From NCBI GenBank assembly GCA_947494675.1, contig CANLVP010000002.1:806001-870000 (forward strand): a stretch of DNA of 64,000 nt, in the 5' to 3' direction. This DNA is from an uncultured Paracoccaceae bacterium (GTDB lineage: Bacteria; Pseudomonadota; Alphaproteobacteria; Rhodobacterales; Rhodobacteraceae). The position numbers and the translations under genes were made by a program. The notes beneath the pieces are model-generated. The model made no database searches. It had not been told where the DNA came from and worked only from the letters and a program-made list of their open reading frames with translations. Positions 1 to 64,000 of the stretch are shown here, piece by piece; the first letter of the stretch is position 1; every line of letters starts with the position of its first letter.

Positions 1-582
1 GGCCGCATCAAAATGCAGCGATGCGGTCGGGGCCGCAACCGCCCCCTGATGTTTCGCCCAGTAGGTCTGATAATCGGTCTTGTCGGCCTCATCCGCCGCC
101 CGCTTGGCGGCAATATAGGGCGGTAATGGCATCGCCCCCACGGCATTCAGGGCCGCGTCAAAGTCATCGCCCGTCAGGTTAAACCGCAATGACGCTTGCC
201 CATCCGCGCGGCCTGTAACCTCGGCACTTAGCTCGTGTGAAAAGACAATCTCCTCACCATCGCGCACCTTCTTCAGTGGTTTGATCAACGCCGACCACGT
301 GCCATCGGCCTGCGGCTCCAGCAGGGTCACATCCATCTTGGCCGCCGTCGGCCCTGCCTCTCCATCACGATGCCGCAAACCGTTCAGACGCGCGGGGATC
401 ACCTTGGTGTCATTCAGCACCAGCCGATCACCGGGGCGCAACACGCTTGGCAAATCCGCGACCGTCAGATCATCAATCTGATCCGGTCCCGCCACCAGCA
501 ACTTGGCCGCGGTCCGTGGCCGCGCAGGCCGGGTCGCAATCCGGTCCTCGGGCAGTTCAAAGTCGAAATCGGATAGCTTCAT
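1..582 (-). CDS. queA: S-adenosylmethionine:tRNA ribosyltransferase-isomerase (3' part beyond left edge)
   Basis: QueA moves the ribosyl group of S-adenosylmethionine onto 7-aminomethyl-deazaguanine at tRNA position 34, giving epoxyqueuosine in the queuosine pathway. It is cytosolic. The reading frame is open from ATG at 582 to the window edge (194 codons). The protein begins [20 protein letters not shown] and continues with [13 protein letters not shown] and MPLPPYIA, then [23 protein letters not shown], all typical of the QueA N-terminal half. The rest of the gene lies outside the window. Its ATG overlaps the TGA of the upstream AsmA-like gene (ATGA), so the two are probably translationally coupled. 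The partner enzyme Tgt is encoded about 34 kb away in this window, not next door as in many bacteria. Confidence 0.95.
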
Positions 583-3500
583 GGTGTGACCTGCGGCGGC
601 GGGCGGCGGAACATCTCTCTGAACATCCCCGGCGTGAACGCCGACAGCGGGTTCACAGCCACATTTGGCGCATCGCCCGTGCCGGTGATGGTAAAGTTGA
701 ACCCGATCAGGCCTTCGCCCCGCCGCGTCAATACACTGCCAATGCTGTTGATCAGATAGAAAGGTGACACGACGCCCTGAAAATCAAAAGTCTTGCTGGC
801 GAGCGTGTAAATCCCGTCCAGCGAAATGCCAAGCCCCGGCCCCACGGCACTGGATTCCGTCACCACAACCTGGTTGGGCGTCAGCCGAAACCGCGCATCC
901 ACCTCATCAAAGGCAAGGCCCTGCCCGTCTAACTGCTGCAACAACCCCACGACGCTGATCGCATCCAGAAGGGCCGCCATCGCGGGCGCGTCCTTGACCC
1001 GCAAGCCTTGAATCGACAGGAAGCCATCAAAGCTTCCCGCCGCCCCAGCGGGTAGCAGCCGCAAATCTAACGTGCCGCCAAGTCCGTTCTTCAAGAACCC
1101 CGCTGCGGCCACCGCACCACCTGCATCATCGCTTTGGATGCGCAGCGCCGTCCGACCGTTTTGCGGCGCCACCGTGCCGCGCACGCCGGGTCCGTCGTTG
1201 ACCCGCGCGGTGAACTGCCCCGCCAGCCCGCCAGTGCTGGTGAACTCGCCCCTGAAACCGCGCAGAGCAATCCCTTCGGTCACCTGCAATCGATCAAGCG
1301 ACACATCAATTGGCCCGCCCTGCCCGCCACTCGGCGGACCAAACCGCGCCCGACGCAGATCAAGCAATCCACCTGACACCTCTACCCCAACGGGTCGGCC
1401 TTGGCCGCGCCCCCGCAGCGTCACAGGCGCATCCAGCCAGTTGCCAACCTGCACCCGCGTGAACCGCGCTGCCGAAAGGTTGCCGCTTGCATTCAGCTCC
1501 ACCCGGCCCGTCGCGGACAGACCACCTGCAACAAGCCGCAACTGCTCAATATTCGGCTGATCACCCATGCGGCCAACGACCTCAAGCGCGCCCTGCGCGT
1601 TGGCCGATTTATTGACGCTCACTTGCGGCACGGCCAACCCGATCCCTCGCAGATCAGAGGTCAGGCGAAACGCCGGTGGCTCGCCCCGGCGTAGATCAAG
1701 CTGTAAATCCGCCTGACCCGACCCACTCACTGTGCCCGGCGGCAGCGCCACGTTGAACGCAACCAACGTCGCTTGCGACAGCCCCATCGTCGCGCTTACC
1801 TGACTGCCTTGCTGGCCGATCACTTGGGTCCACGTGCCGCGCACTGGCACCCCGTCCAACCGCACCGGCCCCGAAATCGCCAGTTGTGCGTTGTCCGCCT
1901 CGACCGTCAGCCCCGTACCTTCCAGCTTGCGCCCCTTGACCAAGACATCGCTGCGAAACCCGCGCAGCCCCGCCGTGATCTGATACTGCAAATCCTCTTT
2001 CGGCACCGGGTTCACCATCGGAAATTGCAGACTTGCCACGATTTCTGCCCGTCCATCGGCCAGATCAACCGGCAGATTGGCGCGCGTCATAATGCCAAAG
2101 GGTCGTTCATCCATTGTCGACAGCGCCGCCGTGATCGTGCTGTCGATCCGCAGGTCCAGTTCAACTGGCGCCGGAAGGACCCGCACATCCGGGATCGTCA
2201 TGACAGAGCCCGCAAATTCCAGCGCACCACCCTGCGGGGCAATCGTCTGCCCGTCCTGAATGGTCAGGACAAAGCGGTTGTCGATCAGGCTCCCGCGTCC
2301 AGACCCGCCCCGGATCGGATTGATCCGTTTGAAAATACGCATATCCGTCTGGTCAAAGGCAAACTGCATCGCAAGCCGCGCGGGCAGCTCCGGCGTCTTG
2401 CGCCACCCCAGATGCAGGTCGGTGATCCGCGCAGCCTCCAGGTTTTTGGCGAACCACGCCCGCATCCCCGCGGCACTGCCTTCAGGCCAAAGGTCAAAGA
2501 TCCGCGCCCGCGTGACCACATCCCCTTGCACATCCACGGCCACGTCCCAACCGTCCGGCACGGCAGCGGCACGCCCGTTTGCCACAAGCGTCCCATCTGG
2601 TCCGATCAAAACCGCCTGCCCGACCTCCACCGAAAACGGCTGCAGCCCCAACCGCACATCAACGGCCACATCGCCGAGCCCGACCTTGTCCGCGTAAACA
2701 CCACCGGGGTTCAGGGCCAGTTCAGGGAACACAAACTGCCCGATCAACGTCTCTGGCAACCCATCGCTAATCTCTTCCGCAAAGGCCTGCCCCCGCCCAG
2801 TGACCGTCCCCCAATCGCTGCGCAGCGACATCGCACCAAAGGTCAAAAGCAGCTCTGCAGGATCAAACTGCATGGTGACATCAGCCCCATCGAACCCCAG
2901 CGGCGCGGCTTCGCCACCCGGCGCCAACTGTCCTGCCCCAACCGAAAGGTCGACGGCAAGAACGCCCAGATCGCCCGTCTCCCCCAATGAGGTTTCCAGC
3001 GTGGCCGTGATCGGCGCATCAACGGCGGCCAACCACGACAGCGCAGGTGATTGCGTCGCAATATCGCGCGCAGGCAGATTGGTAATCTCCGCACCAATAC
3101 GGGCGCTCAGGCTCTCTTTTGGGCTTTCAAACGAAAACGCGACCTGCCCCACGTCACCGCCACTCAGCACCGCCAAATCCGCCACAAGCCGCGTGGTGGA
3201 CCCGCGCACATTTAACGTCATCTGGCCGCCATCCACGGTCCAGGCCCGCCCCGCGCGCGCATCCGCGTAGTTGATCACCAGCCCATCCACCGCGACCTCT
3301 TCAAACGCGGCGAGTTCGGGCCGAGCAAAAACCGCCTCCACTTCGGTCAAAAGCGCCTGTAAGCTCTCAGCCCGCCCCACATCAGTCGCCCCTTGCCCAA
3401 AGGCGACCGCGACACTGCCGTCGGCATTGCGGCGCAAATCCACCTGCACACCCGACAGCTGCACCTCTTGCACGAGAGCCGCGCGATCGAACAAAAGCCC

Positions 3501-3854
3501 ACGCGGCGACACCACACCGCTGATCTGCGCAACCCGCGCCAGCGTGGCACCCGTGGCATCCGTCAAAACCGTATCGCGCAACAACATGCGCGGATGCAGA
3601 TCGCGCCCGACGTTCACCGTGATCTCACCAAAGGCCAACGTGCCGCCGCCCAGCATCTCGCTTGCGCGCGCTTCAACCCGGTTACTGATCCAACTGGGCG
3701 CGGTGATGTCGCGGTCGATCATCATCGCCGCCGCCACAATCGCAAACAGCACCGGAACGGTCGCCAAAAGCCAAACCACACGCAGCCCATGCCACGCCAC
3801 GCGGGCGGCCTTGCGTGCCTTCGGTTTGCTGGGGGTTTCGTCCGGTTCTGTCAT
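579..3854 (-). CDS. AsmA/YhdP-like (DUF3971) large envelope protein
   Basis: A 1091-residue protein with a short cytoplasmic head (about residues 1-25, Lys/Arg-rich), one membrane anchor near residues 28-46 and a very long beta-rich periplasmic part. The composition (many Gly/Asp/Val repeats, a C-terminal region ending with [20 protein letters not shown]) matches the AsmA-like/YhdP families, whose bridge-like members are implicated in phospholipid transport to the outer membrane. That function is known for enterobacterial relatives and only inferred here. The start at 3854 follows AGGCAGGCG. It faces the peroxiredoxin gene across an 85-bp divergent spacer, and its stop overlaps the queA start. 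No truncation is visible. Confidence 0.8.
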
Positions 3855-3939
3855 CGCCTGCCTATCTGGCCTTTATCTTTGCCGTTTGCGCACTAAAACG
3901 AAACCAACAAAGTCAGCTAGCCCGCAAAAAGGACGCCCC

Positions 3940-4407
3940 ATGACCGATCTCGCCCCCGGTGACGCCGCCCCCGCCATCTCCCTGCCGCGCGACGGTGGCG
4001 CGACCGTCCAGTTATCGGACTATGCCGGGCAGAACGTGGTCCTGTATTTTTACCCACGCGACGACACCTCTGGCTGCACTAAAGAGGCGATTGGCTTTAC
4101 CGAAAGCCTTGGCGACCTTGCCGCTGCAAACACGGTGGTCTTGGGTGTTTCAAAAGACGGCGTGAAGAAACACGACAAATTCGTCGCCAAACACGATCTG
4201 GGCGTCGTGCTGTTGTCCGATGAAGAAGGTGACGTTTGCGAACGCTATGGCGTTTGGAAGGAAAAAAGCATGTATGGCAAAACCTACATGGGGATCGAAC
4301 GGGCAACCTTTCTGATCGACGCAAACGGAAATATCGCGCAGGTCTGGCGCAAGGTGAAAGTGGCAGGCCACGTCGAAGCCGTGGTAGAAGCCGCACGCGC
4401 GCTTTAG
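3940..4407 (+). CDS. bcp: Peroxiredoxin, Bcp/PrxQ type
   Basis: A thiol peroxidase of 155 residues reducing H2O2 and organic hydroperoxides in the cytosol. The peroxidatic cysteine is C46 in YPRDDTSGCTKEA. The position five residues later that carries the resolving cysteine in Escherichia coli Bcp (C50) is Ile51 here. The only other cysteine is C100 in SDEEGDVCERYGVW, which aligns with E. coli C99, so the enzyme is likely 1-Cys or uses C100. The start ATG 3940 has a clear AAAAGGA six bases upstream. An in-frame extension reaching back to 3271 lies antisense to the AsmA-like gene and is not credible. Confidence 0.93.
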   Translation: MTDLAPGDAAPAISLPRDGGATVQLSDYAGQNVVLYFYPRDDTSGCTKEAIGFTESLGDLAAANTVVLGVSKDGVKKHDKFVAKHDLGVVLLSDEEGDVCERYGVWKEKSMYGKTYMGIERATFLIDANGNIAQVWRKVKVAGHVEAVVEAARAL

Positions 4408-4416
4408 AAGGGCGGC

Positions 4417-4471
4417 GATTATTCGCAAAATAATCACGCCTCCGGCGGGGATGTTTTTGAACCAAAGAAAG
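4417..4471 (+). repeat. Box-plus-two-hairpins element, copy A
   Basis: Two hairpins (GATTATT/AATAATC at 4417-4435, CGCC/GGCG at 4437-4447) precede a box that ends with CCAAAGAAAG at 4462-4471, fifteen bases before the DUF455 start codon. Copies with the same order and orientation relative to the gene lie at 28110-28180 and 35771-35831 (both reading on the minus strand). The stems differ in sequence but the architecture is kept. Confidence 0.7.
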
Positions 4472-4486
4472 ACCACAGGTGCAACA

Positions 4487-5314
4487 ATGATCCCTCTCGC
4501 AGATATGGCCGTGAATGTGCTGACCACAGCCGATGGCCGCGCCAAGACGAAGCTGTCTCGCGGCTATGCGGCCACATGGCAGGCCGCGCGCGAGGCGGGC
4601 GAGACGCCAGAAATCGGCACCGCGGCCCCTCCGGATTTTCCCGCGCGCCCCGATGCGCCCGAACTCTTGGACCCACGCGATGTCCCCCACCGCAAACCCG
4701 GCACTGAGGAAGGCCGCATTGCTTTGCTCCATGCCGTGGCGCATATTGAGCTGAACGCCGTCGACCTGCATTGGGACATCATCGCGCGCTTTTCGGACAC
4801 ACCGCTGCCGATTGGCTTCTACGATGACTGGGTCAAGGCCGCGGACGAAGAATCCAAACATTTCAATCTGATGTGCGACTGTCTTGAAGCGCTTGGATCG
4901 TTCTACGGTGCCCTGCCTGCCCATGCCGGCATGTGGCGCGCCGCCTCTGACACTGCTGATGATCTCTTGGGCCGCCTTGCCGTCGTGCCCATGGTGCTTG
5001 AGGCGCGCGGCCTTGATGTCACCCCCGGCATGATCCAGATATTCCGGTCCGCCAAACTCAAAGACGCCGTCGCCGCGCTTGAGGTGATCTATGCCGAAGA
5101 AGTGCACCACGTCGCCTACGGCTCAAAATGGTTCCACTTTCTGTGTGGCCGCGATAACCGTGACCCGACGCCTGTGTTTCACGACCTCGTGCGGCGCTAC
5201 TTTCACGGCAACCTCAAACCACCGTTTAATGAGGAAAAAAGGGCCGAGGCTGGCATCCCGCCTGATTTCTACTGGCCCCTCGCCGGAACCACCCCGCAGC
5301 GCTCAAAACCGTAA
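4487..5314 (+). CDS. DUF455 ferritin-like diiron protein
   Basis: A 275-residue protein of the DUF455 family. Candidate diiron ligands of a ferritin-like four-helix bundle are visible: E in AHIELNAVDLHWD, ExxxH in DEESKHFNLM, E in VLEARGLDVTPG and ExxHH in YAEEVHHVAYGS. The substrate is unknown for the family. The start MIPLADMAVNVL at 4487 is preferred to ATG 4451, because 4451 falls inside the box-plus-hairpin element and adds residues that look like repeat translation. The gene stands alone between the peroxiredoxin gene and the M23 peptidase, in the same direction. Confidence 0.82.
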   Translation: MIPLADMAVNVLTTADGRAKTKLSRGYAATWQAAREAGETPEIGTAAPPDFPARPDAPELLDPRDVPHRKPGTEEGRIALLHAVAHIELNAVDLHWDIIARFSDTPLPIGFYDDWVKAADEESKHFNLMCDCLEALGSFYGALPAHAGMWRAASDTADDLLGRLAVVPMVLEARGLDVTPGMIQIFRSAKLKDAVAALEVIYAEEVHHVAYGSKWFHFLCGRDNRDPTPVFHDLVRRYFHGNLKPPFNEEKRAEAGIPPDFYWPLAGTTPQRSKP

Positions 5315-5459
5315 GCAAAAAGCCGCCCAACTGTTGGAAAAGTGTGGCGAAAATCGATATTTGGTTGCGCCAAGGCCTTAGTCTGGATAGACGGTTCGAG
5401 ACGGCAAAACGGGTGTGGGGACCTGCCGGTGGGAAATGGGATGGGACAGGGACGACGCC

Positions 5460-6770
5460 GTGAAGTCACGACTGACACAAGCAGTTCATCACAAACTTGA
5501 AAAATGGTTTCCTGAAAAGCGGCTTTTCCTCCGCTCTGACAGCGAAACCCGCTTTATCCGTCTTAAGCCCGAGACCCAATTGGTCGGCTGGGCCGGGGCC
5601 GTCGTGATCGTCGGTTGGACGATCATCTCGACCGCAATCCTTTTGATGGACAGCATCGGCGCTGGCAACTTCCGCGCCCAGGCCCAACGCGATCAGATGA
5701 TCTATGAACAGCGCCTGAACATCCTGTCAGCCCAACGCGACGCCCGCGCCGAAGAAGCCGTTGCCGCGCAAGAACGCTTCTCATCCGCCCTCGCCCAGAT
5801 CAGCACCATGCAGTCAGAGCTTCTGGCGCTGGAAGACGAACGCCGCGAGCTTGAGACCGGGATGGAGGTCGTCCAGACCACACTGCGCAATACCATGCAG
5901 CAACGAGAAGCGGCCCGCGACCAGATCGCGAGCCTCACTGACGATGGCAATGGCGGCCCTTCAACCTCCGCGATTAGCGAAGAAGCTGAAAGCACCGTTG
6001 ACCTGCTCGCATCTGCCCTTGCCGAAACCACGGCAGAGCGGGACATGATCGCCTCAGATGCGGCCTTTGCGCTCGATCACGCCGCTGAAATGGAATTGGA
6101 ACTGCGGCTGCTGCAGGAACGCAACGATGAGATTTTCCGCCAACTCGAAGAGGCGATGACAATCTCGGTGGAACCACTGGATAAGATGTTCCGCAACGCG
6201 GGCCTGTCGCCCGACAGCCTGATTTCCGCCGTACGCCGTGGCTATTCCGGCACCGGTGGCCCGCTGACACCACTGCAATTCTCGACCAAAGGCGGCGCGC
6301 CTGACCCCGATGCGGCCCGCGCCAATGGCATCCTTGATGCGATGGACCGGATCAACCTCTACCGGATCGCCGCTGAAAAAGCGCCCTTTGACATCCCGGT
6401 CAAATCCAACTTCCGCTTCACCTCTGGCTTTGGCCAGCGCTGGGGCCGCTTGCACGCGGGTACCGACTTTGCGGGCCCCATCGGCACGCCCATCTATGCA
6501 ACCGCTGACGGTGTGGTCACACACGCCAGCTGGTCCTCCGGCTATGGCCGCCTGATTAAGATCCAACATGAGTTCGGCATCGAAACCCGTTACGCCCATC
6601 TGAACGCCATGCGTGTTTCAGTTGGTCAAAGGGTCTCGCGCGGGGACCGAATTGGTGATATGGGCAATTCCGGACGGTCCACTGGACCACACCTTCACTA
6701 CGAAGTGCGCGTAGGCGGTTCCCCCGTCAATCCCATGACTTACATAAGAGCTGGACAAGATGTTTTCTAA
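5460..6770 (+). CDS. M23 family metallopeptidase with DUF5930 N-terminus
   Basis: An inner-membrane-anchored periplasmic peptidoglycan endopeptidase or amidase activator of 436 residues. The cytoplasmic head contains KWFPEKRLFLRSDSETRFIRL, a transmembrane segment spans about residues 42-63, a long coiled coil rich in E/Q/R runs over residues 75-210, and a C-terminal LytM domain has the HxxxD-type motif RLHAGTDFAGP and the HxH motif GPHLHYEV, so the zinc site looks intact. The GTG at 5460 is chosen because the conserved N-terminus begins there; ATG 5436 and ATG 5415 are in frame. The 3' end overlaps the bactofilin gene by 11 bases, a pairing suggesting joint control of local cell-wall remodelling. 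Confidence 0.88.
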   Translation: MKSRLTQAVHHKLEKWFPEKRLFLRSDSETRFIRLKPETQLVGWAGAVVIVGWTIISTAILLMDSIGAGNFRAQAQRDQMIYEQRLNILSAQRDARAEEAVAAQERFSSALAQISTMQSELLALEDERRELETGMEVVQTTLRNTMQQREAARDQIASLTDDGNGGPSTSAISEEAESTVDLLASALAETTAERDMIASDAAFALDHAAEMELELRLLQERNDEIFRQLEEAMTISVEPLDKMFRNAGLSPDSLISAVRRGYSGTGGPLTPLQFSTKGGAPDPDAARANGILDAMDRINLYRIAAEKAPFDIPVKSNFRFTSGFGQRWGRLHAGTDFAGPIGTPIYATADGVVTHASWSSGYGRLIKIQHEFGIETRYAHLNAMRVSVGQRVSRGDRIGDMGNSGRSTGPHLHYEVRVGGSPVNPMTYIRAGQDVF

Positions 6771-7257
6771 ATCCAAAATCAACGAACCCGGACCCAAAGC
6801 TGATGGCGCGCCTGCTCCGGCAGAAGCGCCTGCCAAGGCCGCACCCGCATCGTCGGACTTCAAGGCGTCTGCCCCCAAGGCCAAACCGCCTGCATCAACC
6901 CTCTCGGCTGATCTGCATGTGACTGGCAACCTCAAGACAACTGGCGACATCCAGATCGAAGGTCAGGTCGAGGGCGACATCCGCGCCCACCTGCTGACCG
7001 TCGGCGAAGGTGCCACCGTCAAAGGTGAGGTGATGGCAGACGATGTGGTCGTCAACGGTCGTGTCATCGGCCGCGTGCGCGGCCTTAAGGTGCGCCTGAC
7101 CTCGACCGCCCGTGTCGAAGGCGACATCATCCACAAGACCATCGCAATCGAAAGCGGCGCTCACTTCGAAGGCTCAGTGCAGCGTCAGGATGACCCGCTG
7201 TCTACAGGTGGATCGGGTGGCAAGGCCAAGATGCCTGCTGATGCCGCCAAAGGCTAA
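6760..7257 (+). CDS. Bactofilin (polymerising cytoskeletal protein)
   Basis: A 165-residue bactofilin (DUF583). Residues 1-45 are a Pro/Ala/Lys-rich disordered tail. The core starts at STLSADLHVTGNLKTTGDIQIEG and has the regularly spaced Gly and hydrophobic residues of the right-handed beta-helix, followed by a short disordered tail. Bactofilins form filaments without nucleotide and recruit cell-wall enzymes to sites of curvature or stalk growth. Overlap with the upstream M23 peptidase gene (start codon 11 bases before that gene's end) suggests coupled translation and direct partnership. The stop is followed two bases later by the TTG start of the MFS gene. Confidence 0.93.
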   Translation: MFSKSKINEPGPKADGAPAPAEAPAKAAPASSDFKASAPKAKPPASTLSADLHVTGNLKTTGDIQIEGQVEGDIRAHLLTVGEGATVKGEVMADDVVVNGRVIGRVRGLKVRLTSTARVEGDIIHKTIAIESGAHFEGSVQRQDDPLSTGGSGGKAKMPADAAKG

Positions 7258-7259
7258 GC

Positions 7260-8750
7260 TTGACGCAAAACACATCTGACAATCGGGCCGCGCCAGACAA
7301 GGCGCGGCCCGTTTTCGATGCGGCCTTCTGCGCCGAACCCAAACGCCGCCTGATCCTCGCTGCTGCTGTCCTTGCCTCGTCGATGGGGTTTATTGACGGC
7401 ACCGTCGTCAGTATCGCCATGCCCGCGATCCGGCAGACGCTGGGGGCAACACTCGATCAAGCCACATGGATCAACAACGCCTATATGGTCACGCTCGCGG
7501 CACTGATCCTTGTGGGCGGCGCATTTGGTGACCGCTTTGGCTTGGCCCGCGTCTTTTCGCTTGGCATCGGGCTTTTTGTGCTCACCTCCCTGATCTGCGC
7601 CCTCGCCCCCAATCCCGACGTGCTGATCCTTGCGCGTCTGGCCCAAGGGGCCGGTGCCGCAATGATGATCCCCGGCAGCCTTGCCATGATCTCCCGTGCT
7701 TATCCGCGCGAGGTGCGCGGGCGCGCCATTGGCCTCTGGGCCGCCGCCTCTGCCGTGACGACCGCCGCCGGGCCCATCATCGGCGGGCTTACATTGTCGC
7801 TTGGCGGGCCAGAGATGTGGCGCTGGATATTCGCGATCAACCTGCCCTTGGGCGTGATCGCCTATGTCATGACCCGCGTCGGCGTCGCCACAGACACCCG
7901 CCAACCGGGCCAACCCGTGGACCTACCCGGCGCGGCCCTTGCCATCGCCGGGCTTGGCGCACTGGCCTGGACTCTGACGCATCTGGAGGGCGCGGGCACC
8001 ACGCCCCTCACATGGATCATTGGCAGCATCGGCGTCGCCACGCTGCTCGCCTTCATCGCGCAAGAGCACCGCAGCGCCCACCCGATGATGCCGCTTGCGC
8101 TCTTCCGCGACCGCACCTTTGCCGCTGCCAATGCCGCCACCTTCGCGCTCTACTTTGGGCTCTCCGCGATCCTCTTCTTTCTTCCCATGCTCACCGTCGC
8201 AGGCTGGAACATCACAGAGATTGAGGCCGCCGTTGCCTTTGCCCCCCTCTCCATCTTCATCTCGCTCTTCTCCACCCGCTTCGGCAGGCTGTCAGACAGG
8301 ATCGGCCCCGGCCCCGTCATTGCCGTTGGTGCCGCAACCGTCGCCATGGGCTACGCCGCCCTCGCGCTCGTGGTGCCGCTGCAGAACTACTGGTTCGCCG
8401 TGGTGCCCGCGATGACCCTGACGGGTTTTGGCATGTCGATGGTTGTGGCCCCGCTGTCCACGGCCGTGATGGGCGCGGTTGCTGACCGCCAATCCGGCAT
8501 CGCCTCAGGCGTCAATAATGCCATCAGCCGGATCGCAGGCCTGATCGCCGTGGCAGCTATGGGGTCACTCGTGGGCTACGCTTATGTCCGCGCAGGCGGG
8601 GCGTTCAGCTACGGTGAAACACTCGCAAACCCCGATCACGTCACCGCAATGGGCGCAGCCTTTGCGACCATCGCTTGGGTCTCATCCGCGCTCGCCGCCT
8701 TCTCTGCCCTGATCGCTTATATGGGCATCCCGCCTCAACGCGGATCATAA
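7260..8750 (+). CDS. MFS transporter, DHA2 (EmrB/QacA-like) drug exporter family
   Basis: A 496-residue polytopic inner-membrane protein with about 14 hydrophobic segments. Motif A is visible as GGAFGDRFGLARV after helix 2 and motif C-like GPIIGG in helix 5. The first helix carries SMGFIDGTVVSIAMPAI, typical of the DHA2 proton:drug antiporters. The substrate cannot be told. The start is a TTG two bases after the bactofilin stop, with no strong ribosome site, so translation probably depends on coupling. No ATG lies between the TTG and the first membrane helix. The 3' end overlaps the convergent DUF2189 gene by 16 bases. Confidence 0.87.
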   Translation: MTQNTSDNRAAPDKARPVFDAAFCAEPKRRLILAAAVLASSMGFIDGTVVSIAMPAIRQTLGATLDQATWINNAYMVTLAALILVGGAFGDRFGLARVFSLGIGLFVLTSLICALAPNPDVLILARLAQGAGAAMMIPGSLAMISRAYPREVRGRAIGLWAAASAVTTAAGPIIGGLTLSLGGPEMWRWIFAINLPLGVIAYVMTRVGVATDTRQPGQPVDLPGAALAIAGLGALAWTLTHLEGAGTTPLTWIIGSIGVATLLAFIAQEHRSAHPMMPLALFRDRTFAAANAATFALYFGLSAILFFLPMLTVAGWNITEIEAAVAFAPLSIFISLFSTRFGRLSDRIGPGPVIAVGAATVAMGYAALALVVPLQNYWFAVVPAMTLTGFGMSMVVAPLSTAVMGAVADRQSGIASGVNNAISRIAGLIAVAAMGSLVGYAYVRAGGAFSYGETLANPDHVTAMGAAFATIAWVSSALAAFSALIAYMGIPPQRGS

Positions 8751-9514
8751 AGCGCCCGGCGATAGATGTGCCAGGTCGCATGTCCCAAGACCGGCAACGC
8801 CACAACCAGCCCCAAGAACCATGGCACCAGCGCCAGTAAGGTCAGCGCCGCAATCACGGCGGCCCAGACCAGCATCACCCACAGGTTCTGCATCACCACC
8901 TGCACCGACAGGATCATCGCGGTGACAAAATCAACCTCACGCTCCAGCAAAAGCGGCAAGCTGACCACCGTCAGTGAGAACAACAAAAACGCCAGCGCCG
9001 CGCCGACGACCACCTCTGCCGCAATCATCCGCAGGCCCGCCGCCGTCCACAGGATCGACAAATCGGTTGAGATATTAGTGATCGCTGACAGCCCCATGAA
9101 GAGCGCAAAAATCATATGCGCCAGAAACGTCCAGAACAGGAAATAAAAGACGATGATCGCGCCCATCCACGGGATTTGTCGGCCGCGTTCGGCCCAGACG
9201 ACGCCCAGCACATCGCGCCAGACCAGCGGCAAATCCGCCTCTAACCTGCGCGACACCTCATAGAGACCAACAGCGGCAAAGGGTGCCGCCAGTGGAAACC
9301 CAAGCGCTGTCGCGAGGGTCCAGGTCACATGCCCGGCCCCGATCCACAGCAGAACAAATCCGCCCACCACATAGACAGCGCTGAAAAACAGCCCGAATAT
9401 GGGCGCCCTGCGAAAGTCCACGACGCCCTTCTGCAGGCATGTCCACACCTCGCGCAACGTCAGCCGCCCGATCTGCGGCAGCGACGCAGGTCCTGTGTCG
9501 TCTTTGGTTGTCAT
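8735..9514 (-). CDS. DUF2189 membrane protein, probably under FnrL control
   Basis: A 259-residue protein with about six hydrophobic segments, starting MTTKDDTGPASLPQIGRLTL and containing the typical DUF2189 stretch FSAVYVVGGFVLLWIGAGHVTW. Function is unknown for the family. A perfect FNR-type box TTGATCTGCATCAA lies at 9548-9561 on the promoter side. A TAGTCT element at 9521-9526 would place the transcription start on the A of the ATG, and no Shine-Dalgarno is present before the ATG, so a leaderless, oxygen-responsive transcript is plausible. This is inference from spacing. The gene converges on the MFS gene and lies downstream of prfB. Confidence 0.82.
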   Translation of the reverse strand: MTTKDDTGPASLPQIGRLTLREVWTCLQKGVVDFRRAPIFGLFFSAVYVVGGFVLLWIGAGHVTWTLATALGFPLAAPFAAVGLYEVSRRLEADLPLVWRDVLGVVWAERGRQIPWMGAIIVFYFLFWTFLAHMIFALFMGLSAITNISTDLSILWTAAGLRMIAAEVVVGAALAFLLFSLTVVSLPLLLEREVDFVTAMILSVQVVMQNLWVMLVWAAVIAALTLLALVPWFLGLVVALPVLGHATWHIYRRALYDPR

Positions 9515-9547
9515 GGGATCAGACTACGCCATCACGGCAGAGCCACT

Positions 9548-9561
9548 TTGATCTGCATCAA
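9548..9561. promoter_or_regulatory. Perfect FNR/FnrL box upstream of DUF2189 gene
   Basis: TTGATCTGCATCAA matches TTGAT-N4-ATCAA at all ten fixed positions. It overlaps the prfB stop codon and is centred 40 bases upstream of the DUF2189 ATG at 9514. That is the class II activator position if the transcript begins at the ATG. Confidence 0.75.
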
Positions 9562-10685
9562 TCCTCGGCGTTGGCCTCGGCCCGGCTCTTGCCGCTCACA
9601 TCCATCGCCAGCGTCGCCGCCATCAACCCATCCAGATCACCATCCAGCACGCCAGAAGTGTCAGAGGTCTCATACCGCGTGCGCAGGTCTTTCACCATCT
9701 GATAGGGCTGCAACACATAAGACCGGATCTGGTTGCCCCAGCCCGCGTCACCGGCATTCTCATGCGCCTCGTTGACCAGTGCCGACCGCTTATCCAGCTC
9801 GATCTGATAGAGACGACTCTTGAGCGCCTTCATCGCAATATCGCGGTTCTGGTGCTGCGATTTTTCGGAACTCGTCACCACGATCCCGGTGGGGTTGTGG
9901 GTGATCCGCACAGCCGAATCCGTCGTGTTCACGTGCTGCCCACCGGCACCCGAGGACCGATAGGTATCAATTCGAATATCTGCCGGGTTCACTTCAATCT
10001 CAATGTTGTCATCAACCACCGGATAGACCTTCACAGACGTAAACGACGTGTGCCGCTTCGCCGCGCTATCAAACGGCGAAATCCGCACCAGCCGATGCAC
10101 GCCGCTTTCCGACTTCAACCAGCCATAGGCGTTCTGACCGCTGATCTTGTAGGCCGCTGATTTGATCCCCGCCTCTTCGCCCGCGCTCTCGGACTGAAGC
10201 TCAACCTTGTAGCCCTTCTTCTCGGCCCAGCGGACATACATCCGCGCCAACATGCTGGCCCAATCGCAGGATTCCGTCCCACCCGCGCCAGAGTTGATCT
10301 CAAGGAAGGTATCGTTCCCATCCGCCTCGCCGTTCAGCAGCGCCTCAAGCTCTTTCTTGGCCGCGGTGGCCTTCAAAGCCTCCAAGGCCGCCTCGGCCTC
10401 GGATACAACCTCGGCGTCCTCTTCCATCTCGCCCAATTCGATCAGGTCGATGTTGTCCTGCAAATCGGTCTTGATCGCGTCATAGCTTTCCATCGCATCG
10501 ACCAGCATCTGCCGCTCGCGCATCAGCTTTTGCGCCGCCGCCGGATCATCCCACAGATTGGGGTCTTCCACACGCGCGTTGAACTCTTCCAGCCGGTGCG
10601 CGGCGGTCTCATGCTCCATCCGCTGCGCCAGCAGGTCCAGCGATTTACGGATCGCCTCAATCGTGTTTTCGGTCTCAGCGCGCAT
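9558..10685 (-). CDS. prfB: Peptide chain release factor 2
   Basis: RF2 reads UGA and UAA stop codons and triggers peptidyl-tRNA hydrolysis. The codon-recognition tripeptide is seen in [18 protein letters not shown] (SPF), and the catalytic GGQ in [19 protein letters not shown]. The protein of 375 residues is collinear in a single frame, so the programmed +1 frameshift of E. coli prfB is absent, as usual in alphaproteobacteria. The start [12 protein letters not shown] at 10685 is preferred to the ATG at 10706, because AGGA lies eight bases before 10685. The gene lies downstream of the PBP1A gene on the same strand. Confidence 0.96.
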
Positions 10686-10749
10686 GGCCTGCGTCCTATT
10701 CTTCAATCATGTCAAAGGGTCATATCCCGCGCCCAAGGTGCGGACAAGG

Positions 10750-10772
10750 TAGGGTGGGCAATCTGCCCACCT
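10750..10772. repeat. 23-bp palindromic intergenic repeat, copy 1
   Basis: An inverted repeat with arms GGTGGGCA and TGCCCACC, eight bases beyond the PBP1A stop codon. An identical 23-bp copy lies at 57068-57090, six bases beyond the fpr stop. It could form a terminator-like hairpin but has no U tract. Confidence 0.7.
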
Positions 10773-10779
10773 TCGCTGC

Positions 10780-13287
10780 TTAGTAAAGACCGCCCGAAGA
10801 CAGCGACCCGAAGGTCGCGCGCGGACCAACCTGCGCTGTGCCACCGGTTGAGGTCGTGACCTGACGCGCCGCCTGCGGCACTTCTTCAAAGAGCGACAGA
10901 TCAGAGCCCATCGCAAAACCACCGTCAAAGGTGATGCCGAACACAGGCTCTTCACCAGAGCGGAAGCATTCCGCGATCACGTTCTCGCCGCCCGCGCTGT
11001 CCGGCAAGCGTGCGCCGGTGAAGCGGTCGATCTTGATAAACTCACACTCGGGCGGAACAAAGAATTCACCGCCGCCGTATTTCTGGATTGCCTGGGTCAT
11101 AAAGTTGTTAAAGACCGGCCCACAAATGCCGCCACCGCCTGCGCCCTTACCCATTGGGCGTGGCGTGTCGTAACCAATGTAGCAGCCTGCCACGATGGTC
11201 GATGAAAAGCCCACGAACCACGCATCTTTTTCGTCGTTCGTCGTGCCCGTCTTGCCCGCAATCGCCACCGGCAGGTTCACCGTGCCACTGGCCGTGCCGC
11301 GATCAACCACACCTTCCATCATGCTGGTCAGCTGATAGGCGGTGACCTCATTCATCACCCGTTCCCGGTCCGACGTGATCTGCGGACGCTGACCCGCAGG
11401 CAATGTCTGGTCACTACAATCCACGCAAATCCGCTGGTCATGCCGGAACACCGTATGGCCGTAACGGTCCTGCACGCGGTCCACCAATGTGGGCTCCACC
11501 CGCTCTCCGCCATTGGCGAACATCGCATAGGCCGCCACCATTTTAAACAGCGTGGTCTCTTCCGAACCCAGAGAGGCCGCCAGAACCTGGTTCATATTGT
11601 CGTAAACACCGAATTTTTCAGCATATCGCGCCACCGTGTCCATCCCGACCTCTTGCGCAAGTCGGATCGTCATCAGGTTCCGCGACTTTTCAATCCCGGT
11701 CCGCAACGGCGTCGGGCCATAATACTGGTTCGAATAGTTCTTGGGCCGCCAGACACCCTGCGGTGTGTTGATCTCAATCGGCGCATCCACCACGATCGTC
11801 GCGGGCGAATAGCCTGAATCCAAAGCCGCCGCATAGACAAATGGCTTGAACGACGACCCGGGCTGTCGCTGCGCCTGCGTGGCGCGGTTAAAGACCGAAT
11901 GCTGGTAGCTGAACCCGCCCTGCATCGCCAAAACGCGGCCGGTGTTGACGTCCATCGCCATGAACCCGCCCTGCACTTCCGGCACCTGACGCAAGCTCCA
12001 GCGGATCAGTGACCCGTCGCTGTCGTTGGTCATCTGACGTACATGCACCACATCGCCGGGCTCAAAATTCTCAAAGAAATCGCCAGACATCCACTGAATG
12101 TCCTCGCGCGGCACTTCCACCGTGCCGTTCACGCCATCCGCACCCAGGGTCAGCGTCTGTTCAGCCACCTCAAGCACCACAGCCGGATGCCAGCGGTTGC
12201 CCAGTGTGATGTCCCGCGCGACATTGACGTTTGACAGGGCCTCGCGCCACGCAGGCGCACTGGCCAAAGTCTCAACCGGGATCGTCTCACCAGTGCCGCG
12301 CCACCGACCCAAGCCACGGTCGTATTGCTCCAACGCGCGCTGCAGCGCATGGGCCGCCTCGACCTGCATTTCAGGATCAATCGTCGCGCGGATCGACAGA
12401 CCACCGGAAAAGAATTCTTCCTCGCCAAAGTTCTGGCTCAGCTGACGACGGATTTCATCGGTAAAATAATCGCGTGGCGGCAGATCAGACTTAAAGCTGT
12501 CAAAGTCACCGTTTTGCACTGTGCGCAGCGGCTCATTCACCGCAAACTCATAGGCCGCCTCGTCGATGTAGCCGTTCTCATACATCTCTTCGAGGATGAA
12601 GTTCCGCCGCGCAATCGACCGATCCTTCTGGCGGACCGGATCATAGCGCGATGGCGCTTTCGGCAGCACCGCCAGATAGGCCGCCTCTTCAATGGTCAGT
12701 TCAGACAGGCTCTTGTTGAAGTAGGTCAGCGCCGCAGCCGTCACGCCAAAGCTGTTCTTGCCCAGAAAAATCTCATTCAGATACAGCTCAAGGATCTTTT
12801 CCTTGGGCATCGCCCCTTCGATCCGCGTCGCCAGAATGATCTCTTTAATCTTCCGCTCCGCCGACCGTGACCCATCCAGCAAAAAGTTCTTCATCACCTG
12901 CTGCGTGATGGTCGAGGCCCCGCGCAGATCCTCGCCCCGGCTGCGCACCGCATCCACGAGCGCCGCCGCCATACCGCGTGGGTCGTATCCCGCATGGGTG
13001 TAAAAGTTCTTATCCTCGGCGCTGATAAACGCCTGTTTCACCAGATCGGGGATTTCCTCGGCGGGCGTAAATAGACGCCGCTCCACCGCGAACTCGTCAA
13101 TGATATTGCCCTCGCCCGAATAAATCCGGCTGATTGTTTTTGGCGTATAGGTCGCCAAAACCTCATAGGACGGCAAGTCACGGCCATACATGTAAAAGAT
13201 ACCGCCCAGCGTAAATCCGGCCATCACAAGGCCAAGGGTCAGCAACGAAAAGATGCTGCCGAAAAAGGACATGACAAAACGCAACAA
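10780..13287 (-). CDS. mrcA: Penicillin-binding protein 1A (bifunctional class A PBP)
   Basis: An inner-membrane-anchored peptidoglycan synthase of 835 residues with glycosyltransferase and transpeptidase activities. One transmembrane helix spans about residues 9-33. The GT51 domain is marked by SAEDKNFYTHAGYDPRG (near residue 90) and STITQQVMKNFLL. An OB-like insertion follows, then the transpeptidase with the SxxK nucleophile in PGSSFKPFVYAAALD (about residue 475), SRN in IEKSRNLMTIRLA and KTGT in AIAGKTGTTNDEKDAWFVGF. All catalytic motifs are intact. The amidase gene often found beside PBP1A in this group sits about 3 kb away on the other strand. Confidence 0.95.
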   Translation of the reverse strand: MLRFVMSFFGSIFSLLTLGLVMAGFTLGGIFYMYGRDLPSYEVLATYTPKTISRIYSGEGNIIDEFAVERRLFTPAEEIPDLVKQAFISAEDKNFYTHAGYDPRGMAAALVDAVRSRGEDLRGASTITQQVMKNFLLDGSRSAERKIKEIILATRIEGAMPKEKILELYLNEIFLGKNSFGVTAAALTYFNKSLSELTIEEAAYLAVLPKAPSRYDPVRQKDRSIARRNFILEEMYENGYIDEAAYEFAVNEPLRTVQNGDFDSFKSDLPPRDYFTDEIRRQLSQNFGEEEFFSGGLSIRATIDPEMQVEAAHALQRALEQYDRGLGRWRGTGETIPVETLASAPAWREALSNVNVARDITLGNRWHPAVVLEVAEQTLTLGADGVNGTVEVPREDIQWMSGDFFENFEPGDVVHVRQMTNDSDGSLIRWSLRQVPEVQGGFMAMDVNTGRVLAMQGGFSYQHSVFNRATQAQRQPGSSFKPFVYAAALDSGYSPATIVVDAPIEINTPQGVWRPKNYSNQYYGPTPLRTGIEKSRNLMTIRLAQEVGMDTVARYAEKFGVYDNMNQVLAASLGSEETTLFKMVAAYAMFANGGERVEPTLVDRVQDRYGHTVFRHDQRICVDCSDQTLPAGQRPQITSDRERVMNEVTAYQLTSMMEGVVDRGTASGTVNLPVAIAGKTGTTNDEKDAWFVGFSSTIVAGCYIGYDTPRPMGKGAGGGGICGPVFNNFMTQAIQKYGGGEFFVPPECEFIKIDRFTGARLPDSAGGENVIAECFRSGEEPVFGITFDGGFAMGSDLSLFEEVPQAARQVTTSTGGTAQVGPRATFGSLSSGGLY

Positions 13288-13357
13288 GGGGCTCGCCTCA
13301 CGATACCGGTGACTGCCCTGCTTATATGGGATGCAACCGGCAGGGTCAAAAGCTCAA

Positions 13358-13384
13358 GCGGCGCAATTGGCTGAATTGCGCCGC
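13358..13384 (-). terminator. Perfect 11-bp stem hairpin after the MBL-fold gene
   Basis: GCGGCGCAATT pairs with AATTGCGCCGC around a 5-base loop, between the MBL-fold gene stop and the PBP1A start, both on the minus strand. The T tract after the stem is weak (GAGCTTTTG), so this may be a terminator or an mRNA-stabilising hairpin. Confidence 0.55.
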
Positions 13385-13414
13385 GTATTTGGTCACTTAT
13401 TCATGATGTTTTGC

Positions 13415-14203
13415 TTAGGCCGGCATGATCTCATCGCCATACCATGGCGCAAATTTCACTTCCGTGTCCGAGCTCACCAATTCTGCAAATGCCATTGGGT
13501 CCTGTGTTCCACCATCGCGACCGCGATAATGGTAGGGATAGACATAGGTTGGCGCAAATTCCGACACCGCACTTGCAGCGGCTTCCAGGTCCATCGTGAA
13601 TGGCAGGTTCATGCAGACAAACGCCAGATCGATGTTCTCAAGACTACGCATTTCCGGCAAATCTTCGGTGTCGCCAGACACATAAATCCGGAACCCATCA
13701 AATGTCAGCACATAGCCGTTGTCACGGCCCTCGGGATGAAAATTCAACCGCCCCTCAGTGGTGTTGTGCGCCGGGATCGCATCGATCGTGAGGCCATTCC
13801 AGGCCGCCGCCTCGCCATTGGCGATCATTTCAGCCTTCGCCTTCAAATCATCCGGCAACATCTCGTAGACAGCTGGATTGGTGATCAGTTTGGTATTGTC
13901 ACCAGTCAGCCCCGCAAGGATCTCTGCGTTGTAATGATCGCCATGTTCATGGGTGATCAAAATCAGGTCGGGCTTCGGCAAGCCGTCATACGCGGCCATC
14001 TCGCCAACTGGATCAACCGCAATCGTGCCCAAAGGTGTCTCAAAGACAATCGACGCATGATCCACGGGATTGACTGAGATGGGCCCCGCGGGCGTGTCAA
14101 AAGTGTCTGCGGCATGGCCAGCGGCCCTGACGGTGAACGGCAAAAACGTGATCGCGCCGGTCGCGGCGGCAGTTGTCAAAAAAGTGCGGCGTGTATGTGT
14201 CAT
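13415..14203 (-). CDS. Tat-exported metallo-beta-lactamase-fold hydrolase
   Basis: A 262-residue protein. A twin-arginine signal is visible at the N-terminus (THTRRTFLTTAAATGAITFLPF, cleavage likely after VRAAG). The mature part carries the metal-binding motif THEHGDHYNAE and further motif histidines and aspartates (ALA-less NPAVYEML, IPAHNTTEGRLNFHPEG, YVSGDTEDLPE), as in UlaG-like or YhfI-like MBL-fold proteins. Folding before Tat export fits a metalloenzyme acting in the periplasm. The substrate cannot be told. It lies downstream of the DsbA-like gene on the same strand, and the 81-bp gap allows co-transcription. Confidence 0.85.
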   Translation of the reverse strand: MTHTRRTFLTTAAATGAITFLPFTVRAAGHAADTFDTPAGPISVNPVDHASIVFETPLGTIAVDPVGEMAAYDGLPKPDLILITHEHGDHYNAEILAGLTGDNTKLITNPAVYEMLPDDLKAKAEMIANGEAAAWNGLTIDAIPAHNTTEGRLNFHPEGRDNGYVLTFDGFRIYVSGDTEDLPEMRSLENIDLAFVCMNLPFTMDLEAAASAVSEFAPTYVYPYHYRGRDGGTQDPMAFAELVSSDTEVKFAPWYGDEIMPA

Positions 14204-14284
14204 GGGCCCCTCATGCGTTGCGAGTAAGGAAAAGAATAGCTTTCAATTCCATCACTTCAACGCACTCGCCCACAGGTTCCGGCG

Positions 14285-15013
14285 CTAGCCCCGTAATTCG
14301 GCGACAATCTGCTGCATTTGATCAAACGGCACATAGCCGCGCAGCATCTCGTCCTGCACCACAAAGGTCGGCGTGCCATTGATCTGCAATTGTTGGCCAA
14401 GCACCCGGTTGGCATTCAGGATCGCGGCCACCTCATCACTGTTCATCGCAGCAAGGATCGGCGTGGCATCCAGCCCCAAACCTTCGGCTACACGCCCCAA
14501 AGCCGCCTCAGAGAAATCACCACGATAGGCCATCAGCGTGTTGTGCACGTCGTAATAGGCCTCGTCCCCGGCCACCAATTTGGTCGCGACCGCAAACTGC
14601 GAGGCCATCGTGGATTGCTCCCCAAGGATCGGAAACTCTTTGACAATATAGCGGATATTGCCGTCCTGGCTGATCAGCTCTGCGACTTCCGGATGCGCCT
14701 TTTTGCAATAGCCGCAACGGTAATCAAGGAACTCGACCACGGTGATATCCCCATCCGGGTTGCCGCCCACATAGGAAAAACCATCGTTCAAGAGCTGATC
14801 CTGAGAGGCCGCCAGCATCGCCTCTTCGGCTTGCATTTGCGCCGCCTGCTGCCGTTCCTCGAGGATTCCAATCGCTTCCATCAACACTTCGGGGTTTTCC
14901 AACAAATAGGCCCGCACTTCCGCCCGGAACGTTGCGCGTTCCGCATCACTCATCACCTCTTGCGCCACCGCAGGTGTCGCCAATGTCAGAACCAGTGCCA
15001 AAATCCGCAGCAT
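14285..15013 (-). CDS. DsbA-family periplasmic thiol oxidoreductase
   Basis: A 242-residue exported protein with a signal peptide (MLRILALVLTLATPAVAQEV). A helical, Gln/Glu-rich N-terminal segment (residues 20-75) is followed by a thioredoxin fold with the active site YRCGYCKKAHPE near residue 100 and the cis-Pro loop NGTPTFVV. It resembles DsbA family proteins with an N-terminal dimerisation helix (ScsC-like or the Silicibacter-type DsbA), which act as disulfide isomerases or oxidases. The start at 15013 has AAGGCGA eight bases upstream. The longer in-frame start at 15079 would bury the signal peptide. Confidence 0.87.
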   Translation of the reverse strand: MLRILALVLTLATPAVAQEVMSDAERATFRAEVRAYLLENPEVLMEAIGILEERQQAAQMQAEEAMLAASQDQLLNDGFSYVGGNPDGDITVVEFLDYRCGYCKKAHPEVAELISQDGNIRYIVKEFPILGEQSTMASQFAVATKLVAGDEAYYDVHNTLMAYRGDFSEAALGRVAEGLGLDATPILAAMNSDEVAAILNANRVLGQQLQINGTPTFVVQDEMLRGYVPFDQMQQIVAELRG

Positions 15014-15131
15014 ATCGTCTCGCCTTTTCTTTCGGTTGTCCCGTTTCATCACATCCGCGCCTGATGACCAAGGTGGCATTGACGCGCACCCGCAGGCTGG
15101 GCATCACAGACCAAAGCAGTAGAGGCACCCA

Positions 15132-16271
15132 ATGCGCAACTCAACCCGTGGCGACGTCGATCCCTTCATTGTGATGGATGTGATGGAGGCTGCCCGCGCC
15201 GCAGAGGCCGCAGGCCGCCACATCATCCATATGGAGGTCGGCCAGCCCGGCACCGGTGCCCCCGCCGCAGCGCGTGCCAAGCTGGTAGAAGATCTCTCTG
15301 ACCCGCTCGGTTACACCGTCGGCCTCGGCCTGCCGGACCTGCGCGCCCGCATCGCGCAGCTTTACGGCGATTGGTATGGCGTCGATCTTGATCCCGCACG
15401 TGTCGTCGTGACCTCTGGCGCGTCTGGGGCCTTCCTGCTGGCCTTCTCGGCGCTTTTTGACAATGGCGAGCGCGTGGGCCTCGGCCTGCCCGGCTACCCG
15501 TCTTATCGCCAAATCTTGCGGGCTATGGGCCTGCAAGCCGTGGGTATCCCCACCGATGCCACCACACGGTTCCAACCACAACCCGCCGACGTCGCCGCCC
15601 ATAACCTCGCGGGCCTGATCGTCGCTTCCCCTGCCAACCCCACCGGCACCATGCTTGACCTGTCAGAGCTTGCAGCCCTCGCCAGCGCCTGCGCTGATCG
15701 CGACGCGGCGTTCATCTCGGATGAGATCTACCACGGCATCGCCTACGACCGCCCACAAGTCACCGCCTTGCAGGCCACTGATGACGTCTATGTGGTCAAC
15801 TCTTTCTCGAAATACTTCGCGATGACGGGCTGGCGCGTGGGCTGGATGGTGGTCCCCCCCGACCACATCCGCACCGTTGAACGCCTTGCGCAAAACATGT
15901 TCATCTGCGCACCCCATGCGGCCCAGCGGCTGGCGCTGCACGCCATGGACGCGCAAGACGAATGCGTCGCCAACCTTGCGACATACACGGCCAACCGCGA
16001 CATCGTGATCGCGGGCCTCAAGGCCGCCGGTTTCACCACCCTCGCCCCACCCGATGGCGCGTTCTACGTCTACGCCGATGTCTCGGCCTTTACCGACGAC
16101 AGCCGTGCATTTGCCGCCGATATTCTGGACCGCGCAGGCATCGCCGTGACCCCCGGCCTCGACTTTGACCCGGATCGTGGCCACCACTGGCTGCGCTTTT
16201 CCTACGCAGGTACCACTGCGGATATGACCCTTGGCATGGACCGGCTCGCGTCCTACATGGCGTCACGATGA
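15132..16271 (+). CDS. PLP-dependent aminotransferase, class I/II
   Basis: A cytosolic fold-type I aminotransferase of 379 residues. The PLP lysine is expected at about residue 226 in VNSFSKYFAMTGWRVGWMV. Other family landmarks are SGASGAFLLAF, ASPANPTGTM (Asn contacting PLP), SDEIYHGIAYD (Asp to the pyridine N) and the C-terminal Arg in LRFSYAG. It resembles aspartate/alanine-type aminotransferases, but the substrate cannot be assigned. The ATG follows GAGG seven bases upstream. Its stop overlaps the amidase start (ATGA), so the two genes form an operon, an unusual pairing of metabolism with cell-wall turnover. Confidence 0.88.
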   Translation: MRNSTRGDVDPFIVMDVMEAARAAEAAGRHIIHMEVGQPGTGAPAAARAKLVEDLSDPLGYTVGLGLPDLRARIAQLYGDWYGVDLDPARVVVTSGASGAFLLAFSALFDNGERVGLGLPGYPSYRQILRAMGLQAVGIPTDATTRFQPQPADVAAHNLAGLIVASPANPTGTMLDLSELAALASACADRDAAFISDEIYHGIAYDRPQVTALQATDDVYVVNSFSKYFAMTGWRVGWMVVPPDHIRTVERLAQNMFICAPHAAQRLALHAMDAQDECVANLATYTANRDIVIAGLKAAGFTTLAPPDGAFYVYADVSAFTDDSRAFAADILDRAGIAVTPGLDFDPDRGHHWLRFSYAGTTADMTLGMDRLASYMASR

Positions 16272-17473
16272 TCCGCCTGATTGCCCTCCTTGTGACCCTC
16301 GCCCTGCCCGCCGCGGCGCAGGATTTCTCCGGCCTCGCACGCATCGATATGGCGCAAAGTCAGGTGTTTGACGACGGCGATACCCTGGTGGTTGACCTCG
16401 CGCTCAGCCAAACCGTCCCCTACCGCGCCTTTACGCTTGATGACCCCCGACGGCTGATCCTCGACTTCCGAGAGGTTGACTGGCAGGGCGTCAGCCGCGC
16501 CGCGCTGCTGAATTCTGACAACGCGCCCGACCTGCGCTTTGGCACGCTCTCGCCCGGTTGGTCGCGCATGGTGGTTGACCTCTCTGAACCGCTGGTGATC
16601 GACACCGCCGGGCTTACCACCGACCCTGACACAGGCACCGCGCAACTGACCGTGCGCCTGACACCCGCCGACGCCACGACCTTTGCCGCCCGCTCCGGCC
16701 CGCCACCCTCGGCCACATGGGACCGGCCGCTGGAGCTTCCCAGCCTTCCCGCCCCCGCCATCGACGACGGCATCTTCACCGTGATGATCGACCCCGGCCA
16801 CGGCGGCATCGACCCCGGCGCAGTCCAGGGCGGCGTGCTCGAAGCTGACCTGATGCTGCAACTGGGCATCGAAGCCGCAGAGGCCCTCAACCGCACCGGA
16901 GAAATCCGCGCCCTTCTCACCCGCGACTCGGATGTCTTTGTCCCGCTCAATGACCGCATGTCGCTGGCCCGCGCCGCAGACGCCGACCTCTTCATCTCAC
17001 TCCACGCCGACGCGCTGGAAGAGGACGAAGCCACCGGCGCTTCCGTCTACACCCTCAACGCCGAAGCCACCGACCGCGCCGCCCAACGCATGGCAGAGCG
17101 GCACGAGCGCGGCGACCTGCTGGCAGGACTTGACCTGTCAGATCAGGACGACCGCGTCGCCACCGTGCTGATGGATATCGCTCGCACGCAGACCGGCCCC
17201 GCCGCCAGCCGCTTTGCCGACGCCCTTGTCACCGCCCTGCGCAACAATGGCGCGCCCCTCAACAGCCGCCCCCGCCGCGAAGGTCCGCTCGCCGTCCTAA
17301 ATGCCGCCGACTTTCCGTCTGTGTTGGTCGAGGTTGGTTTTCTCTCAAGCGCAGCCGACCGCGCAGCCCTCGCCTCCCCCGACGGACGCGCCAAAATCGT
17401 CGCCGCCTTGGTGGAAGCCATCCAAACTTGGTCCGCCGACGAAGCCGCCCGCGCGCCTTTGGTCCGGCAATAG
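16268..17473 (+). CDS. amiC: N-acetylmuramoyl-L-alanine amidase (AMIN + Amidase_3)
   Basis: A periplasmic zinc amidase of 401 residues that cleaves the bond between MurNAc and the stem peptide during daughter-cell separation. A signal peptide (MIRLIALLVTLALPAAAQ) is followed by an AMIN localisation domain (about residues 20-135) and the catalytic domain starting near residue 170 with MIDPGHGGIDPGAVQGG, the zinc-binding Glu in GGVLEADLML, SLHADA and a C-terminal VLVEVGFLSS. All ligands are present. AmiC-type enzymes need activation by LytM proteins; the LytM protein encoded at 5460 is one candidate in the window, by inference only. Confidence 0.92.
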   Translation: MIRLIALLVTLALPAAAQDFSGLARIDMAQSQVFDDGDTLVVDLALSQTVPYRAFTLDDPRRLILDFREVDWQGVSRAALLNSDNAPDLRFGTLSPGWSRMVVDLSEPLVIDTAGLTTDPDTGTAQLTVRLTPADATTFAARSGPPPSATWDRPLELPSLPAPAIDDGIFTVMIDPGHGGIDPGAVQGGVLEADLMLQLGIEAAEALNRTGEIRALLTRDSDVFVPLNDRMSLARAADADLFISLHADALEEDEATGASVYTLNAEATDRAAQRMAERHERGDLLAGLDLSDQDDRVATVLMDIARTQTGPAASRFADALVTALRNNGAPLNSRPRREGPLAVLNAADFPSVLVEVGFLSSAADRAALASPDGRAKIVAALVEAIQTWSADEAARAPLVRQ

Positions 17474-17495
17474 ACGCCGCATAAGGCGGTGCTTG

Positions 17496-18104
17496 TCAGA
17501 CAAGACCCGCTAATGCCGCAAACGGATCCCGACCTGCATCACTGTGCCAGGTATATTCGCATTCTTCAGCCATCTTTTCGGCCGCCTCTCGACCAAATAG
17601 ATTCTCCGCGACGGCCAAAGCCATATCCATTCCGGCCGAAACCCCAGAAGAGGTAAAGAATTTATCGTCCTCCACCCAACGCGCTTTCTTGACCCAATCA
17701 ACACCCGGCGCAAGATGCACAGTCCCGTTGAAATCCAGCTTGTTTGTCGTGGCTCGCTTCCCGTCCAGAACGCCTGTCATGCCCAGCACTATCGTACCTG
17801 TGCAGACCGCCATAACCCTTTCGGCCTTGGCAGAGACGTCGCGAATCCAATCCATATGGATCTCATCCACGATCTCCGTTAGCGCAGAGTCCCCACCGGG
17901 TATGAACAGCAGATCGTAATCGGTGCTCTCCGTCAGCGACCTGTCGACGCAAAGGCGCTGGCCATGCCGGCTGGGCACGGGCTCGGTCCCTTTGGCGACG
18001 GTAATGACCTCGATCTCATCGCGAAAACCGCCCAGCATCTCAATCGGACCAAAGAAATCCAATGTCTGAAAGCCGGGAAAAACCAGCGCCGCCATTTTTC
18101 GCAT
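17496..18104 (-). CDS. DJ-1/PfpI family protein (isonitrile hydratase-like)
   Basis: A 202-residue cytosolic protein. The nucleophile elbow AVCTGTIVLG places the reactive cysteine at about residue 101, followed by LDGKRATTN, and a GG motif FIPGGDSAL lies upstream, matching the GATase1-like subgroup that includes isonitrile hydratase InhA. The canonical partner region reads NKLDF rather than HW, so substrate specificity is uncertain. The start at 18104 has AGAGGGAC before it. An in-frame start seven codons upstream overlaps that ribosome site and is less likely. It follows ispG on the same strand. Confidence 0.85.
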   Translation of the reverse strand: MRKMAALVFPGFQTLDFFGPIEMLGGFRDEIEVITVAKGTEPVPSRHGQRLCVDRSLTESTDYDLLFIPGGDSALTEIVDEIHMDWIRDVSAKAERVMAVCTGTIVLGMTGVLDGKRATTNKLDFNGTVHLAPGVDWVKKARWVEDDKFFTSSGVSAGMDMALAVAENLFGREAAEKMAEECEYTWHSDAGRDPFAALAGLV

Positions 18105-18139
18105 GATTTGTCCCTCTGGTCCCAAACGGGGTAACCGCT

Positions 18140-19261
18140 TTATTCAGCCGCTTGCGCCGCCTTTTCGATCTCCGCCGCCTTGGCCTCAACCTGTTCGACG
18201 ATGTGATCGACCATCTTTTCGTTGTCCATCTTGTGGCTCTGCTTGCCCGCCAGATAGACCATGCCATTGCCAGCCCCACCACCGGTAAAGCCCACGTCCG
18301 TCATCAGCGCTTCACCCGGCCCGTTCACAACACAGCCAATGATGCTCAGGCTCATCGGCGTCTTGATGTGCTCCAGCCGCTTTTCCAGCGTCTCAACCGT
18401 CTTGATCACGTCAAAGCCCTGACGCGCGCAGCTTGGGCAGGAAATGATATTCACGCCACGGTGCCGCAACCCCAGCGATTTCAGGATCTCATACCCGACC
18501 TTGATCTCTTCCACCGGGTCCGCGCTCAGCGACACGCGGATCGTGTCGCCAATACCCATCCACAACAGGTTCCCTAACCCAATGGCCGACTTGATCGTCC
18601 CGCTGGTCAGGCCACCGGCCTCTGTGATGCCAAGGTGGATCGGCGCGTCCGTCTGCTCGGCCAGCATCTGATAGGCCGCCGCGGCCATAAACACGTCCGA
18701 GGCTTTGCAGCTGATCTTGAAGTCGTGAAAATCGTTGTCTTGCAACAGCTTAATGTGGTCCAGACCCGATTCCACCATCGCATCCGGACAAGGCTCGCCA
18801 TACTTTTCCAGCAGATGTTTTTCCAGCGACCCGGCATTCACGCCAATCCGCATCGAACAATTGTTGTCCACCGCCGCTTTGATGACCTCGCGCACGCGTG
18901 TCTCATCGCCGATGTTGCCAGGGTTGATCCGCAGGCAGGCTGCACCGGCCTCTGCCGCCTCAATCCCACGCTTATAGTGGAAATGGATATCCGCCACGAT
19001 CGGCACGCTGACCTCTGGCACAATCTCTTTCAACGCGCGGCTGCTGGCCTCATCCGGCACCGAAATCCGCACGATGTCGGCCCCGGCATCTGTTGCAGCC
19101 TGCACCTGTGCAATCGTCGCCTTCACATCCGTGGTCAGGGTGTTGGTCATGGTCTGCACGGTGATCGGCGCGTCGCCCCCTACCGGCACATTACCCACCA
19201 TAATCTGGCGGCTCTTGCGGCGTTCAATGTGGCGCCAAGGGCGGATTGCGTGCAGCGACAT
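18140..19261 (-). CDS. ispG: 4-hydroxy-3-methylbut-2-enyl diphosphate synthase
   Basis: IspG (GcpE) converts MEcPP to HMBPP with a [4Fe-4S] cluster in the MEP route to isoprenoids. The 373-residue protein starts [20 protein letters not shown] and shows the TIM-barrel part ([20 protein letters not shown]) and cluster cysteines in [12 protein letters not shown] and [13 protein letters not shown]. It lies downstream of the RodZ-like gene, the same order as rodZ-ispG in E. coli. Its Fe-S cluster depends on the Suf system, parts of which are encoded at 37-39 kb. Lysine- and alanine-rich tail residues are normal for the group. Confidence 0.96.
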
Positions 19262-19342
19262 GGGACATCTCGTGTGATTGCTTTACCCACAACCTAAGCA
19301 CCCGACCAGCCGGGGGCAACGGGCCGTTCGGTCGCGGCGGCG

Positions 19343-20530
19343 TTATTCGGTAATTGCGACTTCGGCCACGTTCACAATGGCGGCCAGATCATCGTCTTGG
19401 CTCAGATCGGCAACGGCGTAGTTCTCAGTCAGGTTTTCAACCGACAGGGCAAGGTTCGACGTCACCTGCCCGCGCTCACCCGCAGGGCCATAGGCCGTGC
19501 CGTTGACCGCAAAGTAAAGCGCGCCGCTTTCGCCCACGCGCAACGTCGCGGGCTCTTCTGTGGCAGGCAGATCAAAGGTGTCACCTTTGTCCAGAATGCC
19601 CTCAAAAATCACCGATCCGTCTGCTGCGCGCACGCGCACCCAGGCCGGGCGCACCGCAACGATCTGCACTTCTGGTGCCGGACCTGCGTTCACCTGCGGG
19701 ATCACTGGGCCAGTATTTTCGGCCTCTGCCACCGCTTCGGCCAAGGTCAAATCAACGGACATCGGGGCAATCGTGCCCACATCATCAGGCCGCAAAGTCG
19801 AAATCGGCGCATCACGTGCGACCAGCACGGGCACATCCAGCGCCTGTGGTCGATACAGGCGGTCCAGCGCCTCTGGCGATGGCGCTGTAAAATCACTGGA
19901 AAGATCAGCCGTCTCGGTCAGGGCCGCTGCACCCGCGAGCGGATCAATGTCCGACAGCACAACCGGGGTCTGCTCAACCGGGGCAAACTGCACCTTCTGC
20001 AACTCCTGCAAAACCGACCAGCCGCCATAGCCAAGGCCACCGATCAGCGCCACAAGCACCAGCATTGATCCAACCGCGCCGGGCTCAACCCGCGCAAACA
20101 TCGCCTCGCCAGCAGGCACAAAGGGTGTGGCCGAAGATGCGAAAATGTCCTTACCCTGAAATGCGCCCGCCGCCTCGCGCGGCTGCTTGACGGAACTCGC
20201 CGCCGCCGACATGCCGTGGGCCGTAGCAAAGCCGCTTTCGGTACAAAAGGTGTCAAAGGCCCAGTCAGGGTCCATGTGCAGATAACGCGCATAGGACCGC
20301 ACATAACCTGCAATAAATCCGGGGGTGTCAAAGGCCGAGGGGTCCGCGTTTTCAATCGCCGCGATATAGGCCGCTTTGATCTTCAGCTCGCGCTGCACGT
20401 CCAACAGGCTTTTGCCCATTGTCGCTCGCTCACCGCGCATCAAATCGCCAAGACGTAGCTCGAAGGCATCGAAACCTTTGGTTTCAACGTCCTCAGCAGC
20501 CTTCGCGCGTCTGAAGCTCTTAACGATCAT
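19343..20530 (-). CDS. RodZ-like protein: cytoplasmic HTH, one TM, periplasmic DUF4115
   Basis: A 395-residue bitopic membrane protein. A Cro/RodZ-type helix-turn-helix occupies about residues 25-95 (LGDLMRGERATMGKSLLDVQRELKIKAAYIAAIE), a transmembrane helix lies near residue 160 (MLVLVALIGGLGYGGWSVL), and the periplasmic C-terminus carries a DUF4115 domain (RPAWVRVRAADGSVIFEGIL). RodZ links MreB to the elongation machinery. The window shows no mreB, so this role is inferred from family and from adjacency to ispG. A perfect CtrA-type box, TTAA-N7-TTAA, lies 65 bases upstream at 20595-20609, suggesting cell-cycle control. Confidence 0.82.
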   Translation of the reverse strand: MIVKSFRRAKAAEDVETKGFDAFELRLGDLMRGERATMGKSLLDVQRELKIKAAYIAAIENADPSAFDTPGFIAGYVRSYARYLHMDPDWAFDTFCTESGFATAHGMSAAASSVKQPREAAGAFQGKDIFASSATPFVPAGEAMFARVEPGAVGSMLVLVALIGGLGYGGWSVLQELQKVQFAPVEQTPVVLSDIDPLAGAAALTETADLSSDFTAPSPEALDRLYRPQALDVPVLVARDAPISTLRPDDVGTIAPMSVDLTLAEAVAEAENTGPVIPQVNAGPAPEVQIVAVRPAWVRVRAADGSVIFEGILDKGDTFDLPATEEPATLRVGESGALYFAVNGTAYGPAGERGQVTSNLALSVENLTENYAVADLSQDDDLAAIVNVAEVAITE

Positions 20531-20594
20531 CGCCGTCCCGTGCCTGTCTCTGTCCCCAGTAGTTCCCCCTGACGAATCGTGTCGGGCAAAACCA

Positions 20595-20609
20595 TTAAGA
20601 CCATGTTAA
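20595..20609. promoter_or_regulatory. CtrA-type box upstream of RodZ-like gene
   Basis: TTAAGACCATGTTAA matches the full CtrA consensus TTAA-N7-TTAA. It lies in the 112-bp gap between the RodZ-like gene and hemA, 65 bases before the RodZ-like ATG. A second perfect box is at 33056-33070. Confidence 0.6.
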
Positions 20610-20642
20610 CACACACCACCGGGGTGTGCACATGCAGAAACC

Positions 20643-21866
20643 CTAACCGGCCATGTCGGCGCGATTCAGCGCACAATGGCTCCAAAGCCCATCAAGAGCG
20701 GAAACCAGCGCATCCATCTCGCCTGGACCATGCACCGGCGAAGGGGTGAATCTTAGCCGTTCAGTCCCCCTTGGCACGGTTGGAAAGTTAATCGGCTGGG
20801 CGTAAATCCCATGCTCTTCCAGCAGCATATCCGACATCATTTTGGTGTGAACCGGGTTGCCCACCATCACCGGAACGATGTGGCTGCCATGGTCAACAAT
20901 CGGCAAGCCAAGGCCCTTGAGCCGCAACTTGAGTATGCTGGCTTGTGTCTGATGTTTGGCGCGTAAGTCCTGATCTTCCTTAAGAAAAGCGACACTTGCC
21001 GCGGCACCCGCCGCGACCGCTGGCGGCAACGACGTGGTGAAAATGAACCCCGGTGCATAGGACCGGATCGCGTCACACATCTTGGCAGATGCGGCGATAT
21101 AGCCGCCCATCACGCCGTAGGCCTTGGCCAACGTGCCGTTGATGAAATCGATCCGACCCATCAAGCCATCGCGCTCTGCCACGCCACCCCCGCGCGGGCC
21201 GTACATGCCGACCGCGTGGACCTCGTCAATATAGGTCAAGGCCCCGAACTCATCAGCCAGATCACAGATCTCTTTGATCGGGCCAAAATCGCCATCCATC
21301 GAATAAATCGACTCAAAGGCGATCAACTTTGGCGCATGCGGATCATCCGCTTCCAGCAGTTCGCGCAGGTGATCCAGATCGTTGTGCCGGAAAATCCGCT
21401 TGGCCCCACCATTGCGGCGCACGCCTTCGATCATCGACGCGTGGTTCAGCGCATCGGAATAGATGATCAACCCGGGAAACAGCTTTGGCAGCGTCGAAAG
21501 CGTCGCGTCATTGGCGATATAGGCGCTGGTAAACAGCAGGGCCGCCTCTTTGCCATGCAGATCAGCAAGCTCTGCCTCAAGCCGCTTGTGATAAACCGTG
21601 GTGCCGCTGATATTGCGCGTTCCGCCCGATCCCGCACCCGTTGCATCAATCGCCTCGTGCATGGCGTTCAAGACAACCGGATGCTGCCCCATCCCCAAAT
21701 AATCATTGCCACACCAGACCGTCACAGGCGCCTTGGTGCCATCAGGCTTATTCCATACTGCATGGGGAAACTGGCCGCGCGTCCGCTCAATATCAATGAA
21801 CGTCCGATAACGCCCCTCGTCATGCAAACGATTCAAAGCGCTGTCCAGCTTGGCCGAATAATCCAC
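20643..21866 (-). CDS. hemA: 5-aminolevulinate synthase
   Basis: ALAS condenses glycine and succinyl-CoA to 5-aminolevulinate, the first step of heme synthesis by the C4 route typical of alphaproteobacteria. The 407-residue PLP enzyme shows [41 protein letters not shown] and the lysine in [15 protein letters not shown]. The GTG at 21866 is chosen because AAGGGA lies six bases upstream and [11 protein letters not shown] aligns with the usual MDY start. The TTG at 21881 lies inside that ribosome site. A near-perfect FNR box lies at 21999-22012. Confidence 0.95.
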
Positions 21867-21998
21867 TGGCGTTCCCTTCAACTTGGCGGCGGCCCGGCAA
21901 TGCCCGGCCTCGTGTTGGCTGTCATATAGGGCGTCACCCGCTGGGGCAACACGCTACAAACTGTCGCTCTTTCTTACGGTTAAAGTATTCGTCGGGAT

Positions 21999-22012
21999 TT
22001 GATCTGGCTCAA
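21999..22012. promoter_or_regulatory. FNR/FnrL-type box between hemA and the GNAT gene
   Basis: TTGATCTGGCTCAA matches TTGAT-N4-ATCAA at nine of ten fixed positions. It lies 133 bases upstream of the hemA GTG and 80 bases upstream of the GNAT ATG. FnrL control of hemA is established in Rhodobacter, so hemA is the likelier target. Confidence 0.55.
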
Positions 22013-22091
22013 GTCGGGAAAATCCGACCCTCCCCAAACTTGCCGCCACCCGCAATTTCGCTAAAGTTTCGGGATTATTGAGGTCTATTCG

Positions 22092-22607
22092 ATGTTCAAC
22101 GTTGTATTCGCCGATGTGCCACCCGACCGCGACGCAATGACCGACCTGTTGGTCGATTACTACAAGGTCGTGATCCCCCGCACCCCGCCAAAAATGCGTG
22201 CCCAACTCGACCCGCTCAACAATGCACAAGACTTCTGGGACGAGGTCGCGGATTATTTCCCGCCAAACGGTCGCCTCGTGCTTGTTTCCGACGCCCACGG
22301 GGCCTTTCACGGCTGCGCCATGATGCGAAAAATCCGCCACGACGCGGCAGAGCTCAAACGTATGTATCTGCGCAAATCCGCGCTGGGTCAGGGCCTTGGC
22401 AAGATCATGGTGCAAATGCGGATGAATGCAGCCCGCGACATGGGGCTCACCGCTGTCTACGCTGACACGCTGCGCAAGAATACGTCGATGCAGGCGATCT
22501 ATGCCGATCTGGGGTTTCAGCAGGTCCCGCAATACCCCGAAAGTCACACCGCCACGATCTATCCCTTCCTGCGCCCCGAGATGCTCTACTTCCGCCGTGA
22601 TCTTTGA
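22092..22607 (+). CDS. GNAT family N-acetyltransferase
   Basis: A 171-residue acetyl-CoA-dependent acyltransferase. The acetyl-CoA binding signature is seen in LKRMYLRKSALGQGLGKIMVQMRMNAARDMG (Q/R-x-x-G-x-G/A as GQGLGK), followed by VYADTLRKNTSMQAIYADLGFQQ. The substrate is unknown. It is encoded divergently from hemA, sharing a promoter region with an FnrL-type box, and is followed after 63 bp by the M20 peptidase gene. The length is normal for a single-domain GNAT. Confidence 0.85.
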   Translation: MFNVVFADVPPDRDAMTDLLVDYYKVVIPRTPPKMRAQLDPLNNAQDFWDEVADYFPPNGRLVLVSDAHGAFHGCAMMRKIRHDAAELKRMYLRKSALGQGLGKIMVQMRMNAARDMGLTAVYADTLRKNTSMQAIYADLGFQQVPQYPESHTATIYPFLRPEMLYFRRDL

Positions 22608-22670
22608 TCGGCCATTGACCTCACCGCTGATCCTGCCACCCTGCGAAAAACGCATCCCAAAGGTGGCCCC

Positions 22671-24053
22671 ATGACCCTCGACCCCGTCCTGTCCCGCATT
22701 GACACAGACCTTGACGCCGCAACCGACCGCCTGCTCGATTTGCTGCGTATCCCTTCGATCTCGACCGATCCGGCCTACAAGGCCGATTGCGACCGCGCCG
22801 CCGACTGGCTGGTGGCAGACCTGCAATCCATCGGCTTTGACGCCTCCAAACGCCCCACGCAGGGCCACCCGATGGTCGTGGCGCTTTACGATGGCCCCGG
22901 TCCACACCTCTTGTTCTACGGTCACTACGACGTGCAACCCGTTGATCCACTTGATCTTTGGGACAATGACCCCTTTGCCCCGGCCATCGAAGACACCGCC
23001 AAGGGCAAGGTGATCCGTGGTCGCGGGTCTTCCGACGACAAGGGCCAGCTGATGACCTTTGTTGAGGCTTGCCGTGCCTGGAAGACCGAACATGGTAGCC
23101 TGCCCTGCAAAATCACCATCTTCTTTGAGGGGGAAGAAGAATCAGGCTCCCCCTCCCTTGTCCCCTTCATGCGCGACAACGCGGCTGAGCTGACCGCCGA
23201 CGTCGCACTGATCTGCGATACCGGTCTTTACGGCGACAGCACGCCCGCGATCATCACCCAATTGCGCGGGCTGCTCGGCGAAGAACTGACGATCACTGGC
23301 CCCTCCCTCGATCTGCACTCCGGCATGTATGGCGGTCTGGCAATGAACCCCGCCCGCGTGCTGGCCAAGGTCATCGCGTCACTGCACGACGACACAGGCC
23401 GCATCACCGTCCCGGACTTCTACGATGGTGTGCCAGAGCTTTCCAACGAACTCGCGGCCTCTTGGGACGACCTGAAATTCGACCACGCGCAATTCCTCGG
23501 CGATGTTGGCCTTTCCATACCGGCCGGTGAACAAGGCCGCCGCCCGCTTGAGATGATTTGGTCCCGCCCCACCTGCGAAGTGAACGGCATGACCTCCGGC
23601 TACACCGGCGACGGCTTCAAGACCGTGCTCCCCTCCAAGGCCAGCGCCAAGATCAGCTTCCGCCTCGTCGGCACGCAAGACCCGCTCACCATCCGCAAGA
23701 ACTTCCGCGCGATGGTCGAATCCATGATCCCCGCCGATTGTTCCGTCGAATGGCACGACCACGGCGCGTCCGCCGCAGGGCAAATGTCTACCGACAACCC
23801 CGCCTTCGCCAAATCCGCCGCCGCCTTGACCGACGAATGGCCCAATGCGGCGGCCTATGTCGGCTGCGGCGGCTCCATCCCCATCGCAGGCCACTTCAAA
23901 ACCGAGCTGGGCATGGACGCCATGCTCATCGGCTTTGGCAAAGACGACGACGCGATCCACTCGCCCAACGAGAAATACGATCTGTCGTCCTTCCACAAAG
24001 GCACACGGTCATGGGCGCGGATTTTGGCAAGCCTGACGGATGATGTATCATGA
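22671..24053 (+). CDS. M20 family metallopeptidase (dipeptidase-like)
   Basis: A cytosolic dizinc exopeptidase of 460 residues. Metal ligands are visible: H and D in YGHYDVQPVDPLDLWDNDPF, the bridging D in RGSSDDKGQLM, the catalytic EE in FEGEEESGSPSL, D in ICDTGLYG and the C-terminal H in DAIHSPNEKYD. The dimerisation lid lies between about residues 195 and 350. It resembles DapE/CPG2-like dipeptidases. The ATG at 22671 follows AAAGGTGGCCCC. Three bases separate its stop from the KAP NTPase start, so the two are likely co-transcribed. Confidence 0.9.
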   Translation: MTLDPVLSRIDTDLDAATDRLLDLLRIPSISTDPAYKADCDRAADWLVADLQSIGFDASKRPTQGHPMVVALYDGPGPHLLFYGHYDVQPVDPLDLWDNDPFAPAIEDTAKGKVIRGRGSSDDKGQLMTFVEACRAWKTEHGSLPCKITIFFEGEEESGSPSLVPFMRDNAAELTADVALICDTGLYGDSTPAIITQLRGLLGEELTITGPSLDLHSGMYGGLAMNPARVLAKVIASLHDDTGRITVPDFYDGVPELSNELAASWDDLKFDHAQFLGDVGLSIPAGEQGRRPLEMIWSRPTCEVNGMTSGYTGDGFKTVLPSKASAKISFRLVGTQDPLTIRKNFRAMVESMIPADCSVEWHDHGASAAGQMSTDNPAFAKSAAALTDEWPNAAAYVGCGGSIPIAGHFKTELGMDAMLIGFGKDDDAIHSPNEKYDLSSFHKGTRSWARILASLTDDVS

Positions 24054-24056
24054 GGC

Positions 24057-25784
24057 ATGCCTACTGATCCGACAGACTTCAAAATCCTGCTGGATGTTCC
24101 GGCCAAAACCCAACTGGCCCTGAACTTCCCGCAACTGGCAAAGGCATTTGCGCAGATAGCCTGCACCTCCGACCCGCGCTTTGCCATTGGGATTTTTGGC
24201 GGCTGGGGGTCGGGGAAAACCACACTGATGCAAGGCATCAAATCGCAGGTTGAGGCGACCGACCCTGCCATCGCCACGGTCTGGTTCACCGCATGGCGTT
24301 ACGAAAAAGAAGAGCACCTGATCGTCCCGCTCCTTGATGTCCTGCGCGAGGCTTTGCTGGAACTGTCCAATCGCGCGGGTGTTACCCCGCAACTCAAGGC
24401 CGCCGCCCTCTCCCTCGCCCAAACCATTGGCCAAATCGGCAAAAGCCTTTTTGCGGGCTTTTCGATGAAGATCGGCATTCCCGGCGCGGTCGATATGTCG
24501 TTCGACGCCAACAAATCCCTGACCCGCGCCGAAGGCTACGACGCTGCTGCCGCAGAGGCTGAAGCACTCGCAAAAACCCCGCGTTCGTTCTATCACGCAA
24601 GCTTCGTGGCCCTCAAAACCGCCTTCGCGGACTTCCGCGCCGCCGGGGCCGACCGGGTTGTTATCTTCGTTGACGACCTCGACCGCTGCCTGCCCGACGC
24701 CGCCCTCGAAGTGCTCGAATCCATGAAACTCTTTTTCGACCTCGAAGGCTTCGTCTTTGTCGTCGGCCTCGACCGTCAGGTGGTCGAACTCAGCATCGAA
24801 CACCGCTACCGCGAAATGAAACGCGACGATGATGCCCTGCATGTCACCGGCGAAAGCTACCTGCGCAAAATCTTTCAGGTGCCCTACAGCCTGGCCCCCG
24901 TATCCGCATCGCAGGTGTTCGAATACCTCAGCGCGGTGCATGTCAATGCCGCCCTGCCACTTGAACAATGGAATGAACTCAACGGCACCGTGCAGCCCCA
25001 CCTGATGGAACTGGTCTCAACCTCCGGCTTCAACCCACGTGAATTCAAACGCTTCATCAACGAATACACCGTCCAACGCAAAGTGAACCCGGAGCTTGAC
25101 CCAAAGGTGATGCTGGCCCTTCAGACCATCGCATACCGACCTGACTGGGCCCCGGTCAGGCTGGCCATTCTCGCCTTCCGTGACGCCTTTTTCTATGCGC
25201 TTGCCGCCGCAATGGGACCAGTGGGGGATGAACGCGGCGATATGGCAAGATTGACCCCCTTCATGCCCACGTCCTCAGGCCTGCCAAGCGGATTTCTGGC
25301 CTTCCTCGAGGACCCCAACACCGGCGACGCACTTGTGGAATACGCACGCCTCATGACGGGCGACCAACACCTCTCCATCAACAGCTATCTCTTCGCCGGA
25401 GAGGCATCGCGCTCATCCGATGGCATGGACTTCCTCAAGGCCTTTGAACAACTCGGAAAACTGCACAGCCTGTTTTTGTCCCTCAAGGAACGGACCGTCG
25501 GCGGCGACCTCGGCTTTGACGATACGTTTCCCAGTGAAGTCCGCACGATCTATGAATTCTTCCCGGACGAATCCCCGCAACTGCGCGAACTGCGCGACGC
25601 CTTTGGTCGCGCCATGGATCAAATGATGGTCGGTTTCAAATCGTGGCAGGATCGCGAGCCAAACAACAACACGCTTGCGAAGTCAGAAACCGCCGAATTC
25701 GTCACCACCTTCATCGACACCCAACGCGACGCCATCAGCACCCTTTTCGCACAGGTGCAACAGGCCTACCGCGCAGGCCTCTAG
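24057..25784 (+). CDS. KAP family P-loop NTPase
   Basis: A 575-residue STAND-like ATPase. Walker A is FGGWGSGKTTLMQ near residue 45, a WFTAWRYEKEEHL stretch typical of KAP proteins follows, and Walker B is VVIFVDDLDRCLPDAALEVLE near residue 205 with sensor-like VVGLDRQVVE. The C-terminal 300 residues are helical. There are no obvious paired transmembrane helices between Walker A and B, which many KAP proteins have. Family members include the F-plasmid phage exclusion protein PifA, so a role in defence is possible but not shown. It is tightly coupled to the M20 gene and followed by two tRNA-Asp genes. Confidence 0.85.
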   Translation: MPTDPTDFKILLDVPAKTQLALNFPQLAKAFAQIACTSDPRFAIGIFGGWGSGKTTLMQGIKSQVEATDPAIATVWFTAWRYEKEEHLIVPLLDVLREALLELSNRAGVTPQLKAAALSLAQTIGQIGKSLFAGFSMKIGIPGAVDMSFDANKSLTRAEGYDAAAAEAEALAKTPRSFYHASFVALKTAFADFRAAGADRVVIFVDDLDRCLPDAALEVLESMKLFFDLEGFVFVVGLDRQVVELSIEHRYREMKRDDDALHVTGESYLRKIFQVPYSLAPVSASQVFEYLSAVHVNAALPLEQWNELNGTVQPHLMELVSTSGFNPREFKRFINEYTVQRKVNPELDPKVMLALQTIAYRPDWAPVRLAILAFRDAFFYALAAAMGPVGDERGDMARLTPFMPTSSGLPSGFLAFLEDPNTGDALVEYARLMTGDQHLSINSYLFAGEASRSSDGMDFLKAFEQLGKLHSLFLSLKERTVGGDLGFDDTFPSEVRTIYEFFPDESPQLRELRDAFGRAMDQMMVGFKSWQDREPNNNTLAKSETAEFVTTFIDTQRDAISTLFAQVQQAYRAGL

Positions 25785-25811
25785 CCCGTTTCAATCAATC
25801 ATAAGGATAAG

Positions 25812-25888
25812 TGGCGCGGTTGACGGGGCTCGAACCCGCGACCCCCGGCGTGACAGGCCGGTACTCTAACCAGCTGAGCTACAACCGC
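25812..25888 (-). tRNA. tRNA-Asp(GUC), copy 1
   Basis: A full cloverleaf on the minus strand: acceptor GCGGTTG/CAACCGC, anticodon loop CTGTCAC giving GUC, T loop TTCGAGC and an encoded CCA. The 77-nt sequence appears identical to the copy at 26039-26115. Confidence 0.97.
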
Positions 25889-26000
25889 GCGTGAGGTGCG
25901 GATTAAGCGAAGGGTCTGGGGCCGTCAAGCGGGATTTACGCGCAGAGGGCGCTTTTGCATTTCCGTTGCTGCAACACAAATCCCACAACACCCGCGCAAC

Positions 26001-26031
26001 AAAAAAGGCCCCGCAATCGCGGGGCCTTTTT
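26001..26031 (-). terminator. Bidirectional terminator after tRNA-Asp copy 2
   Basis: The stem GGCCCCGC/GCGGGGCC is flanked by A6 on the left and T5 on the right, so it works in both directions. It lies eight bases beyond the 3' end of tRNA-Asp copy 2 and would separate its transcript from copy 1. Confidence 0.85.
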
Positions 26032-26038
26032 GCAGCAG

Positions 26039-26115
26039 TGGCGCGGTTGACGGGGCTCGAACCCGCGACCCCCGGCGTGACAGGCCGGTACTCTAACCAG
26101 CTGAGCTACAACCGC
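26039..26115 (-). tRNA. tRNA-Asp(GUC), copy 2
   Basis: Same cloverleaf and anticodon as the copy at 25812-25888, with encoded CCA. The two genes are 150 bp apart in tandem and separated by a strong terminator, so each needs its own promoter. Confidence 0.97.
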
Positions 26116-26198
26116 GCATCTGCACATCCGACATTACCTGCCGGATGACGCGCTTGATATGCGCGCGACCCGCCCCCGTCAAGCAAGGTTTCGCCGCT

Positions 26199-27278
26199 TT
26201 ACGCAGGTTTTTCGGCGCCCGCCGTCGCTGTGGTTAATTCTTCGAAAAGCGCGTTCAGCTCTGCCCCGAACCGGCTGGGGTGAAAACGTGCCTCATAGAC
26301 CTTTTTACAGCCCGGCCGCATCATGCCCAACGCCGCCTTGTCCAACCCTTCCAGACAAGCCAAAAGCGCCGCAACCTGCAAGTCGAAAACAATGCCCGTC
26401 TCGCCGTCACTCACCAGATCCGGCATCGCGCCTACATTGCTGACCAAGGCTGGGGTGCCATATGACATGCTTTCCGCGATCACGAGGCCAAAGCCCTCCC
26501 ACCGGGACGGCACGATCAGCGCATCGGCTTTCGCCATCTGCTGCGCAACCTCAGGCCGGTCCATCCAACCCAGACACTGCACCCCTTTGGGCAATGCGGT
26601 GCCCACGTCGCCCATGATCTCTGCGACGGTCCCGCCGACCAAATCGAGCGTGATGTCCTCGCGCTGAAGCTTGGCAAAAGCCCGCAGCAAAATATCCAAG
26701 CCCTTTTGCCGGGCAAAGCGGCCGACAAACAACAGCCTGATCCCGGGTCTGTCAGGCAAGGTCTGATCCACCTCAAACGCAAGGGCCGCACTCTCGATCA
26801 TCACCGATCGTGCGGCCAATCCACGCCGCATCGCCAACCGATGTTCGTGATCGGAAATGTTCAACACCCGGTCCGCCAAGCGCGGCAATACCCGCTCAAA
26901 CGCGCCCACCAGACGGCGCTTCCAGCCGCCCTCATAGCGATCGCTTGGCCAACCGTGGGCACAAAACACAACACGCACCCGTGCAAACCAAAGCAGCGGC
27001 AAAAGCGCCATCGCGTAAGAGCTGTGAAGAAAGACGATATCCGGCTTGTAACTGCGCATCTCGGCAAGGGTCGCGCGGATCATCTGCCAGACGCAGACCA
27101 GCCCACGTCCTGCCGTCGCATAGGTGATCCGCGGCATATCGCTCGCCATGCCATCGGGATGGGTCGACGGCAACACGGCGCGATGGCTATGACGCGCATC
27201 ACGGACTTCCCAAATCAAATCGAGGTAGGTCCCCACGCCCGCCTTGGCGACTTCGCTGACATGAAGAATGCGGGTCAT
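26199..27278 (-). CDS. Glycosyltransferase family 4
   Basis: A 359-residue retaining GT-B glycosyltransferase. The N-terminal Rossmann domain starts MTRILHVSEVAKAGVGTYLDLI. The C-terminal GT4 domain shows LLFVGRFARQKGLDILLRAF and the donor-binding E-x7-E motif SRWEGFGLVIAESMSYGTP. It probably adds a sugar to a polysaccharide or lipid carrier at the inner face of the membrane, but no other polysaccharide genes flank it, so donor and acceptor are unknown. It stands as a single gene between tRNA-Asp and tRNA-Val genes, a position where genes are often gained. Confidence 0.88.
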   Translation of the reverse strand: MTRILHVSEVAKAGVGTYLDLIWEVRDARHSHRAVLPSTHPDGMASDMPRITYATAGRGLVCVWQMIRATLAEMRSYKPDIVFLHSSYAMALLPLLWFARVRVVFCAHGWPSDRYEGGWKRRLVGAFERVLPRLADRVLNISDHEHRLAMRRGLAARSVMIESAALAFEVDQTLPDRPGIRLLFVGRFARQKGLDILLRAFAKLQREDITLDLVGGTVAEIMGDVGTALPKGVQCLGWMDRPEVAQQMAKADALIVPSRWEGFGLVIAESMSYGTPALVSNVGAMPDLVSDGETGIVFDLQVAALLACLEGLDKAALGMMRPGCKKVYEARFHPSRFGAELNALFEELTTATAGAEKPA

Positions 27279-27400
27279 AGGCGGGCCTGATCAGAAACGT
27301 CACCTTTCACTAGACAACCGACCAGCGGTTGTCAAAAACCACAGGCAAAGAAATGCGTGCGGCGCTCAAAAGACGATCTATTCAAATCAAAGCGGCAAGG

Positions 27401-27476
<76 letters not shown>

Positions 27477-27505
27477 GCTGCGGGGGATTTAGGCGATTGC
27501 GGCGG

Positions 27506-28066
27506 CTATTGCAACAGGCTCTGTGCACCATCTTTCACATGCCACACAACACCCTGCCCGCCCTGCGCTGTGCCAACGGTCAATGCCTCTTGCCCCACGA
27601 GCAATGACCGCATCATCCGGCTGGTGATCCCATGGGTAAAAATAACGCTCGGCTCTTCCAGATCAGCCAGAAAACCGGCGACTCGCGCCCGTAGCCCATC
27701 AAAGCCCTCGCCACCCGGTGCCATCTCATATTGCTGGATATAGGGGTCCTCGCCCTCCGGCAGCGGCAAGTCTTTCCGATAAAGCCCCGACCAATCGCCC
27801 ACACCAATCTCGCGCAGACGATCATCCGTACGGATCTCATCCACCAAAGGCCCCAGCGCAATGCCCGCCGTCTGAAACGCCCGCCCCGACGGGCTGGACA
27901 GGCAGGCGAACCCGGTCAAATCACGACTCCGCAAAATCTCGCCCTGCCGCGCGGCCTGCATTTCGCCCTTCGCGGTCAGGGGGGAGTTCAGCCACCCCTG
28001 CATCCGGTCTGCGGCATTCCATTCGGTCTCGCCGTGACGGCAAATATAAAGTTCAGGATGGAGCAT
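27506..28066 (-). CDS. Histidine phosphatase family protein
   Basis: A 186-residue cytosolic phosphatase of the phosphoglycerate mutase-like clan. The phosphohistidine motif is YICRHGETEWNAADRMQG, the acid/base Glu lies in RLREIGVGDWSG and the second histidine in VIFTHGITSRMM. It resembles broad-specificity phosphatases (GpmB/CobC-like), and the substrate is unknown. Upstream, the box-plus-two-hairpins element copy B ends 43 bases before the ATG, with its CCAAAGAAAG box pointing at this gene. The gene sits between tRNA-Val(UAC) and the tRNA-Val(CAC) repeat array. Confidence 0.88.
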   Translation of the reverse strand: MLHPELYICRHGETEWNAADRMQGWLNSPLTAKGEMQAARQGEILRSRDLTGFACLSSPSGRAFQTAGIALGPLVDEIRTDDRLREIGVGDWSGLYRKDLPLPEGEDPYIQQYEMAPGGEGFDGLRARVAGFLADLEEPSVIFTHGITSRMMRSLLVGQEALTVGTAQGGQGVVWHVKDGAQSLLQ

Positions 28067-28109
28067 AAGGATCGCCTACAACAGAGCGTAAACCAACCCA
28101 ACCCCCCTT

Positions 28110-28180
28110 CTTTCTTTGGAATGAAAATATCTCGGGGGGGTGTGGGGGCTGGCCCCCACACGCGCAGGCCGCGCCTGCGC
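28110..28180 (-). repeat. Box-plus-two-hairpins element, copy B
   Basis: Read on the minus strand, a hairpin GCGCAGGC/GCCTGCGC (28162-28180), a perfect 10-bp stem hairpin (28140-28161) and a box ending CCAAAGAAAG (28110-28119) precede the histidine phosphatase gene. The box is 26 of 28 bases or better identical to copy C at 35771-35798. Confidence 0.8.
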
Positions 28181-28230
28181 CAAACATCACGCGCGCGCAG
28201 CGCACATCTCTGAAAATCCGCAAAGTCGAA

Positions 28231-28254
28231 CGCCGGCCCTGCAAGGAACCGGCG
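28231..28254 (-). terminator. Diverged third copy of the tRNA-Val(CAC) terminator
   Basis: CGCCGGCCCT pairs with AGGAACCGGCG-type arms around GCAA. It is the distal member of three terminator copies spaced about 114 bp apart. The T tract is lost, so it may be inactive. Confidence 0.5.
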
Positions 28255-28263
28255 TCAGAAATA

Positions 28264-28294
28264 TGGTGGGTGATAAAAGACTTGAACGCCTGAC
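28264..28294 (-). pseudogene. tRNA-Val(CAC) 3'-end fragment, distal copy
   Basis: The last 31 bases of a tRNA-Val (T arm, 3' acceptor strand and CCA) with a few changes relative to the real gene. No 5' half is present. Confidence 0.75.
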
Positions 28295-28345
28295 CCGGCG
28301 TGGCTTGCGCAGCAAATGCGCGTTGGTCAGGCCCTCAACAAAAAA

Positions 28346-28369
28346 CGCCGATCCCGCAAGGGACCGGCG
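28346..28369 (-). terminator. Terminator copy in the 114-bp array
   Basis: Stem CGCCGATCCC/GGGACCGGCG around GCAA, followed on the minus strand by a T-rich run (TTTTTTGTT). It is 114 bp from the tRNA-Val(CAC) terminator. Confidence 0.7.
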
Positions 28370-28377
28370 CGTGATTC

Positions 28378-28408
28378 TGGTGGGTGATAAGAGATTTGAA
28401 CTCCTGAC
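28378..28408 (-). pseudogene. tRNA-Val(CAC) 3'-end fragment, middle copy
   Basis: Identical over 31 bases to the 3' end of the intact tRNA-Val(CAC) at 28492-28522, including CCA, but the 5' two thirds are replaced by unrelated sequence. Confidence 0.85.
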
Positions 28409-28459
28409 CCAGCGTGGCTTGCGCAGCAAACGCGCGTTGGTCAGGCCCTCAACAAGAAA

Positions 28460-28483
28460 CGCCGATCCCGCAAGGGACCGGCG
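28460..28483 (-). terminator. Terminator of tRNA-Val(CAC)
   Basis: Stem CGCCGATCCC/GGGACCGGCG with GCAA loop, followed on the minus strand by TTTCTTGTT. It begins nine bases after the CCA of the tRNA. Confidence 0.8.
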
Positions 28484-28491
28484 CGTGATTC

Positions 28492-28566
28492 TGGTGGGTG
28501 ATAAGAGATTTGAACTCCTGACATCTTCGATGTGAACGAAGCGCTCTACCACTGAGCTAATCACCC
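28492..28566 (-). tRNA. tRNA-Val(CAC)
   Basis: Minus-strand cloverleaf of 75 nt: acceptor GGGTGAT/ATCACCC, D arm GCTCAGTGGTAGAGC, anticodon loop TTCACAT (CAC), T loop TTCAAAT, encoded CCA. It lies 12 bp after the HU gene, probably in the same transcript. Confidence 0.96.
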
Positions 28567-28578
28567 GTCCGGCGGGAT

Positions 28579-28989
28579 TTAGCCCTCCTCGCCCGGTTCC
28601 GCAACCCCACTTTTGCCTGTGCCAGCGCCGTCTTTCATCGTCCGCAATTTGACCGTCAGCGCCTTGGCCCCTTCGCTCAGGTCCTTGGTCTTCACGACCT
28701 TCAGCTTCCCCAGCGGCGGCAGGTTAATCTCATCCCCGCGCAACAACGCCTCGGCCAATTCGTTCAGCGCCGCCTCAATTGCGGGCTTGGCATCGCGCCG
28801 CTTCACACCAGACCGCGCGACCGCCTGATCCAGAAACGCGGGCTTTTTCATCTGACCCGCTGCAACAACGGGCTGCGCACTGGCAACCACAATCGTCTTC
28901 GGCGCTTTCACTTTCGCCGATTTCGGCGCTGCAGGAGCACCTGTCTTGAGGTCCAGTTTCACAGTGCCATCTGATTTTTTGCCTGCCAT
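28579..28989 (-). CDS. HU/IHF-like DNA-binding protein with basic N-terminal tail
   Basis: A 136-residue protein. Residues 1-45 are a Lys/Ala/Pro tail, followed by an HU fold starting FLDQAVARSGVKRRDAKPAIEAALNELAEALLRGDEINLPPLGKLKV. The usual DNA-grasping arm sequence RNPxTG is replaced by VKTKDLSEGAKALTVKLR, so DNA binding may differ from classic HU. A gene for HU commonly follows lon; here the lon gene is 1.4 kb upstream on the same strand and the space between is filled by two unknown genes in the opposite direction. tRNA-Val(CAC) lies just downstream. Confidence 0.82.
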   Translation of the reverse strand: MAGKKSDGTVKLDLKTGAPAAPKSAKVKAPKTIVVASAQPVVAAGQMKKPAFLDQAVARSGVKRRDAKPAIEAALNELAEALLRGDEINLPPLGKLKVVKTKDLSEGAKALTVKLRTMKDGAGTGKSGVAEPGEEG

Positions 28990-29126
28990 CTCGCCCTCAT
29001 TTCCTTTGTTTCACACAGCGTAGACCCCCAATGGCTGCGTCACAAGCAACTCTCTGACGCGCACCTTGAAACTCTTTCCACCCGACACCCGTGGGTCTGG
29101 GCAATCGACACAAAAGGATTTTCAAA

Positions 29127-29708
29127 ATGGCCTACCGTTCCGACCTCTACCGCTTTGACAAAATCATTGGCTACACCGGCCAGCTTCACCGCTTGCCGAC
29201 CGTTTATTTCCGTTGCGACCGGCTGGGCGTCTTTGGACGCATCACCCAGCAGCACAAACTCCCCTTCAACGTGGGCCGTGGCCGGGTCGAATCCACGCGC
29301 GGCTACGAGATGCGCAACGTCAACATCAATGGCCGCCAGGTGCTCAAGGAATTCCGCAACGGGCGCTGCGTGCACACCAGCCGCAACGCCTTTATCCCGC
29401 TCCATCGCGGCAACGATCCCCATATGATCCACGGCGTGAACGAAGCGACCCTGGGCATCCTCGCCCAAGCCCTGCGCCGCTGCCCCGACGCCAAAACCTC
29501 TGTCACCTATGATCGATGGGACATGATGGATGTGCATTGCGCGATCCAGCAGAAGAGAAACATGCTGAACGAACTCAGCACGCATATCCAAGTCTTCGGT
29601 GATATGCGCCCCAGCAGCATCCGCAGGGGTCAGAACATTCTGGACAGGTTTGTCGCCAACGACACCGTTTTTAACGCCCATCAGGCCGCCACAGCACGCC
29701 GCGCATAA
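29127..29708 (+). CDS. Unrecognised protein A of a paralogous pair
   Basis: A 193-residue soluble protein with no signal peptide or membrane segment. I do not recognise the family. It is paralogous to the next gene: both start MAY-x2-(D/N)LY, share IIG(Y/F)TGQLH, PTVYF(R/K)CD, ITQ-x-H, HTSR and ILAQA-(L/I)R, so a common fold is certain though overall identity is moderate. The C-terminal third is predicted helical. ATG 29127 has AAAGGA seven bases upstream; a longer frame from 29091 lacks this. A CTTGAAA at 29065-29071 resembles a heat-shock -35 half without a good -10. The gene sits between HU and lon, reading against both. Confidence 0.85.
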   Translation: MAYRSDLYRFDKIIGYTGQLHRLPTVYFRCDRLGVFGRITQQHKLPFNVGRGRVESTRGYEMRNVNINGRQVLKEFRNGRCVHTSRNAFIPLHRGNDPHMIHGVNEATLGILAQALRRCPDAKTSVTYDRWDMMDVHCAIQQKRNMLNELSTHIQVFGDMRPSSIRRGQNILDRFVANDTVFNAHQAATARRA

Positions 29709-29783
29709 AAAGATCAAATGCTGCCAAACGCTTCGCAACCGCGACCGTGGCTCACAAAAAATCAAACACAACGAGGGACCCAA

Positions 29784-30305
29784 ATGGCCTACTGCGACAA
29801 TCTTTATAACATCGGCAACATCATCGGCTTCACAGGCCAGCTGCACGATTTTCCCACCGTCTACTTCAAATGTGACCAGCAGGACATCGTGGGTCACATC
29901 ACCCAACGGCATGAATATCCACAGAATATTGGCCGACAAGAACCAATGCCCTTAGGCGGCATCCCCTATTCCATCCGCAATGTGGTCAATAGCAAGGGCG
30001 AGCTGGTCGCCAAGGAATACTATGGAAACTACGCCTTTCACACCAGCCGCGGCACCTTCACGGCACTGGGCACCGCGATCCGTCCGGGTCAGGGTCCAAT
30101 GCTTGACATGGCGGTTGTGAATATCCTTGCGCAGGCGATCCGTAACAACCCCAATGAAAAGCAGTTGTCAGCTATTGGGGATCAAGATGAGCGGGCCATC
30201 AAAGCCACGATGGAAACCAAGAACAAGATGCTGTCGCAACTGACGCAACTCAATTCCGCCGCCAAACGCGGGCACGCCGCCCTGCAAAAACGCGGCCTCG
30301 CCTAA
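29784..30305 (+). CDS. Unrecognised protein B of a paralogous pair
   Basis: A 173-residue soluble protein, paralogue of the gene 75 bp upstream (shared IIGFTGQLH, PTVYFKCD, ITQRH, KEYYGN, FHTSR, ILAQAIR). The middle is rich in Gly/Pro, and the C-terminus (KATMETKNKMLSQLTQLNSAAKRGHAALQKRG) is a long amphipathic helix. The ATG follows GAGGGA. No known motif or catalytic pattern is visible. The pair is probably one operon ending at the bidirectional terminator 30324-30353. Duplication followed by divergence within one operon suggests that the two proteins may form a hetero-oligomer, which is inference. Confidence 0.85.
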   Translation: MAYCDNLYNIGNIIGFTGQLHDFPTVYFKCDQQDIVGHITQRHEYPQNIGRQEPMPLGGIPYSIRNVVNSKGELVAKEYYGNYAFHTSRGTFTALGTAIRPGQGPMLDMAVVNILAQAIRNNPNEKQLSAIGDQDERAIKATMETKNKMLSQLTQLNSAAKRGHAALQKRGLA

Positions 30306-30323
30306 AGTCACGCGATCTCCACG

Positions 30324-30353
30324 AAAAAGGGCGCCGGAACACCGGCGCCCTTT
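30324..30353. terminator. Bidirectional terminator between the paralogue pair and lon
   Basis: A perfect 9-bp stem GGGCGCCGG/CCGGCGCCC with an AACA loop, flanked by A5 on the left and TTT on the right. It serves the plus-strand pair and the minus-strand lon gene. Confidence 0.88.
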
Positions 30354-30376
30354 GTCATTCTATCAGGCCCGCGGGG

Positions 30377-32785
30377 CTAGTGGACACCCGCACTCGGCGC
30401 GTCGCCTTGTTTACGCATGGCGGCTGCGGCTGCGGCTTCTTCCGCAGCCTCATCCCATTCAATCGCATCGGGCTTGGCGACCAGCGCACGTTCCAGCACT
30501 TCTGACACATGCTTGACCGGAATAATCTCCAGCCCCGCCTTCACGTTGTCCGGAATATCCGCCAGATCCTTTTCGTTCTCTTGCGGGATCAGCACAGTCT
30601 TGATCCCACCACGCAGCGCCGCCAGCAGCTTTTCTTTCAAGCCACCAATTGGCATCGCATTACCGCGCAACGACACTTCGCCGGTCATGGCGATATCCTT
30701 GCGCACCGCGATCCCGGTCAGCACAGACACGATCGAGGTCACCATCGCAAGACCAGCCGATGGACCATCCTTTGGCGTGGCCCCATCGGGGACGTGCACG
30801 TGGATATCCAGATGATCGAACTTCGGCGGTTTCACCCCAATCTCGGGCGCGATGGACCGCACATAGCTAGACGCCGCATCGATGCTTTCTTTCATCACAT
30901 CGCCCAGCTTACCCGTCGTCTTCATCCGGCCCTTGCCCGGCAAGCGCAGTGCTTCGATGTTCAACAGCTCACCACCCACCGACGTCCAGGCCAGCCCGGT
31001 GACCACACCAACCTGATCCTCATCCTCGGCCAGACCAAATCGGTGCTTTTCAACGCCCAGATAGTCAGACAGGTTTTCTGCATTCACATCAATAGCTTCG
31101 ACTTCTTTCTTCACCAGCTTTGTGACCGCCTTGCGGGCAATCTTGGCCAGCTCACGCTCCATATTCCGCACGCCCGCCTCACGGGTGTAGACCCGTACCA
31201 TCGCGGTCAGCGCGTCATCGGAAATGCTGAACTCCTTGTCCTTCAGCCCGTGGTTCTTCATCACCTTGGGCAACAGATGCTGGCGCGCAATCTCGCGCTT
31301 TTCATCCTCGGTGTAGCCCGCGAGCGAAATGATCTCCATCCGGTCCAGCAACGGCCCCGGCATGTTGTAAGAGTTCGCCGTCGTCAGGAACATCACGTTT
31401 GACAGGTCATATTCGACCTCAAGATAGTGATCCACAAAAGTGCTGTTCTGCTCTGGGTCCAACACCTCAAGCATCGCCGACGCCGGATCACCCCGGAAAT
31501 CCTGCCCCATTTTGTCGATCTCATCGAGGAGGATCAGCGGGTTGGTCGTCTTGGCCTTTTTCAGCGCCTGAATGATCTTGCCAGGCATCGACCCGATATA
31601 AGTCCGCCGGTGACCGCGAATTTCGCTTTCATCCCGGACACCGCCCAGTGAGATACGGATAAACTCGCGCCCCGTGGCCTTGGCAACCGACTTCCCGAGC
31701 GAGGTTTTACCCACACCAGGAGGACCCACCAAACACATGATCGGGCCTTTCAGCTTCTTGGACCGCTGCTGAACCGCCAAATATTCCACGATCCGTTCCT
31801 TGACCTTCTCAAGGCCAAAGTGATCGTTATCCAGCACCTTTTGGGCATGGCCCAAGTCCTTCTTGGTGCGTGATTTCACGCCCCAAGGCAGCGCCAACAT
31901 CCAATCCAGATAGTTGCGCACCACAGTCGCCTCAGCCGACATGGGCGACATATTCTTGAGCTTTTTCAGCTCCGCATCGGCCTTTTCCTTGGCTTCCTTG
32001 CTCAGCTTGGTCTCAAGGATCTTGCCTTCCAGCTCGGCCACTTCGTTCTGGCCATCTTCGCCGTCCCCAAGCTCCTTCTGAATGGCCTTCATCTGCTCAT
32101 TCAAATAATACTCGCGCTGGGTCCGCTCCATCTGGGATTTGACGCGGGTTTTGATCTTTTTCTCGACCTGCAGAACCGACATCTCGCCCTGCATCAGGCC
32201 AAAGACCTTTTCCAACCGCTCAGTCACGCTCAGCGTTTCAAGCAGCTCCTGCTTTTGGTTCACTTCAATGCCAAGATGCCCCGCGACCAGATCGGCCAGT
32301 TTGGCAGGCTCCGTGGTATCACCAACGGCGGCCATCGCTTCTTCGGGGATGTTCTTTTTGACCTTGGCATAACGCTCAAATTCGTTGCCAACAGACCGCA
32401 CAAGCGCCTCAACCTCGTCGCCGTTGCCGGGCATTTCGGTCAGGTATTCGCATGATGCTTCAAAGAAATTCGCGTTTTCGACAAAGCCGGTAATCCGCAC
32501 GCGCGCGCGGCCTTCGACCAGCACTTTGACAGTGCCATCGGGCAGCTTCAGCAGTTGCAAAACATTGGCCAGAACACCGGCCTTATAGATGCCAGCCTCA
32601 TCAGGGTCGTCTTGCCCCGCATCAATCTGGCTCGACAGCAAAATCTGTTTGTCGTCGCGCATCACTTCTTCCAGCGCACGGACAGATTTTTCCCGGCCCA
32701 CGAACAGCGGCACGATCATATGCGGAAATACCACGATGTCGCGCAAAGGCAGGACAGGATAGGATGAACTCAACGGTTCTTGCAT
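30377..32785 (-). CDS. lon: ATP-dependent protease Lon
   Basis: A cytosolic AAA+ serine protease of 802 residues that degrades misfolded and regulatory proteins. It has the N-terminal LON substrate domain (YPVLPLRDIVVFPHMIVPLFVGR), a coiled-coil linker, Walker A GPPGVGKTSLGKS and Walker B ILLDEIDKMGQDF, and the protease domain with the catalytic serine in DGPSAGLAMVTS near residue 676 and the lysine in GGLKEKLLAA. The ATG at 32785 follows AAAGGA. A heat-shock type promoter lies at 32860-32890. The last 30 residues are Ala/Glu-rich. Confidence 0.97.
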   Translation of the reverse strand: MQEPLSSSYPVLPLRDIVVFPHMIVPLFVGREKSVRALEEVMRDDKQILLSSQIDAGQDDPDEAGIYKAGVLANVLQLLKLPDGTVKVLVEGRARVRITGFVENANFFEASCEYLTEMPGNGDEVEALVRSVGNEFERYAKVKKNIPEEAMAAVGDTTEPAKLADLVAGHLGIEVNQKQELLETLSVTERLEKVFGLMQGEMSVLQVEKKIKTRVKSQMERTQREYYLNEQMKAIQKELGDGEDGQNEVAELEGKILETKLSKEAKEKADAELKKLKNMSPMSAEATVVRNYLDWMLALPWGVKSRTKKDLGHAQKVLDNDHFGLEKVKERIVEYLAVQQRSKKLKGPIMCLVGPPGVGKTSLGKSVAKATGREFIRISLGGVRDESEIRGHRRTYIGSMPGKIIQALKKAKTTNPLILLDEIDKMGQDFRGDPASAMLEVLDPEQNSTFVDHYLEVEYDLSNVMFLTTANSYNMPGPLLDRMEIISLAGYTEDEKREIARQHLLPKVMKNHGLKDKEFSISDDALTAMVRVYTREAGVRNMERELAKIARKAVTKLVKKEVEAIDVNAENLSDYLGVEKHRFGLAEDEDQVGVVTGLAWTSVGGELLNIEALRLPGKGRMKTTGKLGDVMKESIDAASSYVRSIAPEIGVKPPKFDHLDIHVHVPDGATPKDGPSAGLAMVTSIVSVLTGIAVRKDIAMTGEVSLRGNAMPIGGLKEKLLAALRGGIKTVLIPQENEKDLADIPDNVKAGLEIIPVKHVSEVLERALVAKPDAIEWDEAAEEAAAAAAMRKQGDAPSAGVH

Positions 32786-32859
32786 GCTCTTTTCCTTCTT
32801 TCGGCAAAACAGCCCGGTCCCGCATTCGCAGCAACCCACTGGCCGTTTCCTTGGCCTCT

Positions 32860-32890
32860 ATATCTGGGGTCACCCCCCTGATATTCAACC
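32860..32890 (-). promoter_or_regulatory. Sigma-32 type heat-shock promoter of lon
   Basis: On the minus strand, GGTTGAA (32884-32890) and CCCCAGATAT (32860-32869) are separated by 14 bases, closely matching the RpoH consensus CTTGAA-N11-16-CCCCATnT. The start of transcription would be about 67 bases before the lon ATG. Confidence 0.72.
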
Positions 32891-33055
32891 TTCGTTATTG
32901 TTATCTTACCGCGCAACATGCCCCATGTCGGCCCCTGCCTGCAACTGGGGTTTGTGACGGGATGTGACAATTCTTGTGGGTATCTCTGCCCGACCCTGCA
33001 CAAGGATTTTCACGCAAACGCCCCTGCAACGACTGATCCCTGACCCAGTTTAGCC

Positions 33056-33070
33056 TTAATCAATCGTTAA
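33056..33070. promoter_or_regulatory. CtrA-type box upstream of the VPLPA-CTERM gene
   Basis: TTAATCAATCGTTAA is a perfect TTAA-N7-TTAA, 71 bases before the ATG at 33141. The remaining 355-bp gap between lon and this gene holds the lon promoter and nothing else that I can recognise. Confidence 0.6.
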
Positions 33071-33140
33071 TTCTGGCTCCAACGCCCGCAAACCGGCTGC
33101 CAAATTCGGTCCGGGCCATGTCTGCACGTTGGAGTTCGCA

Positions 33141-33701
33141 ATGAACACGCTGATCAAGAACCTCGCCACGGCTGCCTTTGCACTGGTCATGGGCACCTCT
33201 GCCGCACAAGGCGCGAGCCTTTTGGCGGGTGACAACATCTCTGTCTCGTTCCTTGACGACGGCAACACCGCGTCGAACTGGAACGGCACCATCGGCGCTG
33301 GCGCGGACGTCACACCTTACGGCGCGCTCAGCATTGACCTCAACACCGGCCCGGCCGGCGACGGGTTCTCTGTCACGTCCAATGGCACCTATTGCGGGTT
33401 TGTCTGTAACGGCAGTACCGTCTCGATGCTCTTTACTGGGTTGGACTTTGGCACCGACTTCACAATCGACAACTTCGTGAACACCACCGGGCTGTCGGCC
33501 TTCACCACCGTGATCTCTGACACATCTTTCTCGATCACATGGATCGACAATTCCGGCAGCGCCAACTTCTTCCCCGGCACCGTGGCATTCTCCGGCACAT
33601 TCGGTACCGTCACACCTGTGCAAGTGCCGCTGCCCCTGCCCGCCGCAATGCTGGCCTTTGCCTGCTCTGGCCTGCTCGTGGCACGTCGCAAGCGCACCTA
33701 A
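33141..33701 (+). CDS. Secreted VPLPA-CTERM-type surface protein
   Basis: A 186-residue secreted protein. The signal peptide (MNTLIKNLATAAFALVMGTSAAQGAS) is followed by a Gly/Asn/Thr/Ser-rich beta domain with one close cysteine pair (TYCGFVCNG) and a C-terminal sorting tail: [25 protein letters not shown], i.e. motif, hydrophobic helix and basic end. Such PEP-CTERM-like tails are recognised by exosortases that transfer the protein to the surface; no exosortase gene is in the window. ATG 33141 has GGAG seven bases upstream. A CtrA-type box precedes it. The 3' end overlaps the convergent hydrolase gene by four bases. Confidence 0.87.
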   Translation: MNTLIKNLATAAFALVMGTSAAQGASLLAGDNISVSFLDDGNTASNWNGTIGAGADVTPYGALSIDLNTGPAGDGFSVTSNGTYCGFVCNGSTVSMLFTGLDFGTDFTIDNFVNTTGLSAFTTVISDTSFSITWIDNSGSANFFPGTVAFSGTFGTVTPVQVPLPLPAAMLAFACSGLLVARRKRT

Positions 33702-34606
33702 GCCGCCTGACCCTCAAGCCAATCCAAAACAGCCTGCACGGGGCGCGGATCATTCGGCGCCTTCATCTGCCGCATGTAATCGGCAAAATCATCCGTCGTG
33801 GTATGCCGCAACAGATGTGACAGATCGTCGATCTCTACCAAAGTCGCATTGGGGTTCATCGCCGCAATCTTGGCCCCATCGGCAGGCGGGCATTGCACGT
33901 CACGGTTCGCGACCACCACCAAAGTGGGCAAACGGTTGCGTGCGTGAACCGCCGCCACATCCATCTGCACAAAATCCCGCAGCCAACGCACCGGCACTTT
34001 CCGCAACCCAACCCGCAGCATCGGCGCCTTGGTCCGCTCCAACTTCGCAACCAGCCGCGCCTGCATCTGCGAGGGCGTCCCTAGAATCTTGGATAATGTG
34101 CGCGCCAGCATCCCTTGAAACCCCGGCAGCTCAGCCACCGTGCGATCTGCCCGCGCCGCCTGCTGGATCAATATCTCGCCACCCGGCGTCACGTAAGGAC
34201 AGAGCAGCATTAGCCCCGCGATCTCATGCCCCTCCGCCGCAACTGTGGCCAAAGCCGTCCCTTCGGAATGCCCCAACAGCCAAATCGGCCCCATTCCACG
34301 CGCTGTGGCCTGCGCAATCCAACCCCGGAGGTCCGCGATCAGGTCATCTTGCCCCAGTTGCGCGTAGTCCCCGCCAGAGGCCCCGACCCCACGTTTGTCG
34401 TACCGCAACACCGCAAAGCCCGAGCCACGCAGCGCCTCCGCCATCACGCGAAACGTCTCAAGCTTGCCGCCCTTGCCGTTCTGATTGCGATCCATCGGGC
34501 CAGAGCCATGCACGCAAATCACCAGACCCCGCGGCGCATCCGGCAAGGTCCACGTCCCGTGCAACGTCACGCCTTCCCGCGTAAGTTCTGCGGGCACTTC
34601 CTTCAT
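33698..34606 (-). CDS. Alpha/beta hydrolase
   Basis: A cytosolic serine hydrolase of 302 residues. The oxyanion strand reads [17 protein letters not shown], the nucleophile elbow is [13 protein letters not shown] (Ser), and a plausible acid and histidine lie in [14 protein letters not shown] and DLSHLLRH. It resembles the S9-like/BAAT-type hydrolases annotated as acyl-peptide or dienelactone-like hydrolases. The substrate is not predictable. Its ATG overlaps the tgt stop (ATGA), so it is translated with tgt, but no functional link to tRNA modification is known. Confidence 0.87.
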
Positions 34607-35730
34607 AGCGGTTCAATATCGCCCTGCGCGCGGCCTTCATGAAAATCCGCTTCCCAAGCGGCAAAGGTCCCCGCCGCAATCGCCGCCCGCATCCCCGCCA
34701 TGATCTCTTGGAAGTAATGCAGATTATGCCAGGTCAGCAGCATGCCACTGATCATCTCGTGGCTGCGGAACACATGATGCAGATAAGCGCGGCTGTAGTT
34801 CCGACAGGCCGGGCAACCGCATTCTTCATCCAGGGGACGTGGATCATCCTGATGCCGCGCATTCTTGATGTTCACGACCCCGTGCCGGGTAAAGACCTGT
34901 CCCGTCCGCCCCGATCGACTTGGCAGCACGCAATCCATCATGTCGATCCCGCGCTTGACGGCACCCACGATGTCATCAGGCTTACCAACCCCCATCAAAT
35001 AGCGCGGCTTGTCCACGGGCAGCTGGCCGGGCGCATAATCCAGCACGCCAAACATCGCCTCCTGCCCCTCACCCACGGCCAATCCGCCGACCGCATAGCC
35101 ATCAAACTCAATCGCCCGCAGCGCCTCCGCACTCTCGGCCCGCAGGCTCTCGGTCACACCGCCCTGCTGAATACCAAACAGCGCATACCCCGGCCGATCG
35201 CCAAAAGCATCGCGCGACCGCTGCGCCCACCGCATCGACATCCGCATCGACGTCGCCACCTCGGCCTCTGTCGCAGGCAACGCGGGACATTCGTCAAAAC
35301 ACATCACAATGTCAGAGCCCAAAAGCTTCTGGATCTCCATCGACCGCTCCGGTGTCAGCCGATGCTTGGACCCATCAATATGGCTCTTGAAGGTGACACC
35401 CTCCTCGGTCAGCTTGCGCAACTCCGCAAGGCTCATCACCTGAAACCCGCCACTGTCCGTGAGGATCGGCTTGTCCCAATTCATGAACTTATGCAGCCCG
35501 CCCAACCGATCAATCCGCTCCGCTGTGGGGCGCAGCATCAAATGATAGGTGTTGCCCAGCAGGATATCGGCCCCCGTCGCCGCCACACTCTCGGGCATCA
35601 TCGCCTTGACCGTGGCCGCCGTGCCCACCGGCATAAAGGCCGGCGTGCGAATATCGCCCCGTGGCGTGTGAATGACGCCCGTACGCGCGGCCCCATCTGT
35701 GGCCTGCAAATCAAATGAAAAACGCTCCAT
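34603..35730 (-). CDS. tgt: tRNA-guanine transglycosylase
   Basis: Tgt exchanges G34 of tRNAs with GUN anticodons for preQ1 in queuosine synthesis; the tRNA-Asp(GUC) genes in this window encode substrates. The 375-residue protein shows the TIM-barrel landmarks [13 protein letters not shown] (Asp acid/base), [17 protein letters not shown], the nucleophilic Asp region [14 protein letters not shown] and the zinc site CGCPAC with downstream H in YLHHVF. The ATG at 35730 is chosen because residues upstream of [10 protein letters not shown] come from repeat element copy C. queA, the next enzyme after preQ1-tRNA, is at the left edge, 34 kb away. Confidence 0.95.
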
Positions 35731-35770
35731 CCCCGCGATATGCCGGAACAGCCTTGCGATGAAAAGCCCG

Positions 35771-35831
35771 CTTTCTTTGGAATGAAAATATCTTGGGGTT
35801 TGGGGCAAAGCCCCATCACGCCGCAGGCGTG
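35771..35831 (-). repeat. Box-plus-two-hairpins element, copy C
   Basis: Read on the minus strand, hairpins CACGCC/GGCGTG (35817-35831) and GGGGC/GCCCC (35802-35814) precede a box ending CCAAAGAAAG (35771-35780), 41 bases before the tgt ATG. A further hairpin TTGCGCCC/GGGCGCAA lies just beyond, near 35840-35859. Confidence 0.8.
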
Positions 35832-35925
35832 TCTAAAATCGATTGCGCCCCCAAGGGCGCAAAACAATCACGTGCGGCGCAAGCCGCCCCTTTTCATAGA
35901 CACCCATCCCCCTTACGCCTGTGCC

Positions 35926-37131
35926 ATGCGCTACGGCTCCGATTTCTCGACCGCTCTTTTTGTGATTGCCGCCATCGCTCTGGCGCAAACCGTTCTGGGC
36001 TTCACCCTGCCGCTTCTGGCCTTCGATATCTCTCAATCGGGCACCGGGCTGGCCCTGATCAAAGGCGCGGGCTTCATCCCCAATATCCTCTTTGCGATCT
36101 TCATCGGCGTGATCAACGACCGCATCACCAAGGCCCGCGCTTTTCGCCACTACACCCTTGGCCTTGCCGCAATCACCGCCACCTTGTGTCTCGCGGCCTT
36201 GACCGAGCATCTCTCCCTCCCCGGCCTGATGCTCTTTATGGTGATCTTCAACGCGTTGGCCTATGCGACGAACAACGCGCAGATGACCCTGCTGCGCCTC
36301 ACCGTCCCGCATGAGCAACTCTCCGACGCCACCGGCCTCAGCAGCACCGTGTTCTCCGTGATCTCCACCGTTGGCCCCGCCGTGGCAGGCCTCGCCCTTA
36401 TCACGCTGGGCCATACCGGCGTCATCGCTGCCTGTGCCGGTTTGATGCTGACAAGCGCCGCCCTGTCGCGCCGCCTCAACCCGCCAGAGGAACTGCCCCC
36501 ACCCAAACCCTTTTGGCCATCACTGATCGAGGGCTGGCATATCCTGCGCGCCAACCGTGAACTGGTGATGATGACCGTGGTGATCGTGCTGACCAATGCC
36601 GCCGCCGGGGCCTTTGACACCGCCCTGATCCTCAAGCTCAAGACCGCCGCCGCCACCAATGACTTCCAAATCGGCGTGGTGCTGGCGTTTGGCGGCGTGG
36701 GGGCCATCGTTGGCTCGCGCTTTGCCGCCCCTTTGCGCCGCATGATGGGCTACCGGGCAGCGTTCTTCTGGCCGATCTGGGGCTTGGGCGCGCTCTACCT
36801 GACGATCATCGCCGACTTGCCGCTCTGGGGCTTTTGCCTCGTCAGTTTCCTTGACGGCTGGCTGGCACTCTTCTTTGCAATTGGCGTCTGGTCCTACCGG
36901 CAGGAAAGCACCTCCGCCCAGCACATGGGCCGCGTTGCGGGCCTGACCGGTGCGATCTTCAAAATCGGCATGCCACCGATCATCATTCTGGCAGGCTGGC
37001 TAACCGATGCAGGCGCATTGCCGGTGGTCGTAATGATCTCCAGTGCCTTGATGGTGGCCTCCGGCCTCTTTCTGGTCTGGGTCGCGGGCTGGGGCTGGCC
37101 CCGCTTCGGCGGCCCAACCACCGCACGGTGA
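35926..37131 (+). CDS. MFS transporter
   Basis: A 401-residue inner-membrane protein with about 11-12 hydrophobic segments, starting MRYGSDFSTALFVIAAIALAQTVLGF. A motif-A-like GVINDRITKARAFRH lies after the second helix. The family (enterobactin exporter/EntS-like or general efflux MFS) cannot be narrowed and the substrate is unknown. The start at 35926 is the first ATG after the repeat-rich spacer that separates it from the divergent tgt gene. Upstream in-frame codons translate repeat element copy C and are not credible. Confidence 0.84.
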   Translation: MRYGSDFSTALFVIAAIALAQTVLGFTLPLLAFDISQSGTGLALIKGAGFIPNILFAIFIGVINDRITKARAFRHYTLGLAAITATLCLAALTEHLSLPGLMLFMVIFNALAYATNNAQMTLLRLTVPHEQLSDATGLSSTVFSVISTVGPAVAGLALITLGHTGVIAACAGLMLTSAALSRRLNPPEELPPPKPFWPSLIEGWHILRANRELVMMTVVIVLTNAAAGAFDTALILKLKTAAATNDFQIGVVLAFGGVGAIVGSRFAAPLRRMMGYRAAFFWPIWGLGALYLTIIADLPLWGFCLVSFLDGWLALFFAIGVWSYRQESTSAQHMGRVAGLTGAIFKIGMPPIIILAGWLTDAGALPVVVMISSALMVASGLFLVWVAGWGWPRFGGPTTAR

Positions 37132-37160
37132 TAACGCGCGTTAAGACTTTGATGCATACG

Positions 37161-37205
37161 GGTTGTGCATTGGTTGTGCATGGTTTCTGGGTGGTTTGTG
37201 CATGG
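37161..37205 (+). repeat. Three direct repeats in the MFS-sufT gap
   Basis: GGTTGTGCAT occurs at 37161 and 37172 (11-bp spacing, one helical turn), and a one-base variant GGTTTGTGCAT at 37193. This could be a regulator site for sufT, but I do not recognise the motif. Confidence 0.5.
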
Positions 37206-37231
37206 CCGTTTTGCGCAGGCCTTACCAAACC

Positions 37232-37260
37232 TTTACGCCCCCGTCCCCAAACCCTATATG
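37232..37260 (+). promoter_or_regulatory. Possible sufT promoter
   Basis: TTTACG (37232-37237), a 17-base spacer and TATATG (37255-37260), 27 bases before the sufT ATG. The -35 is a weak match. Confidence 0.35.
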
Positions 37261-37287
37261 AATGCTCAGGAATAGCAGGATACCCCG

Positions 37288-37650
37288 ATGACCGACGCAA
37301 GCACCCCCATGGAAGGCGCCCCTTTGATCGCCCCCTCCACGACCGATCATCCGCTCTATGAGGATATCGTCAATGCCTGCCGCTCGGTCTATGACCCTGA
37401 AATCCCAGTGAATATCTACGATCTGGGCCTGATCTACACGATTGTCGTGGCCGAAGATAACGCCGTGTCCGTCATCATGACCCTGACCGCCCCGGGCTGT
37501 CCCGTCGCCGGTGAGATGCCCGGCTGGGTCGCCGACGCGATTGAGCCGCTGCCTGGCGTCAAGCAAGTCGACGTCGAAATGACATTTGAGCCACAGTGGG
37601 GCATGGACATGATGTCCGACGAAGCCCGTCTTGAACTTGGCTTTATGTAA
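37288..37650 (+). CDS. sufT: SufT-type (DUF59/MIP18) Fe-S assembly factor
   Basis: A 120-residue cytosolic protein of the MIP18 family that helps mature Fe-S proteins. The core reads VYDPEIPVNIYDLGLIYTI followed by MTLTAPGCPVAGEMPGWV, with the conserved single cysteine, and FEPQWGMDMMSDEARLELGFM at the end. SufT genes usually sit in the suf operon with sufA. Here a SatD-DUF3307 pair separates sufT from sufA (39172) while keeping the direction. A start with AGCAGGA upstream supports ATG 37288. No other suf genes are in the window upstream. Confidence 0.92.
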   Translation: MTDASTPMEGAPLIAPSTTDHPLYEDIVNACRSVYDPEIPVNIYDLGLIYTIVVAEDNAVSVIMTLTAPGCPVAGEMPGWVADAIEPLPGVKQVDVEMTFEPQWGMDMMSDEARLELGFM

Positions 37651-37702
37651 TTTTGTCAGAGCGTTACGCTGACTTCTTAACGCAATTTTGCAAATTTTAA
37701 TA

Positions 37703-37777
37703 GCAAGCCAAAATACTTGCAAATCCAAAAATCAAGCCCCTACACTTGCTTTCCAATTAGCAAGCCTTATAACTTGC
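37703..37777 (+). repeat. Three 18-bp palindromes, probable operators of the SatD gene
   Basis: GCAAGCCAAAATACTTGC (37703-37720), TCAAGCCCCTACACTTGC (37732-37749) and GCAAGCCTTATAACTTGC (37760-37777) share arms GCAAG/CTTGC with 8-base centres and start 29 and 28 bases apart. The last ends two bases before the SatD ATG. Confidence 0.75.
37718..37773 (+). promoter_or_regulatory. Promoter elements overlapping the palindromes
   Basis: TTGCAA (37718-37723), 17 bases, TACACT (37741-37746) form a good sigma-70 type promoter. Alternatively TATAAC at 37768-37773 would start the transcript on the A of the SatD ATG (leaderless), which fits the lack of a Shine-Dalgarno there; its -35 spacing is poor. 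Confidence 0.5.
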
Positions 37778-37779
37778 AC

Positions 37780-38427
37780 ATGACCAAAGCAAGCCTCTCC
37801 GCTGTCATCACCGGTGACCTCATCGCGTCTCGCAAAGCCGACGACGCCCAGATCGCACGCAGTATGAACGCCCTCCAAGGCGCTGCAATTGCTTTGAAAA
37901 TCGTCACTGGACATGATCTGCGTTTCACCCGATTTCGCGGCGACGGATGGCAAGTTTATCTGCAAAACCCCAACACCGCGCTCACCGCCACCCTGCTCAT
38001 GCTCGCCACCCTCAAAGCGACCGAAAACACCATCGAAAGCCGCTTTGCCATTGGCATAGGCCCGATCACAGCGCTGGGCGCAAACCCCCTCGCTGACGCA
38101 AGTGGTGCCGCGTTCGAAACCTCAGGTGCCACGCTGGATGACATGGGTAAAAACAAGCTCGACATCGCAGGTGTCGGCGTCACCTCATCGCAAGAGGCTA
38201 TCATAACCCTTTGCGAACACATCGCTTTTGGCTGGACTGCGCCGCAAGCGCAGGCCATCAAGCTTTGGCTCATGGCCCCGGCAGCCACTCAAGATGACAT
38301 CGCCGCACAGCTGGGCATCAGCCGCCAAGCGGTCCAACTCAGGCTCGCAGGGGCCGGAAAACCAGCTATGATGGCCGCAATAGCGGCCTTCAAGGCCCAT
38401 TCCTTTGATGCAGGACCGACCCCATGA
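37780..38427 (+). CDS. SatD family protein with C-terminal helix-turn-helix
   Basis: A 215-residue soluble protein. The N-terminus SLSAVITGDLIASRKADD and LRFTRFRGDGWQVYL match the SatD family, whose biochemical role is unknown; the F-x-G-D pattern recalls the metal-binding strand of palm-domain nucleotide cyclases, which is only a hypothesis. The C-terminal 45 residues (ATQDDIAAQLGISRQAVQLRL) form a clear helix-turn-helix, so the protein may bind DNA and could recognise the three palindromes in front of its own gene. It has no ribosome site. The stop overlaps the DUF3307 start (ATGA). This pair interrupts the sufT-sufA order. Confidence 0.82.
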   Translation: MTKASLSAVITGDLIASRKADDAQIARSMNALQGAAIALKIVTGHDLRFTRFRGDGWQVYLQNPNTALTATLLMLATLKATENTIESRFAIGIGPITALGANPLADASGAAFETSGATLDDMGKNKLDIAGVGVTSSQEAIITLCEHIAFGWTAPQAQAIKLWLMAPAATQDDIAAQLGISRQAVQLRLAGAGKPAMMAAIAAFKAHSFDAGPTP

Positions 38428-39143
38428 TCGCCACCTTCACCGCCCTGCTCTTTGCCCATGCCCTCGCGGATTTTGTGTTGCAAACCAAATGGATGGTGGA
38501 CCGCAAGCGGGAGCCGCAGATCATTCTGCTGCATGGCGTGATCGTGCTGCTGACGGCCCAGGCCGCCCTCGGCCAAGTCGCCGCATGGCAGATCATCGCC
38601 CTCGCCGCCGCACACCTCATCATCGATGCCATCAAGACCTATGGCCTGCCCCGTGGTCTCTGGCCGTTTCTGGGCGATCAAGCCGCCCATATCGCGACCA
38701 TCATGGCCGTCACACTCTACGCGCCTGACCTCTGGGCGGGTGGCATCTGGGCGAACTATACTTGGCTCCCGGCCATCTTTGCGATGGTGGCGGGGCTGAT
38801 CATAACCACCCGCGCAGGCGGCTTTGCCATCGGCTTTCTGATGGCCCCATGGTCCACCGCCGAACTGCCCCAAGGCCTGCCCAACGGCGGCGCCTTGATC
38901 GGCACGCTGGAACGGGCGCTGATCTTTCTGCTGGTCATGGTCGGCCAACCCGCTGGCATCGGCTTTCTGATCGCCGCCAAATCCGTGCTGCGCTTTGACA
39001 CCACATCCAATAACCAAGGCGCTGGCGAATACGTCATCATCGGCACGCTGGCCTCCTTTGGCTGGGCGCTCACAACCTCCTATGCCACACTGCTCTTGCT
39101 ACGACATCTGCCCCCGCTTGGAATCCTGCCCCTGACCCCCTAG
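38424..39143 (+). CDS. DUF3307 membrane protein
   Basis: A 239-residue polytopic membrane protein with about six hydrophobic segments. The DUF3307 signature is seen at the start: FTALLFAHALADFVLQTKWMVDRKR and LAAAHLIIDAIKTYG, with conserved His, Asp and Gln inside or beside the membrane (HALADFVLQ, HLIIDAIK), suggesting a possible intramembrane catalytic or transport site. Function is unknown. It is translationally coupled to the SatD gene, and SatD/DUF3307 pairs suggest that a soluble sensor works with a membrane effector (inference). Confidence 0.85.
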   Translation: MIATFTALLFAHALADFVLQTKWMVDRKREPQIILLHGVIVLLTAQAALGQVAAWQIIALAAAHLIIDAIKTYGLPRGLWPFLGDQAAHIATIMAVTLYAPDLWAGGIWANYTWLPAIFAMVAGLIITTRAGGFAIGFLMAPWSTAELPQGLPNGGALIGTLERALIFLLVMVGQPAGIGFLIAAKSVLRFDTTSNNQGAGEYVIIGTLASFGWALTTSYATLLLLRHLPPLGILPLTP

Positions 39144-39171
39144 ATTAAGGGCAACCAAAAGGATCACCCCC

Positions 39172-39534
39172 ATGTTCGGCATTCCCGGCAAACAAGCCGT
39201 ATCCATCACCGACAAGGCCGCCGCCCAAATCGCCAAGCTGATGGCCAAGGACGGCCACCAGGGCTTGCGCATTGGCGTCAAGAAAGGCGGCTGTGCGGGC
39301 ATGGAATATACGATGGACTATGTGACAGAGGTCGATCCACTGGATGAGGTCGTTGAACAGGACGGCGCGCGCGTGATGATCGCCCCCATGGCGCAGATGT
39401 TCCTCTTTGGGACAGAGATCGACTACGAGGTCAGCCTGCTGGAATCCGGCTTCAAATTCCGCAACCCCAACGTGGTTGATGCCTGCGGCTGCGGCGAGTC
39501 GATCAAGTTCAACGAAGACATTAACGCCTCATGA
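39172..39534 (+). CDS. sufA: SufA/IscA-type Fe-S carrier protein
   Basis: A 120-residue A-type carrier that holds an Fe-S cluster and passes it to apoproteins. The three conserved cysteines are in KKGGCAGMEY and DACGCGESIKF. The start ATG 39172 has AAAGGA eight bases upstream. It continues the direction of sufT and is followed by a TfoX-like gene whose ATG overlaps its stop. Clients in this window would include IspG, CysI and CysH. Confidence 0.93.
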   Translation: MFGIPGKQAVSITDKAAAQIAKLMAKDGHQGLRIGVKKGGCAGMEYTMDYVTEVDPLDEVVEQDGARVMIAPMAQMFLFGTEIDYEVSLLESGFKFRNPNVVDACGCGESIKFNEDINAS

Positions 39535-39824
39535 GCGTCTCGGACGGCGATATAGCCTTCGCCGTCGACCTCTTCTCTGACCTCGGCCACCTCACCACCC
39601 GAAAAATGTTCGGCGGCATGTGCCTCTATCATGACGGCACGGTTTTTGCGCTGATGTCGTCTGAGGGGCGGCTTTATCTCAAAACAAAAACCCCCGACAC
39701 TCTATTCGGCCAAACCACCGATCAGTTCCACAACATGCCCTATTACGCCGTGCCCGAAGACGTTCTGGATGATCCCGCGTCCGCCTGCGACGCGGCCCGC
39801 GCTGCCCTCAAAGTCCTCGTCTAG
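39531..39824 (+). CDS. TfoX N-terminal domain protein
   Basis: A 97-residue protein matching the TfoX/Sxy N-terminal domain: FSDLGHLTTRKMFGGMCLYHDGTVFALMSSEGRLYLKT. Full TfoX is a competence regulator, but stand-alone N-domain proteins in alphaproteobacteria have no proven role in competence. The ATG overlaps the sufA stop by four bases, which argues for co-expression with Fe-S assembly. Length is normal for the single-domain form. Confidence 0.85.
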   Translation: MSVSDGDIAFAVDLFSDLGHLTTRKMFGGMCLYHDGTVFALMSSEGRLYLKTKTPDTLFGQTTDQFHNMPYYAVPEDVLDDPASACDAARAALKVLV

Positions 39825-39901
39825 CGCTCTGACAAAACCCGAAGGACTCTGGCAATGGCATAACGATCCGTTGGCGATGTCACGATCTCACCCCGCAGCG
39901 C

Positions 39902-40027
39902 TTAATCCAGCCCTTTGTCCGAAATCTTCAACCCGGCCTGATTGACCTTTGCCATCAGTTTGATCCGCGCAGGCCCCGCAACTTCCAGCAAGAAATGATA
40001 AGCTCCAAACAGCTCCTCAGTTGGCAT
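39902..40027 (-). CDS. Small ORF of 41 residues with strong ribosome site
   Basis: Starts MPTEELFGAYHFLLEVAGPA and ends KISDKGLD. GGAGG lies nine bases before the ATG, a near-ideal spacing. The start faintly recalls phage tail-tube proteins (FxFLVEV), but the resemblance is too short to trust and it may be a remnant. The rest of the 286-bp gap between the TfoX-like gene and the oxygenase gene shows nothing I can name. Confidence 0.4.
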   Translation of the reverse strand: MPTEELFGAYHFLLEVAGPARIKLMAKVNQAGLKISDKGLD

Positions 40028-40110
40028 AACATGTCCCCTCCAATCAAATATCACAGAATTCAATCGGAAACCTTAACACAAACTCGGCTCAAAAGCGATT
40101 TCGTGACATC

Positions 40111-41019
40111 TCAGCTTTTTTGCAAATGCACATAGGTCTCTTGATAACGCCGTTCCAAATGATCGACCGCCGTCACCGGCGCGGCCCCCGCAGGGGCGAC
40201 ATTCGCATCATGGGAGGGGTTAAAGAATAGCGGCACCGAAATCCGCTCTGCGTTCGTGCCAACCACCCGGTGCGGTGTTGCCACAATGCGCCGCGCGGTC
40301 CACATCTCAAGCATTTCGCCAAAGTTCACGACAAACTCCCCCGGCGCCGCCGAGATCGGAATCCATCCGCCACCGCGCTTGCGCACCTCCAGCCCCGGCG
40401 ATCCATCCGTCGCCAAAAGCGTGAGGCAGCCATAGTCGGTATGGGTCGCGATCCCAAAGTCCTTGTCACCCGCATCCGCTGGCCGCTCCGGGTAGAAATT
40501 GCCCCGCAACAGCGTCATGGGCCGCGTGAACTTATCACGGAAATAGCCCGCATCCTCGCCCACAGCCCCCGCAATCGCGCAAAGCAAATCCAAGGCAAAG
40601 GCGGTGCTGGCATCGTAATAGTCGCGCAAAGTTACGGCAAAGCCCGCGGGCACATCCGGCCAGACATTGGGTGCATAGGTCAGCAGCCCAAGCGCGGCCA
40701 CCGGATCGTCAGCGGCCAGCGTCGTGCCGCAATCAAAGACCTGTTTGTAGTCGGGGTTGGCATCCGGGTTCACCTGTTCAGACCCCGACGCGCCCCAGCC
40801 GCGGTTTGACCCGGTGCGCGCCATATCAAATGCTGCTTTCTGGGCGGCTGGAAGATGAAAAAAAGCCCGATAGGCCTCAATCACATCGCGCACCTGCTGG
40901 GCCGGGATAGGCGTGTTGTGTACCGTCAAAAACCCGATGTCCGTGGCCCCGGTGACTACATCAGCCGCCGCCTGTGCATCACCAGCCATCAAGGCCTGCG
41001 CATCAATTCTAGGGATCAT
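40111..41019 (-). CDS. Isopenicillin N synthase-like 2-oxoglutarate/Fe(II) oxygenase
   Basis: A 302-residue cytosolic oxygenase. The N-terminal DIOX domain contains [15 protein letters not shown] and the catalytic jelly roll shows the Fe ligands in [12 protein letters not shown] (HxD) and [22 protein letters not shown] (distal His and the Arg-x-Ser that holds 2-oxoglutarate). It resembles the IPNS-family oxygenases annotated in many proteobacteria without known substrate. ATG 41019 is favoured over an upstream in-frame start at 41064 that runs into the divergent tpiA promoter. It is encoded divergently from tpiA. Confidence 0.87.
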
Positions 41020-41092
41020 CGCGACCACTCCTGCCTTTCGGTTTCTTGCCCAGCTTGCTACCAAAGCCCAACGTCAAGCGAAAGGACCCGCA

Positions 41093-41812
41093 ATGCCCCG
41101 CAAGATCGCCGCCGGAAACTGGAAAATGAACGGCACCCGCGCCAGCCTGGCAGAGCTCTCTGCCATCGCCACGGCCCACCCCGCGCCCAGCGTCGAGGTG
41201 TTGATCTGCCCGCCCGCCACGCTCTTGGCGCGGGCCACAGATGCAGGTGCTGTGGCCCTCGGCGGTCAGGATTGCCACGCCAAGACATCAGGCGCGCACA
41301 CCGGCGATGTCTCTGCTGAAATGCTGGCCGACGCCGGGGCCAGCTATTGCCTCACCGGGCATTCCGAACGCCGCACCGACCACGCAGAGGACGACGCCAC
41401 CGTCGCCGCCAAATCGCAAGCCGCCTATGATGCAGGCCTGACGGCGGTGATCTGCATCGGCGAAACCCTGGCAGAGCGTGAGGCGGGCACGACCCTCGAC
41501 ATCATCACCGGACAACTCAACGGCTCTGTCCCGTTAACGGCCACGGCGACCAACACCGTGATCGCCTATGAACCGGTTTGGGCCATCGGCACCGGGCTTG
41601 TCCCCACGACCGATCAGATTGCTGAGGTCCACGCCCATATCCGTACCCATCTGGCCGACAAAGACATCCCACTCCTTTACGGCGGCTCGGTCAAAGCGTC
41701 CAACGCCGCCGAAATCTTTGCCGTCCCAAATGTCGACGGCGCACTTGTTGGCGGCGCGAGCCTCAAGGCCGAAGACTTCTCCCCCATCATCACCGCCCTC
41801 GAAAACGCGTGA
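41093..41812 (+). CDS. tpiA: Triosephosphate isomerase
   Basis: A cytosolic TIM-barrel enzyme of 239 residues interconverting DHAP and GAP. Catalytic residues are present: Lys in AGNWKMNG, His in CLTGHSERR, Glu in [13 protein letters not shown], with the phosphate-binding YGGSVK. The length is slightly below the usual 245-255. ATG 41093 follows AAAGGA. The stop codon TGA is part of the 130-bp structured repeat, which has a near-identical copy at the end of the P450 gene, so the last codons may have been set by repeat insertion. Confidence 0.95.
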
Positions 41813-41939
41813 TTCCACAAAGGGTCAAGGCTGCGCAGCACCGCGCAAAGCGCGGCCCGGCCTTGAGGCTTTGGGGAATCGCCCCACCCTTGATCAGGTG
41901 ACTTGAGGATCACAAAGATCCCTCAAGCACCTCTCAGCA
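41808..41939 (+). repeat. 130-bp structured element, copy 1 (tpiA end)
   Basis: Begins at the tpiA stop codon and is about 97 percent identical (four mismatches) to 50797-50928. It holds hairpins CCGCGC/GCGCGG, TGGGG/CCCCA and CTTGAGGATC/GATCCCTCAAG. Most differences fall in loops. A conserved GCGCGGTAGCGC lies further on at 42012 and 51001. Confidence 0.85.
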
Positions 41940-41965
41940 AATATTCAAACCCACCAAAGCAAAGG

Positions 41966-41993
41966 CGACGCCCGATCAAGAGCGTCGCCTCAT
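41966..41993. terminator. Hairpin between tpiA and dctM
   Basis: A 9-bp stem AGGCGACGC/GCGTCGCCT with a 10-base loop in the convergent gap. Likely a terminator for one or both genes, although the T run is poor. Confidence 0.5.
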
Positions 41994-42039
41994 TGATTTC
42001 TGAAAAAGACGCGCGCGGTAGCGCCCCTTTATCTCAGCC

Positions 42040-43458
42040 CTAATTCACGATGATCTCCGGCCCCATGAAGGTCGTGGGCAACCATGTGCTCAGGAATGGG
42101 ATATAGGTGATCATGATCAGGAAGACGAAGAGCACGGCCAGGAATGGCAGCGCCGCACGGACTACGGCCATCATCGGCATGCCCGCCACACCAGAGGTCA
42201 CAAAGAGGTTCAGACCCACAGGCGGCGTGATCATCCCAATCTCCATGTTGACCACCATGATGATGCCCAAGTGGATCGGATCGATGCCAAGCTCAATCGC
42301 GATAGGAAACACCAGCGGTGCCACGATCACGATCAGGCCCGATGGCTCCATGAACTGACCACCGATCAGCAGGATCACGTTGACCACGATCAAGAATGTG
42401 ATCGGCCCCAGACCGGCGTCGAGCATGACCCCAGCGATATGTTGCGGGATCTGCTCATCGGTCAGCACGTGCTTGAGGATCAGCGCATTGGCGATGATGA
42501 ACATCAGCGTCACGGTCAGCTTGCCGGCCTCAAACAGCGTATGGCGCGTGTCGGCATGAAAGAATGCCGTCACGATGGCCCAGGGCTTGCGGATAATCGA
42601 CACTGGGGCACCGCCATCGACACCAGCCAGTGGACCCATGTCCCGATAGATGAAGGACGCCACAAAGAAGGCATACATCGCGGCAACAGCCGCTGCTTCG
42701 GTCGGGGTAAAGGCCCCGCCCTGCCAGTAAATGCCGTTCTCAAGGCTGATCCAAGGATGGCCATAGATACCGCCCATGATGATCAAGATCAGCAAGAGCC
42801 CCCACATCGCGTCGCGGAAGCTGGCGAAAATCTCGCCCCAGCCCTGCCATTCGCCCTTGGGCATGTTCTTGATCCGCGCAATCACATAGATCGCGATCAT
42901 CAACATGGTGCCCGCCAGAATGCCGGGGATCACCCCCGCAAGGAACATCCGCCCCACCGACACATCCGTGGCAGAGGCATAGACCACCATCACGATGCTG
43001 GGCGGGATCAAGATGCCCAAGGTCCCGGCGTTACAGATCACACCTGCGGCAAAGTCTTTGGTATAGCCCACCTGCCGCATCGCTGCGATCACGATGGACC
43101 CAATGGCCACCACGGTCGCCGGGGACGACCCTGAGAGCGCCGCAAACATCATACAGGCCAAGACACCCGCAATCGCAAGACCGCCCTGCAAGTGCCCGAC
43201 ACAGGCAATGGCAAAGCGGATGATCCGTTTCGCCACCCCGCCGGTGGACATGAAGGTTGACGCCAACACAAAGAACGGGATCGCCAGCAGCGTGTAGTGC
43301 CCCGCCATCGCCTGATAAAGCGACTGCGCCACCGAAGCCAAAGAGGTGTCGGAAAAGGCCAGCAGAAAGATGATCGATGACAGGCCAAGGCTGACCGCGA
43401 TTGGCACACCGACCAGCAAGAGGCCGATGATCATCACAAAAAGAATTACGACTTCCAT
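42040..43458 (-). CDS. dctM: TRAP transporter large permease
   Basis: A 472-residue inner-membrane protein with about 12-13 hydrophobic segments, the sodium-driven permease subunit of a DctPQM C4-dicarboxylate-type TRAP system. Landmarks are LLVGVPIAVSLGLSS, FVLASTFMSTGGVAKR, ALSGSSPATVVAIGSI and GMITPPVGLNLFVTSGVAG, the last two being the paired substrate/sodium motifs. It has an extra hydrophilic loop (residues 245-300) with PLAGVDGGAPVSIIRKP, seen in the longer DctM forms. It starts five bases after the dctQ stop. Confidence 0.93.
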   Translation of the reverse strand: MEVVILFVMIIGLLLVGVPIAVSLGLSSIIFLLAFSDTSLASVAQSLYQAMAGHYTLLAIPFFVLASTFMSTGGVAKRIIRFAIACVGHLQGGLAIAGVLACMMFAALSGSSPATVVAIGSIVIAAMRQVGYTKDFAAGVICNAGTLGILIPPSIVMVVYASATDVSVGRMFLAGVIPGILAGTMLMIAIYVIARIKNMPKGEWQGWGEIFASFRDAMWGLLLILIIMGGIYGHPWISLENGIYWQGGAFTPTEAAAVAAMYAFFVASFIYRDMGPLAGVDGGAPVSIIRKPWAIVTAFFHADTRHTLFEAGKLTVTLMFIIANALILKHVLTDEQIPQHIAGVMLDAGLGPITFLIVVNVILLIGGQFMEPSGLIVIVAPLVFPIAIELGIDPIHLGIIMVVNMEIGMITPPVGLNLFVTSGVAGMPMMAVVRAALPFLAVLFVFLIMITYIPFLSTWLPTTFMGPEIIVN

Positions 43459-43463
43459 GATAC

Positions 43464-44168
43464 TTAATCCCGGTTCAATGCGGCGGCTTCTTCCACCGCG
43501 TCTTCTGCTTCATGGCTGACGATCAGGCTGGCGGCTTCATCGCGCCACACACGGCCGACGGCCTGCACAACACGGTAAAGCAGCAACACAGCCGAAATCG
43601 GCAGGATCACGTAAGGCACGACAACGGGCAGCTTTGAATAGCTGTCAAACTTACGCTCGCCGCCCTCGATATAAGAATTAAACGTCTGCTCTAACCACGA
43701 CTTGAGCCAGTCAAAGGGGATCGGGATCTGGCCCGTTTCGGTATAGCCGTAGGTCCGCGCGTCCCAATCAAGCCCCAAGGGGAACCAACGCCCCGTCGTT
43801 TTTGGCAAATCCGCAAAGGGTGCCCAATAGTCCCACGCGCCTTTCACGAACAACGCCGCATAGGCAATGCAAAGCGCGCCTGCGATCAAAGCCACTGTCT
43901 TGCGCGGCCCCGGCGGTAGCAGGTTGGTCAGCGCATCCACGCCCAGATGCGCGGTGACCTTGAACCCATAGGAAATTCCAAACAGCACAAGCCAGGCAAA
44001 CATGACCAACACGACCTCAAGGCTCCAGATAATGGAACTGTTAAAGCCATAACGCAGCACGACGTTGATGAACGTCAGCAGGGTCATCCCCCCAAGCAGC
44101 GCTGCGATCGCGGTTTCTTCGATGGTATCAATAACGCCCTTGGCGTTGGACCGGTTGGTCTGTGACAT
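43464..44168 (-). CDS. dctQ: TRAP transporter small permease
   Basis: A 234-residue membrane protein with four main hydrophobic helices (TAIAALLGGMTLLTFINVVLRYGFN, SLEVVLVMFAWLVLFGISYGF, TVALIAGALCIAYAALFVKG, VVPYVILPISAVLLLYRVVQ). It is longer than the usual 160-180 residues because of a hydrophilic insertion between helices 3 and 4 (DLPKTTGRWFPLGLDWDARTYG), found in one dicarboxylate subgroup. It forms the permease with DctM. Confidence 0.9.
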   Translation of the reverse strand: MSQTNRSNAKGVIDTIEETAIAALLGGMTLLTFINVVLRYGFNSSIIWSLEVVLVMFAWLVLFGISYGFKVTAHLGVDALTNLLPPGPRKTVALIAGALCIAYAALFVKGAWDYWAPFADLPKTTGRWFPLGLDWDARTYGYTETGQIPIPFDWLKSWLEQTFNSYIEGGERKFDSYSKLPVVVPYVILPISAVLLLYRVVQAVGRVWRDEAASLIVSHEAEDAVEEAAALNRD

Positions 44169-44255
44169 CTGCCTGCCCCCTTGGCATCACAAATTTCAAT
44201 AAGTGGCCGCACCCCGCATGGGGGAACGGCAGATCAGGGATGGCGGGTGGGGTGT

Positions 44256-44289
44256 CACGGGCCACGCCACGCATGTGGCGCCGCCCGTG
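44256..44289 (-). terminator. Hairpin between dctP and dctQM, possible attenuator
   Basis: A 15-bp stem (13 pairs by Watson-Crick) with a 4-base loop lies 17 bases beyond the dctP stop. Without a T tract it may protect the dctP message or reduce read-through, giving more binding protein than permease. Confidence 0.6.
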
Positions 44290-44305
44290 CACGTCACCTC
44301 ATCCC

Positions 44306-45316
44306 TTACAGGCTTTCGTTGATCGCCTGTGCGGCATCGATGTTTTCCTGACCAACTTCGTCAGCAAACTGTTCCCAAACGGGCTTCATCGCATCGACCC
44401 AAGCCGCACGCTGCTCTGCGGTCAATTCGCGCACAACACCACCGGCATCGATGATCGCCTGCTTGGCTTCGGCGTTCACGCGTGTGGATTCACCGTTACG
44501 TGTCTGCGTCACCTCATCCAGGATCGTCAGGAACTGATCACGTGTGTCGCCATCAAGGCTATCGAGCCAGTCAACGGATGCCACCACCAGATAGTCGATG
44601 ATGCCGTGGTTGGTCTCGGTCACGCCGTCTTGCACTTCAAAGAACTTCTGGCCGTAGATGTTGGACCATGTGTTCTCTTGCCCGTCCACAACGCCGGTCT
44701 GAAGCGCGCCATAAACTTCGGCAAAGGCCATTGGCTGCGGGCTTGCACCCAGCGCTTCCATCTGTGCCACAAGCACGTCCGATGGCTGCACGCGGAACTT
44801 CAGACCGTTCGCGTCGGATGGATCAAGCAGCGGCACATTTGCGCTGATGTTCTTCATGCCGTTGTGCCAGAACTGCAGGCCCTGCAAACCACGGCGCTGC
44901 ATCGCATCCTTCATCGCCTGACCGGTTTCAGAAGCCTGGAAGGCATCGACTGCTTCGATGTTCTTGAACATGAACGGCAGGTCAAACAAACGGTAGGACT
45001 TGGTGATGCTCTCAAACAGCGACAGCGAAGGTGCGGCGAGTTGCACGTCACCGCGCAGCATTGCTTCAATCACCTGCTCATCAGTGTAAAGCGTCGAGTT
45101 CGGGAACACTTCCATGCACATCGTGCCGTCCATTTCGGCATTGATGCGCTCCATCAACAGGCTCGCCGCGATCCCCTTGGGGTGGCGGTCGCTGTTGGTG
45201 ACGTGGCTGAACTTGACGACGATTTCACCCTCGTCACAGCCTTCGGCTTGTGCGGTGGTGGCGGTAGCGGCGACAGCAAGTGCTGCGGCAGCGGCGACGG
45301 ATTTCAGAAAAGTCAT
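44306..45316 (-). CDS. dctP: TRAP periplasmic substrate-binding protein
   Basis: A 336-residue exported binding protein. The signal peptide (MTFLKSVAAAAALAVAATATTAQA) is followed by IVVKFSHVTNSDRHPKGIAA and the family landmarks LRGDVQLAAPSLSLF and KFRVQPSDVLVAQMEALGA, with the substrate-binding Arg in the latter, and NTWSNIYGQKFFEVQ. It resembles DctP of the C4-dicarboxylate class (malate, succinate, fumarate). GGGAGGAGACC stands just before the ATG. The dctBD-like regulators lie upstream on the same strand. Confidence 0.93.
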   Translation of the reverse strand: MTFLKSVAAAAALAVAATATTAQAEGCDEGEIVVKFSHVTNSDRHPKGIAASLLMERINAEMDGTMCMEVFPNSTLYTDEQVIEAMLRGDVQLAAPSLSLFESITKSYRLFDLPFMFKNIEAVDAFQASETGQAMKDAMQRRGLQGLQFWHNGMKNISANVPLLDPSDANGLKFRVQPSDVLVAQMEALGASPQPMAFAEVYGALQTGVVDGQENTWSNIYGQKFFEVQDGVTETNHGIIDYLVVASVDWLDSLDGDTRDQFLTILDEVTQTRNGESTRVNAEAKQAIIDAGGVVRELTAEQRAAWVDAMKPVWEQFADEVGQENIDAAQAINESL

Positions 45317-45564
45317 TGGTCTCCTCCCATAAAGACTATTGGCAGCTCAGACTGCCGATGCGGCCATAAAATGGGACCGCCAATGCAAGAACAAGAAAAT
45401 TGTCAGAAACCCGCAGAACTGCAGCCGTTTCGACGTGATTTCATCGACTTATGCCGCATAACTGGTCCTGCCGTGGCGGCCCGTTCACATGAATGTGTGT
45501 AGAAATCTATACAGTGTTAGCGACAACACAGGATGCTTTCGCCGCAGCTCTTGCCCCGCCCAGA
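45317..45564 (-). promoter_or_regulatory. dctP promoter region
   Basis: A 248-bp gap between the regulator gene and dctP. It contains near-palindromes TGTGTAGAAATCTATACAG (around 45493) and TGTTAGCGACAACA (45515-45528), possible binding sites for the DctD-like regulator. No sigma-54 GG-N10-GC promoter was seen by eye. Confidence 0.45.
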
Positions 45565-46797
45565 TCAATCTGGCGCACGATAATCCTCGGCCCGCAGATC
45601 GTGTTTTGCCAGCTTATCGTAGAAGGTCTTACGCGCCACTTTCAGCGCCTTCGCGGTCTCTGTGGCATTGCCGCCCGTGCGGCGCAGCGCCTCAATGATC
45701 AGGCTACGTTCAACCTTGGCCATTTGCGCCGAAAGGCCAAGACCCTGTGCTGCGTCGGCCTCTTCCACGCCTAGGGCAAACCGCATCGCCGCATTCATCA
45801 ACGCGCGGGCATTGCCGGGCCAATCCTTGGCCATCTGACGTGCGATATCGTCCGCCGTGATCGTGGGCACCGGCAGGTTCGCCTGCTCACAGGCCTGTTC
45901 CACGTAGTGGCGGAACAGCACCGGCACATCCTCCATCCGTTCGCGCAATGACGGCACGCGCACGGCCATCAGATCAAGCCGCACCGCCAGATCACGCGAA
46001 AACGCGCCATCCCGCGCCAGCTTGCGCAAGGCCTGCGTGCTGCCCGTCACCACCCGCGCGGCACAGCCCGCCTCAAAGGCATCTAGCAATGCAAATTGCA
46101 CGTCGTCGGGCAATTGCCAGACCTCATCGAGGTACAGCGTCCCCGCCCCCGCCTGCGCCAAGGCATCGCGTAGGCCAGCCGCATCAAGCCCCGCTGCACT
46201 GCGTTTGACAAAGGGATGCCGCGACGATGCCGATAGCAAATGGATCACTTCGGCCACCTTTGGCGTGCCCGACCCCGGTTCCCCGGTGACCAGAACATCG
46301 GCACCCGTGCGGGCCACTTGCCGGACCCGGTCCCGCAGCTCTTGAGCCAAAGCCGACTGCCCAAACAGCATCCGCGCGGCAGCATCGCCGCTTTCAAGCT
46401 CAAGCCGCATCCGGCGATTGTCGAGCACCAGTGCCCGTTGCTCCAGCGCCCGTTCCACCCCAGATATCAGGGTCGCCGGGGCGCAGGGCTTTTCAAGAAA
46501 GGAAAACGCCCCCGCCTCCATCGCCTGCACGGCCATCGGGATGTCACCCTGCCCGGTCAGCAAGATCACCGGCAGATCGGGGTCAATGCTGCGGGCATAG
46601 TCCAGCAGGTGAAAGCCGTCCCGCCCCGGCATCCGCATGTCGCTGATGATGATGCCGTCAAAGTGACGCGTGATCTGGTCCTTGGCCGCAACAAACGACC
46701 CCGCCAAAAGCGGCACGCAATCGGCCAGTTCAAGCGTTTGCCCCAAGGCCTCGCGCACGGCAGCATCATCATCAACCAAGAGCACCTTGCGGGTCAT
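45565..46797 (-). CDS. dctD: DctD/NtrC-like response regulator with degenerate AAA+ domain
   Basis: A 410-residue regulator: receiver domain (phosphoacceptor D53 in IIISDMRMPGRDG), AAA+ domain and Fis-type helix-turn-helix (IEALRRTGGNATETAKALKVARKTFYDKL). The AAA+ domain is shortened: Walker A reads TGEPGSGTPKVAE, lacking the usual Lys, and the GAFTGA loop that contacts sigma-54 is missing, while Walker B (GTLYLDEVWQLP) remains. It therefore cannot activate sigma-54 polymerase in the usual way and may act with sigma-70, as known for Rhodobacter capsulatus NtrC. The ATG overlaps the stop of the kinase gene. Confidence 0.88.
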   Translation of the reverse strand: MTRKVLLVDDDAAVREALGQTLELADCVPLLAGSFVAAKDQITRHFDGIIISDMRMPGRDGFHLLDYARSIDPDLPVILLTGQGDIPMAVQAMEAGAFSFLEKPCAPATLISGVERALEQRALVLDNRRMRLELESGDAAARMLFGQSALAQELRDRVRQVARTGADVLVTGEPGSGTPKVAEVIHLLSASSRHPFVKRSAAGLDAAGLRDALAQAGAGTLYLDEVWQLPDDVQFALLDAFEAGCAARVVTGSTQALRKLARDGAFSRDLAVRLDLMAVRVPSLRERMEDVPVLFRHYVEQACEQANLPVPTITADDIARQMAKDWPGNARALMNAAMRFALGVEEADAAQGLGLSAQMAKVERSLIIEALRRTGGNATETAKALKVARKTFYDKLAKHDLRAEDYRAPD

Positions 46798-48575
46798 GCG
46801 GCCACCTCTGCCACTGCCCGATCAAGCGTCACAACAAAGACCGCACCGCCATCAGGATGGTTGCGCCCCCGAATTTCGCCGCCGAAGCTCTGCACCAATC
46901 CGTATGAAATCGACAGCCCAAGGCCGAGCCCCTCTTTGGTCGGCATCTGCTTGGTGGAATAGAACGGCTCAAAAACCTTCTCAGGATCGCTCAGCCCCGG
47001 GCCCTTGTCGCGAATGCTCAGCGTGGCTTTGCCGCCATGCACGTCCAACGCGATGTCCAGGGCGCGGTCCTCGCCGCCATCCATCGCATCCAGCGCATTG
47101 ACCACGAGGTTCAAGACGACCTGCTGCAACCGCACCTCGCCCCCGCGCACCAAAAGCGGTCCCGTGGGGCGATCCCATGCAACCGTTACGGCCTCGTCCT
47201 GCAAACGGGTCGCCAAAATCTCAAGCACACCATCCACCACGGCCACCAGATCGACGTCGCGCATCGCGGCGCTTTCCTGCCGGGCAAAGGCGCGCAGGTT
47301 CTTGATGATCCGCCCCATGCGGCGCGCCAAATCGCTGATCCGCCCCAGGTTTTGTTGGGCGATATCTGGCTTTCCCTTATCCAGAAAGGCTTCTGCATTT
47401 TCAGCGAATGATCGGATCGCCATCAGCGGCTGGTTCAATTCATGACTGATCCCTGCCGACATCTGACCAAGCGCCGACAGCTTGCCTGCCTCCACCAAAT
47501 CGGCCTGCGCCTGATGCAACCGCGCCTGCGCATCGCGGCGTTCCGCCACTTCGCGCAACAGATTGGCGTTCACGTCCTCAAGCTCCGCAGTGCGGTCCAT
47601 CACACGGGCCTCAAGCCGTGCGTTTGCTTCGGCCAGCGTGCGCCTGCGCTCGGTCGCCCAAAAGACGAACGCCCCGAAGGCCAGCGCCAAGGCCCCCGCC
47701 ACCGCCGCCTGCAACAGCGCCAGTTGCCGCACCGGGGCCACGTCGAACAAGGCCTCTCCGGTCAGTCCGATCACCGGCATCGGCCGCGTCAGATGCAAAC
47801 CCCGGTCCGGCAAATAGCGACCGCCATCCATCTCCCAAATCTCGTGGCGGTCCCGCACGATCTGCGCGTCGATCTGTGGCAAGGCACTGACGACGCCCGC
47901 GGGATATTCCGCACTTTGTGCCGCCGCCCGCACATCACCGGTGCGCGACTTCAACACCAGTTCCGTCCGGCTGCTGACAAACACCACGCCAAGCTCGTCT
48001 GTGAAAAACACCGTTGGCCGGCTGCCGCGCCAATTGGCCTCGACCGCCTCGACATCCGCCGCGACAATGACCGCCCCCATCACCGGGCCGTCCGGCGCAA
48101 ACACCGGGGCCGCGAACAAATAGACCCGCCGGTCGTAACGGCTGCTCAACAAATGGTAGACCCCAAGCGCCCCATGCATCGCCCGTACAAAATAGGGCCT
48201 TTCAGCGTGGTTCATTAAGGCCCCGGCCGAGGCTGCCGCCAATTCACGCCCATCCGTGCCCACCACGACGATATCGAGCGGGCCCGCCTTACCGGCAAGA
48301 TCAATCAGGAAATCCGCTTGGCCCCGTACGTCGCCTTGCGCCAGCACATCAGCCACATCCGGATGCGCCGCTACGACCACAGCAAGACTGCGAAACCGGT
48401 CCAATTCGCTTTTGATACTGTCGCCAGCGAGGGTCAGATCGGCCTGTCCTGCCGCCTCCAGCTGATCCAACGCGCGCCCTTCAGCGGTCCACCAAACCGC
48501 CCCGGACACAGCCGCCACACCGATCAAATAGATCAGGATCAGAACAACGCGACGGGGCATCAGGGCAGCAAACAT
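46794..48575 (-). CDS. dctB: DctB-like sensor histidine kinase
   Basis: A 593-residue membrane kinase. Two transmembrane helices (residues about 8-28 and 285-305) flank a periplasmic double-Cache-like sensor domain. A coiled coil follows, then the dimerisation domain with the phosphohistidine in MSAGISHELNQPLMAIRSFAENA (near residue 378) and the ATPase with LNLVVNALDAM (N box), IRDKGPGLSD (G1) and KEGLGLGLSISYGLVQ (G2). It probably senses extracellular C4-dicarboxylates and controls dctPQM through the adjacent regulator. Confidence 0.9.
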   Translation of the reverse strand: MFAALMPRRVVLILIYLIGVAAVSGAVWWTAEGRALDQLEAAGQADLTLAGDSIKSELDRFRSLAVVVAAHPDVADVLAQGDVRGQADFLIDLAGKAGPLDIVVVGTDGRELAAASAGALMNHAERPYFVRAMHGALGVYHLLSSRYDRRVYLFAAPVFAPDGPVMGAVIVAADVEAVEANWRGSRPTVFFTDELGVVFVSSRTELVLKSRTGDVRAAAQSAEYPAGVVSALPQIDAQIVRDRHEIWEMDGGRYLPDRGLHLTRPMPVIGLTGEALFDVAPVRQLALLQAAVAGALALAFGAFVFWATERRRTLAEANARLEARVMDRTAELEDVNANLLREVAERRDAQARLHQAQADLVEAGKLSALGQMSAGISHELNQPLMAIRSFAENAEAFLDKGKPDIAQQNLGRISDLARRMGRIIKNLRAFARQESAAMRDVDLVAVVDGVLEILATRLQDEAVTVAWDRPTGPLLVRGGEVRLQQVVLNLVVNALDAMDGGEDRALDIALDVHGGKATLSIRDKGPGLSDPEKVFEPFYSTKQMPTKEGLGLGLSISYGLVQSFGGEIRGRNHPDGGAVFVVTLDRAVAEVAA

Positions 48576-48615
48576 GTGTCATCTTTAGGCATTGGGCCCT
48601 GCAATGGCTAGATGC

Positions 48616-49449
48616 TCAGGTCTTTGGCGTGTCCTCGGCCACGATGGCGCGCAAGGTCTCTGCCGCGGTCTCAATCTGCTCAATCGTGGCATCTGCCCCG
48701 GTCAAATCAGACACCCCCGGCACCTGCCCCACGATATTGCCCGCCACGACAACCTTGGCCATCGGTTGCGTGATCCGTAGCGCCAGCACCAGCCGCACCA
48801 GCTGTGTCACCATGCCTTCGCTATTGGCCACCAACACAATCGCCTGATAGCGATTGGTCTCAGCCCGCGACACGATCGTTTCGTGATCTTCCCCGACGGA
48901 CATTTCCACGTCCCAGCCTTCGCGGCGGAAAATATCTGTAGCAATCTCAATGCCCAGCGTGTGCGTCTCGTCAGGTGCCAACGCAAAAAGTGTCGGCTTG
49001 CCCTTCAACGTGCCCCAACCGCTGTCGATGACATGCCGCAGCCCGCGGATAATACGGTAAAGCCGCCCGCTCGCCAGCGTCACCTCAAGAAATGACACAC
49101 GGTCCTCTTCCCACATGACGCCAAGCCGTCGCGCCGCACCTGCGACATATCCCAGATAGATTGCTTCAGCCGAGGCGCCATCACTGCGGGCGTTCAGAAT
49201 AAACCGGTCCCCGGCGGATTCGTCCCGCGACAACAGATCAGCGCAAAGCATATCGATCTCTTCGGCGGTCGGTTGATGGTCTGGCTTTGCGGCACGCGGC
49301 ATCCGGAACGCCAAGCGGCGCACAACCTCACGCGCAACCGTTTCGACCGCGTCCCCCGGAAGGCTGGAATGGACACGCCGAAAATGCGCATCCGCAGCCT
49401 CATAGGCTGACCGATCAAGCTGATCGCTGTCGATGGGCTTTCGCGCCAT
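48616..49449 (-). CDS. B12-binding-domain regulator, AerR/PpaA-like
   Basis: A 277-residue soluble protein. The C-terminal half is a Rossmann-like cobalamin-binding domain with the ExHxxG-type motif PDETHTLGIEIA near residue 162 (base-off B12 ligand His) and ends with VVAGNIVGQVPG. The N-terminal half is helical. It resembles the AerR/PpaA proteins that use B12 or heme to tune light- and oxygen-dependent gene expression in Rhodobacterales. No photosynthesis genes are seen here, so its targets are unknown. It is divergent from the P450 gene over a 188-bp gap. Confidence 0.8.
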   Translation of the reverse strand: MARKPIDSDQLDRSAYEAADAHFRRVHSSLPGDAVETVAREVVRRLAFRMPRAAKPDHQPTAEEIDMLCADLLSRDESAGDRFILNARSDGASAEAIYLGYVAGAARRLGVMWEEDRVSFLEVTLASGRLYRIIRGLRHVIDSGWGTLKGKPTLFALAPDETHTLGIEIATDIFRREGWDVEMSVGEDHETIVSRAETNRYQAIVLVANSEGMVTQLVRLVLALRITQPMAKVVVAGNIVGQVPGVSDLTGADATIEQIETAAETLRAIVAEDTPKT

Positions 49450-49637
49450 CTCGTCTCACTCCCTTTTTGGCCAAGTTCTGGCCAGCACGTCGACCGCATC
49501 TCTTCTCTTTGGAAAGAGTTCTGCGCCCCCGCATGCATCCTACGGTATACAGTATCATGAAGGTGCCACCTGCCGTTGCGTCAGATCGTCACGTGCGACA
49601 GCTTGCCATTCAGCTGCGGCTTTGGCACTGAAACCAT

Positions 49638-50801
49638 ATGCAATCCTTGGCCCAATCCCCCACCGATCCCGCTTTCGTCCAAAACCCATATCCGTTCTAT
49701 GATCGCGCGCGGGCCTTGGGTGACGTGTTCTATTGGGACGACTACGCGATGCCCTGCGCCGTCTCACACCGCGCCGTCACCGCCGCCCTGCGCGACCGGC
49801 GCATGGGCCGTGAAGCGCCAGCCGACATGGTGACCGAGACGCCCCCGCACCTCGCACCGTTTTACGCGGTTGAGGCGCATTCCATGCTCGAACTTGAACC
49901 GCCCGCGCATACCCGCCTGCGCGGTCTGGTCCTGCGGGCTTTTACGTCGCGCCGGATTGCGGGATTGGCCCCCGAAATCGAACAGCTTTGCCATGATCTG
50001 ATCGACCGCTTCCCTGATGGCTCGTTTGATTTGCTGACCGCCTACGCGCAACCGATCCCGGTGATCATCATCGCGCGGCTCTTGGGCGTGCCTGAACAGG
50101 ATGCCGATCAGCTTTTGACCTGGTCGAACGCCATGGTGGCCATGTATCAGGCCCGCCGCACCCGCCAGATCGAAGACGACGCCGTCGCGGCCACCCAAGC
50201 CTTCACCGCCTATGTGGCGGATCATATTGCGGCCAAGCGCAAGGCCCCGGCAGATGATCTGCTCTCCACCCTGATTGCTGCCCGCGACGCCGGCGACAGG
50301 CTCTCGGACGCGGAACTGACCACCACCCTCATTCTGCTCCTGAACGCGGGGCATGAGGCGACAGTGCATACCTTGGGGAACGGCGTCAAAACACAGCTGG
50401 AACAAGGCGTTACGACATCGACCCCCGCCGCCGTCGAAGAAATCCTGCGCTTCGACCCACCCCTGCATATGTTCACCCGCTGGGTCTACGAGGACCTCGA
50501 CCTCTACGGCACAACACTCAAACGCGGCGACCAGATCGCCTGCCTCCTCGGGGCCGCCAATCGCGACCCAATGGCCTACCCGAACCCACACATCTTTGAC
50601 CCAAATCGCGAAGGCCCCGCCAACACTGCCTTTGGCGGCGGCATCCATTTCTGCGTCGGCGCGCCATTGGCACGGTTAGAGCTGCAAATCGCGCTGCAAA
50701 CCCTGCACGCCCGCTGCCCCAACCTCGCTTTGGCGGAACCGCCCCAATACGGCGACGTCTACCATTTCCACGGCCTCAGCGCCCTCACCGTCACAACGTG
50801 A
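49638..50801 (+). CDS. Cytochrome P450
   Basis: A 387-residue soluble bacterial P450. The I-helix reads LLNAGHEATVH, the ExxR motif is AVEEILRFDPP, and the heme-binding loop FGGGIHFCVGAPLARLE carries the axial cysteine near residue 338. The length is typical for class I enzymes that receive electrons from a ferredoxin and reductase; no ferredoxin gene is adjacent, though Fpr is encoded at 56214. The substrate is unknown. There is no Shine-Dalgarno before the ATG. Its TGA stop is the start of copy 2 of the 130-bp element. Confidence 0.92.
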   Translation: MQSLAQSPTDPAFVQNPYPFYDRARALGDVFYWDDYAMPCAVSHRAVTAALRDRRMGREAPADMVTETPPHLAPFYAVEAHSMLELEPPAHTRLRGLVLRAFTSRRIAGLAPEIEQLCHDLIDRFPDGSFDLLTAYAQPIPVIIIARLLGVPEQDADQLLTWSNAMVAMYQARRTRQIEDDAVAATQAFTAYVADHIAAKRKAPADDLLSTLIAARDAGDRLSDAELTTTLILLLNAGHEATVHTLGNGVKTQLEQGVTTSTPAAVEEILRFDPPLHMFTRWVYEDLDLYGTTLKRGDQIACLLGAANRDPMAYPNPHIFDPNREGPANTAFGGGIHFCVGAPLARLELQIALQTLHARCPNLALAEPPQYGDVYHFHGLSALTVTT

Positions 50802-50928
50802 TTCCACAATGGGTCAAGGCTGCGCAGCACCGCGCAAAGCGCGGCCCGGCCTTGAGGCTTTGGGGAATCGCCCCACCCTTGATGAGGTGACTTGAGGATC
50901 GCACAGATCCCTCAAGCACCTCTCAGCA
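50797..50928 (+). repeat. 130-bp structured element, copy 2 (P450 end)
   Basis: Nearly identical to 41808-41939, again starting at the upstream gene's stop codon and lying in a gap between convergent genes (P450 and the AsnC-type gene). The stem CTTGAGGATC/GATCCCTCAAG is unchanged while its loop differs. Confidence 0.85.
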
Positions 50929-51026
50929 GAAAGAGTTCACACCACAACCTACACCACGCCCGAACACCTCCGGCGCGGTCCCGATGTCTGAGAGAACAAT
51001 GCGCGGTAGCGCACCTTTGCCTCACC

Positions 51027-51488
51027 CTACAAAGGCAGGGCCACGGTCGATTTGATCTCTTCCATCGACAACAAGGCGGTGACGTTAAACACCCGCACTT
51101 CCGAAATCAGCGCCTGATAGAACTCGTCATAGGCTCGCGCATTTCGCACCCGCACTTTCAGGATGTAATCAATATCCCCCGCCAGCCTGTGCGCCTCTTG
51201 CACTTCGGGACGCGCCCGCAGGGCACCAAGGAACTTTTCCTGCCAGTCCGCCTCATGCTCTGACGTGCGGATCAGCACAAAGAAACAGGCCTCAAACCCC
51301 AGCGCTTCAGCGTCCAGCATCACCGTCTGCTGACCGATCACCCCAGCCTCGCGCAATTTGCGAATACGGTTCCAGACCGGGGTCTTGGATGACCCCACTT
51401 CCTTGGCGATTTCGTCCAAAGACCGGCTTGCATCCGCCTGCAACGCCGCAAGGATCTTCCGATCAACCTCATCAATCCGCACTGACAT
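51027..51488 (-). CDS. Lrp/AsnC family transcriptional regulator
   Basis: A 153-residue regulator with an N-terminal winged helix (DEVDRKILAALQADASRSLDEIAKEVGSSKTPVWNRIRKL) and a C-terminal RAM ligand-binding domain (AHRLAGDIDYILKVRVRN). ATG 51488 follows the typical start MSVRIDEVDRKIL; an in-frame start at 51545 is less credible. It is encoded divergently from cysG, and an A/T-rich palindrome lies between them, so it probably controls the sulfur assimilation operon and itself in response to an amino acid such as cysteine or a precursor (inference). Confidence 0.9.
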   Translation of the reverse strand: MSVRIDEVDRKILAALQADASRSLDEIAKEVGSSKTPVWNRIRKLREAGVIGQQTVMLDAEALGFEACFFVLIRTSEHEADWQEKFLGALRARPEVQEAHRLAGDIDYILKVRVRNARAYDEFYQALISEVRVFNVTALLSMEEIKSTVALPL

Positions 51489-51585
51489 TCTGATTTTGGG
51501 CCTTTCGCAGGAAAGCTGGCCTTTTGCAGCGCAGCATTGGAACATTCATCCTTATCTACGGCTTCATATGGGCAAAAACCAGAAA

Positions 51586-51598
51586 AATATTCTATATT
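51586..51598. promoter_or_regulatory. A/T-rich palindrome between asnC-type gene and cysG
   Basis: AATAT-TCT-ATATT, a 13-bp inverted repeat 32 bases before the cysG ATG. It has the character of an Lrp/AsnC operator or a promoter -10 region. Confidence 0.4.
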
Positions 51599-51629
51599 GA
51601 GTGCAAGCAATCGCGAAGAGAGTACCGAA

Positions 51630-53018
51630 ATGGATCACTTCCCTGTCTTCATGGCCGTCGCAGGCCGCCGCATCGTCCTTTCGGGCGGCGGTGATGCTGC
51701 GCTGGCGAAACTGCGCCTGATCCTCAAAACCACCGCCAAGATCACCGTGATCGCGGCTGAGGCGGCACCCGAAATCCACGCCTGGGCCGAACAGGGCAAA
51801 CTGACCCTGATCCCCCGCGCAATGGAAGCAGGCGATGCGATGTGCGCCGTGCTCTTCTACGCGGCGAACGAAGACGACGCCGAAGACGCCCGCGTCGCCG
51901 CCCTCGCCCATGCCGACGGGGCACGCGTCAACATCGTCGATAACCTCGCCGACAGCCAATTCATCACACCCGCCATCGTGGACCGTGACCCTGTTGTGGT
52001 GGCCATCGGCACCGAAGGCGCGGCCCCCGTGTTGGCGCGCAAGATCAAGGCCGACCTTGAAGAACAGCTGCCAGCCTCGCTTGGCACCCTTGCCCGCATC
52101 GGCAAGACCTTCCGCCACGCGGTTGACGTGCTGCCTATGGGCCGCAAGCGCCGTGACTTCTGGTCGCGCTTCTACTTCTCCAAAGGCGCCGAGGCACTGG
52201 CCCAAGGCGAAGATCACGTCATCCCTGCCCTTGGTACGCTTCTGGACGAGGCCATCATGTCTAGCGACCGCGCGGGCCATGTCCACCTTGTGGGCGCAGG
52301 CCCCGGCGATCCCGATCTGCTGACGCTCAAGGCCCGCAAGGCGCTCGATACCGCTGACGTGGTGATCCACGATCGCCTTGTGACGCCTGAAATCCTTGAA
52401 CTCGCCCGCCGCGAAGCAACGATCATCGACGCAGGCAAAGAAGGCTTTGGCAAATCCACGCCGCAAGCCGAGATTGATGCGCTGATCGTGGAACATGCCC
52501 GCGCCGGTGCGCAGGTTGTGCGGCTTAAGGCGGGTGACCCGACCGTCTTTGGACGTCTGGACGAAGAGATTGACGCGCTCACCGCCGCCGACATCCCCTA
52601 TACGATCGTGCCCGGCATCACAGCCGCCTCTGCTGGCGTCGCAAATATCGGTCAAAGCCTGACAAAGCGTGGCCGCAATTCTGCGATCCGCTTTATCACC
52701 GGCCACGACACCAAGGGCTACACCGATCACGACTGGCGCGCGTTGGCCGAACCCGGTCAGGTCGCGGCAATCTACATGGGCAAGCGCGCCGCACGTTTTA
52801 TCCAAGGACGTTTGCTGATGCACGGGGCCGACCCGGCAACCCCCGTCACCGTGATCGAAAACGTCAGCCGCACCAATCAGCGCATCATCGCCACCACATT
52901 GGCAGAGCTGGAACCAACCATTTCAAACGCAGGCCTCACCGGCCCCGCAATCACTTTCCTTGGCCTCGCCCCGCGCGACGCCCTGGCTGTGCAACTCCCC
53001 CAACAAGAGGCGATCTGA
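51630..53018 (+). CDS. cysG: Siroheme synthase
   Basis: A trifunctional enzyme of 462 residues making siroheme for sulfite reductase. The N-terminal dehydrogenase/ferrochelatase part shows MDHFPVFMAVAGRRIVLSGGGDAALAKLRLI, and the C-terminal uroporphyrinogen-III methyltransferase starts VHLVGAGPGDPDLLTLKARKAL and has VVRLKAGDPTVFGR, VPGITAASAGVA and YMGKRAA. ATG 51630 fits the conserved start. Its TGA overlaps the next ATG by one base. It begins the operon cysG-DUF2849-cysI-cysH-DUF934. Confidence 0.95.
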   Translation: MDHFPVFMAVAGRRIVLSGGGDAALAKLRLILKTTAKITVIAAEAAPEIHAWAEQGKLTLIPRAMEAGDAMCAVLFYAANEDDAEDARVAALAHADGARVNIVDNLADSQFITPAIVDRDPVVVAIGTEGAAPVLARKIKADLEEQLPASLGTLARIGKTFRHAVDVLPMGRKRRDFWSRFYFSKGAEALAQGEDHVIPALGTLLDEAIMSSDRAGHVHLVGAGPGDPDLLTLKARKALDTADVVIHDRLVTPEILELARREATIIDAGKEGFGKSTPQAEIDALIVEHARAGAQVVRLKAGDPTVFGRLDEEIDALTAADIPYTIVPGITAASAGVANIGQSLTKRGRNSAIRFITGHDTKGYTDHDWRALAEPGQVAAIYMGKRAARFIQGRLLMHGADPATPVTVIENVSRTNQRIIATTLAELEPTISNAGLTGPAITFLGLAPRDALAVQLPQQEAI

Positions 53019-53317
53019 TGCCCCGCACATTCACACCCAAAGTTGTGACCGCCAACGCGCTGCTGGAAGGCGACGCCGTCTGGCTGACCGAGGACAACAC
53101 ATGGACCCGCGACATGGCCAAGGCAGAGCTGCTGACAGATGAGGCCCATGCTGAGTTGCGCCTGCTTGAGGCCGCTGGCCGCCAAGACGAAATCGCAGGT
53201 CCCTACCTCGCGGACGCCAAAGCCACAGACGACGGCCCCGCACCAACCCACTTCCGAGAGGATTTCCGCACCCGCGGTCCTTCGAACTACAACCACGGCA
53301 AACAGGCAGAGGTCTGA
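53018..53317 (+). CDS. DUF2849 small protein of the sulfite reductase operon
   Basis: A 99-residue soluble protein (MPRTFTPKVVTANALLEGDAVWL, then NHGKQAEV at the end). DUF2849 members are found between cysG and cysI in alphaproteobacteria; the role is unknown but may concern electron supply to CysI. The TGATG junction with cysG and the three-base gap to cysI show tight coupling. Confidence 0.88.
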   Translation: MPRTFTPKVVTANALLEGDAVWLTEDNTWTRDMAKAELLTDEAHAELRLLEAAGRQDEIAGPYLADAKATDDGPAPTHFREDFRTRGPSNYNHGKQAEV

Positions 53318-53320
53318 TCC

Positions 53321-54991
53321 ATGTATAGCTACAATGACTTTGACGCAGCTTTCGTTGCCGAACGTAATCGCCAGTTCCGCGCCCAAGTGGAACGCCGCAT
53401 CGACGGATCACTGACCGAGGACGAATTCAAGCCGCTGCGCCTGATGAACGGCCTTTATCTGCAACTGCACGCCTATATGCTGCGCGTGGCGATCCCTTAC
53501 GGCACGCTCAACTCTGCACAGATGGATCAGCTGGCGTTCATCGCGGACAAATTTGACAAGGGTTACGGCCACTTCACCACCCGTCAGAACATCCAGTACA
53601 ACTGGCCAAAGCTGAACGAAGTGCCTGACATCCTCGAAGCCTTGGCTGACGTGGAAATGCACGCGCTGCAAACATCCGGCAACACCATCCGTAACGTGAC
53701 TGCCGACCACTTTGCCGGGGCCGCTGCCGATGAGATCGCAGACCCGCGCCCCGTGGCAGAGCTGCTACGCCAGTGGTCGACGGATCACCCTGAATTCCAG
53801 TTCCTGCCGCGCAAATTCAAGATTGCTGTGACAGGTTCCCCCAACGACCGCGCTGTCACCCGCGCCCACGACATCGGGCTGCGCATGGTGCAAAACGACG
53901 CGGGCGAAAACGGGTTTGAGGTCATCGTGGGCGGCGGGCTTGGCCGTACCCCGATGGTAGGCAAGGTGATCCGCGATTTTCTTCCGGTCGCGGATCTTCT
54001 TGCCTACGTCGAAGCGATTGTCAGCGTCTACAACCTCCTGGGTCGCCGCGACAACAAGTACAAAGCGCGGATCAAAATCACTGTCCATGAAAACGGGCTT
54101 GAGACCATTCGCGACATGGTTGAGTCACGTTTCGAACAAATCAAACCGGGTTTCACCGGGTTTGATCAGGGACTTCTTGCACAAATCGAACATGCCTTCG
54201 CGACACCGGCGTTTAAGGCCGCCAGCACCGATGGCTATGAGGCCGCCCGTTTGGCCAACCCTGCGTTCCGGTCCTGGACCGATACCAACCTGACCGCACA
54301 CAAGAATGACGGCTATGCCATCGTGTCTGTCTCGATCAAAAAGCACGGGCAGACGCCGGGCGACGCGACCTCTGACCAGATGCGCGCGCTGGCCCAGATC
54401 GCCCGCGACTATGGCCATGATGAACTGCGCATCAGCCACGAGCAAAACGTGATCCTGCCGCATGTGCATAAATCCGACCTGCCCGCGATTTACGCCGCCC
54501 TGCGCGAGGCCGATTTGGCCACGGCAAACATCGGGCTCGTCTCTGACATCATCGCCTGCCCCGGCATGGATTACTGTGCGCTGGCCACGGCCCGGTCGAT
54601 CCCGGTCGCGCAACAGATCGCCACGCGGTTTGATGAGCTAAAAGTGGAACACGACGTGGGTCCGCTCAAGATCAAGATCTCGGGCTGCATCAACGCCTGT
54701 GGCCACCACCACGTGGGTCACATCGGCATCCTGGGCCTCGACCGTGCAGGCGTTGAAAACTACCAGATCACCCTTGGCGGCGACGGCACCGAGGACACGC
54801 ATATCGGCGAACGTGCAGGCCCCGGCTTTGCCTACGACGAAATCGTGCCCGCCATCGAGCGCCTTGTGCTGGGCTACCTTGATCTGCGCACCGACCCCGA
54901 AGAGACGTTCCTCCAGACCTTCCGCCGTCTGGGTGCCGACCCGTTCAAAGCCATCCTCTATCCAGCCAAAGAGGCCCAAAATGCCGCTTAA
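53321..54991 (+). CDS. cysI: Ferredoxin-type sulfite reductase hemoprotein
   Basis: A 556-residue siroheme and [4Fe-4S] enzyme reducing sulfite to sulfide. Two half-domains are seen (GYGHFTTRQNIQYNW and HDELRISHEQNVILPH), and the cluster cysteines are in CPGMDYCALA (near residue 412) and SGCINACGHHHVG (near residue 456). All four cysteines are present. Length and the DUF2849/DUF934 partners fit the alphaproteobacterial sulfite reductase rather than nitrite reductase. Its end overlaps cysH by 11 bases. Confidence 0.94.
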   Translation: MYSYNDFDAAFVAERNRQFRAQVERRIDGSLTEDEFKPLRLMNGLYLQLHAYMLRVAIPYGTLNSAQMDQLAFIADKFDKGYGHFTTRQNIQYNWPKLNEVPDILEALADVEMHALQTSGNTIRNVTADHFAGAAADEIADPRPVAELLRQWSTDHPEFQFLPRKFKIAVTGSPNDRAVTRAHDIGLRMVQNDAGENGFEVIVGGGLGRTPMVGKVIRDFLPVADLLAYVEAIVSVYNLLGRRDNKYKARIKITVHENGLETIRDMVESRFEQIKPGFTGFDQGLLAQIEHAFATPAFKAASTDGYEAARLANPAFRSWTDTNLTAHKNDGYAIVSVSIKKHGQTPGDATSDQMRALAQIARDYGHDELRISHEQNVILPHVHKSDLPAIYAALREADLATANIGLVSDIIACPGMDYCALATARSIPVAQQIATRFDELKVEHDVGPLKIKISGCINACGHHHVGHIGILGLDRAGVENYQITLGGDGTEDTHIGERAGPGFAYDEIVPAIERLVLGYLDLRTDPEETFLQTFRRLGADPFKAILYPAKEAQNAA

Positions 54992-55730
54992 GGAACTCGC
55001 AGAGCGTCGCAATCTGCTGCACCGCAAGTCTGATCCGCAGACCGTGCTCAAGCACGCGCTGGACGACATGGAAATCGGCAAGATTGCCGTCGTCTCCAGC
55101 TTTGGGGCCGAAAGCGTTGTGTTGCTGCACATGGTCGCGCAGATCAACAAGGACGTGCCGGTGATCTTTCTGGACACCGAAATGCTCTTTGATGAAACGC
55201 TGCAATATCAAAGGGATGTGGCCGAAATGCTGGGCCTCACGGATATCCGCGTGATCCGCCCGGACCGGACAGAGGTGTTTACCCGCGACAACGAAAACCT
55301 GCTGCACCTGCATGACCCCGACGCCTGCTGCCACCTGCGCAAGACAGAGCCGTTGGAAAAGGCCGTTGCGGAATTTGGCGGCTGGATCACCGGGCGCAAG
55401 CGCTATCAGTCCGGCACCCGCGCTGCCCTGCCGATCTTTGAAAAGGAGGGTCGCAAGATCAAGGTGAACCCCCTCGCCTCTTGGACGCCAGAGGACCTGA
55501 GCGCCTATATGGACGCCCACAACCTGCCGCGCCATCCGCTGGTAGCGCAGGGTTACCCGTCAATTGGCTGTCAGCCGTGCACGACCCGCGTGTCGCTTCA
55601 TGAAGACCCCCGTGCCGGTCGCTGGCGCGATCAGGACAAGGTCGAATGCGGCATCCACTTTGAAAACGGCAAGATGGTCCGCACCCCGGCCAACACAACC
55701 GATACACCCCGCGAAACGGCGGAAGGATAA
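54981..55730 (+). CDS. cysH: Adenylyl-sulfate (APS) reductase
   Basis: A 249-residue assimilatory reductase converting APS to sulfite with thioredoxin. The PP-loop region reads IAVVSSFGAESVVLLHM. The cluster motif CC (DACCHLRKTEPL, near residue 115) and CxxC (IGCQPCTTR, near residue 196) mark the [4Fe-4S] APS-type enzyme rather than the PAPS-type, and the catalytic ECGIH lies near residue 222. ATG 54981 lies inside the end of cysI. Electron donors are thioredoxin or glutaredoxin. Confidence 0.95.
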   Translation: MPLKELAERRNLLHRKSDPQTVLKHALDDMEIGKIAVVSSFGAESVVLLHMVAQINKDVPVIFLDTEMLFDETLQYQRDVAEMLGLTDIRVIRPDRTEVFTRDNENLLHLHDPDACCHLRKTEPLEKAVAEFGGWITGRKRYQSGTRAALPIFEKEGRKIKVNPLASWTPEDLSAYMDAHNLPRHPLVAQGYPSIGCQPCTTRVSLHEDPRAGRWRDQDKVECGIHFENGKMVRTPANTTDTPRETAEG

Positions 55731-55734
55731 GACA

Positions 55735-56145
55735 ATGAGCGTGATTGTAACCGATACCGGCTTTGCTGGTGACGATTGGACCGGCGGCTTTGTGGCGCTT
55801 GACGATTGCCCCGCCAACGACACGCCCCTGGGCGTCGATCTGGCCTCTGACACCGATCCGTCCAAGCTCGCTTGTATGACCGGTGCCGCGCTAATCCGCA
55901 TCGATTTCCCCAGCTTCGCCGATGGCCGCGGCTTTACGCTCGCCGCCATGCTGCGCCGTGCAGGATATACCGGGCGTTTGCGCGCCCGCGGCCATGTGAT
56001 CGCCGACCAATACGCCATGGCCCGCCGTGCAGGCTTTGACGAGGTGGAAATCGACGACGCCCTGGCGCAACGCCAACCCGAACCGCAGTGGCTAGCACGA
56101 GCGAACTGGCAAGATAACAACTATCAGGCGCGGATGCGCGGCTGA
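55735..56145 (+). CDS. DUF934 protein of the sulfur operon
   Basis: A 136-residue soluble protein that is a standard member of alphaproteobacterial cysI/cysH operons. The motif ALIRIDFPSFADGRGFTLAAMLRRAGYTGRLRARGHVIADQ is typical of DUF934. The role is unknown; it may support sulfite reductase activity or assembly. It starts four bases after the cysH stop. Confidence 0.9.
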   Translation: MSVIVTDTGFAGDDWTGGFVALDDCPANDTPLGVDLASDTDPSKLACMTGAALIRIDFPSFADGRGFTLAAMLRRAGYTGRLRARGHVIADQYAMARRAGFDEVEIDDALAQRQPEPQWLARANWQDNNYQARMRG

Positions 56146-56155
56146 CCCCCTTTCC

Positions 56156-56169
56156 CTGATCCACATCAA
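56156..56169. promoter_or_regulatory. FNR/FnrL-like box upstream of fpr
   Basis: CTGATCCACATCAA matches TTGAT-N4-ATCAA at nine of ten fixed positions. It lies 45-58 bases before the fpr ATG, so the reductase may be induced or repressed by oxygen shift. Confidence 0.45.
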
Positions 56170-56213
56170 AGACTAGACCCGGAGGGCGGCCCATGACGGT
56201 CGCCGATTGAGAT

Positions 56214-57062
56214 ATGACAGAGCAAACACCCGTGAACGAAACCGCCGCAAAGCCCGTCCCCACCCTGCCCGACGCCCAGACCGTCACAGAGGTGCAGCAT
56301 TACACCGACCGCCTGTTTCGCTTTCGCGTGACACGTCCCGCCAGCCTGCGGTTCCGCTCGGGCGAGTTTGTGATGATCGGCCTGATGGGTGACCCGCACC
56401 CCGAGACGGGCAAGCAAAAGCCGCTTCTGCGCGCCTATTCCATTGCGTCCCCGTCATGGGATGAAGAGCTTGAGTTTTACTCCATCAAGGTGCCGGATGG
56501 TCCCCTGACCTCCAAGCTGCAGCACATCAAAGTCGGGGATGAGATCATCCTGCGCCCCAAGCCTGTGGGCACGCTGGTCCATGACGCGCTGCTGCCCGGC
56601 AAGCGTCTGTATTTCTTCGCCACAGGCACCGGTTTTGCACCCTTCGCCAGCCTGCTGCGCGAGCCTGAAACCTATGAAAACTATGACGAAATCGTCATGA
56701 CCCACACCGTGCGCGATGTCGCGGAACTCACCTATGGCCGCGAGCTGATCGAGAACCTCAAGAAAGACGAGATGATGATCGAGCTTCTGGGGGATGAGAA
56801 CCTCAACAAGATCCGCTACTACCCGACCTCGACCCGTGAAGAGAGCCCCAAGATGGGCCGCATCACGACGTTGATCGAAAACGGTGAGCTTTTCGCTGAC
56901 CTCGGCATCCCACCACTTGATCCGGCCACCGACCGCGCGATGGTCTGCGGCTCGCTCGCCTTCAACCTCGACATCAAGAAGATCCTTGAGGACGCAGGCC
57001 TGAACGAAGGCGCCAACTCCGAACCCGGCGAATTCGTCATCGAAAAGGCCTTTGTTGGTTAA
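56214..57062 (+). CDS. fpr: Ferredoxin-NADP reductase
   Basis: A 282-residue FAD enzyme moving electrons between NADPH and ferredoxin or flavodoxin. FAD-binding landmarks are LRAYSIASPSWDEELEFYSIKV and PLTSKLQHIKVGD; the NADP part has YFFATGTGFAPFASLLREP and AMVCGSLAFNLDIKKIL. The C-terminus EFVIEKAFVG is typical of the bacterial-type (subclass I) enzymes. It follows the sulfur operon and is the natural electron source for CysI, and possibly for the P450. A near-consensus FNR box precedes it. Confidence 0.93.
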   Translation: MTEQTPVNETAAKPVPTLPDAQTVTEVQHYTDRLFRFRVTRPASLRFRSGEFVMIGLMGDPHPETGKQKPLLRAYSIASPSWDEELEFYSIKVPDGPLTSKLQHIKVGDEIILRPKPVGTLVHDALLPGKRLYFFATGTGFAPFASLLREPETYENYDEIVMTHTVRDVAELTYGRELIENLKKDEMMIELLGDENLNKIRYYPTSTREESPKMGRITTLIENGELFADLGIPPLDPATDRAMVCGSLAFNLDIKKILEDAGLNEGANSEPGEFVIEKAFVG

Positions 57063-57067
57063 GCCCA

Positions 57068-57090
57068 TAGGGTGGGCAATCTGCCCACCT
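57068..57090. repeat. 23-bp palindromic intergenic repeat, copy 2
   Basis: Identical to 10750-10772, starting six bases after the fpr stop. Arms GGTGGGCA/TGCCCACC. Confidence 0.7.
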
Positions 57091-57140
57091 CCGGCCTTGA
57101 CGTAGTCTGACCCGAAATGACGGGCATCAATTCCACAAAC

Positions 57141-57174
57141 AAAAAGGGCCGCGCCATCTCTGGCGCGGCCCCTT
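57141..57174. terminator. Terminator between fpr and the Ala/Glu repeat gene
   Basis: An 11-bp stem GGGCCGCGCCA/TGGCGCGGCCC with TCTC loop and A5 on the left, so on the minus strand it ends with TTTTTG. It fits best as terminator of the minus-strand repeat gene and may also stop fpr. Confidence 0.8.
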
Positions 57175-57193
57175 CAATATCTGGTGCTTGGTC

Positions 57194-58243
57194 TTACTGA
57201 CCCAGCGCTTCTTTCAGGCGGGTCAATGTCGCCTCAAGCAGTTCAGGGTTGTCTTTGGCACCGTTCACAGCAGCACTCAGCGCAGTTTTCTGCACCGCAG
57301 ACAGCTCAGAACCGTCGATCATCTCAAGCACCTTGTCGGCGTCAAAACCATCCATGGTCAGCAGTGTCTCGGCCATGCTGGCCTCACCTTCAGCTGCCAT
57401 TTCTTCGGTCGCTTCTGCGGCCTCTTCGGTGGCACCCTCAACGGCTTCGGCAGCGCCTTCAGCAGCGTCAGCCGCTTCGTCTGTGGCACCTTCTACAGCC
57501 TCGGTCGCCGCGTCAGCAGCGCCTTCAGCGGCCTCGGTTGCTTCACCAGTTGCTTCTTCCGCAGCTTCGGTTGCGCCTTCAACTGCCTCAGCGGCTTCAT
57601 CCGTGGCACCCTCGACAGCCTCGGTTGCGCCTTCGACAACGTCAGTCGCCGCGTCCGTTGCTGCATCTGCCGCACCCTCAACAGCGTCTGCAGCGCCTTC
57701 AACCGCATCAGCAGCCGTATCAGCAACAGCTTCGCCTGCCTCGGTTGCTGTCTCAACAGCACCCTCAACCGCGTCGCTGGCCGCATCAGCAGCACCTTCA
57801 ACAGCTTCGGTCGCGCCTTCGACAGCACCTTCAGCGGCATCCGTCACGGCGTCGGCTGCGTCACCTGCTGCCTCAGCGGCACCGTCAACGGCGTCGGCTG
57901 CGGCATCAGCGGCACCTTCAGCGGCTTCGGTTGCACCTTCAACAGCGCCTTCAACGGCCTCGGTCGCACCTTCAACGGCACCCTCAACAGCCTCGGTCGC
58001 ACCTTCAACGGCACCTTCGGCAACACCTTCAACCGCGTCAGCTGCGCCTTCAACGGCACCTTCGGCTGCATCGGTGACGGCGTCAGCCGCATCGCCTGCT
58101 GCATCCGCAGCTGTATCTGCCACATCGGCGGCGCTATCTGTGACATCCGACACCGCGTCTGCTGGTGTCTGACCATTTACAAAATACTGGTAGCCGAAAA
58201 AGCCTGCAACGGCGACGACTACGATGATCAAAAGCGCTCTCAT
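57194..58243 (-). CDS. Ala/Glu-rich repeat protein with N-terminal membrane anchor
   Basis: A 349-residue protein. Residues 1-22 (MRALLIIVVVAVAGFFGYQY) form a membrane anchor or uncleaved signal, with the rest outside. Residues about 35-275 are a degenerate repeat of 4-11 residues (AVEGATEA, AADAVEGA, DAAG), acidic and Ala-rich, likely a long amphipathic helix or coiled coil comparable to LEA-type or apolipoprotein-like proteins. A small C-terminal domain (LLTMDGFDADKVLEMIDGSELS...) is non-repetitive and conserved-looking. Function unknown. The start at 58243 is the ATG before the hydrophobic segment. It is divergent from infC. Confidence 0.75.
   Translation of the reverse strand: MRALLIIVVVAVAGFFGYQYFVNGQTPADAVSDVTDSAADVADTAADAAGDAADAVTDAAEGAVEGAADAVEGVAEGAVEGATEAVEGAVEGATEAVEGAVEGATEAAEGAADAAADAVDGAAEAAGDAADAVTDAAEGAVEGATEAVEGAADAASDAVEGAVETATEAGEAVADTAADAVEGAADAVEGAADAATDAATDVVEGATEAVEGATDEAAEAVEGATEAAEEATGEATEAAEGAADAATEAVEGATDEAADAAEGAAEAVEGATEEAAEATEEMAAEGEASMAETLLTMDGFDADKVLEMIDGSELSAVQKTALSAAVNGAKDNPELLEATLTRLKEALGQ
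57400..58140. repeat. Low-complexity repeat tract inside the Ala/Glu gene
   Basis: Imperfect short repeats of the type CCTTCAACGGC and GCCTCGGTCGCACC run for about 740 bp. They produce long open frames on the other strand and in other frames, which are artefacts. The tract is prone to length change by slippage. Confidence 0.75.
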
Positions 58244-58374
58244 GGGATATTCCCTCCAAGTCTGAAAACGTGATGGCCCCAAATGGGCCTTGCCCGCCAT
58301 ATGTCAGAGCCCTCTGGCAATGAAAAGGGGCTCAAATCGCCTTGCGTTCCCCCTAATCAGCGAATTATTGCGGG

Positions 58375-58403
58375 TTGAAGCTGGCGTGCCCCAAGGATAC
58401 CTT
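58375..58403 (+). promoter_or_regulatory. Probable infC promoter
   Basis: TTGAAG (58375-58380), exactly 17 bases, TACCTT (58398-58403), giving a leader of about 32 bases to the AUA start codon. Confidence 0.45.
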
Positions 58404-58441
58404 AGAAGCCACGCGACTGAAACAACCAAAGGACAAGTACC

Positions 58442-58987
<546 letters not shown>

Positions 58988-59038
58988 GCCAAGGGCCGTT
59001 CACGGCAAAGACATCGGGTTTCGCAAAACCCTGCACAC

Positions 59039-59070
59039 AAGGGCCCGTCACATGACGCGGCCCTTGTTTC
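59039..59070 (+). terminator. infC terminator
   Basis: A stem of about 12 bp (AAGGGCCCGTCA/TGACGCGGCCCTT with one bulge on each side) followed by TGTTTCGTTT. The remaining 160 bases before the histidine kinase gene show no named feature. Confidence 0.75.
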
Positions 59071-59231
59071 GTTTCCGGGCCCAACTTCTCATCGCGACGG
59101 GTGCAAAGCGACGTAAACGCGCAAATTTCTGGCAGTTGTAGGATTGCCTGTGTATCGTCGTTGAAACCACCGACGAACGAGTGTGCATAGTTGACCATCA
59201 GACGTTTTTCCCTTTTTCGCATGGCCTGTTA

Positions 59232-60554
59232 ATGCGGACCTCTTGGGAAAACCTGCGCCTCTTACGCGCGTCTGACCTCAGCTCTCCTTTTGAATTGGCG
59301 GGTCGTTTCGGATTGATGACCACGGGCACGCTGACGGTTGCATGGTGGTCAAAAGACCCCAACCTGCTGGTCTGGATCCTTTGCTATGTCACCGCGCAGC
59401 TGATCTATCTGGCGGTTCTGCTGCGCGTCAGGCAAGACGCTGCGCGATGGCAATACCCGATGGCCATGGCGCTCAATATGGCCAACGCCTCGACGTTTGC
59501 GGCACTGCCAATCTATCTGTGGCACCAAGGCAGCGTCACCTTTCAAGTTAGCGCCATCTGCGTCGTCTGGACCCACGCGATCTACAACAACGCCCGCCAC
59601 CCCGTCCCCCGCGGCATCGCGATTTGGGACGCCGTCAGCATCAGCGCAATTGTGCTCTATTTCGCCACCGATCTGTCACGCAGCTTGCCTGAGGGGACTC
59701 AGCGCTGGATTCCGCTTTTTGTGACGGGCATCGCGACTTGCTATTTTGTTGTCTCGATCTTTGAAAACTACCGTCGCGCCAACCGGCTGGAATACGCAGA
59801 AGCCCAATTGATCGCCCGCGAAAGACTGGACGCGGTTGACCGAATTACCGGTGGAATCGCTCATGATTTCAACAACATACTTACGGCCATCTTAGGTCAG
59901 ATTGGCCTCTATTGGCAGTCCGACTCCCCGTCCGACAAAGACGACGCCATCACCGCGGCCGATGCCGCCGCAGAACGTGCCGCACAATTGACCCGCAAGC
60001 TGCAAACCTATGCCCAGCAGACCGTGTTGCAACCCGCCCGCCACCGTATCGATCACTTGCTGGAAGAGACGTTGACCGATCTCGCCCTAACCGAAGCTCA
60101 ATTTAACCTGTCGCTGTCAAACACCCTGTCGGAAGACCCCGAGGTGACCATCGACGCGGCTCAAACCCGCGCGGTCCTGTCCGATCTGATCCGGAACGCG
60201 ATTGAAGCTTCCGAGGACAATCAGCCCATCGACGTCTTCGCCGATGTCGAGGATCTCCTCAAACCCAGCGCCCCGATCCGCAACGTGATCCTCGCGCCCG
60301 GCGCCTATCTGATCATCGCGATCACCGACACCGGACGTGGCATCGCCGCCGAAGATCTAGAGCGGGTGTTTGAACCCTTCTATTCCACCAAAACCTCGCC
60401 CAGGTCTTCCGGGCTGGGCCTCGCGATGGCATCTGGGTTTGCCCGGCAAGCGGGCGGTGCGTTGGACGTGGCCAGCAAGCAGGGCAAAGGGACGATCGTG
60501 ACGCTTTATCTGCCGCTCTTAGACGCCAAACCGCGTCGGCACGTTTTCGGGTAG
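59232..60554 (+). CDS. Membrane histidine kinase without own response regulator
   Basis: A 440-residue sensor kinase. The N-terminal part has about five to six transmembrane helices (residues 20-190, e.g. LLVWILCYVTAQLIYLAVLLRV) in place of a periplasmic domain. The kinase core has the phosphohistidine in RITGGIAHDFNNILTAILGQIG near residue 210, the N box in LSDLIRNAIEASE, G1 ITDTGRGIAAEDLERVFEPFYSTK and G2 SSGLGLAMASGFARQAGG. No response regulator gene is adjacent and no receiver is fused, so it is an orphan. ATG 59232 is chosen; an in-frame start at 59181 adds a non-hydrophobic tail. The end overlaps the LacI-type gene by 36 bases. Confidence 0.85.
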   Translation: MRTSWENLRLLRASDLSSPFELAGRFGLMTTGTLTVAWWSKDPNLLVWILCYVTAQLIYLAVLLRVRQDAARWQYPMAMALNMANASTFAALPIYLWHQGSVTFQVSAICVVWTHAIYNNARHPVPRGIAIWDAVSISAIVLYFATDLSRSLPEGTQRWIPLFVTGIATCYFVVSIFENYRRANRLEYAEAQLIARERLDAVDRITGGIAHDFNNILTAILGQIGLYWQSDSPSDKDDAITAADAAAERAAQLTRKLQTYAQQTVLQPARHRIDHLLEETLTDLALTEAQFNLSLSNTLSEDPEVTIDAAQTRAVLSDLIRNAIEASEDNQPIDVFADVEDLLKPSAPIRNVILAPGAYLIIAITDTGRGIAAEDLERVFEPFYSTKTSPRSSGLGLAMASGFARQAGGALDVASKQGKGTIVTLYLPLLDAKPRRHVFG

Positions 60555-61547
60555 AATGATCTGGATATCCGACAATGGCGCGGGCCCATCATCAGGGTTG
60601 TCTACGACCAGCTTGTGAAACCGCAGGATATGGCGAAAGGCCCCGCGCATGTCCGCCGCAAGGTCATGATGTAGCACCAGCGTGATCTCTCCGCGCGTCA
60701 GCAGCCCCAGATTGTCGGCATCCAGATCGTGCGCCACAAAGATCTGCGGGTGCACCCCCGCCGCGTTCAGTGCCGCGCAAATCGCACGGTTGGCTCCGCT
60801 CACAGAATAGACCGCCCGGAGCGCGGCCTGCGCGGCCAGTACACCGCCCACCGCGGCCCCCGTTGCATGGTTCAACCCGCCCCCATCGGTGGTCTCAATG
60901 ATCTGCACCTTTGGCGCGCGTTCGGCCATGGCAGCGCGAAAGGACGCGATCCGCGTCGCTTCTCCGGCAAAATCATCGCGGCTTTGACTGGTCAGCACCG
61001 CGCCATCCTGCACCTCGCGGGCAATCAACGCCGCCGCCACCCGGCCCGCCTGCGCATTGTCGAGCCCCGCATAGGCGTATGCTCCGGCGATATCTGTCAC
61101 GACACTGATCACCGGAATGCCACGCCGCATCAAATCAGCCACCGCCGCGCGGATCGCCGGGGTATCGCGCGCCTTGAGGCACACACCCTGGCTGCCGCGC
61201 TTTGCAATCCGCGCCAGCACCGCCAACATCTGCGCCTCGGTCAGCACATCCCGCATCGTAAACCGCAAGCGCACGACGACGGGTGCCATTTGAGTCATCG
61301 CGGCCTCCGCCCCTTCCCGGAGCGCTGTTGTGAACCGCGCAGGTGCCTCTGCTACCACGTCGATCCAAACAGTGCGTCCCTTGGCGCTGATCGCATGTTC
61401 CTGACGTTCCAGCTCGGCCAAGGCCGCTGCCACGCGGGCCTTGGTGCGCGCACTCACATGGGCGCGGCCATTCAGCGCCCGGTCCACGGTCGCCGTGCCA
61501 AGCCCCGCTTGTGCCGCAATCTCTTTGATCGGAAACCGATGGGTCAT
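60519..61547 (-). CDS. LacI family transcriptional regulator
   Basis: A 342-residue regulator. The N-terminal helix-turn-helix and hinge helix are MTHRFPIKEIAAQAGLGTATVDRALNGRAHVSARTKARVAAAL, followed by a periplasmic-binding-protein-like ligand domain (GIPVISVVTDI, AYAGLDNAQAGRVAAALIAR, VYSVSGANRAICAAL, FVAHDLDADNLGLL). The ligand is unknown, possibly a sugar or polyol. The start at 61547 is the first residue of the conserved DNA-binding domain; longer open frame upstream is antisense to the dioxygenase gene. It is divergent from that gene and probably controls it. Confidence 0.9.
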   Translation of the reverse strand: MTHRFPIKEIAAQAGLGTATVDRALNGRAHVSARTKARVAAALAELERQEHAISAKGRTVWIDVVAEAPARFTTALREGAEAAMTQMAPVVVRLRFTMRDVLTEAQMLAVLARIAKRGSQGVCLKARDTPAIRAAVADLMRRGIPVISVVTDIAGAYAYAGLDNAQAGRVAAALIAREVQDGAVLTSQSRDDFAGEATRIASFRAAMAERAPKVQIIETTDGGGLNHATGAAVGGVLAAQAALRAVYSVSGANRAICAALNAAGVHPQIFVAHDLDADNLGLLTRGEITLVLHHDLAADMRGAFRHILRFHKLVVDNPDDGPAPLSDIQIILPENVPTRFGV

Positions 61548-61565
61548 TTGATGTATTATTGATGT
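61548..61565. promoter_or_regulatory. Direct repeat in the lacI-type/dioxygenase spacer
   Basis: TTGATGT occurs twice, 11 bp apart (61548 and 61559), right in front of the regulator start codon. A regulator site or autoregulatory operator is possible; it is not the usual LacI palindrome. Confidence 0.35.
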
Positions 61566-61625
61566 CTTTCGCCCTGCCCGCCAGCCTGTTTTCCGGCCAA
61601 ACTGCCCAAAAGACCGGAGGATCTT

Positions 61626-62747
61626 ATGACAACCGCCTATTTCCATGCCGAGGATTGCAACCTCTCCGACTTGGTTGCCCTGTGCGCACAAACGACAACG
61701 CCCAACGACGTGCCCCACGCCAGCGACGTGCAACACAACGTACCGCTCTATGACGTCGCCGCCCTGACGCTGGATGATCCCAAGCTTCTGGCCGAATGGG
61801 CGCAGGTTCTGCGCACTGGCGCGGGCGTGATCATCCTGCGCGGGGCCTATGCGGACACCAGCGCCATTGATGCGGCCACCGTCATCTATGACCAGATCAT
61901 TGCGACCGAAAAGGCCGCAGGCGGGCAGTCCGCGGACCACTTTGCCGCTGGCACCAATGACCGCGTCTGGAACGCCGCGCAAAAGCTTTGCTTTGCCGAT
62001 CCGGCCGTCTTTGCGGCCTATTTTGGCAATGCCGCCGTTGCCGCCGCCTGCACCGCATGGCTTGGCCCGAACTACCAGATGACCGCACAGATCAACGTGG
62101 TGCACCCCGGCGGGGCCGCGCAAGAGGCCCATCGCGACTATCACCTCGGCTTTCAAACCGCTGATATTTCGGCACAATACCCCGCCCATGTGCACGACCT
62201 GTCCCCCGCGCTGACCCTGCAAGGCGGCATCGCCCATTGCGACATGCCGGTGGAAAGCGGTCCGACGAAACTGCTGCCGTTTTCGCAAGCCTACCGCCCC
62301 GGCTATGCCGCATGGCGCCTGCCCGACTTCCGAGCGTATTTTGAGGATCACTGCGTCCAACTGCCCCTCGCCAAGGGCGACGCGCTGTTTTTCAACCCCG
62401 CCCTCTTTCACGGGGCCGGTGCCAATACGACAACGGATATCCACCGCATGGCCAACCTCTTGCAGATATCCTCGGCCTTTGGTCGCGCGATGGAGGTGTT
62501 GGACCGCGCCGCTATGTGCCGTGCACTTTATCCTGTCTTGCGCGCCCAACCCGGAGACCATCGCGCCGTGATCGCTGCCACCGCCGAAGGCTACAGCTTT
62601 CCCACCAACCTTGACCGTGACCCGCCTGTCGGGGGCCTCGCCCCCGAAACCCAAGCTGCATTGATGCACCGCGCCTTGAACACGGATATGGCTCCAGAAG
62701 CATTCGAGGCCGAACTCACCGCCCTCATGGACCGCCAGCGCCCCTAG
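61626..62747 (+). CDS. Phytanoyl-CoA dioxygenase family protein
   Basis: A 373-residue 2-oxoglutarate/Fe(II) oxygenase. The metal triad is seen in EAHRDYHLGFQ (HxD) and NPALFHGAGANTTTDIHRMANLLQ (distal His and, further on, the Arg for 2-oxoglutarate). The substrate is unknown. GGAGG stands nine bases before the ATG. It is divergent from a LacI-type regulator, which suggests that the substrate is part of a catabolic route for a sugar, polyol or similar compound. Its end overlaps the convergent CoxM-type gene by four bases. Confidence 0.87.
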   Translation: MTTAYFHAEDCNLSDLVALCAQTTTPNDVPHASDVQHNVPLYDVAALTLDDPKLLAEWAQVLRTGAGVIILRGAYADTSAIDAATVIYDQIIATEKAAGGQSADHFAAGTNDRVWNAAQKLCFADPAVFAAYFGNAAVAAACTAWLGPNYQMTAQINVVHPGGAAQEAHRDYHLGFQTADISAQYPAHVHDLSPALTLQGGIAHCDMPVESGPTKLLPFSQAYRPGYAAWRLPDFRAYFEDHCVQLPLAKGDALFFNPALFHGAGANTTTDIHRMANLLQISSAFGRAMEVLDRAAMCRALYPVLRAQPGDHRAVIAATAEGYSFPTNLDRDPPVGGLAPETQAALMHRALNTDMAPEAFEAELTALMDRQRP

Positions 62748-63529
62748 CGGGCAGCTGTGACCGCGCGCGCTGTCATGACCTTCACCAGATGCGCGCGGTA
62801 GTCGGGCCCACCATGCACATCCTCCATCATGCCCTCCGCGGCGACCTCCAAATCGGCCAGAACGCCCGCGTCAAACTGCTTGCCCAAGGCATCCTCAGCC
62901 TCCGACCAGCGATAGACGCCATCCTCCGACGCGCCAGTGACCGCGACGCGCACGCCATCCGCGTATCGCGCCACAAAGACGCCAACCAGGGCAAAGCGCG
63001 ACGCGGGCTGCACAAATTTCTGATAGCTCGACTTTTGCGGCACCGGAAACCGGACCTCTGTGATGATCTCGCCCTCGTCCAGCGCGGTGCTGAACATCCC
63101 GTCAAAGAACTCATCCGCCGCAATCTCGCGCCGGTCGGTGACCACACCGGCCCCCGTGCCCAAAACGGCCGCTGGGTAACAGGCCGCCGGGTCATTATTG
63201 GCAAGCGATCCGCCAATCGTGCCGCGATTGCGCACCGCAGGATCACCGATCCGACCCGCAAGTTGGGCCAGACCGGCAAAGGTCCCTTCATGAGCGGCGA
63301 CATCCGCATGGGTCGTCGCCCCACCAATGCACAACCGGCCATCATCGCCGGTGCAAATCCCCTTCATCTCGGCAATACCCGTTAGGCTAACCAGCTTTTC
63401 GGGGCTCGCCAAACGCTGCTTAAGCGTCGGGATCAGGGTCTGCCCGCCACCCAAGGCCTGCACGTCATCGCCCATGGACGCCACCGCCTCTGCAATGGAC
63501 TTTGGCCGCTCTATGTCAAAGTCATACAT
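62744..63529 (-). CDS. coxM: FAD-binding medium subunit of a CO/xanthine-dehydrogenase-type enzyme
   Basis: A 261-residue FAD subunit of molybdenum hydroxylases. FAD motifs are LGGGQTLIPTLKQRLA (AGGHSL-like) and NRGTIGGSLANNDPAACY (TIGG), and the C-terminal CO_deh_flav_C domain follows EGEIITEVRFP. It passes electrons from the Fe-S subunit to a quinone or other acceptor. With the small subunit upstream and presumably the large Mo subunit beyond the right edge it makes a CoxMSL-type enzyme; form II (non-CO) is more common in this group, so the substrate is open. Confidence 0.88.
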   Translation of the reverse strand: MYDFDIERPKSIAEAVASMGDDVQALGGGQTLIPTLKQRLASPEKLVSLTGIAEMKGICTGDDGRLCIGGATTHADVAAHEGTFAGLAQLAGRIGDPAVRNRGTIGGSLANNDPAACYPAAVLGTGAGVVTDRREIAADEFFDGMFSTALDEGEIITEVRFPVPQKSSYQKFVQPASRFALVGVFVARYADGVRVAVTGASEDGVYRWSEAEDALGKQFDAGVLADLEVAAEGMMEDVHGGPDYRAHLVKVMTARAVTAAR

Positions 63530-63595
63530 CGTCGTTCCTTGCTTTCCGCAGCACGCCGATCACGCGCCGCAAGACTGTCCCGGTCACACCGCGCA

Positions 63596-64000
63596 TCACG
63601 CCACTGAAACGGTCGCGACGTCCTGACCAGAGGCCGCCATGATCGCCTTGACGATGTTTTGGTATCCGGTGCAGCGGCACATATTGCCTTCAAGATAATC
63701 GCGCACCTCGGCCTCTGACGGCTTAGGGTTTTCCATTAGCAGCGCTGCCGCTGACATCACCATGCCGGGTGTGCAGAACCCACATTGCAGGCCGTGATGA
63801 TCCTGAAACGCCTGCTGGATCACATTCAGTGACCCGTCCGCATTGGCCTGCCCTTCGATCGTTGCAACCGCGGCACCATCAGCCTCTGCCGCCAACATGG
63901 TGCAGGCCTTTACGGCAAGCCCATCCACATGCACCACACAGGCCCCGCACTGGCTAGTGTCACAGCCCACATGGGTGCCCGTCAGCCGCAGATCATCGCG
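63596..64000 (-). CDS. coxS: [2Fe-2S] small subunit of a CO/xanthine-dehydrogenase-type enzyme (5' part beyond right edge)
   Basis: The frame is open to the window edge (134 residues inside it); the start lies outside. Cluster I cysteines are in [22 protein letters not shown] and KACTML, cluster II in [15 protein letters not shown] and [16 protein letters not shown]. This is the complete two-cluster pattern of CoxS-type subunits. It precedes the FAD subunit gene on the same strand with a 66-bp gap, so the transcript probably reads S then M. Confidence 0.92.

Follow-up and report, generated by a model that had tools for sequence, protein, structure and literature searches.

A phased palindrome array in front of satD–DUF3307 and SatD, a protein with a predicted cyclase fold, as its probable reader

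What reads the tandem palindromes that lie in front of satD, and what does that reader do to the two-gene operon behind them? The question is raised by a stretch of 64,000 nucleotides from an uncultured Paracoccaceae bacterium (contig CANLVP010000002.1, positions 806,001 to 870,000; hereafter the window), in which four neighbouring genes run in one direction:

37288–37650, + strand: sufT-like gene (TIGR02945 SUF_assoc), upstream neighbour of satD, from a profile match
37780–38427, + strand: satD, with an N-terminal class III cyclase/GGDEF-like palm domain and a C-terminal helix-turn-helix, from a structure model
38424–39143, + strand: gene for a DUF3307 membrane protein of 239 aa, with PF11750 at residues 5–98 followed by a second conserved half, from profile and model
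39172–39534, + strand: sufA-like gene, downstream neighbour of the DUF3307 gene, from a profile match

A preliminary description of this locus proposed a self-regulated module in which SatD is coupled to a DUF3307 membrane protein, the pair being placed between sufT and sufA. The placement holds in the window and the coupling is seen as a 4-bp overlap of the two reading frames; the self-regulation is supported by conserved sites, by covariation of a helix of SatD with those sites and by a modelled cyclase fold. The reading preferred here, which we consider probable, is that SatD is an autorepressor that acts on its own operon through the tandem palindromes, probably responds to a nucleotide and controls its membrane partner. 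An RNA element at the locus finds no support: no Rfam family matches at its gathering score within 37200–39600.

The array lies after the stop of sufT (37650) and ahead of the satD ATG (37780) and is built of palindromes of 18 bp each, to which no strand is assigned; a further half-repeat lies inside satD. All four are read directly from the sequence:

37703–37720: operator palindrome 1, GCAAG-N8-CTTGC, GCAAGCCAAAATACTTGC, exact
37732–37749: operator palindrome 2, TCAAG-N8-CTTGC, TCAAGCCCCTACACTTGC, with one left-arm mismatch
37760–37777: operator palindrome 3, GCAAG-N8-CTTGC, GCAAGCCTTATAACTTGC, exact, with the candidate -10 inside its core
37789–37806: imperfect fourth repeat, GCAAGCCTCTCCGCTGTC, left half only, inside satD, 29 bp past palindrome 3

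Three GCAAG/CTTGC repeats with 8-bp centres had been described, and all three are present, but site 2 has a left-arm mismatch that had gone unmentioned; the described geometry, with starts 29 and then 28 bp apart and the last palindrome ending two bases before the ATG, agrees with the coordinates. The left half of the fourth repeat (37789) also occurs in four of five genus-mates. Counts of single sites are uninformative: the window holds 48 with at most two mismatches, where 47.6 are expected, and the genome holds 10 exact ones against 8 for the reversed pattern, so that there is no enrichment in the first and no clear enrichment in the second. The special feature is the tandem arrangement.

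Two KCAAG-N8-CTTGM sites 26–31 bp apart were searched for in 295 Rhodobacteraceae genomes drawn evenly. The tandem pattern occurs in 20 of them, always at a pitch of 28 or 29 and, by coordinates, at satD in 19; the reversed-pattern control gives 0 in the rows listed. The array of the remaining genome (G056) is judged a chance occurrence: it falls within a transporter gene, and the 6 kb around it hold no match to SatD or DUF3307. A second measure assumes only that two palindromes with like arms lie 28 or 29 bp apart and scores them out of 20; by this motif-free caller 122 of 150 satD loci reach at least 18 upstream of the gene, compared with three of 600 shuffles, which approximately preserve dinucleotides. 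The 150 loci comprise 35 collected first, 35 later and 80 named contigs (the best 80 of 233), with the window's own locus among them; they include near-identical contigs that share a species, and some overlap species of earlier loci. The three palindromes are thus confirmed as real and conserved, one mismatch in site 2 included, and sites of this kind persist upstream of homologues across genera. Three of the contigs (L109, L122, and L124) are titled Gemmatimonadetes or Gemmatimonadales and carry a satD near the Rhodobacteraceae type with GCAAG arrays; they represent transfer or misbinned contigs.

The array is not confined to the front of satD. Segments of the gap between satD and the DUF3307 gene score at least 18 in 17 of 30 cases, compared with 0 of 240 shuffles, and this gap often holds a second array or the sole scoring one (L055, L063, L075, L083, L120, L125, L133, and L140). 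Of the 150 loci, 149 have a DUF3307-type sequence behind satD, in the same orientation; the one exception (L072) is at a contig end, and a few copies, such as L124, are cut or fragmentary. Measured from the end of satD, mechanically chosen DUF3307 starts range from 8 nt upstream to 150 nt downstream. Because some relatives have their only scoring array in the gap, it is the DUF3307 gene that seems to be the constant target, with autoregulation an optional addition.

Since the window's array sits among Fe-S assembly genes, it could in principle be read by another regulator, an Fe-S or a global one for instance, and not by SatD. We regard this as very improbable. The array stays with satD and DUF3307 away from sufT: the latter is missing upstream in 27 of 148 loci, 26 of which still have an array scoring at least 18, and the single tandem array found off satD in the 295 genomes is the one inside the transporter gene. 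A further point against a foreign reader is that the half-site follows SatD's own DNA-binding helix in independent lineages. The helix is placed by model and covariation:

38323–38352, + strand: recognition helix, residues 182–191 (RQAVQLRLAG) of SatD, in which Arg182 co-varies with the outer G of the half-site

The rule that links helix and half-site was noted from the first 35 loci, in which one position of the helix-turn-helix is Arg if the half-site is GCAAG, and Pro, Ala, Thr, or Lys if it is TCAAG; the remaining loci had not yet been fetched at that point, except that five of them had already shown their arrays, though not their helices. A locus is labelled here if it has at least one CAAG-type site at no more than one mismatch, which holds for 125 of the 149 loci whose helix could be aligned (L059 was dropped because its W motif is missing). 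Among the 125, loci with an Arg helix have G in 84 cases, mixed sites in 4 and T in none, and those with a non-Arg helix have T in 33, A in 2, G in 1 and mixed sites in 1. The later loci alone give the same picture: 97 have a palm domain less than 95% identical to the first set, 23 of these lack a CAAG-type site, and the 74 that are labelled divide into Arg with G (49) or mixed sites (3) and non-Arg with T (18), A (2), G (1), or mixed sites (1), an association with a Fisher p of 3e-14 when relatedness is ignored.

Relatedness was taken into account with a tree of the SatD palm domain plus DUF3307, which was used because a tree of the palm domain alone is too poorly resolved, with just one supported pair. 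On the combined tree, which has 97 rows after mixed-label, short, and identical rows were dropped, the helix changes 11 times and the half-site 10 times; of eight supported independent pairs seven agree with the rule, none opposes it and one shows no difference (p 0.016). The single discordant row is L118, whose G label comes from one weak upstream match and was kept; its satD–DUF3307 gap has ACAGG-like repeats. Both half-site types occur together in the mixed arrays of L103 (Arg) and of L128 and L142 (Pro), and L011, with an Arg helix and TCAAG-type sites upstream, is counted among the mixed arrays as well. As half-site changes track the helix of SatD, SatD itself very probably binds the array.

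Three further helix classes were recognised after the fact. A Lys-variant helix (GKSRQ) goes with GCAAC, GCATC, or GCACC in seven of seven loci, and these (L049, L051, L064, L070, L076, L077, and L082) have a pitch of 30, not 28 or 29. Replacement of the neighbouring Gln by Pro goes with GAAAG in two of two loci, one of them below the score line. Where position 182 is Gln, 10 of 14 loci score, with ACAGG, TCAAG, ACAAG, ACAGC, or ACAAA as half-sites.

If SatD is the reader, the position of the array relative to the promoter bears on what binding would do. Two candidate elements, 16 bp apart, precede the gene:

37746–37751, + strand: candidate -35, TTGCTT, largely contained in the right arm of palindrome 2, from its position
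37768–37773, + strand: candidate -10, TATAAC, with which the transcript would start at or near the ATG, from its position and from enrichment in relatives

No Shine-Dalgarno sequence precedes the satD ATG in the window, in line with the first description, which had also read TATAAC as placed for a start at the ATG. A strict consensus scan does not list this TTGCTT/TATAAC pair because it requires a final T in the -10, and the promoter-like matches that it does list are on the other strand; no terminator is listed either. Among relatives, the promoter could be compared in 87 of the 150 loci, once duplicates of a start region had been removed along with loci that lacked a start or two registered sites. 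In 62 of the 87 the distance from the end of the last site to the start codon is at most 8 nt (exactly 2 nt in 33), and in 25 it is larger. A -10-like core, with at least four of six bases, is present in 27 of the 62 near last sites, compared with 3 of the 25 far ones and 12 of 141 upstream sites; Shine-Dalgarno-like words, some of them within palindromes, occur in 14 of the 62 near and 11 of the 25 far loci. These counts support, short of proof, a leaderless start covered by the operator. Promoter spacing is insufficient as the sole cause of the 28/29 pitch, since arrays before DUF3307 or with long leaders keep that pitch.

An operator that lies over the -10 or abuts the start is a layout usual for repression. 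SatD might instead be an activator whose upstream palindromes recruit polymerase, a reading to which several arrays of at least three sites reaching upstream of the promoter lend something, and which we nevertheless hold to be improbable because at many loci the gene-proximal site has a -10-like core or reaches up to the start. The autorepressor reading is retained, and we infer the following course for it. The C-terminal helix-turn-helix of SatD would bind the tandem palindromes that adjoin the protein's own operon, and the bound dimers would line up at the fixed 28/29-bp pitch. Because the array in the window overlaps both -35 and -10, binding should repress, shutting off satD together with the coupled DUF3307 gene. 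Binding of a Mg-nucleotide, or synthesis of a nucleotide, in the palm domain may tune this repression or may directly control the membrane partner.

The nucleotide part of the proposal comes from the predicted structure of SatD. In the model (pLDDT 94.4), strands and helices form a palm, behind which the C-terminus is all-helical. Comparison with nucleotide cyclases, suggested at the outset, gives 1121 PDB matches, and all 23 with E of at most 0.001 are nucleotidyl cyclases or GGDEF domains (TM 0.37–0.45 on the query), a bacterial cUMP synthase (7r65) being found among the fold matches. The similarity is modest even for the best Foldseek match, 1ybt (E 2.4e-4; TM 0.40 on the query and 0.49 on the target). 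The palm of SatD is accordingly modelled as a class III nucleotidyl cyclase/GGDEF fold. In a profile search of PDB sequences, proteins with a helix-turn-helix come out on top, and below them the Ma1120 cyclase appears at E 0.1; in this weak alignment two aspartates of SatD fall on the metal aspartates of the cyclase:

37816–37818, + strand: Asp13, the first of two putative metal ligands, invariant among the 163 proteins compared
37942–37944, + strand: Asp55 of RGDGWQ, the second of these putative ligands, likewise invariant among the 163 proteins, of which 80 were fetched with a pattern that contains Asp55 (unbiased count 83 of 83)

A transition-state Asn and Arg are typical of class III cyclase catalysis. 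Their likely place in the window's SatD reads SGATLD, Arg is found at residue 117 in 79 of 163 proteins, and no conserved Asn is present among the alignment columns viewed for the 163; cyclase chemistry of SatD stays putative because the usual Asn/Arg pair is not evident.

The name SatD, which comes from S. mutans secretion and acid tolerance genes, is weakly supported for the window's protein. The preliminary description had it as a SatD family protein that ends in a helix-turn-helix; the helix-turn-helix is borne out by the model, but Pfam SatD (PF16264) has no match in the protein at E of at most 0.1, which also sets it apart from the named family. Homology would run through a chain of relatives: among seven that were scanned, L002 (E 0.004, 17.3 bits) and L006 (E 0.016, 15.3 bits, a weak full-length match) fall below the curated cut-off of 29 bits and five have no match, and L167 reaches 22.6 bits. 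Four of the 299 genomes of a phylum sample and none of 14 control genomes have PF16264, a profile that misses the window's SatD. All four loci have a tandem pair at 28/29 pitch scoring at least 19, and in other Proteobacteria PF16264 proteins adjoin a gene that shares at least the second half of the DUF3307 protein.

The partner itself matches PF11750 clearly (53.7 bits, cut-off 23), and its second half carries a motif, ER...AAKSVLRF...EYVIIGTL, that is common to the partners of distant SatD proteins. Its model is all-helical (pLDDT 95.0), and a fold search gives no PDB match at E of at most 0.001, the best being E 1.2. There are two kinds of DUF3307 protein, a long one adjoining satD and a short one elsewhere (frames mostly of 130–210 aa). 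The Pfam domain is present in 119 of the 295 Rhodobacteraceae genomes, compared with 65 for satD, which is also present in six of six genomes of the genus, the window's genome being counted in both sets. The window's DUF3307 protein also matches the phage family phrog_2470.

What the module is for can be approached from its surroundings. Both suf neighbours are present at 112 of 142 Rhodobacteraceae satD loci, so the position between sufT and sufA is common in the family; it is not essential, and the pair is also found on plasmids. The pair could be a housekeeping stress module for acid, envelope or Fe-S stress, linked to suf, in which SatD senses a metabolic nucleotide and adjusts the membrane protein; the prevailing suf position and the origin of the name in acid tolerance genes fit this, and the loci that lack sufT and retain the array, the accessory distribution and the annotated plasmid pairs read here, around which no suf genes are named, do not. 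We hold this role to be possible and somewhat doubtful.

SatD-like proteins occur in 16 plasmid records, and nine of these loci were read for arrays. Pairs scoring 20 at 28/29 are found in Pseudoalteromonas, Vibrio lentus, Segatella copri (Bacteroidota), Sphingomonas (an array in the gap), and Enterobacter, and the spacer differs from 8 in two of the five. Salinivibrio, P. fragi, and the E. coli and K. pneumoniae plasmids stay below 19. Among the distant loci as a whole, 9 of 13 have a pair of at least 19 at pitch 28/29, with other half-sites (L169, L172, L175, and L176 do not reach it), against a maximum of 18 in a null of simple shuffling with 12–20 shuffles per region and the Sphingomonas gap excluded. 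On the E. coli plasmid pEC34A (L175; 3.8 kb, whole) the SatD–DUF3307 pair is almost the only cargo besides Rop and MobA, and part of a 4.4-kb K. pneumoniae plasmid (L176) holds the pair and Rop. The E. coli RefSeq search gives no near-match to the pEC34A pair, and the SatD of the Enterobacter plasmid has no match in phage records.

These plasmid pairs bring in a further reading, compatible with the autorepressor and additional to it: the pair could act as a guard or a toxin-antitoxin-like defence, comparable to Panoptes and Pycsar, in which a nucleotide made or sensed by the palm keeps DUF3307 harmless and interference with it frees the protein. The cyclase fold with its match to the cUMP synthase, the two conserved aspartates, the accessory distribution in Rhodobacteraceae and the nearly sole-cargo plasmid are in keeping with this. 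On a Sphingomonas plasmid (L177) the pair lies beside GajA, GajB, ThsB, PycTM, and PycC, and on the Enterobacter plasmid it lies about 2 kb from GajA and GajB; the presence on plasmids, twice near Gabija, makes a Panoptes-like guard role plausible. Gabija genes are nevertheless found at just two of the seven plasmid loci with wide flanks, an uncontrolled count in which chosen proteins were profile-scanned at the two Gabija loci and the other five were judged by annotated names. The other wide-flank loci include one with an Rpn-family protein, a P. fragi plasmid with a RelE/ParE toxin and two ordinary-looking Salinivibrio loci. The Sphingomonas locus is a dense defence island, with Gabija, a ThsB-like TIR protein, SatD–DUF3307, and Pycsar with an E2-associated gene.

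Against the PADLOC defence profiles, neither SatD nor DUF3307 gives a meaningful match: the window's pair gives only mad1 at E 0.036, over the helix-turn-helix, and the Pycsar profiles (PycC and PycTM) match neither SatD nor DUF3307 in the window's pair or the Sphingomonas pair. The absence of an evident cyclase-typical Asn and Arg in the window's protein and the one housekeeping position held by most Rhodobacteraceae pairs also speak against a guard. For S. pyogenes, satD is reported to be an essential gene although just 178 of 249 genomes carry it (PMC11323703), which would be expected if SatD restrains something harmful. On this evidence a guard role is conceivable, and we put it forward tentatively. 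The broader proposal, that SatD is at once transcription factor and nucleotide enzyme, that a nucleotide made or read by its palm sets the occupancy of the array and holds DUF3307 inactive, and that the pair is an unrecognised mobile guard system in several bacterial groups, is unlikely as a whole.

Compared by fold and operon logic, Panoptes (OptS, an mCpol, with OptE) is the nearest functional analogue of SatD–DUF3307. Both have a small palm-fold protein beside a membrane protein, and Asp13 and Asp55 of SatD would correspond to the aspartates Asp6 and Asp57 of KpOptS (PMC12657218); in Panoptes a cyclic dinucleotide made by mCpol restrains the membrane effector (PMC12657218; PMC12657230). SatD differs in its DNA-binding domain and operator array, and its partner is a multi-helix DUF3307 protein. 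Pycsar (PycC and PycTM) likewise sets a class III cyclase fold beside a membrane protein, and one Pycsar set neighbours a SatD–DUF3307 pair, but SatD has a helix-turn-helix and, with DUF3307, is missed by the Pycsar profiles. Autorepressing toxin-antitoxin operons are small, have a DNA-binding first gene and carry repeated palindromes over the promoter. The satD operon resembles them in these points and in its accessory distribution, and is unlike them in the predicted cyclase fold of its regulator.

Among the titles, abstract openings and passages covered by a literature search, with subscription papers mostly outside it, there is no description of a SatD operator or a SatD fold, and DUF3307 turns up in 1 of the 5.39 million papers searched. 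Mentions of streptococcal satD (PMC10210942; PMC5786311) and the abstract on Clover (PMC12265719) have no direct bearing on the mechanism. Two families without an assigned function become a testable unit of regulator, target and partner: its DNA code is predicted (half-site bases against residue 182 and those beside it), its array geometry is fixed, and it has a putative nucleotide site. If the nucleotide link is true, the pair joins the few modules of a palm-fold protein and a membrane protein, such as Panoptes, and adds transcriptional control to them. Elsewhere in the window, 33129–33701 encodes a secreted-looking protein, the C-terminus of which we take to resemble a VPLPA-CTERM sorting signal.
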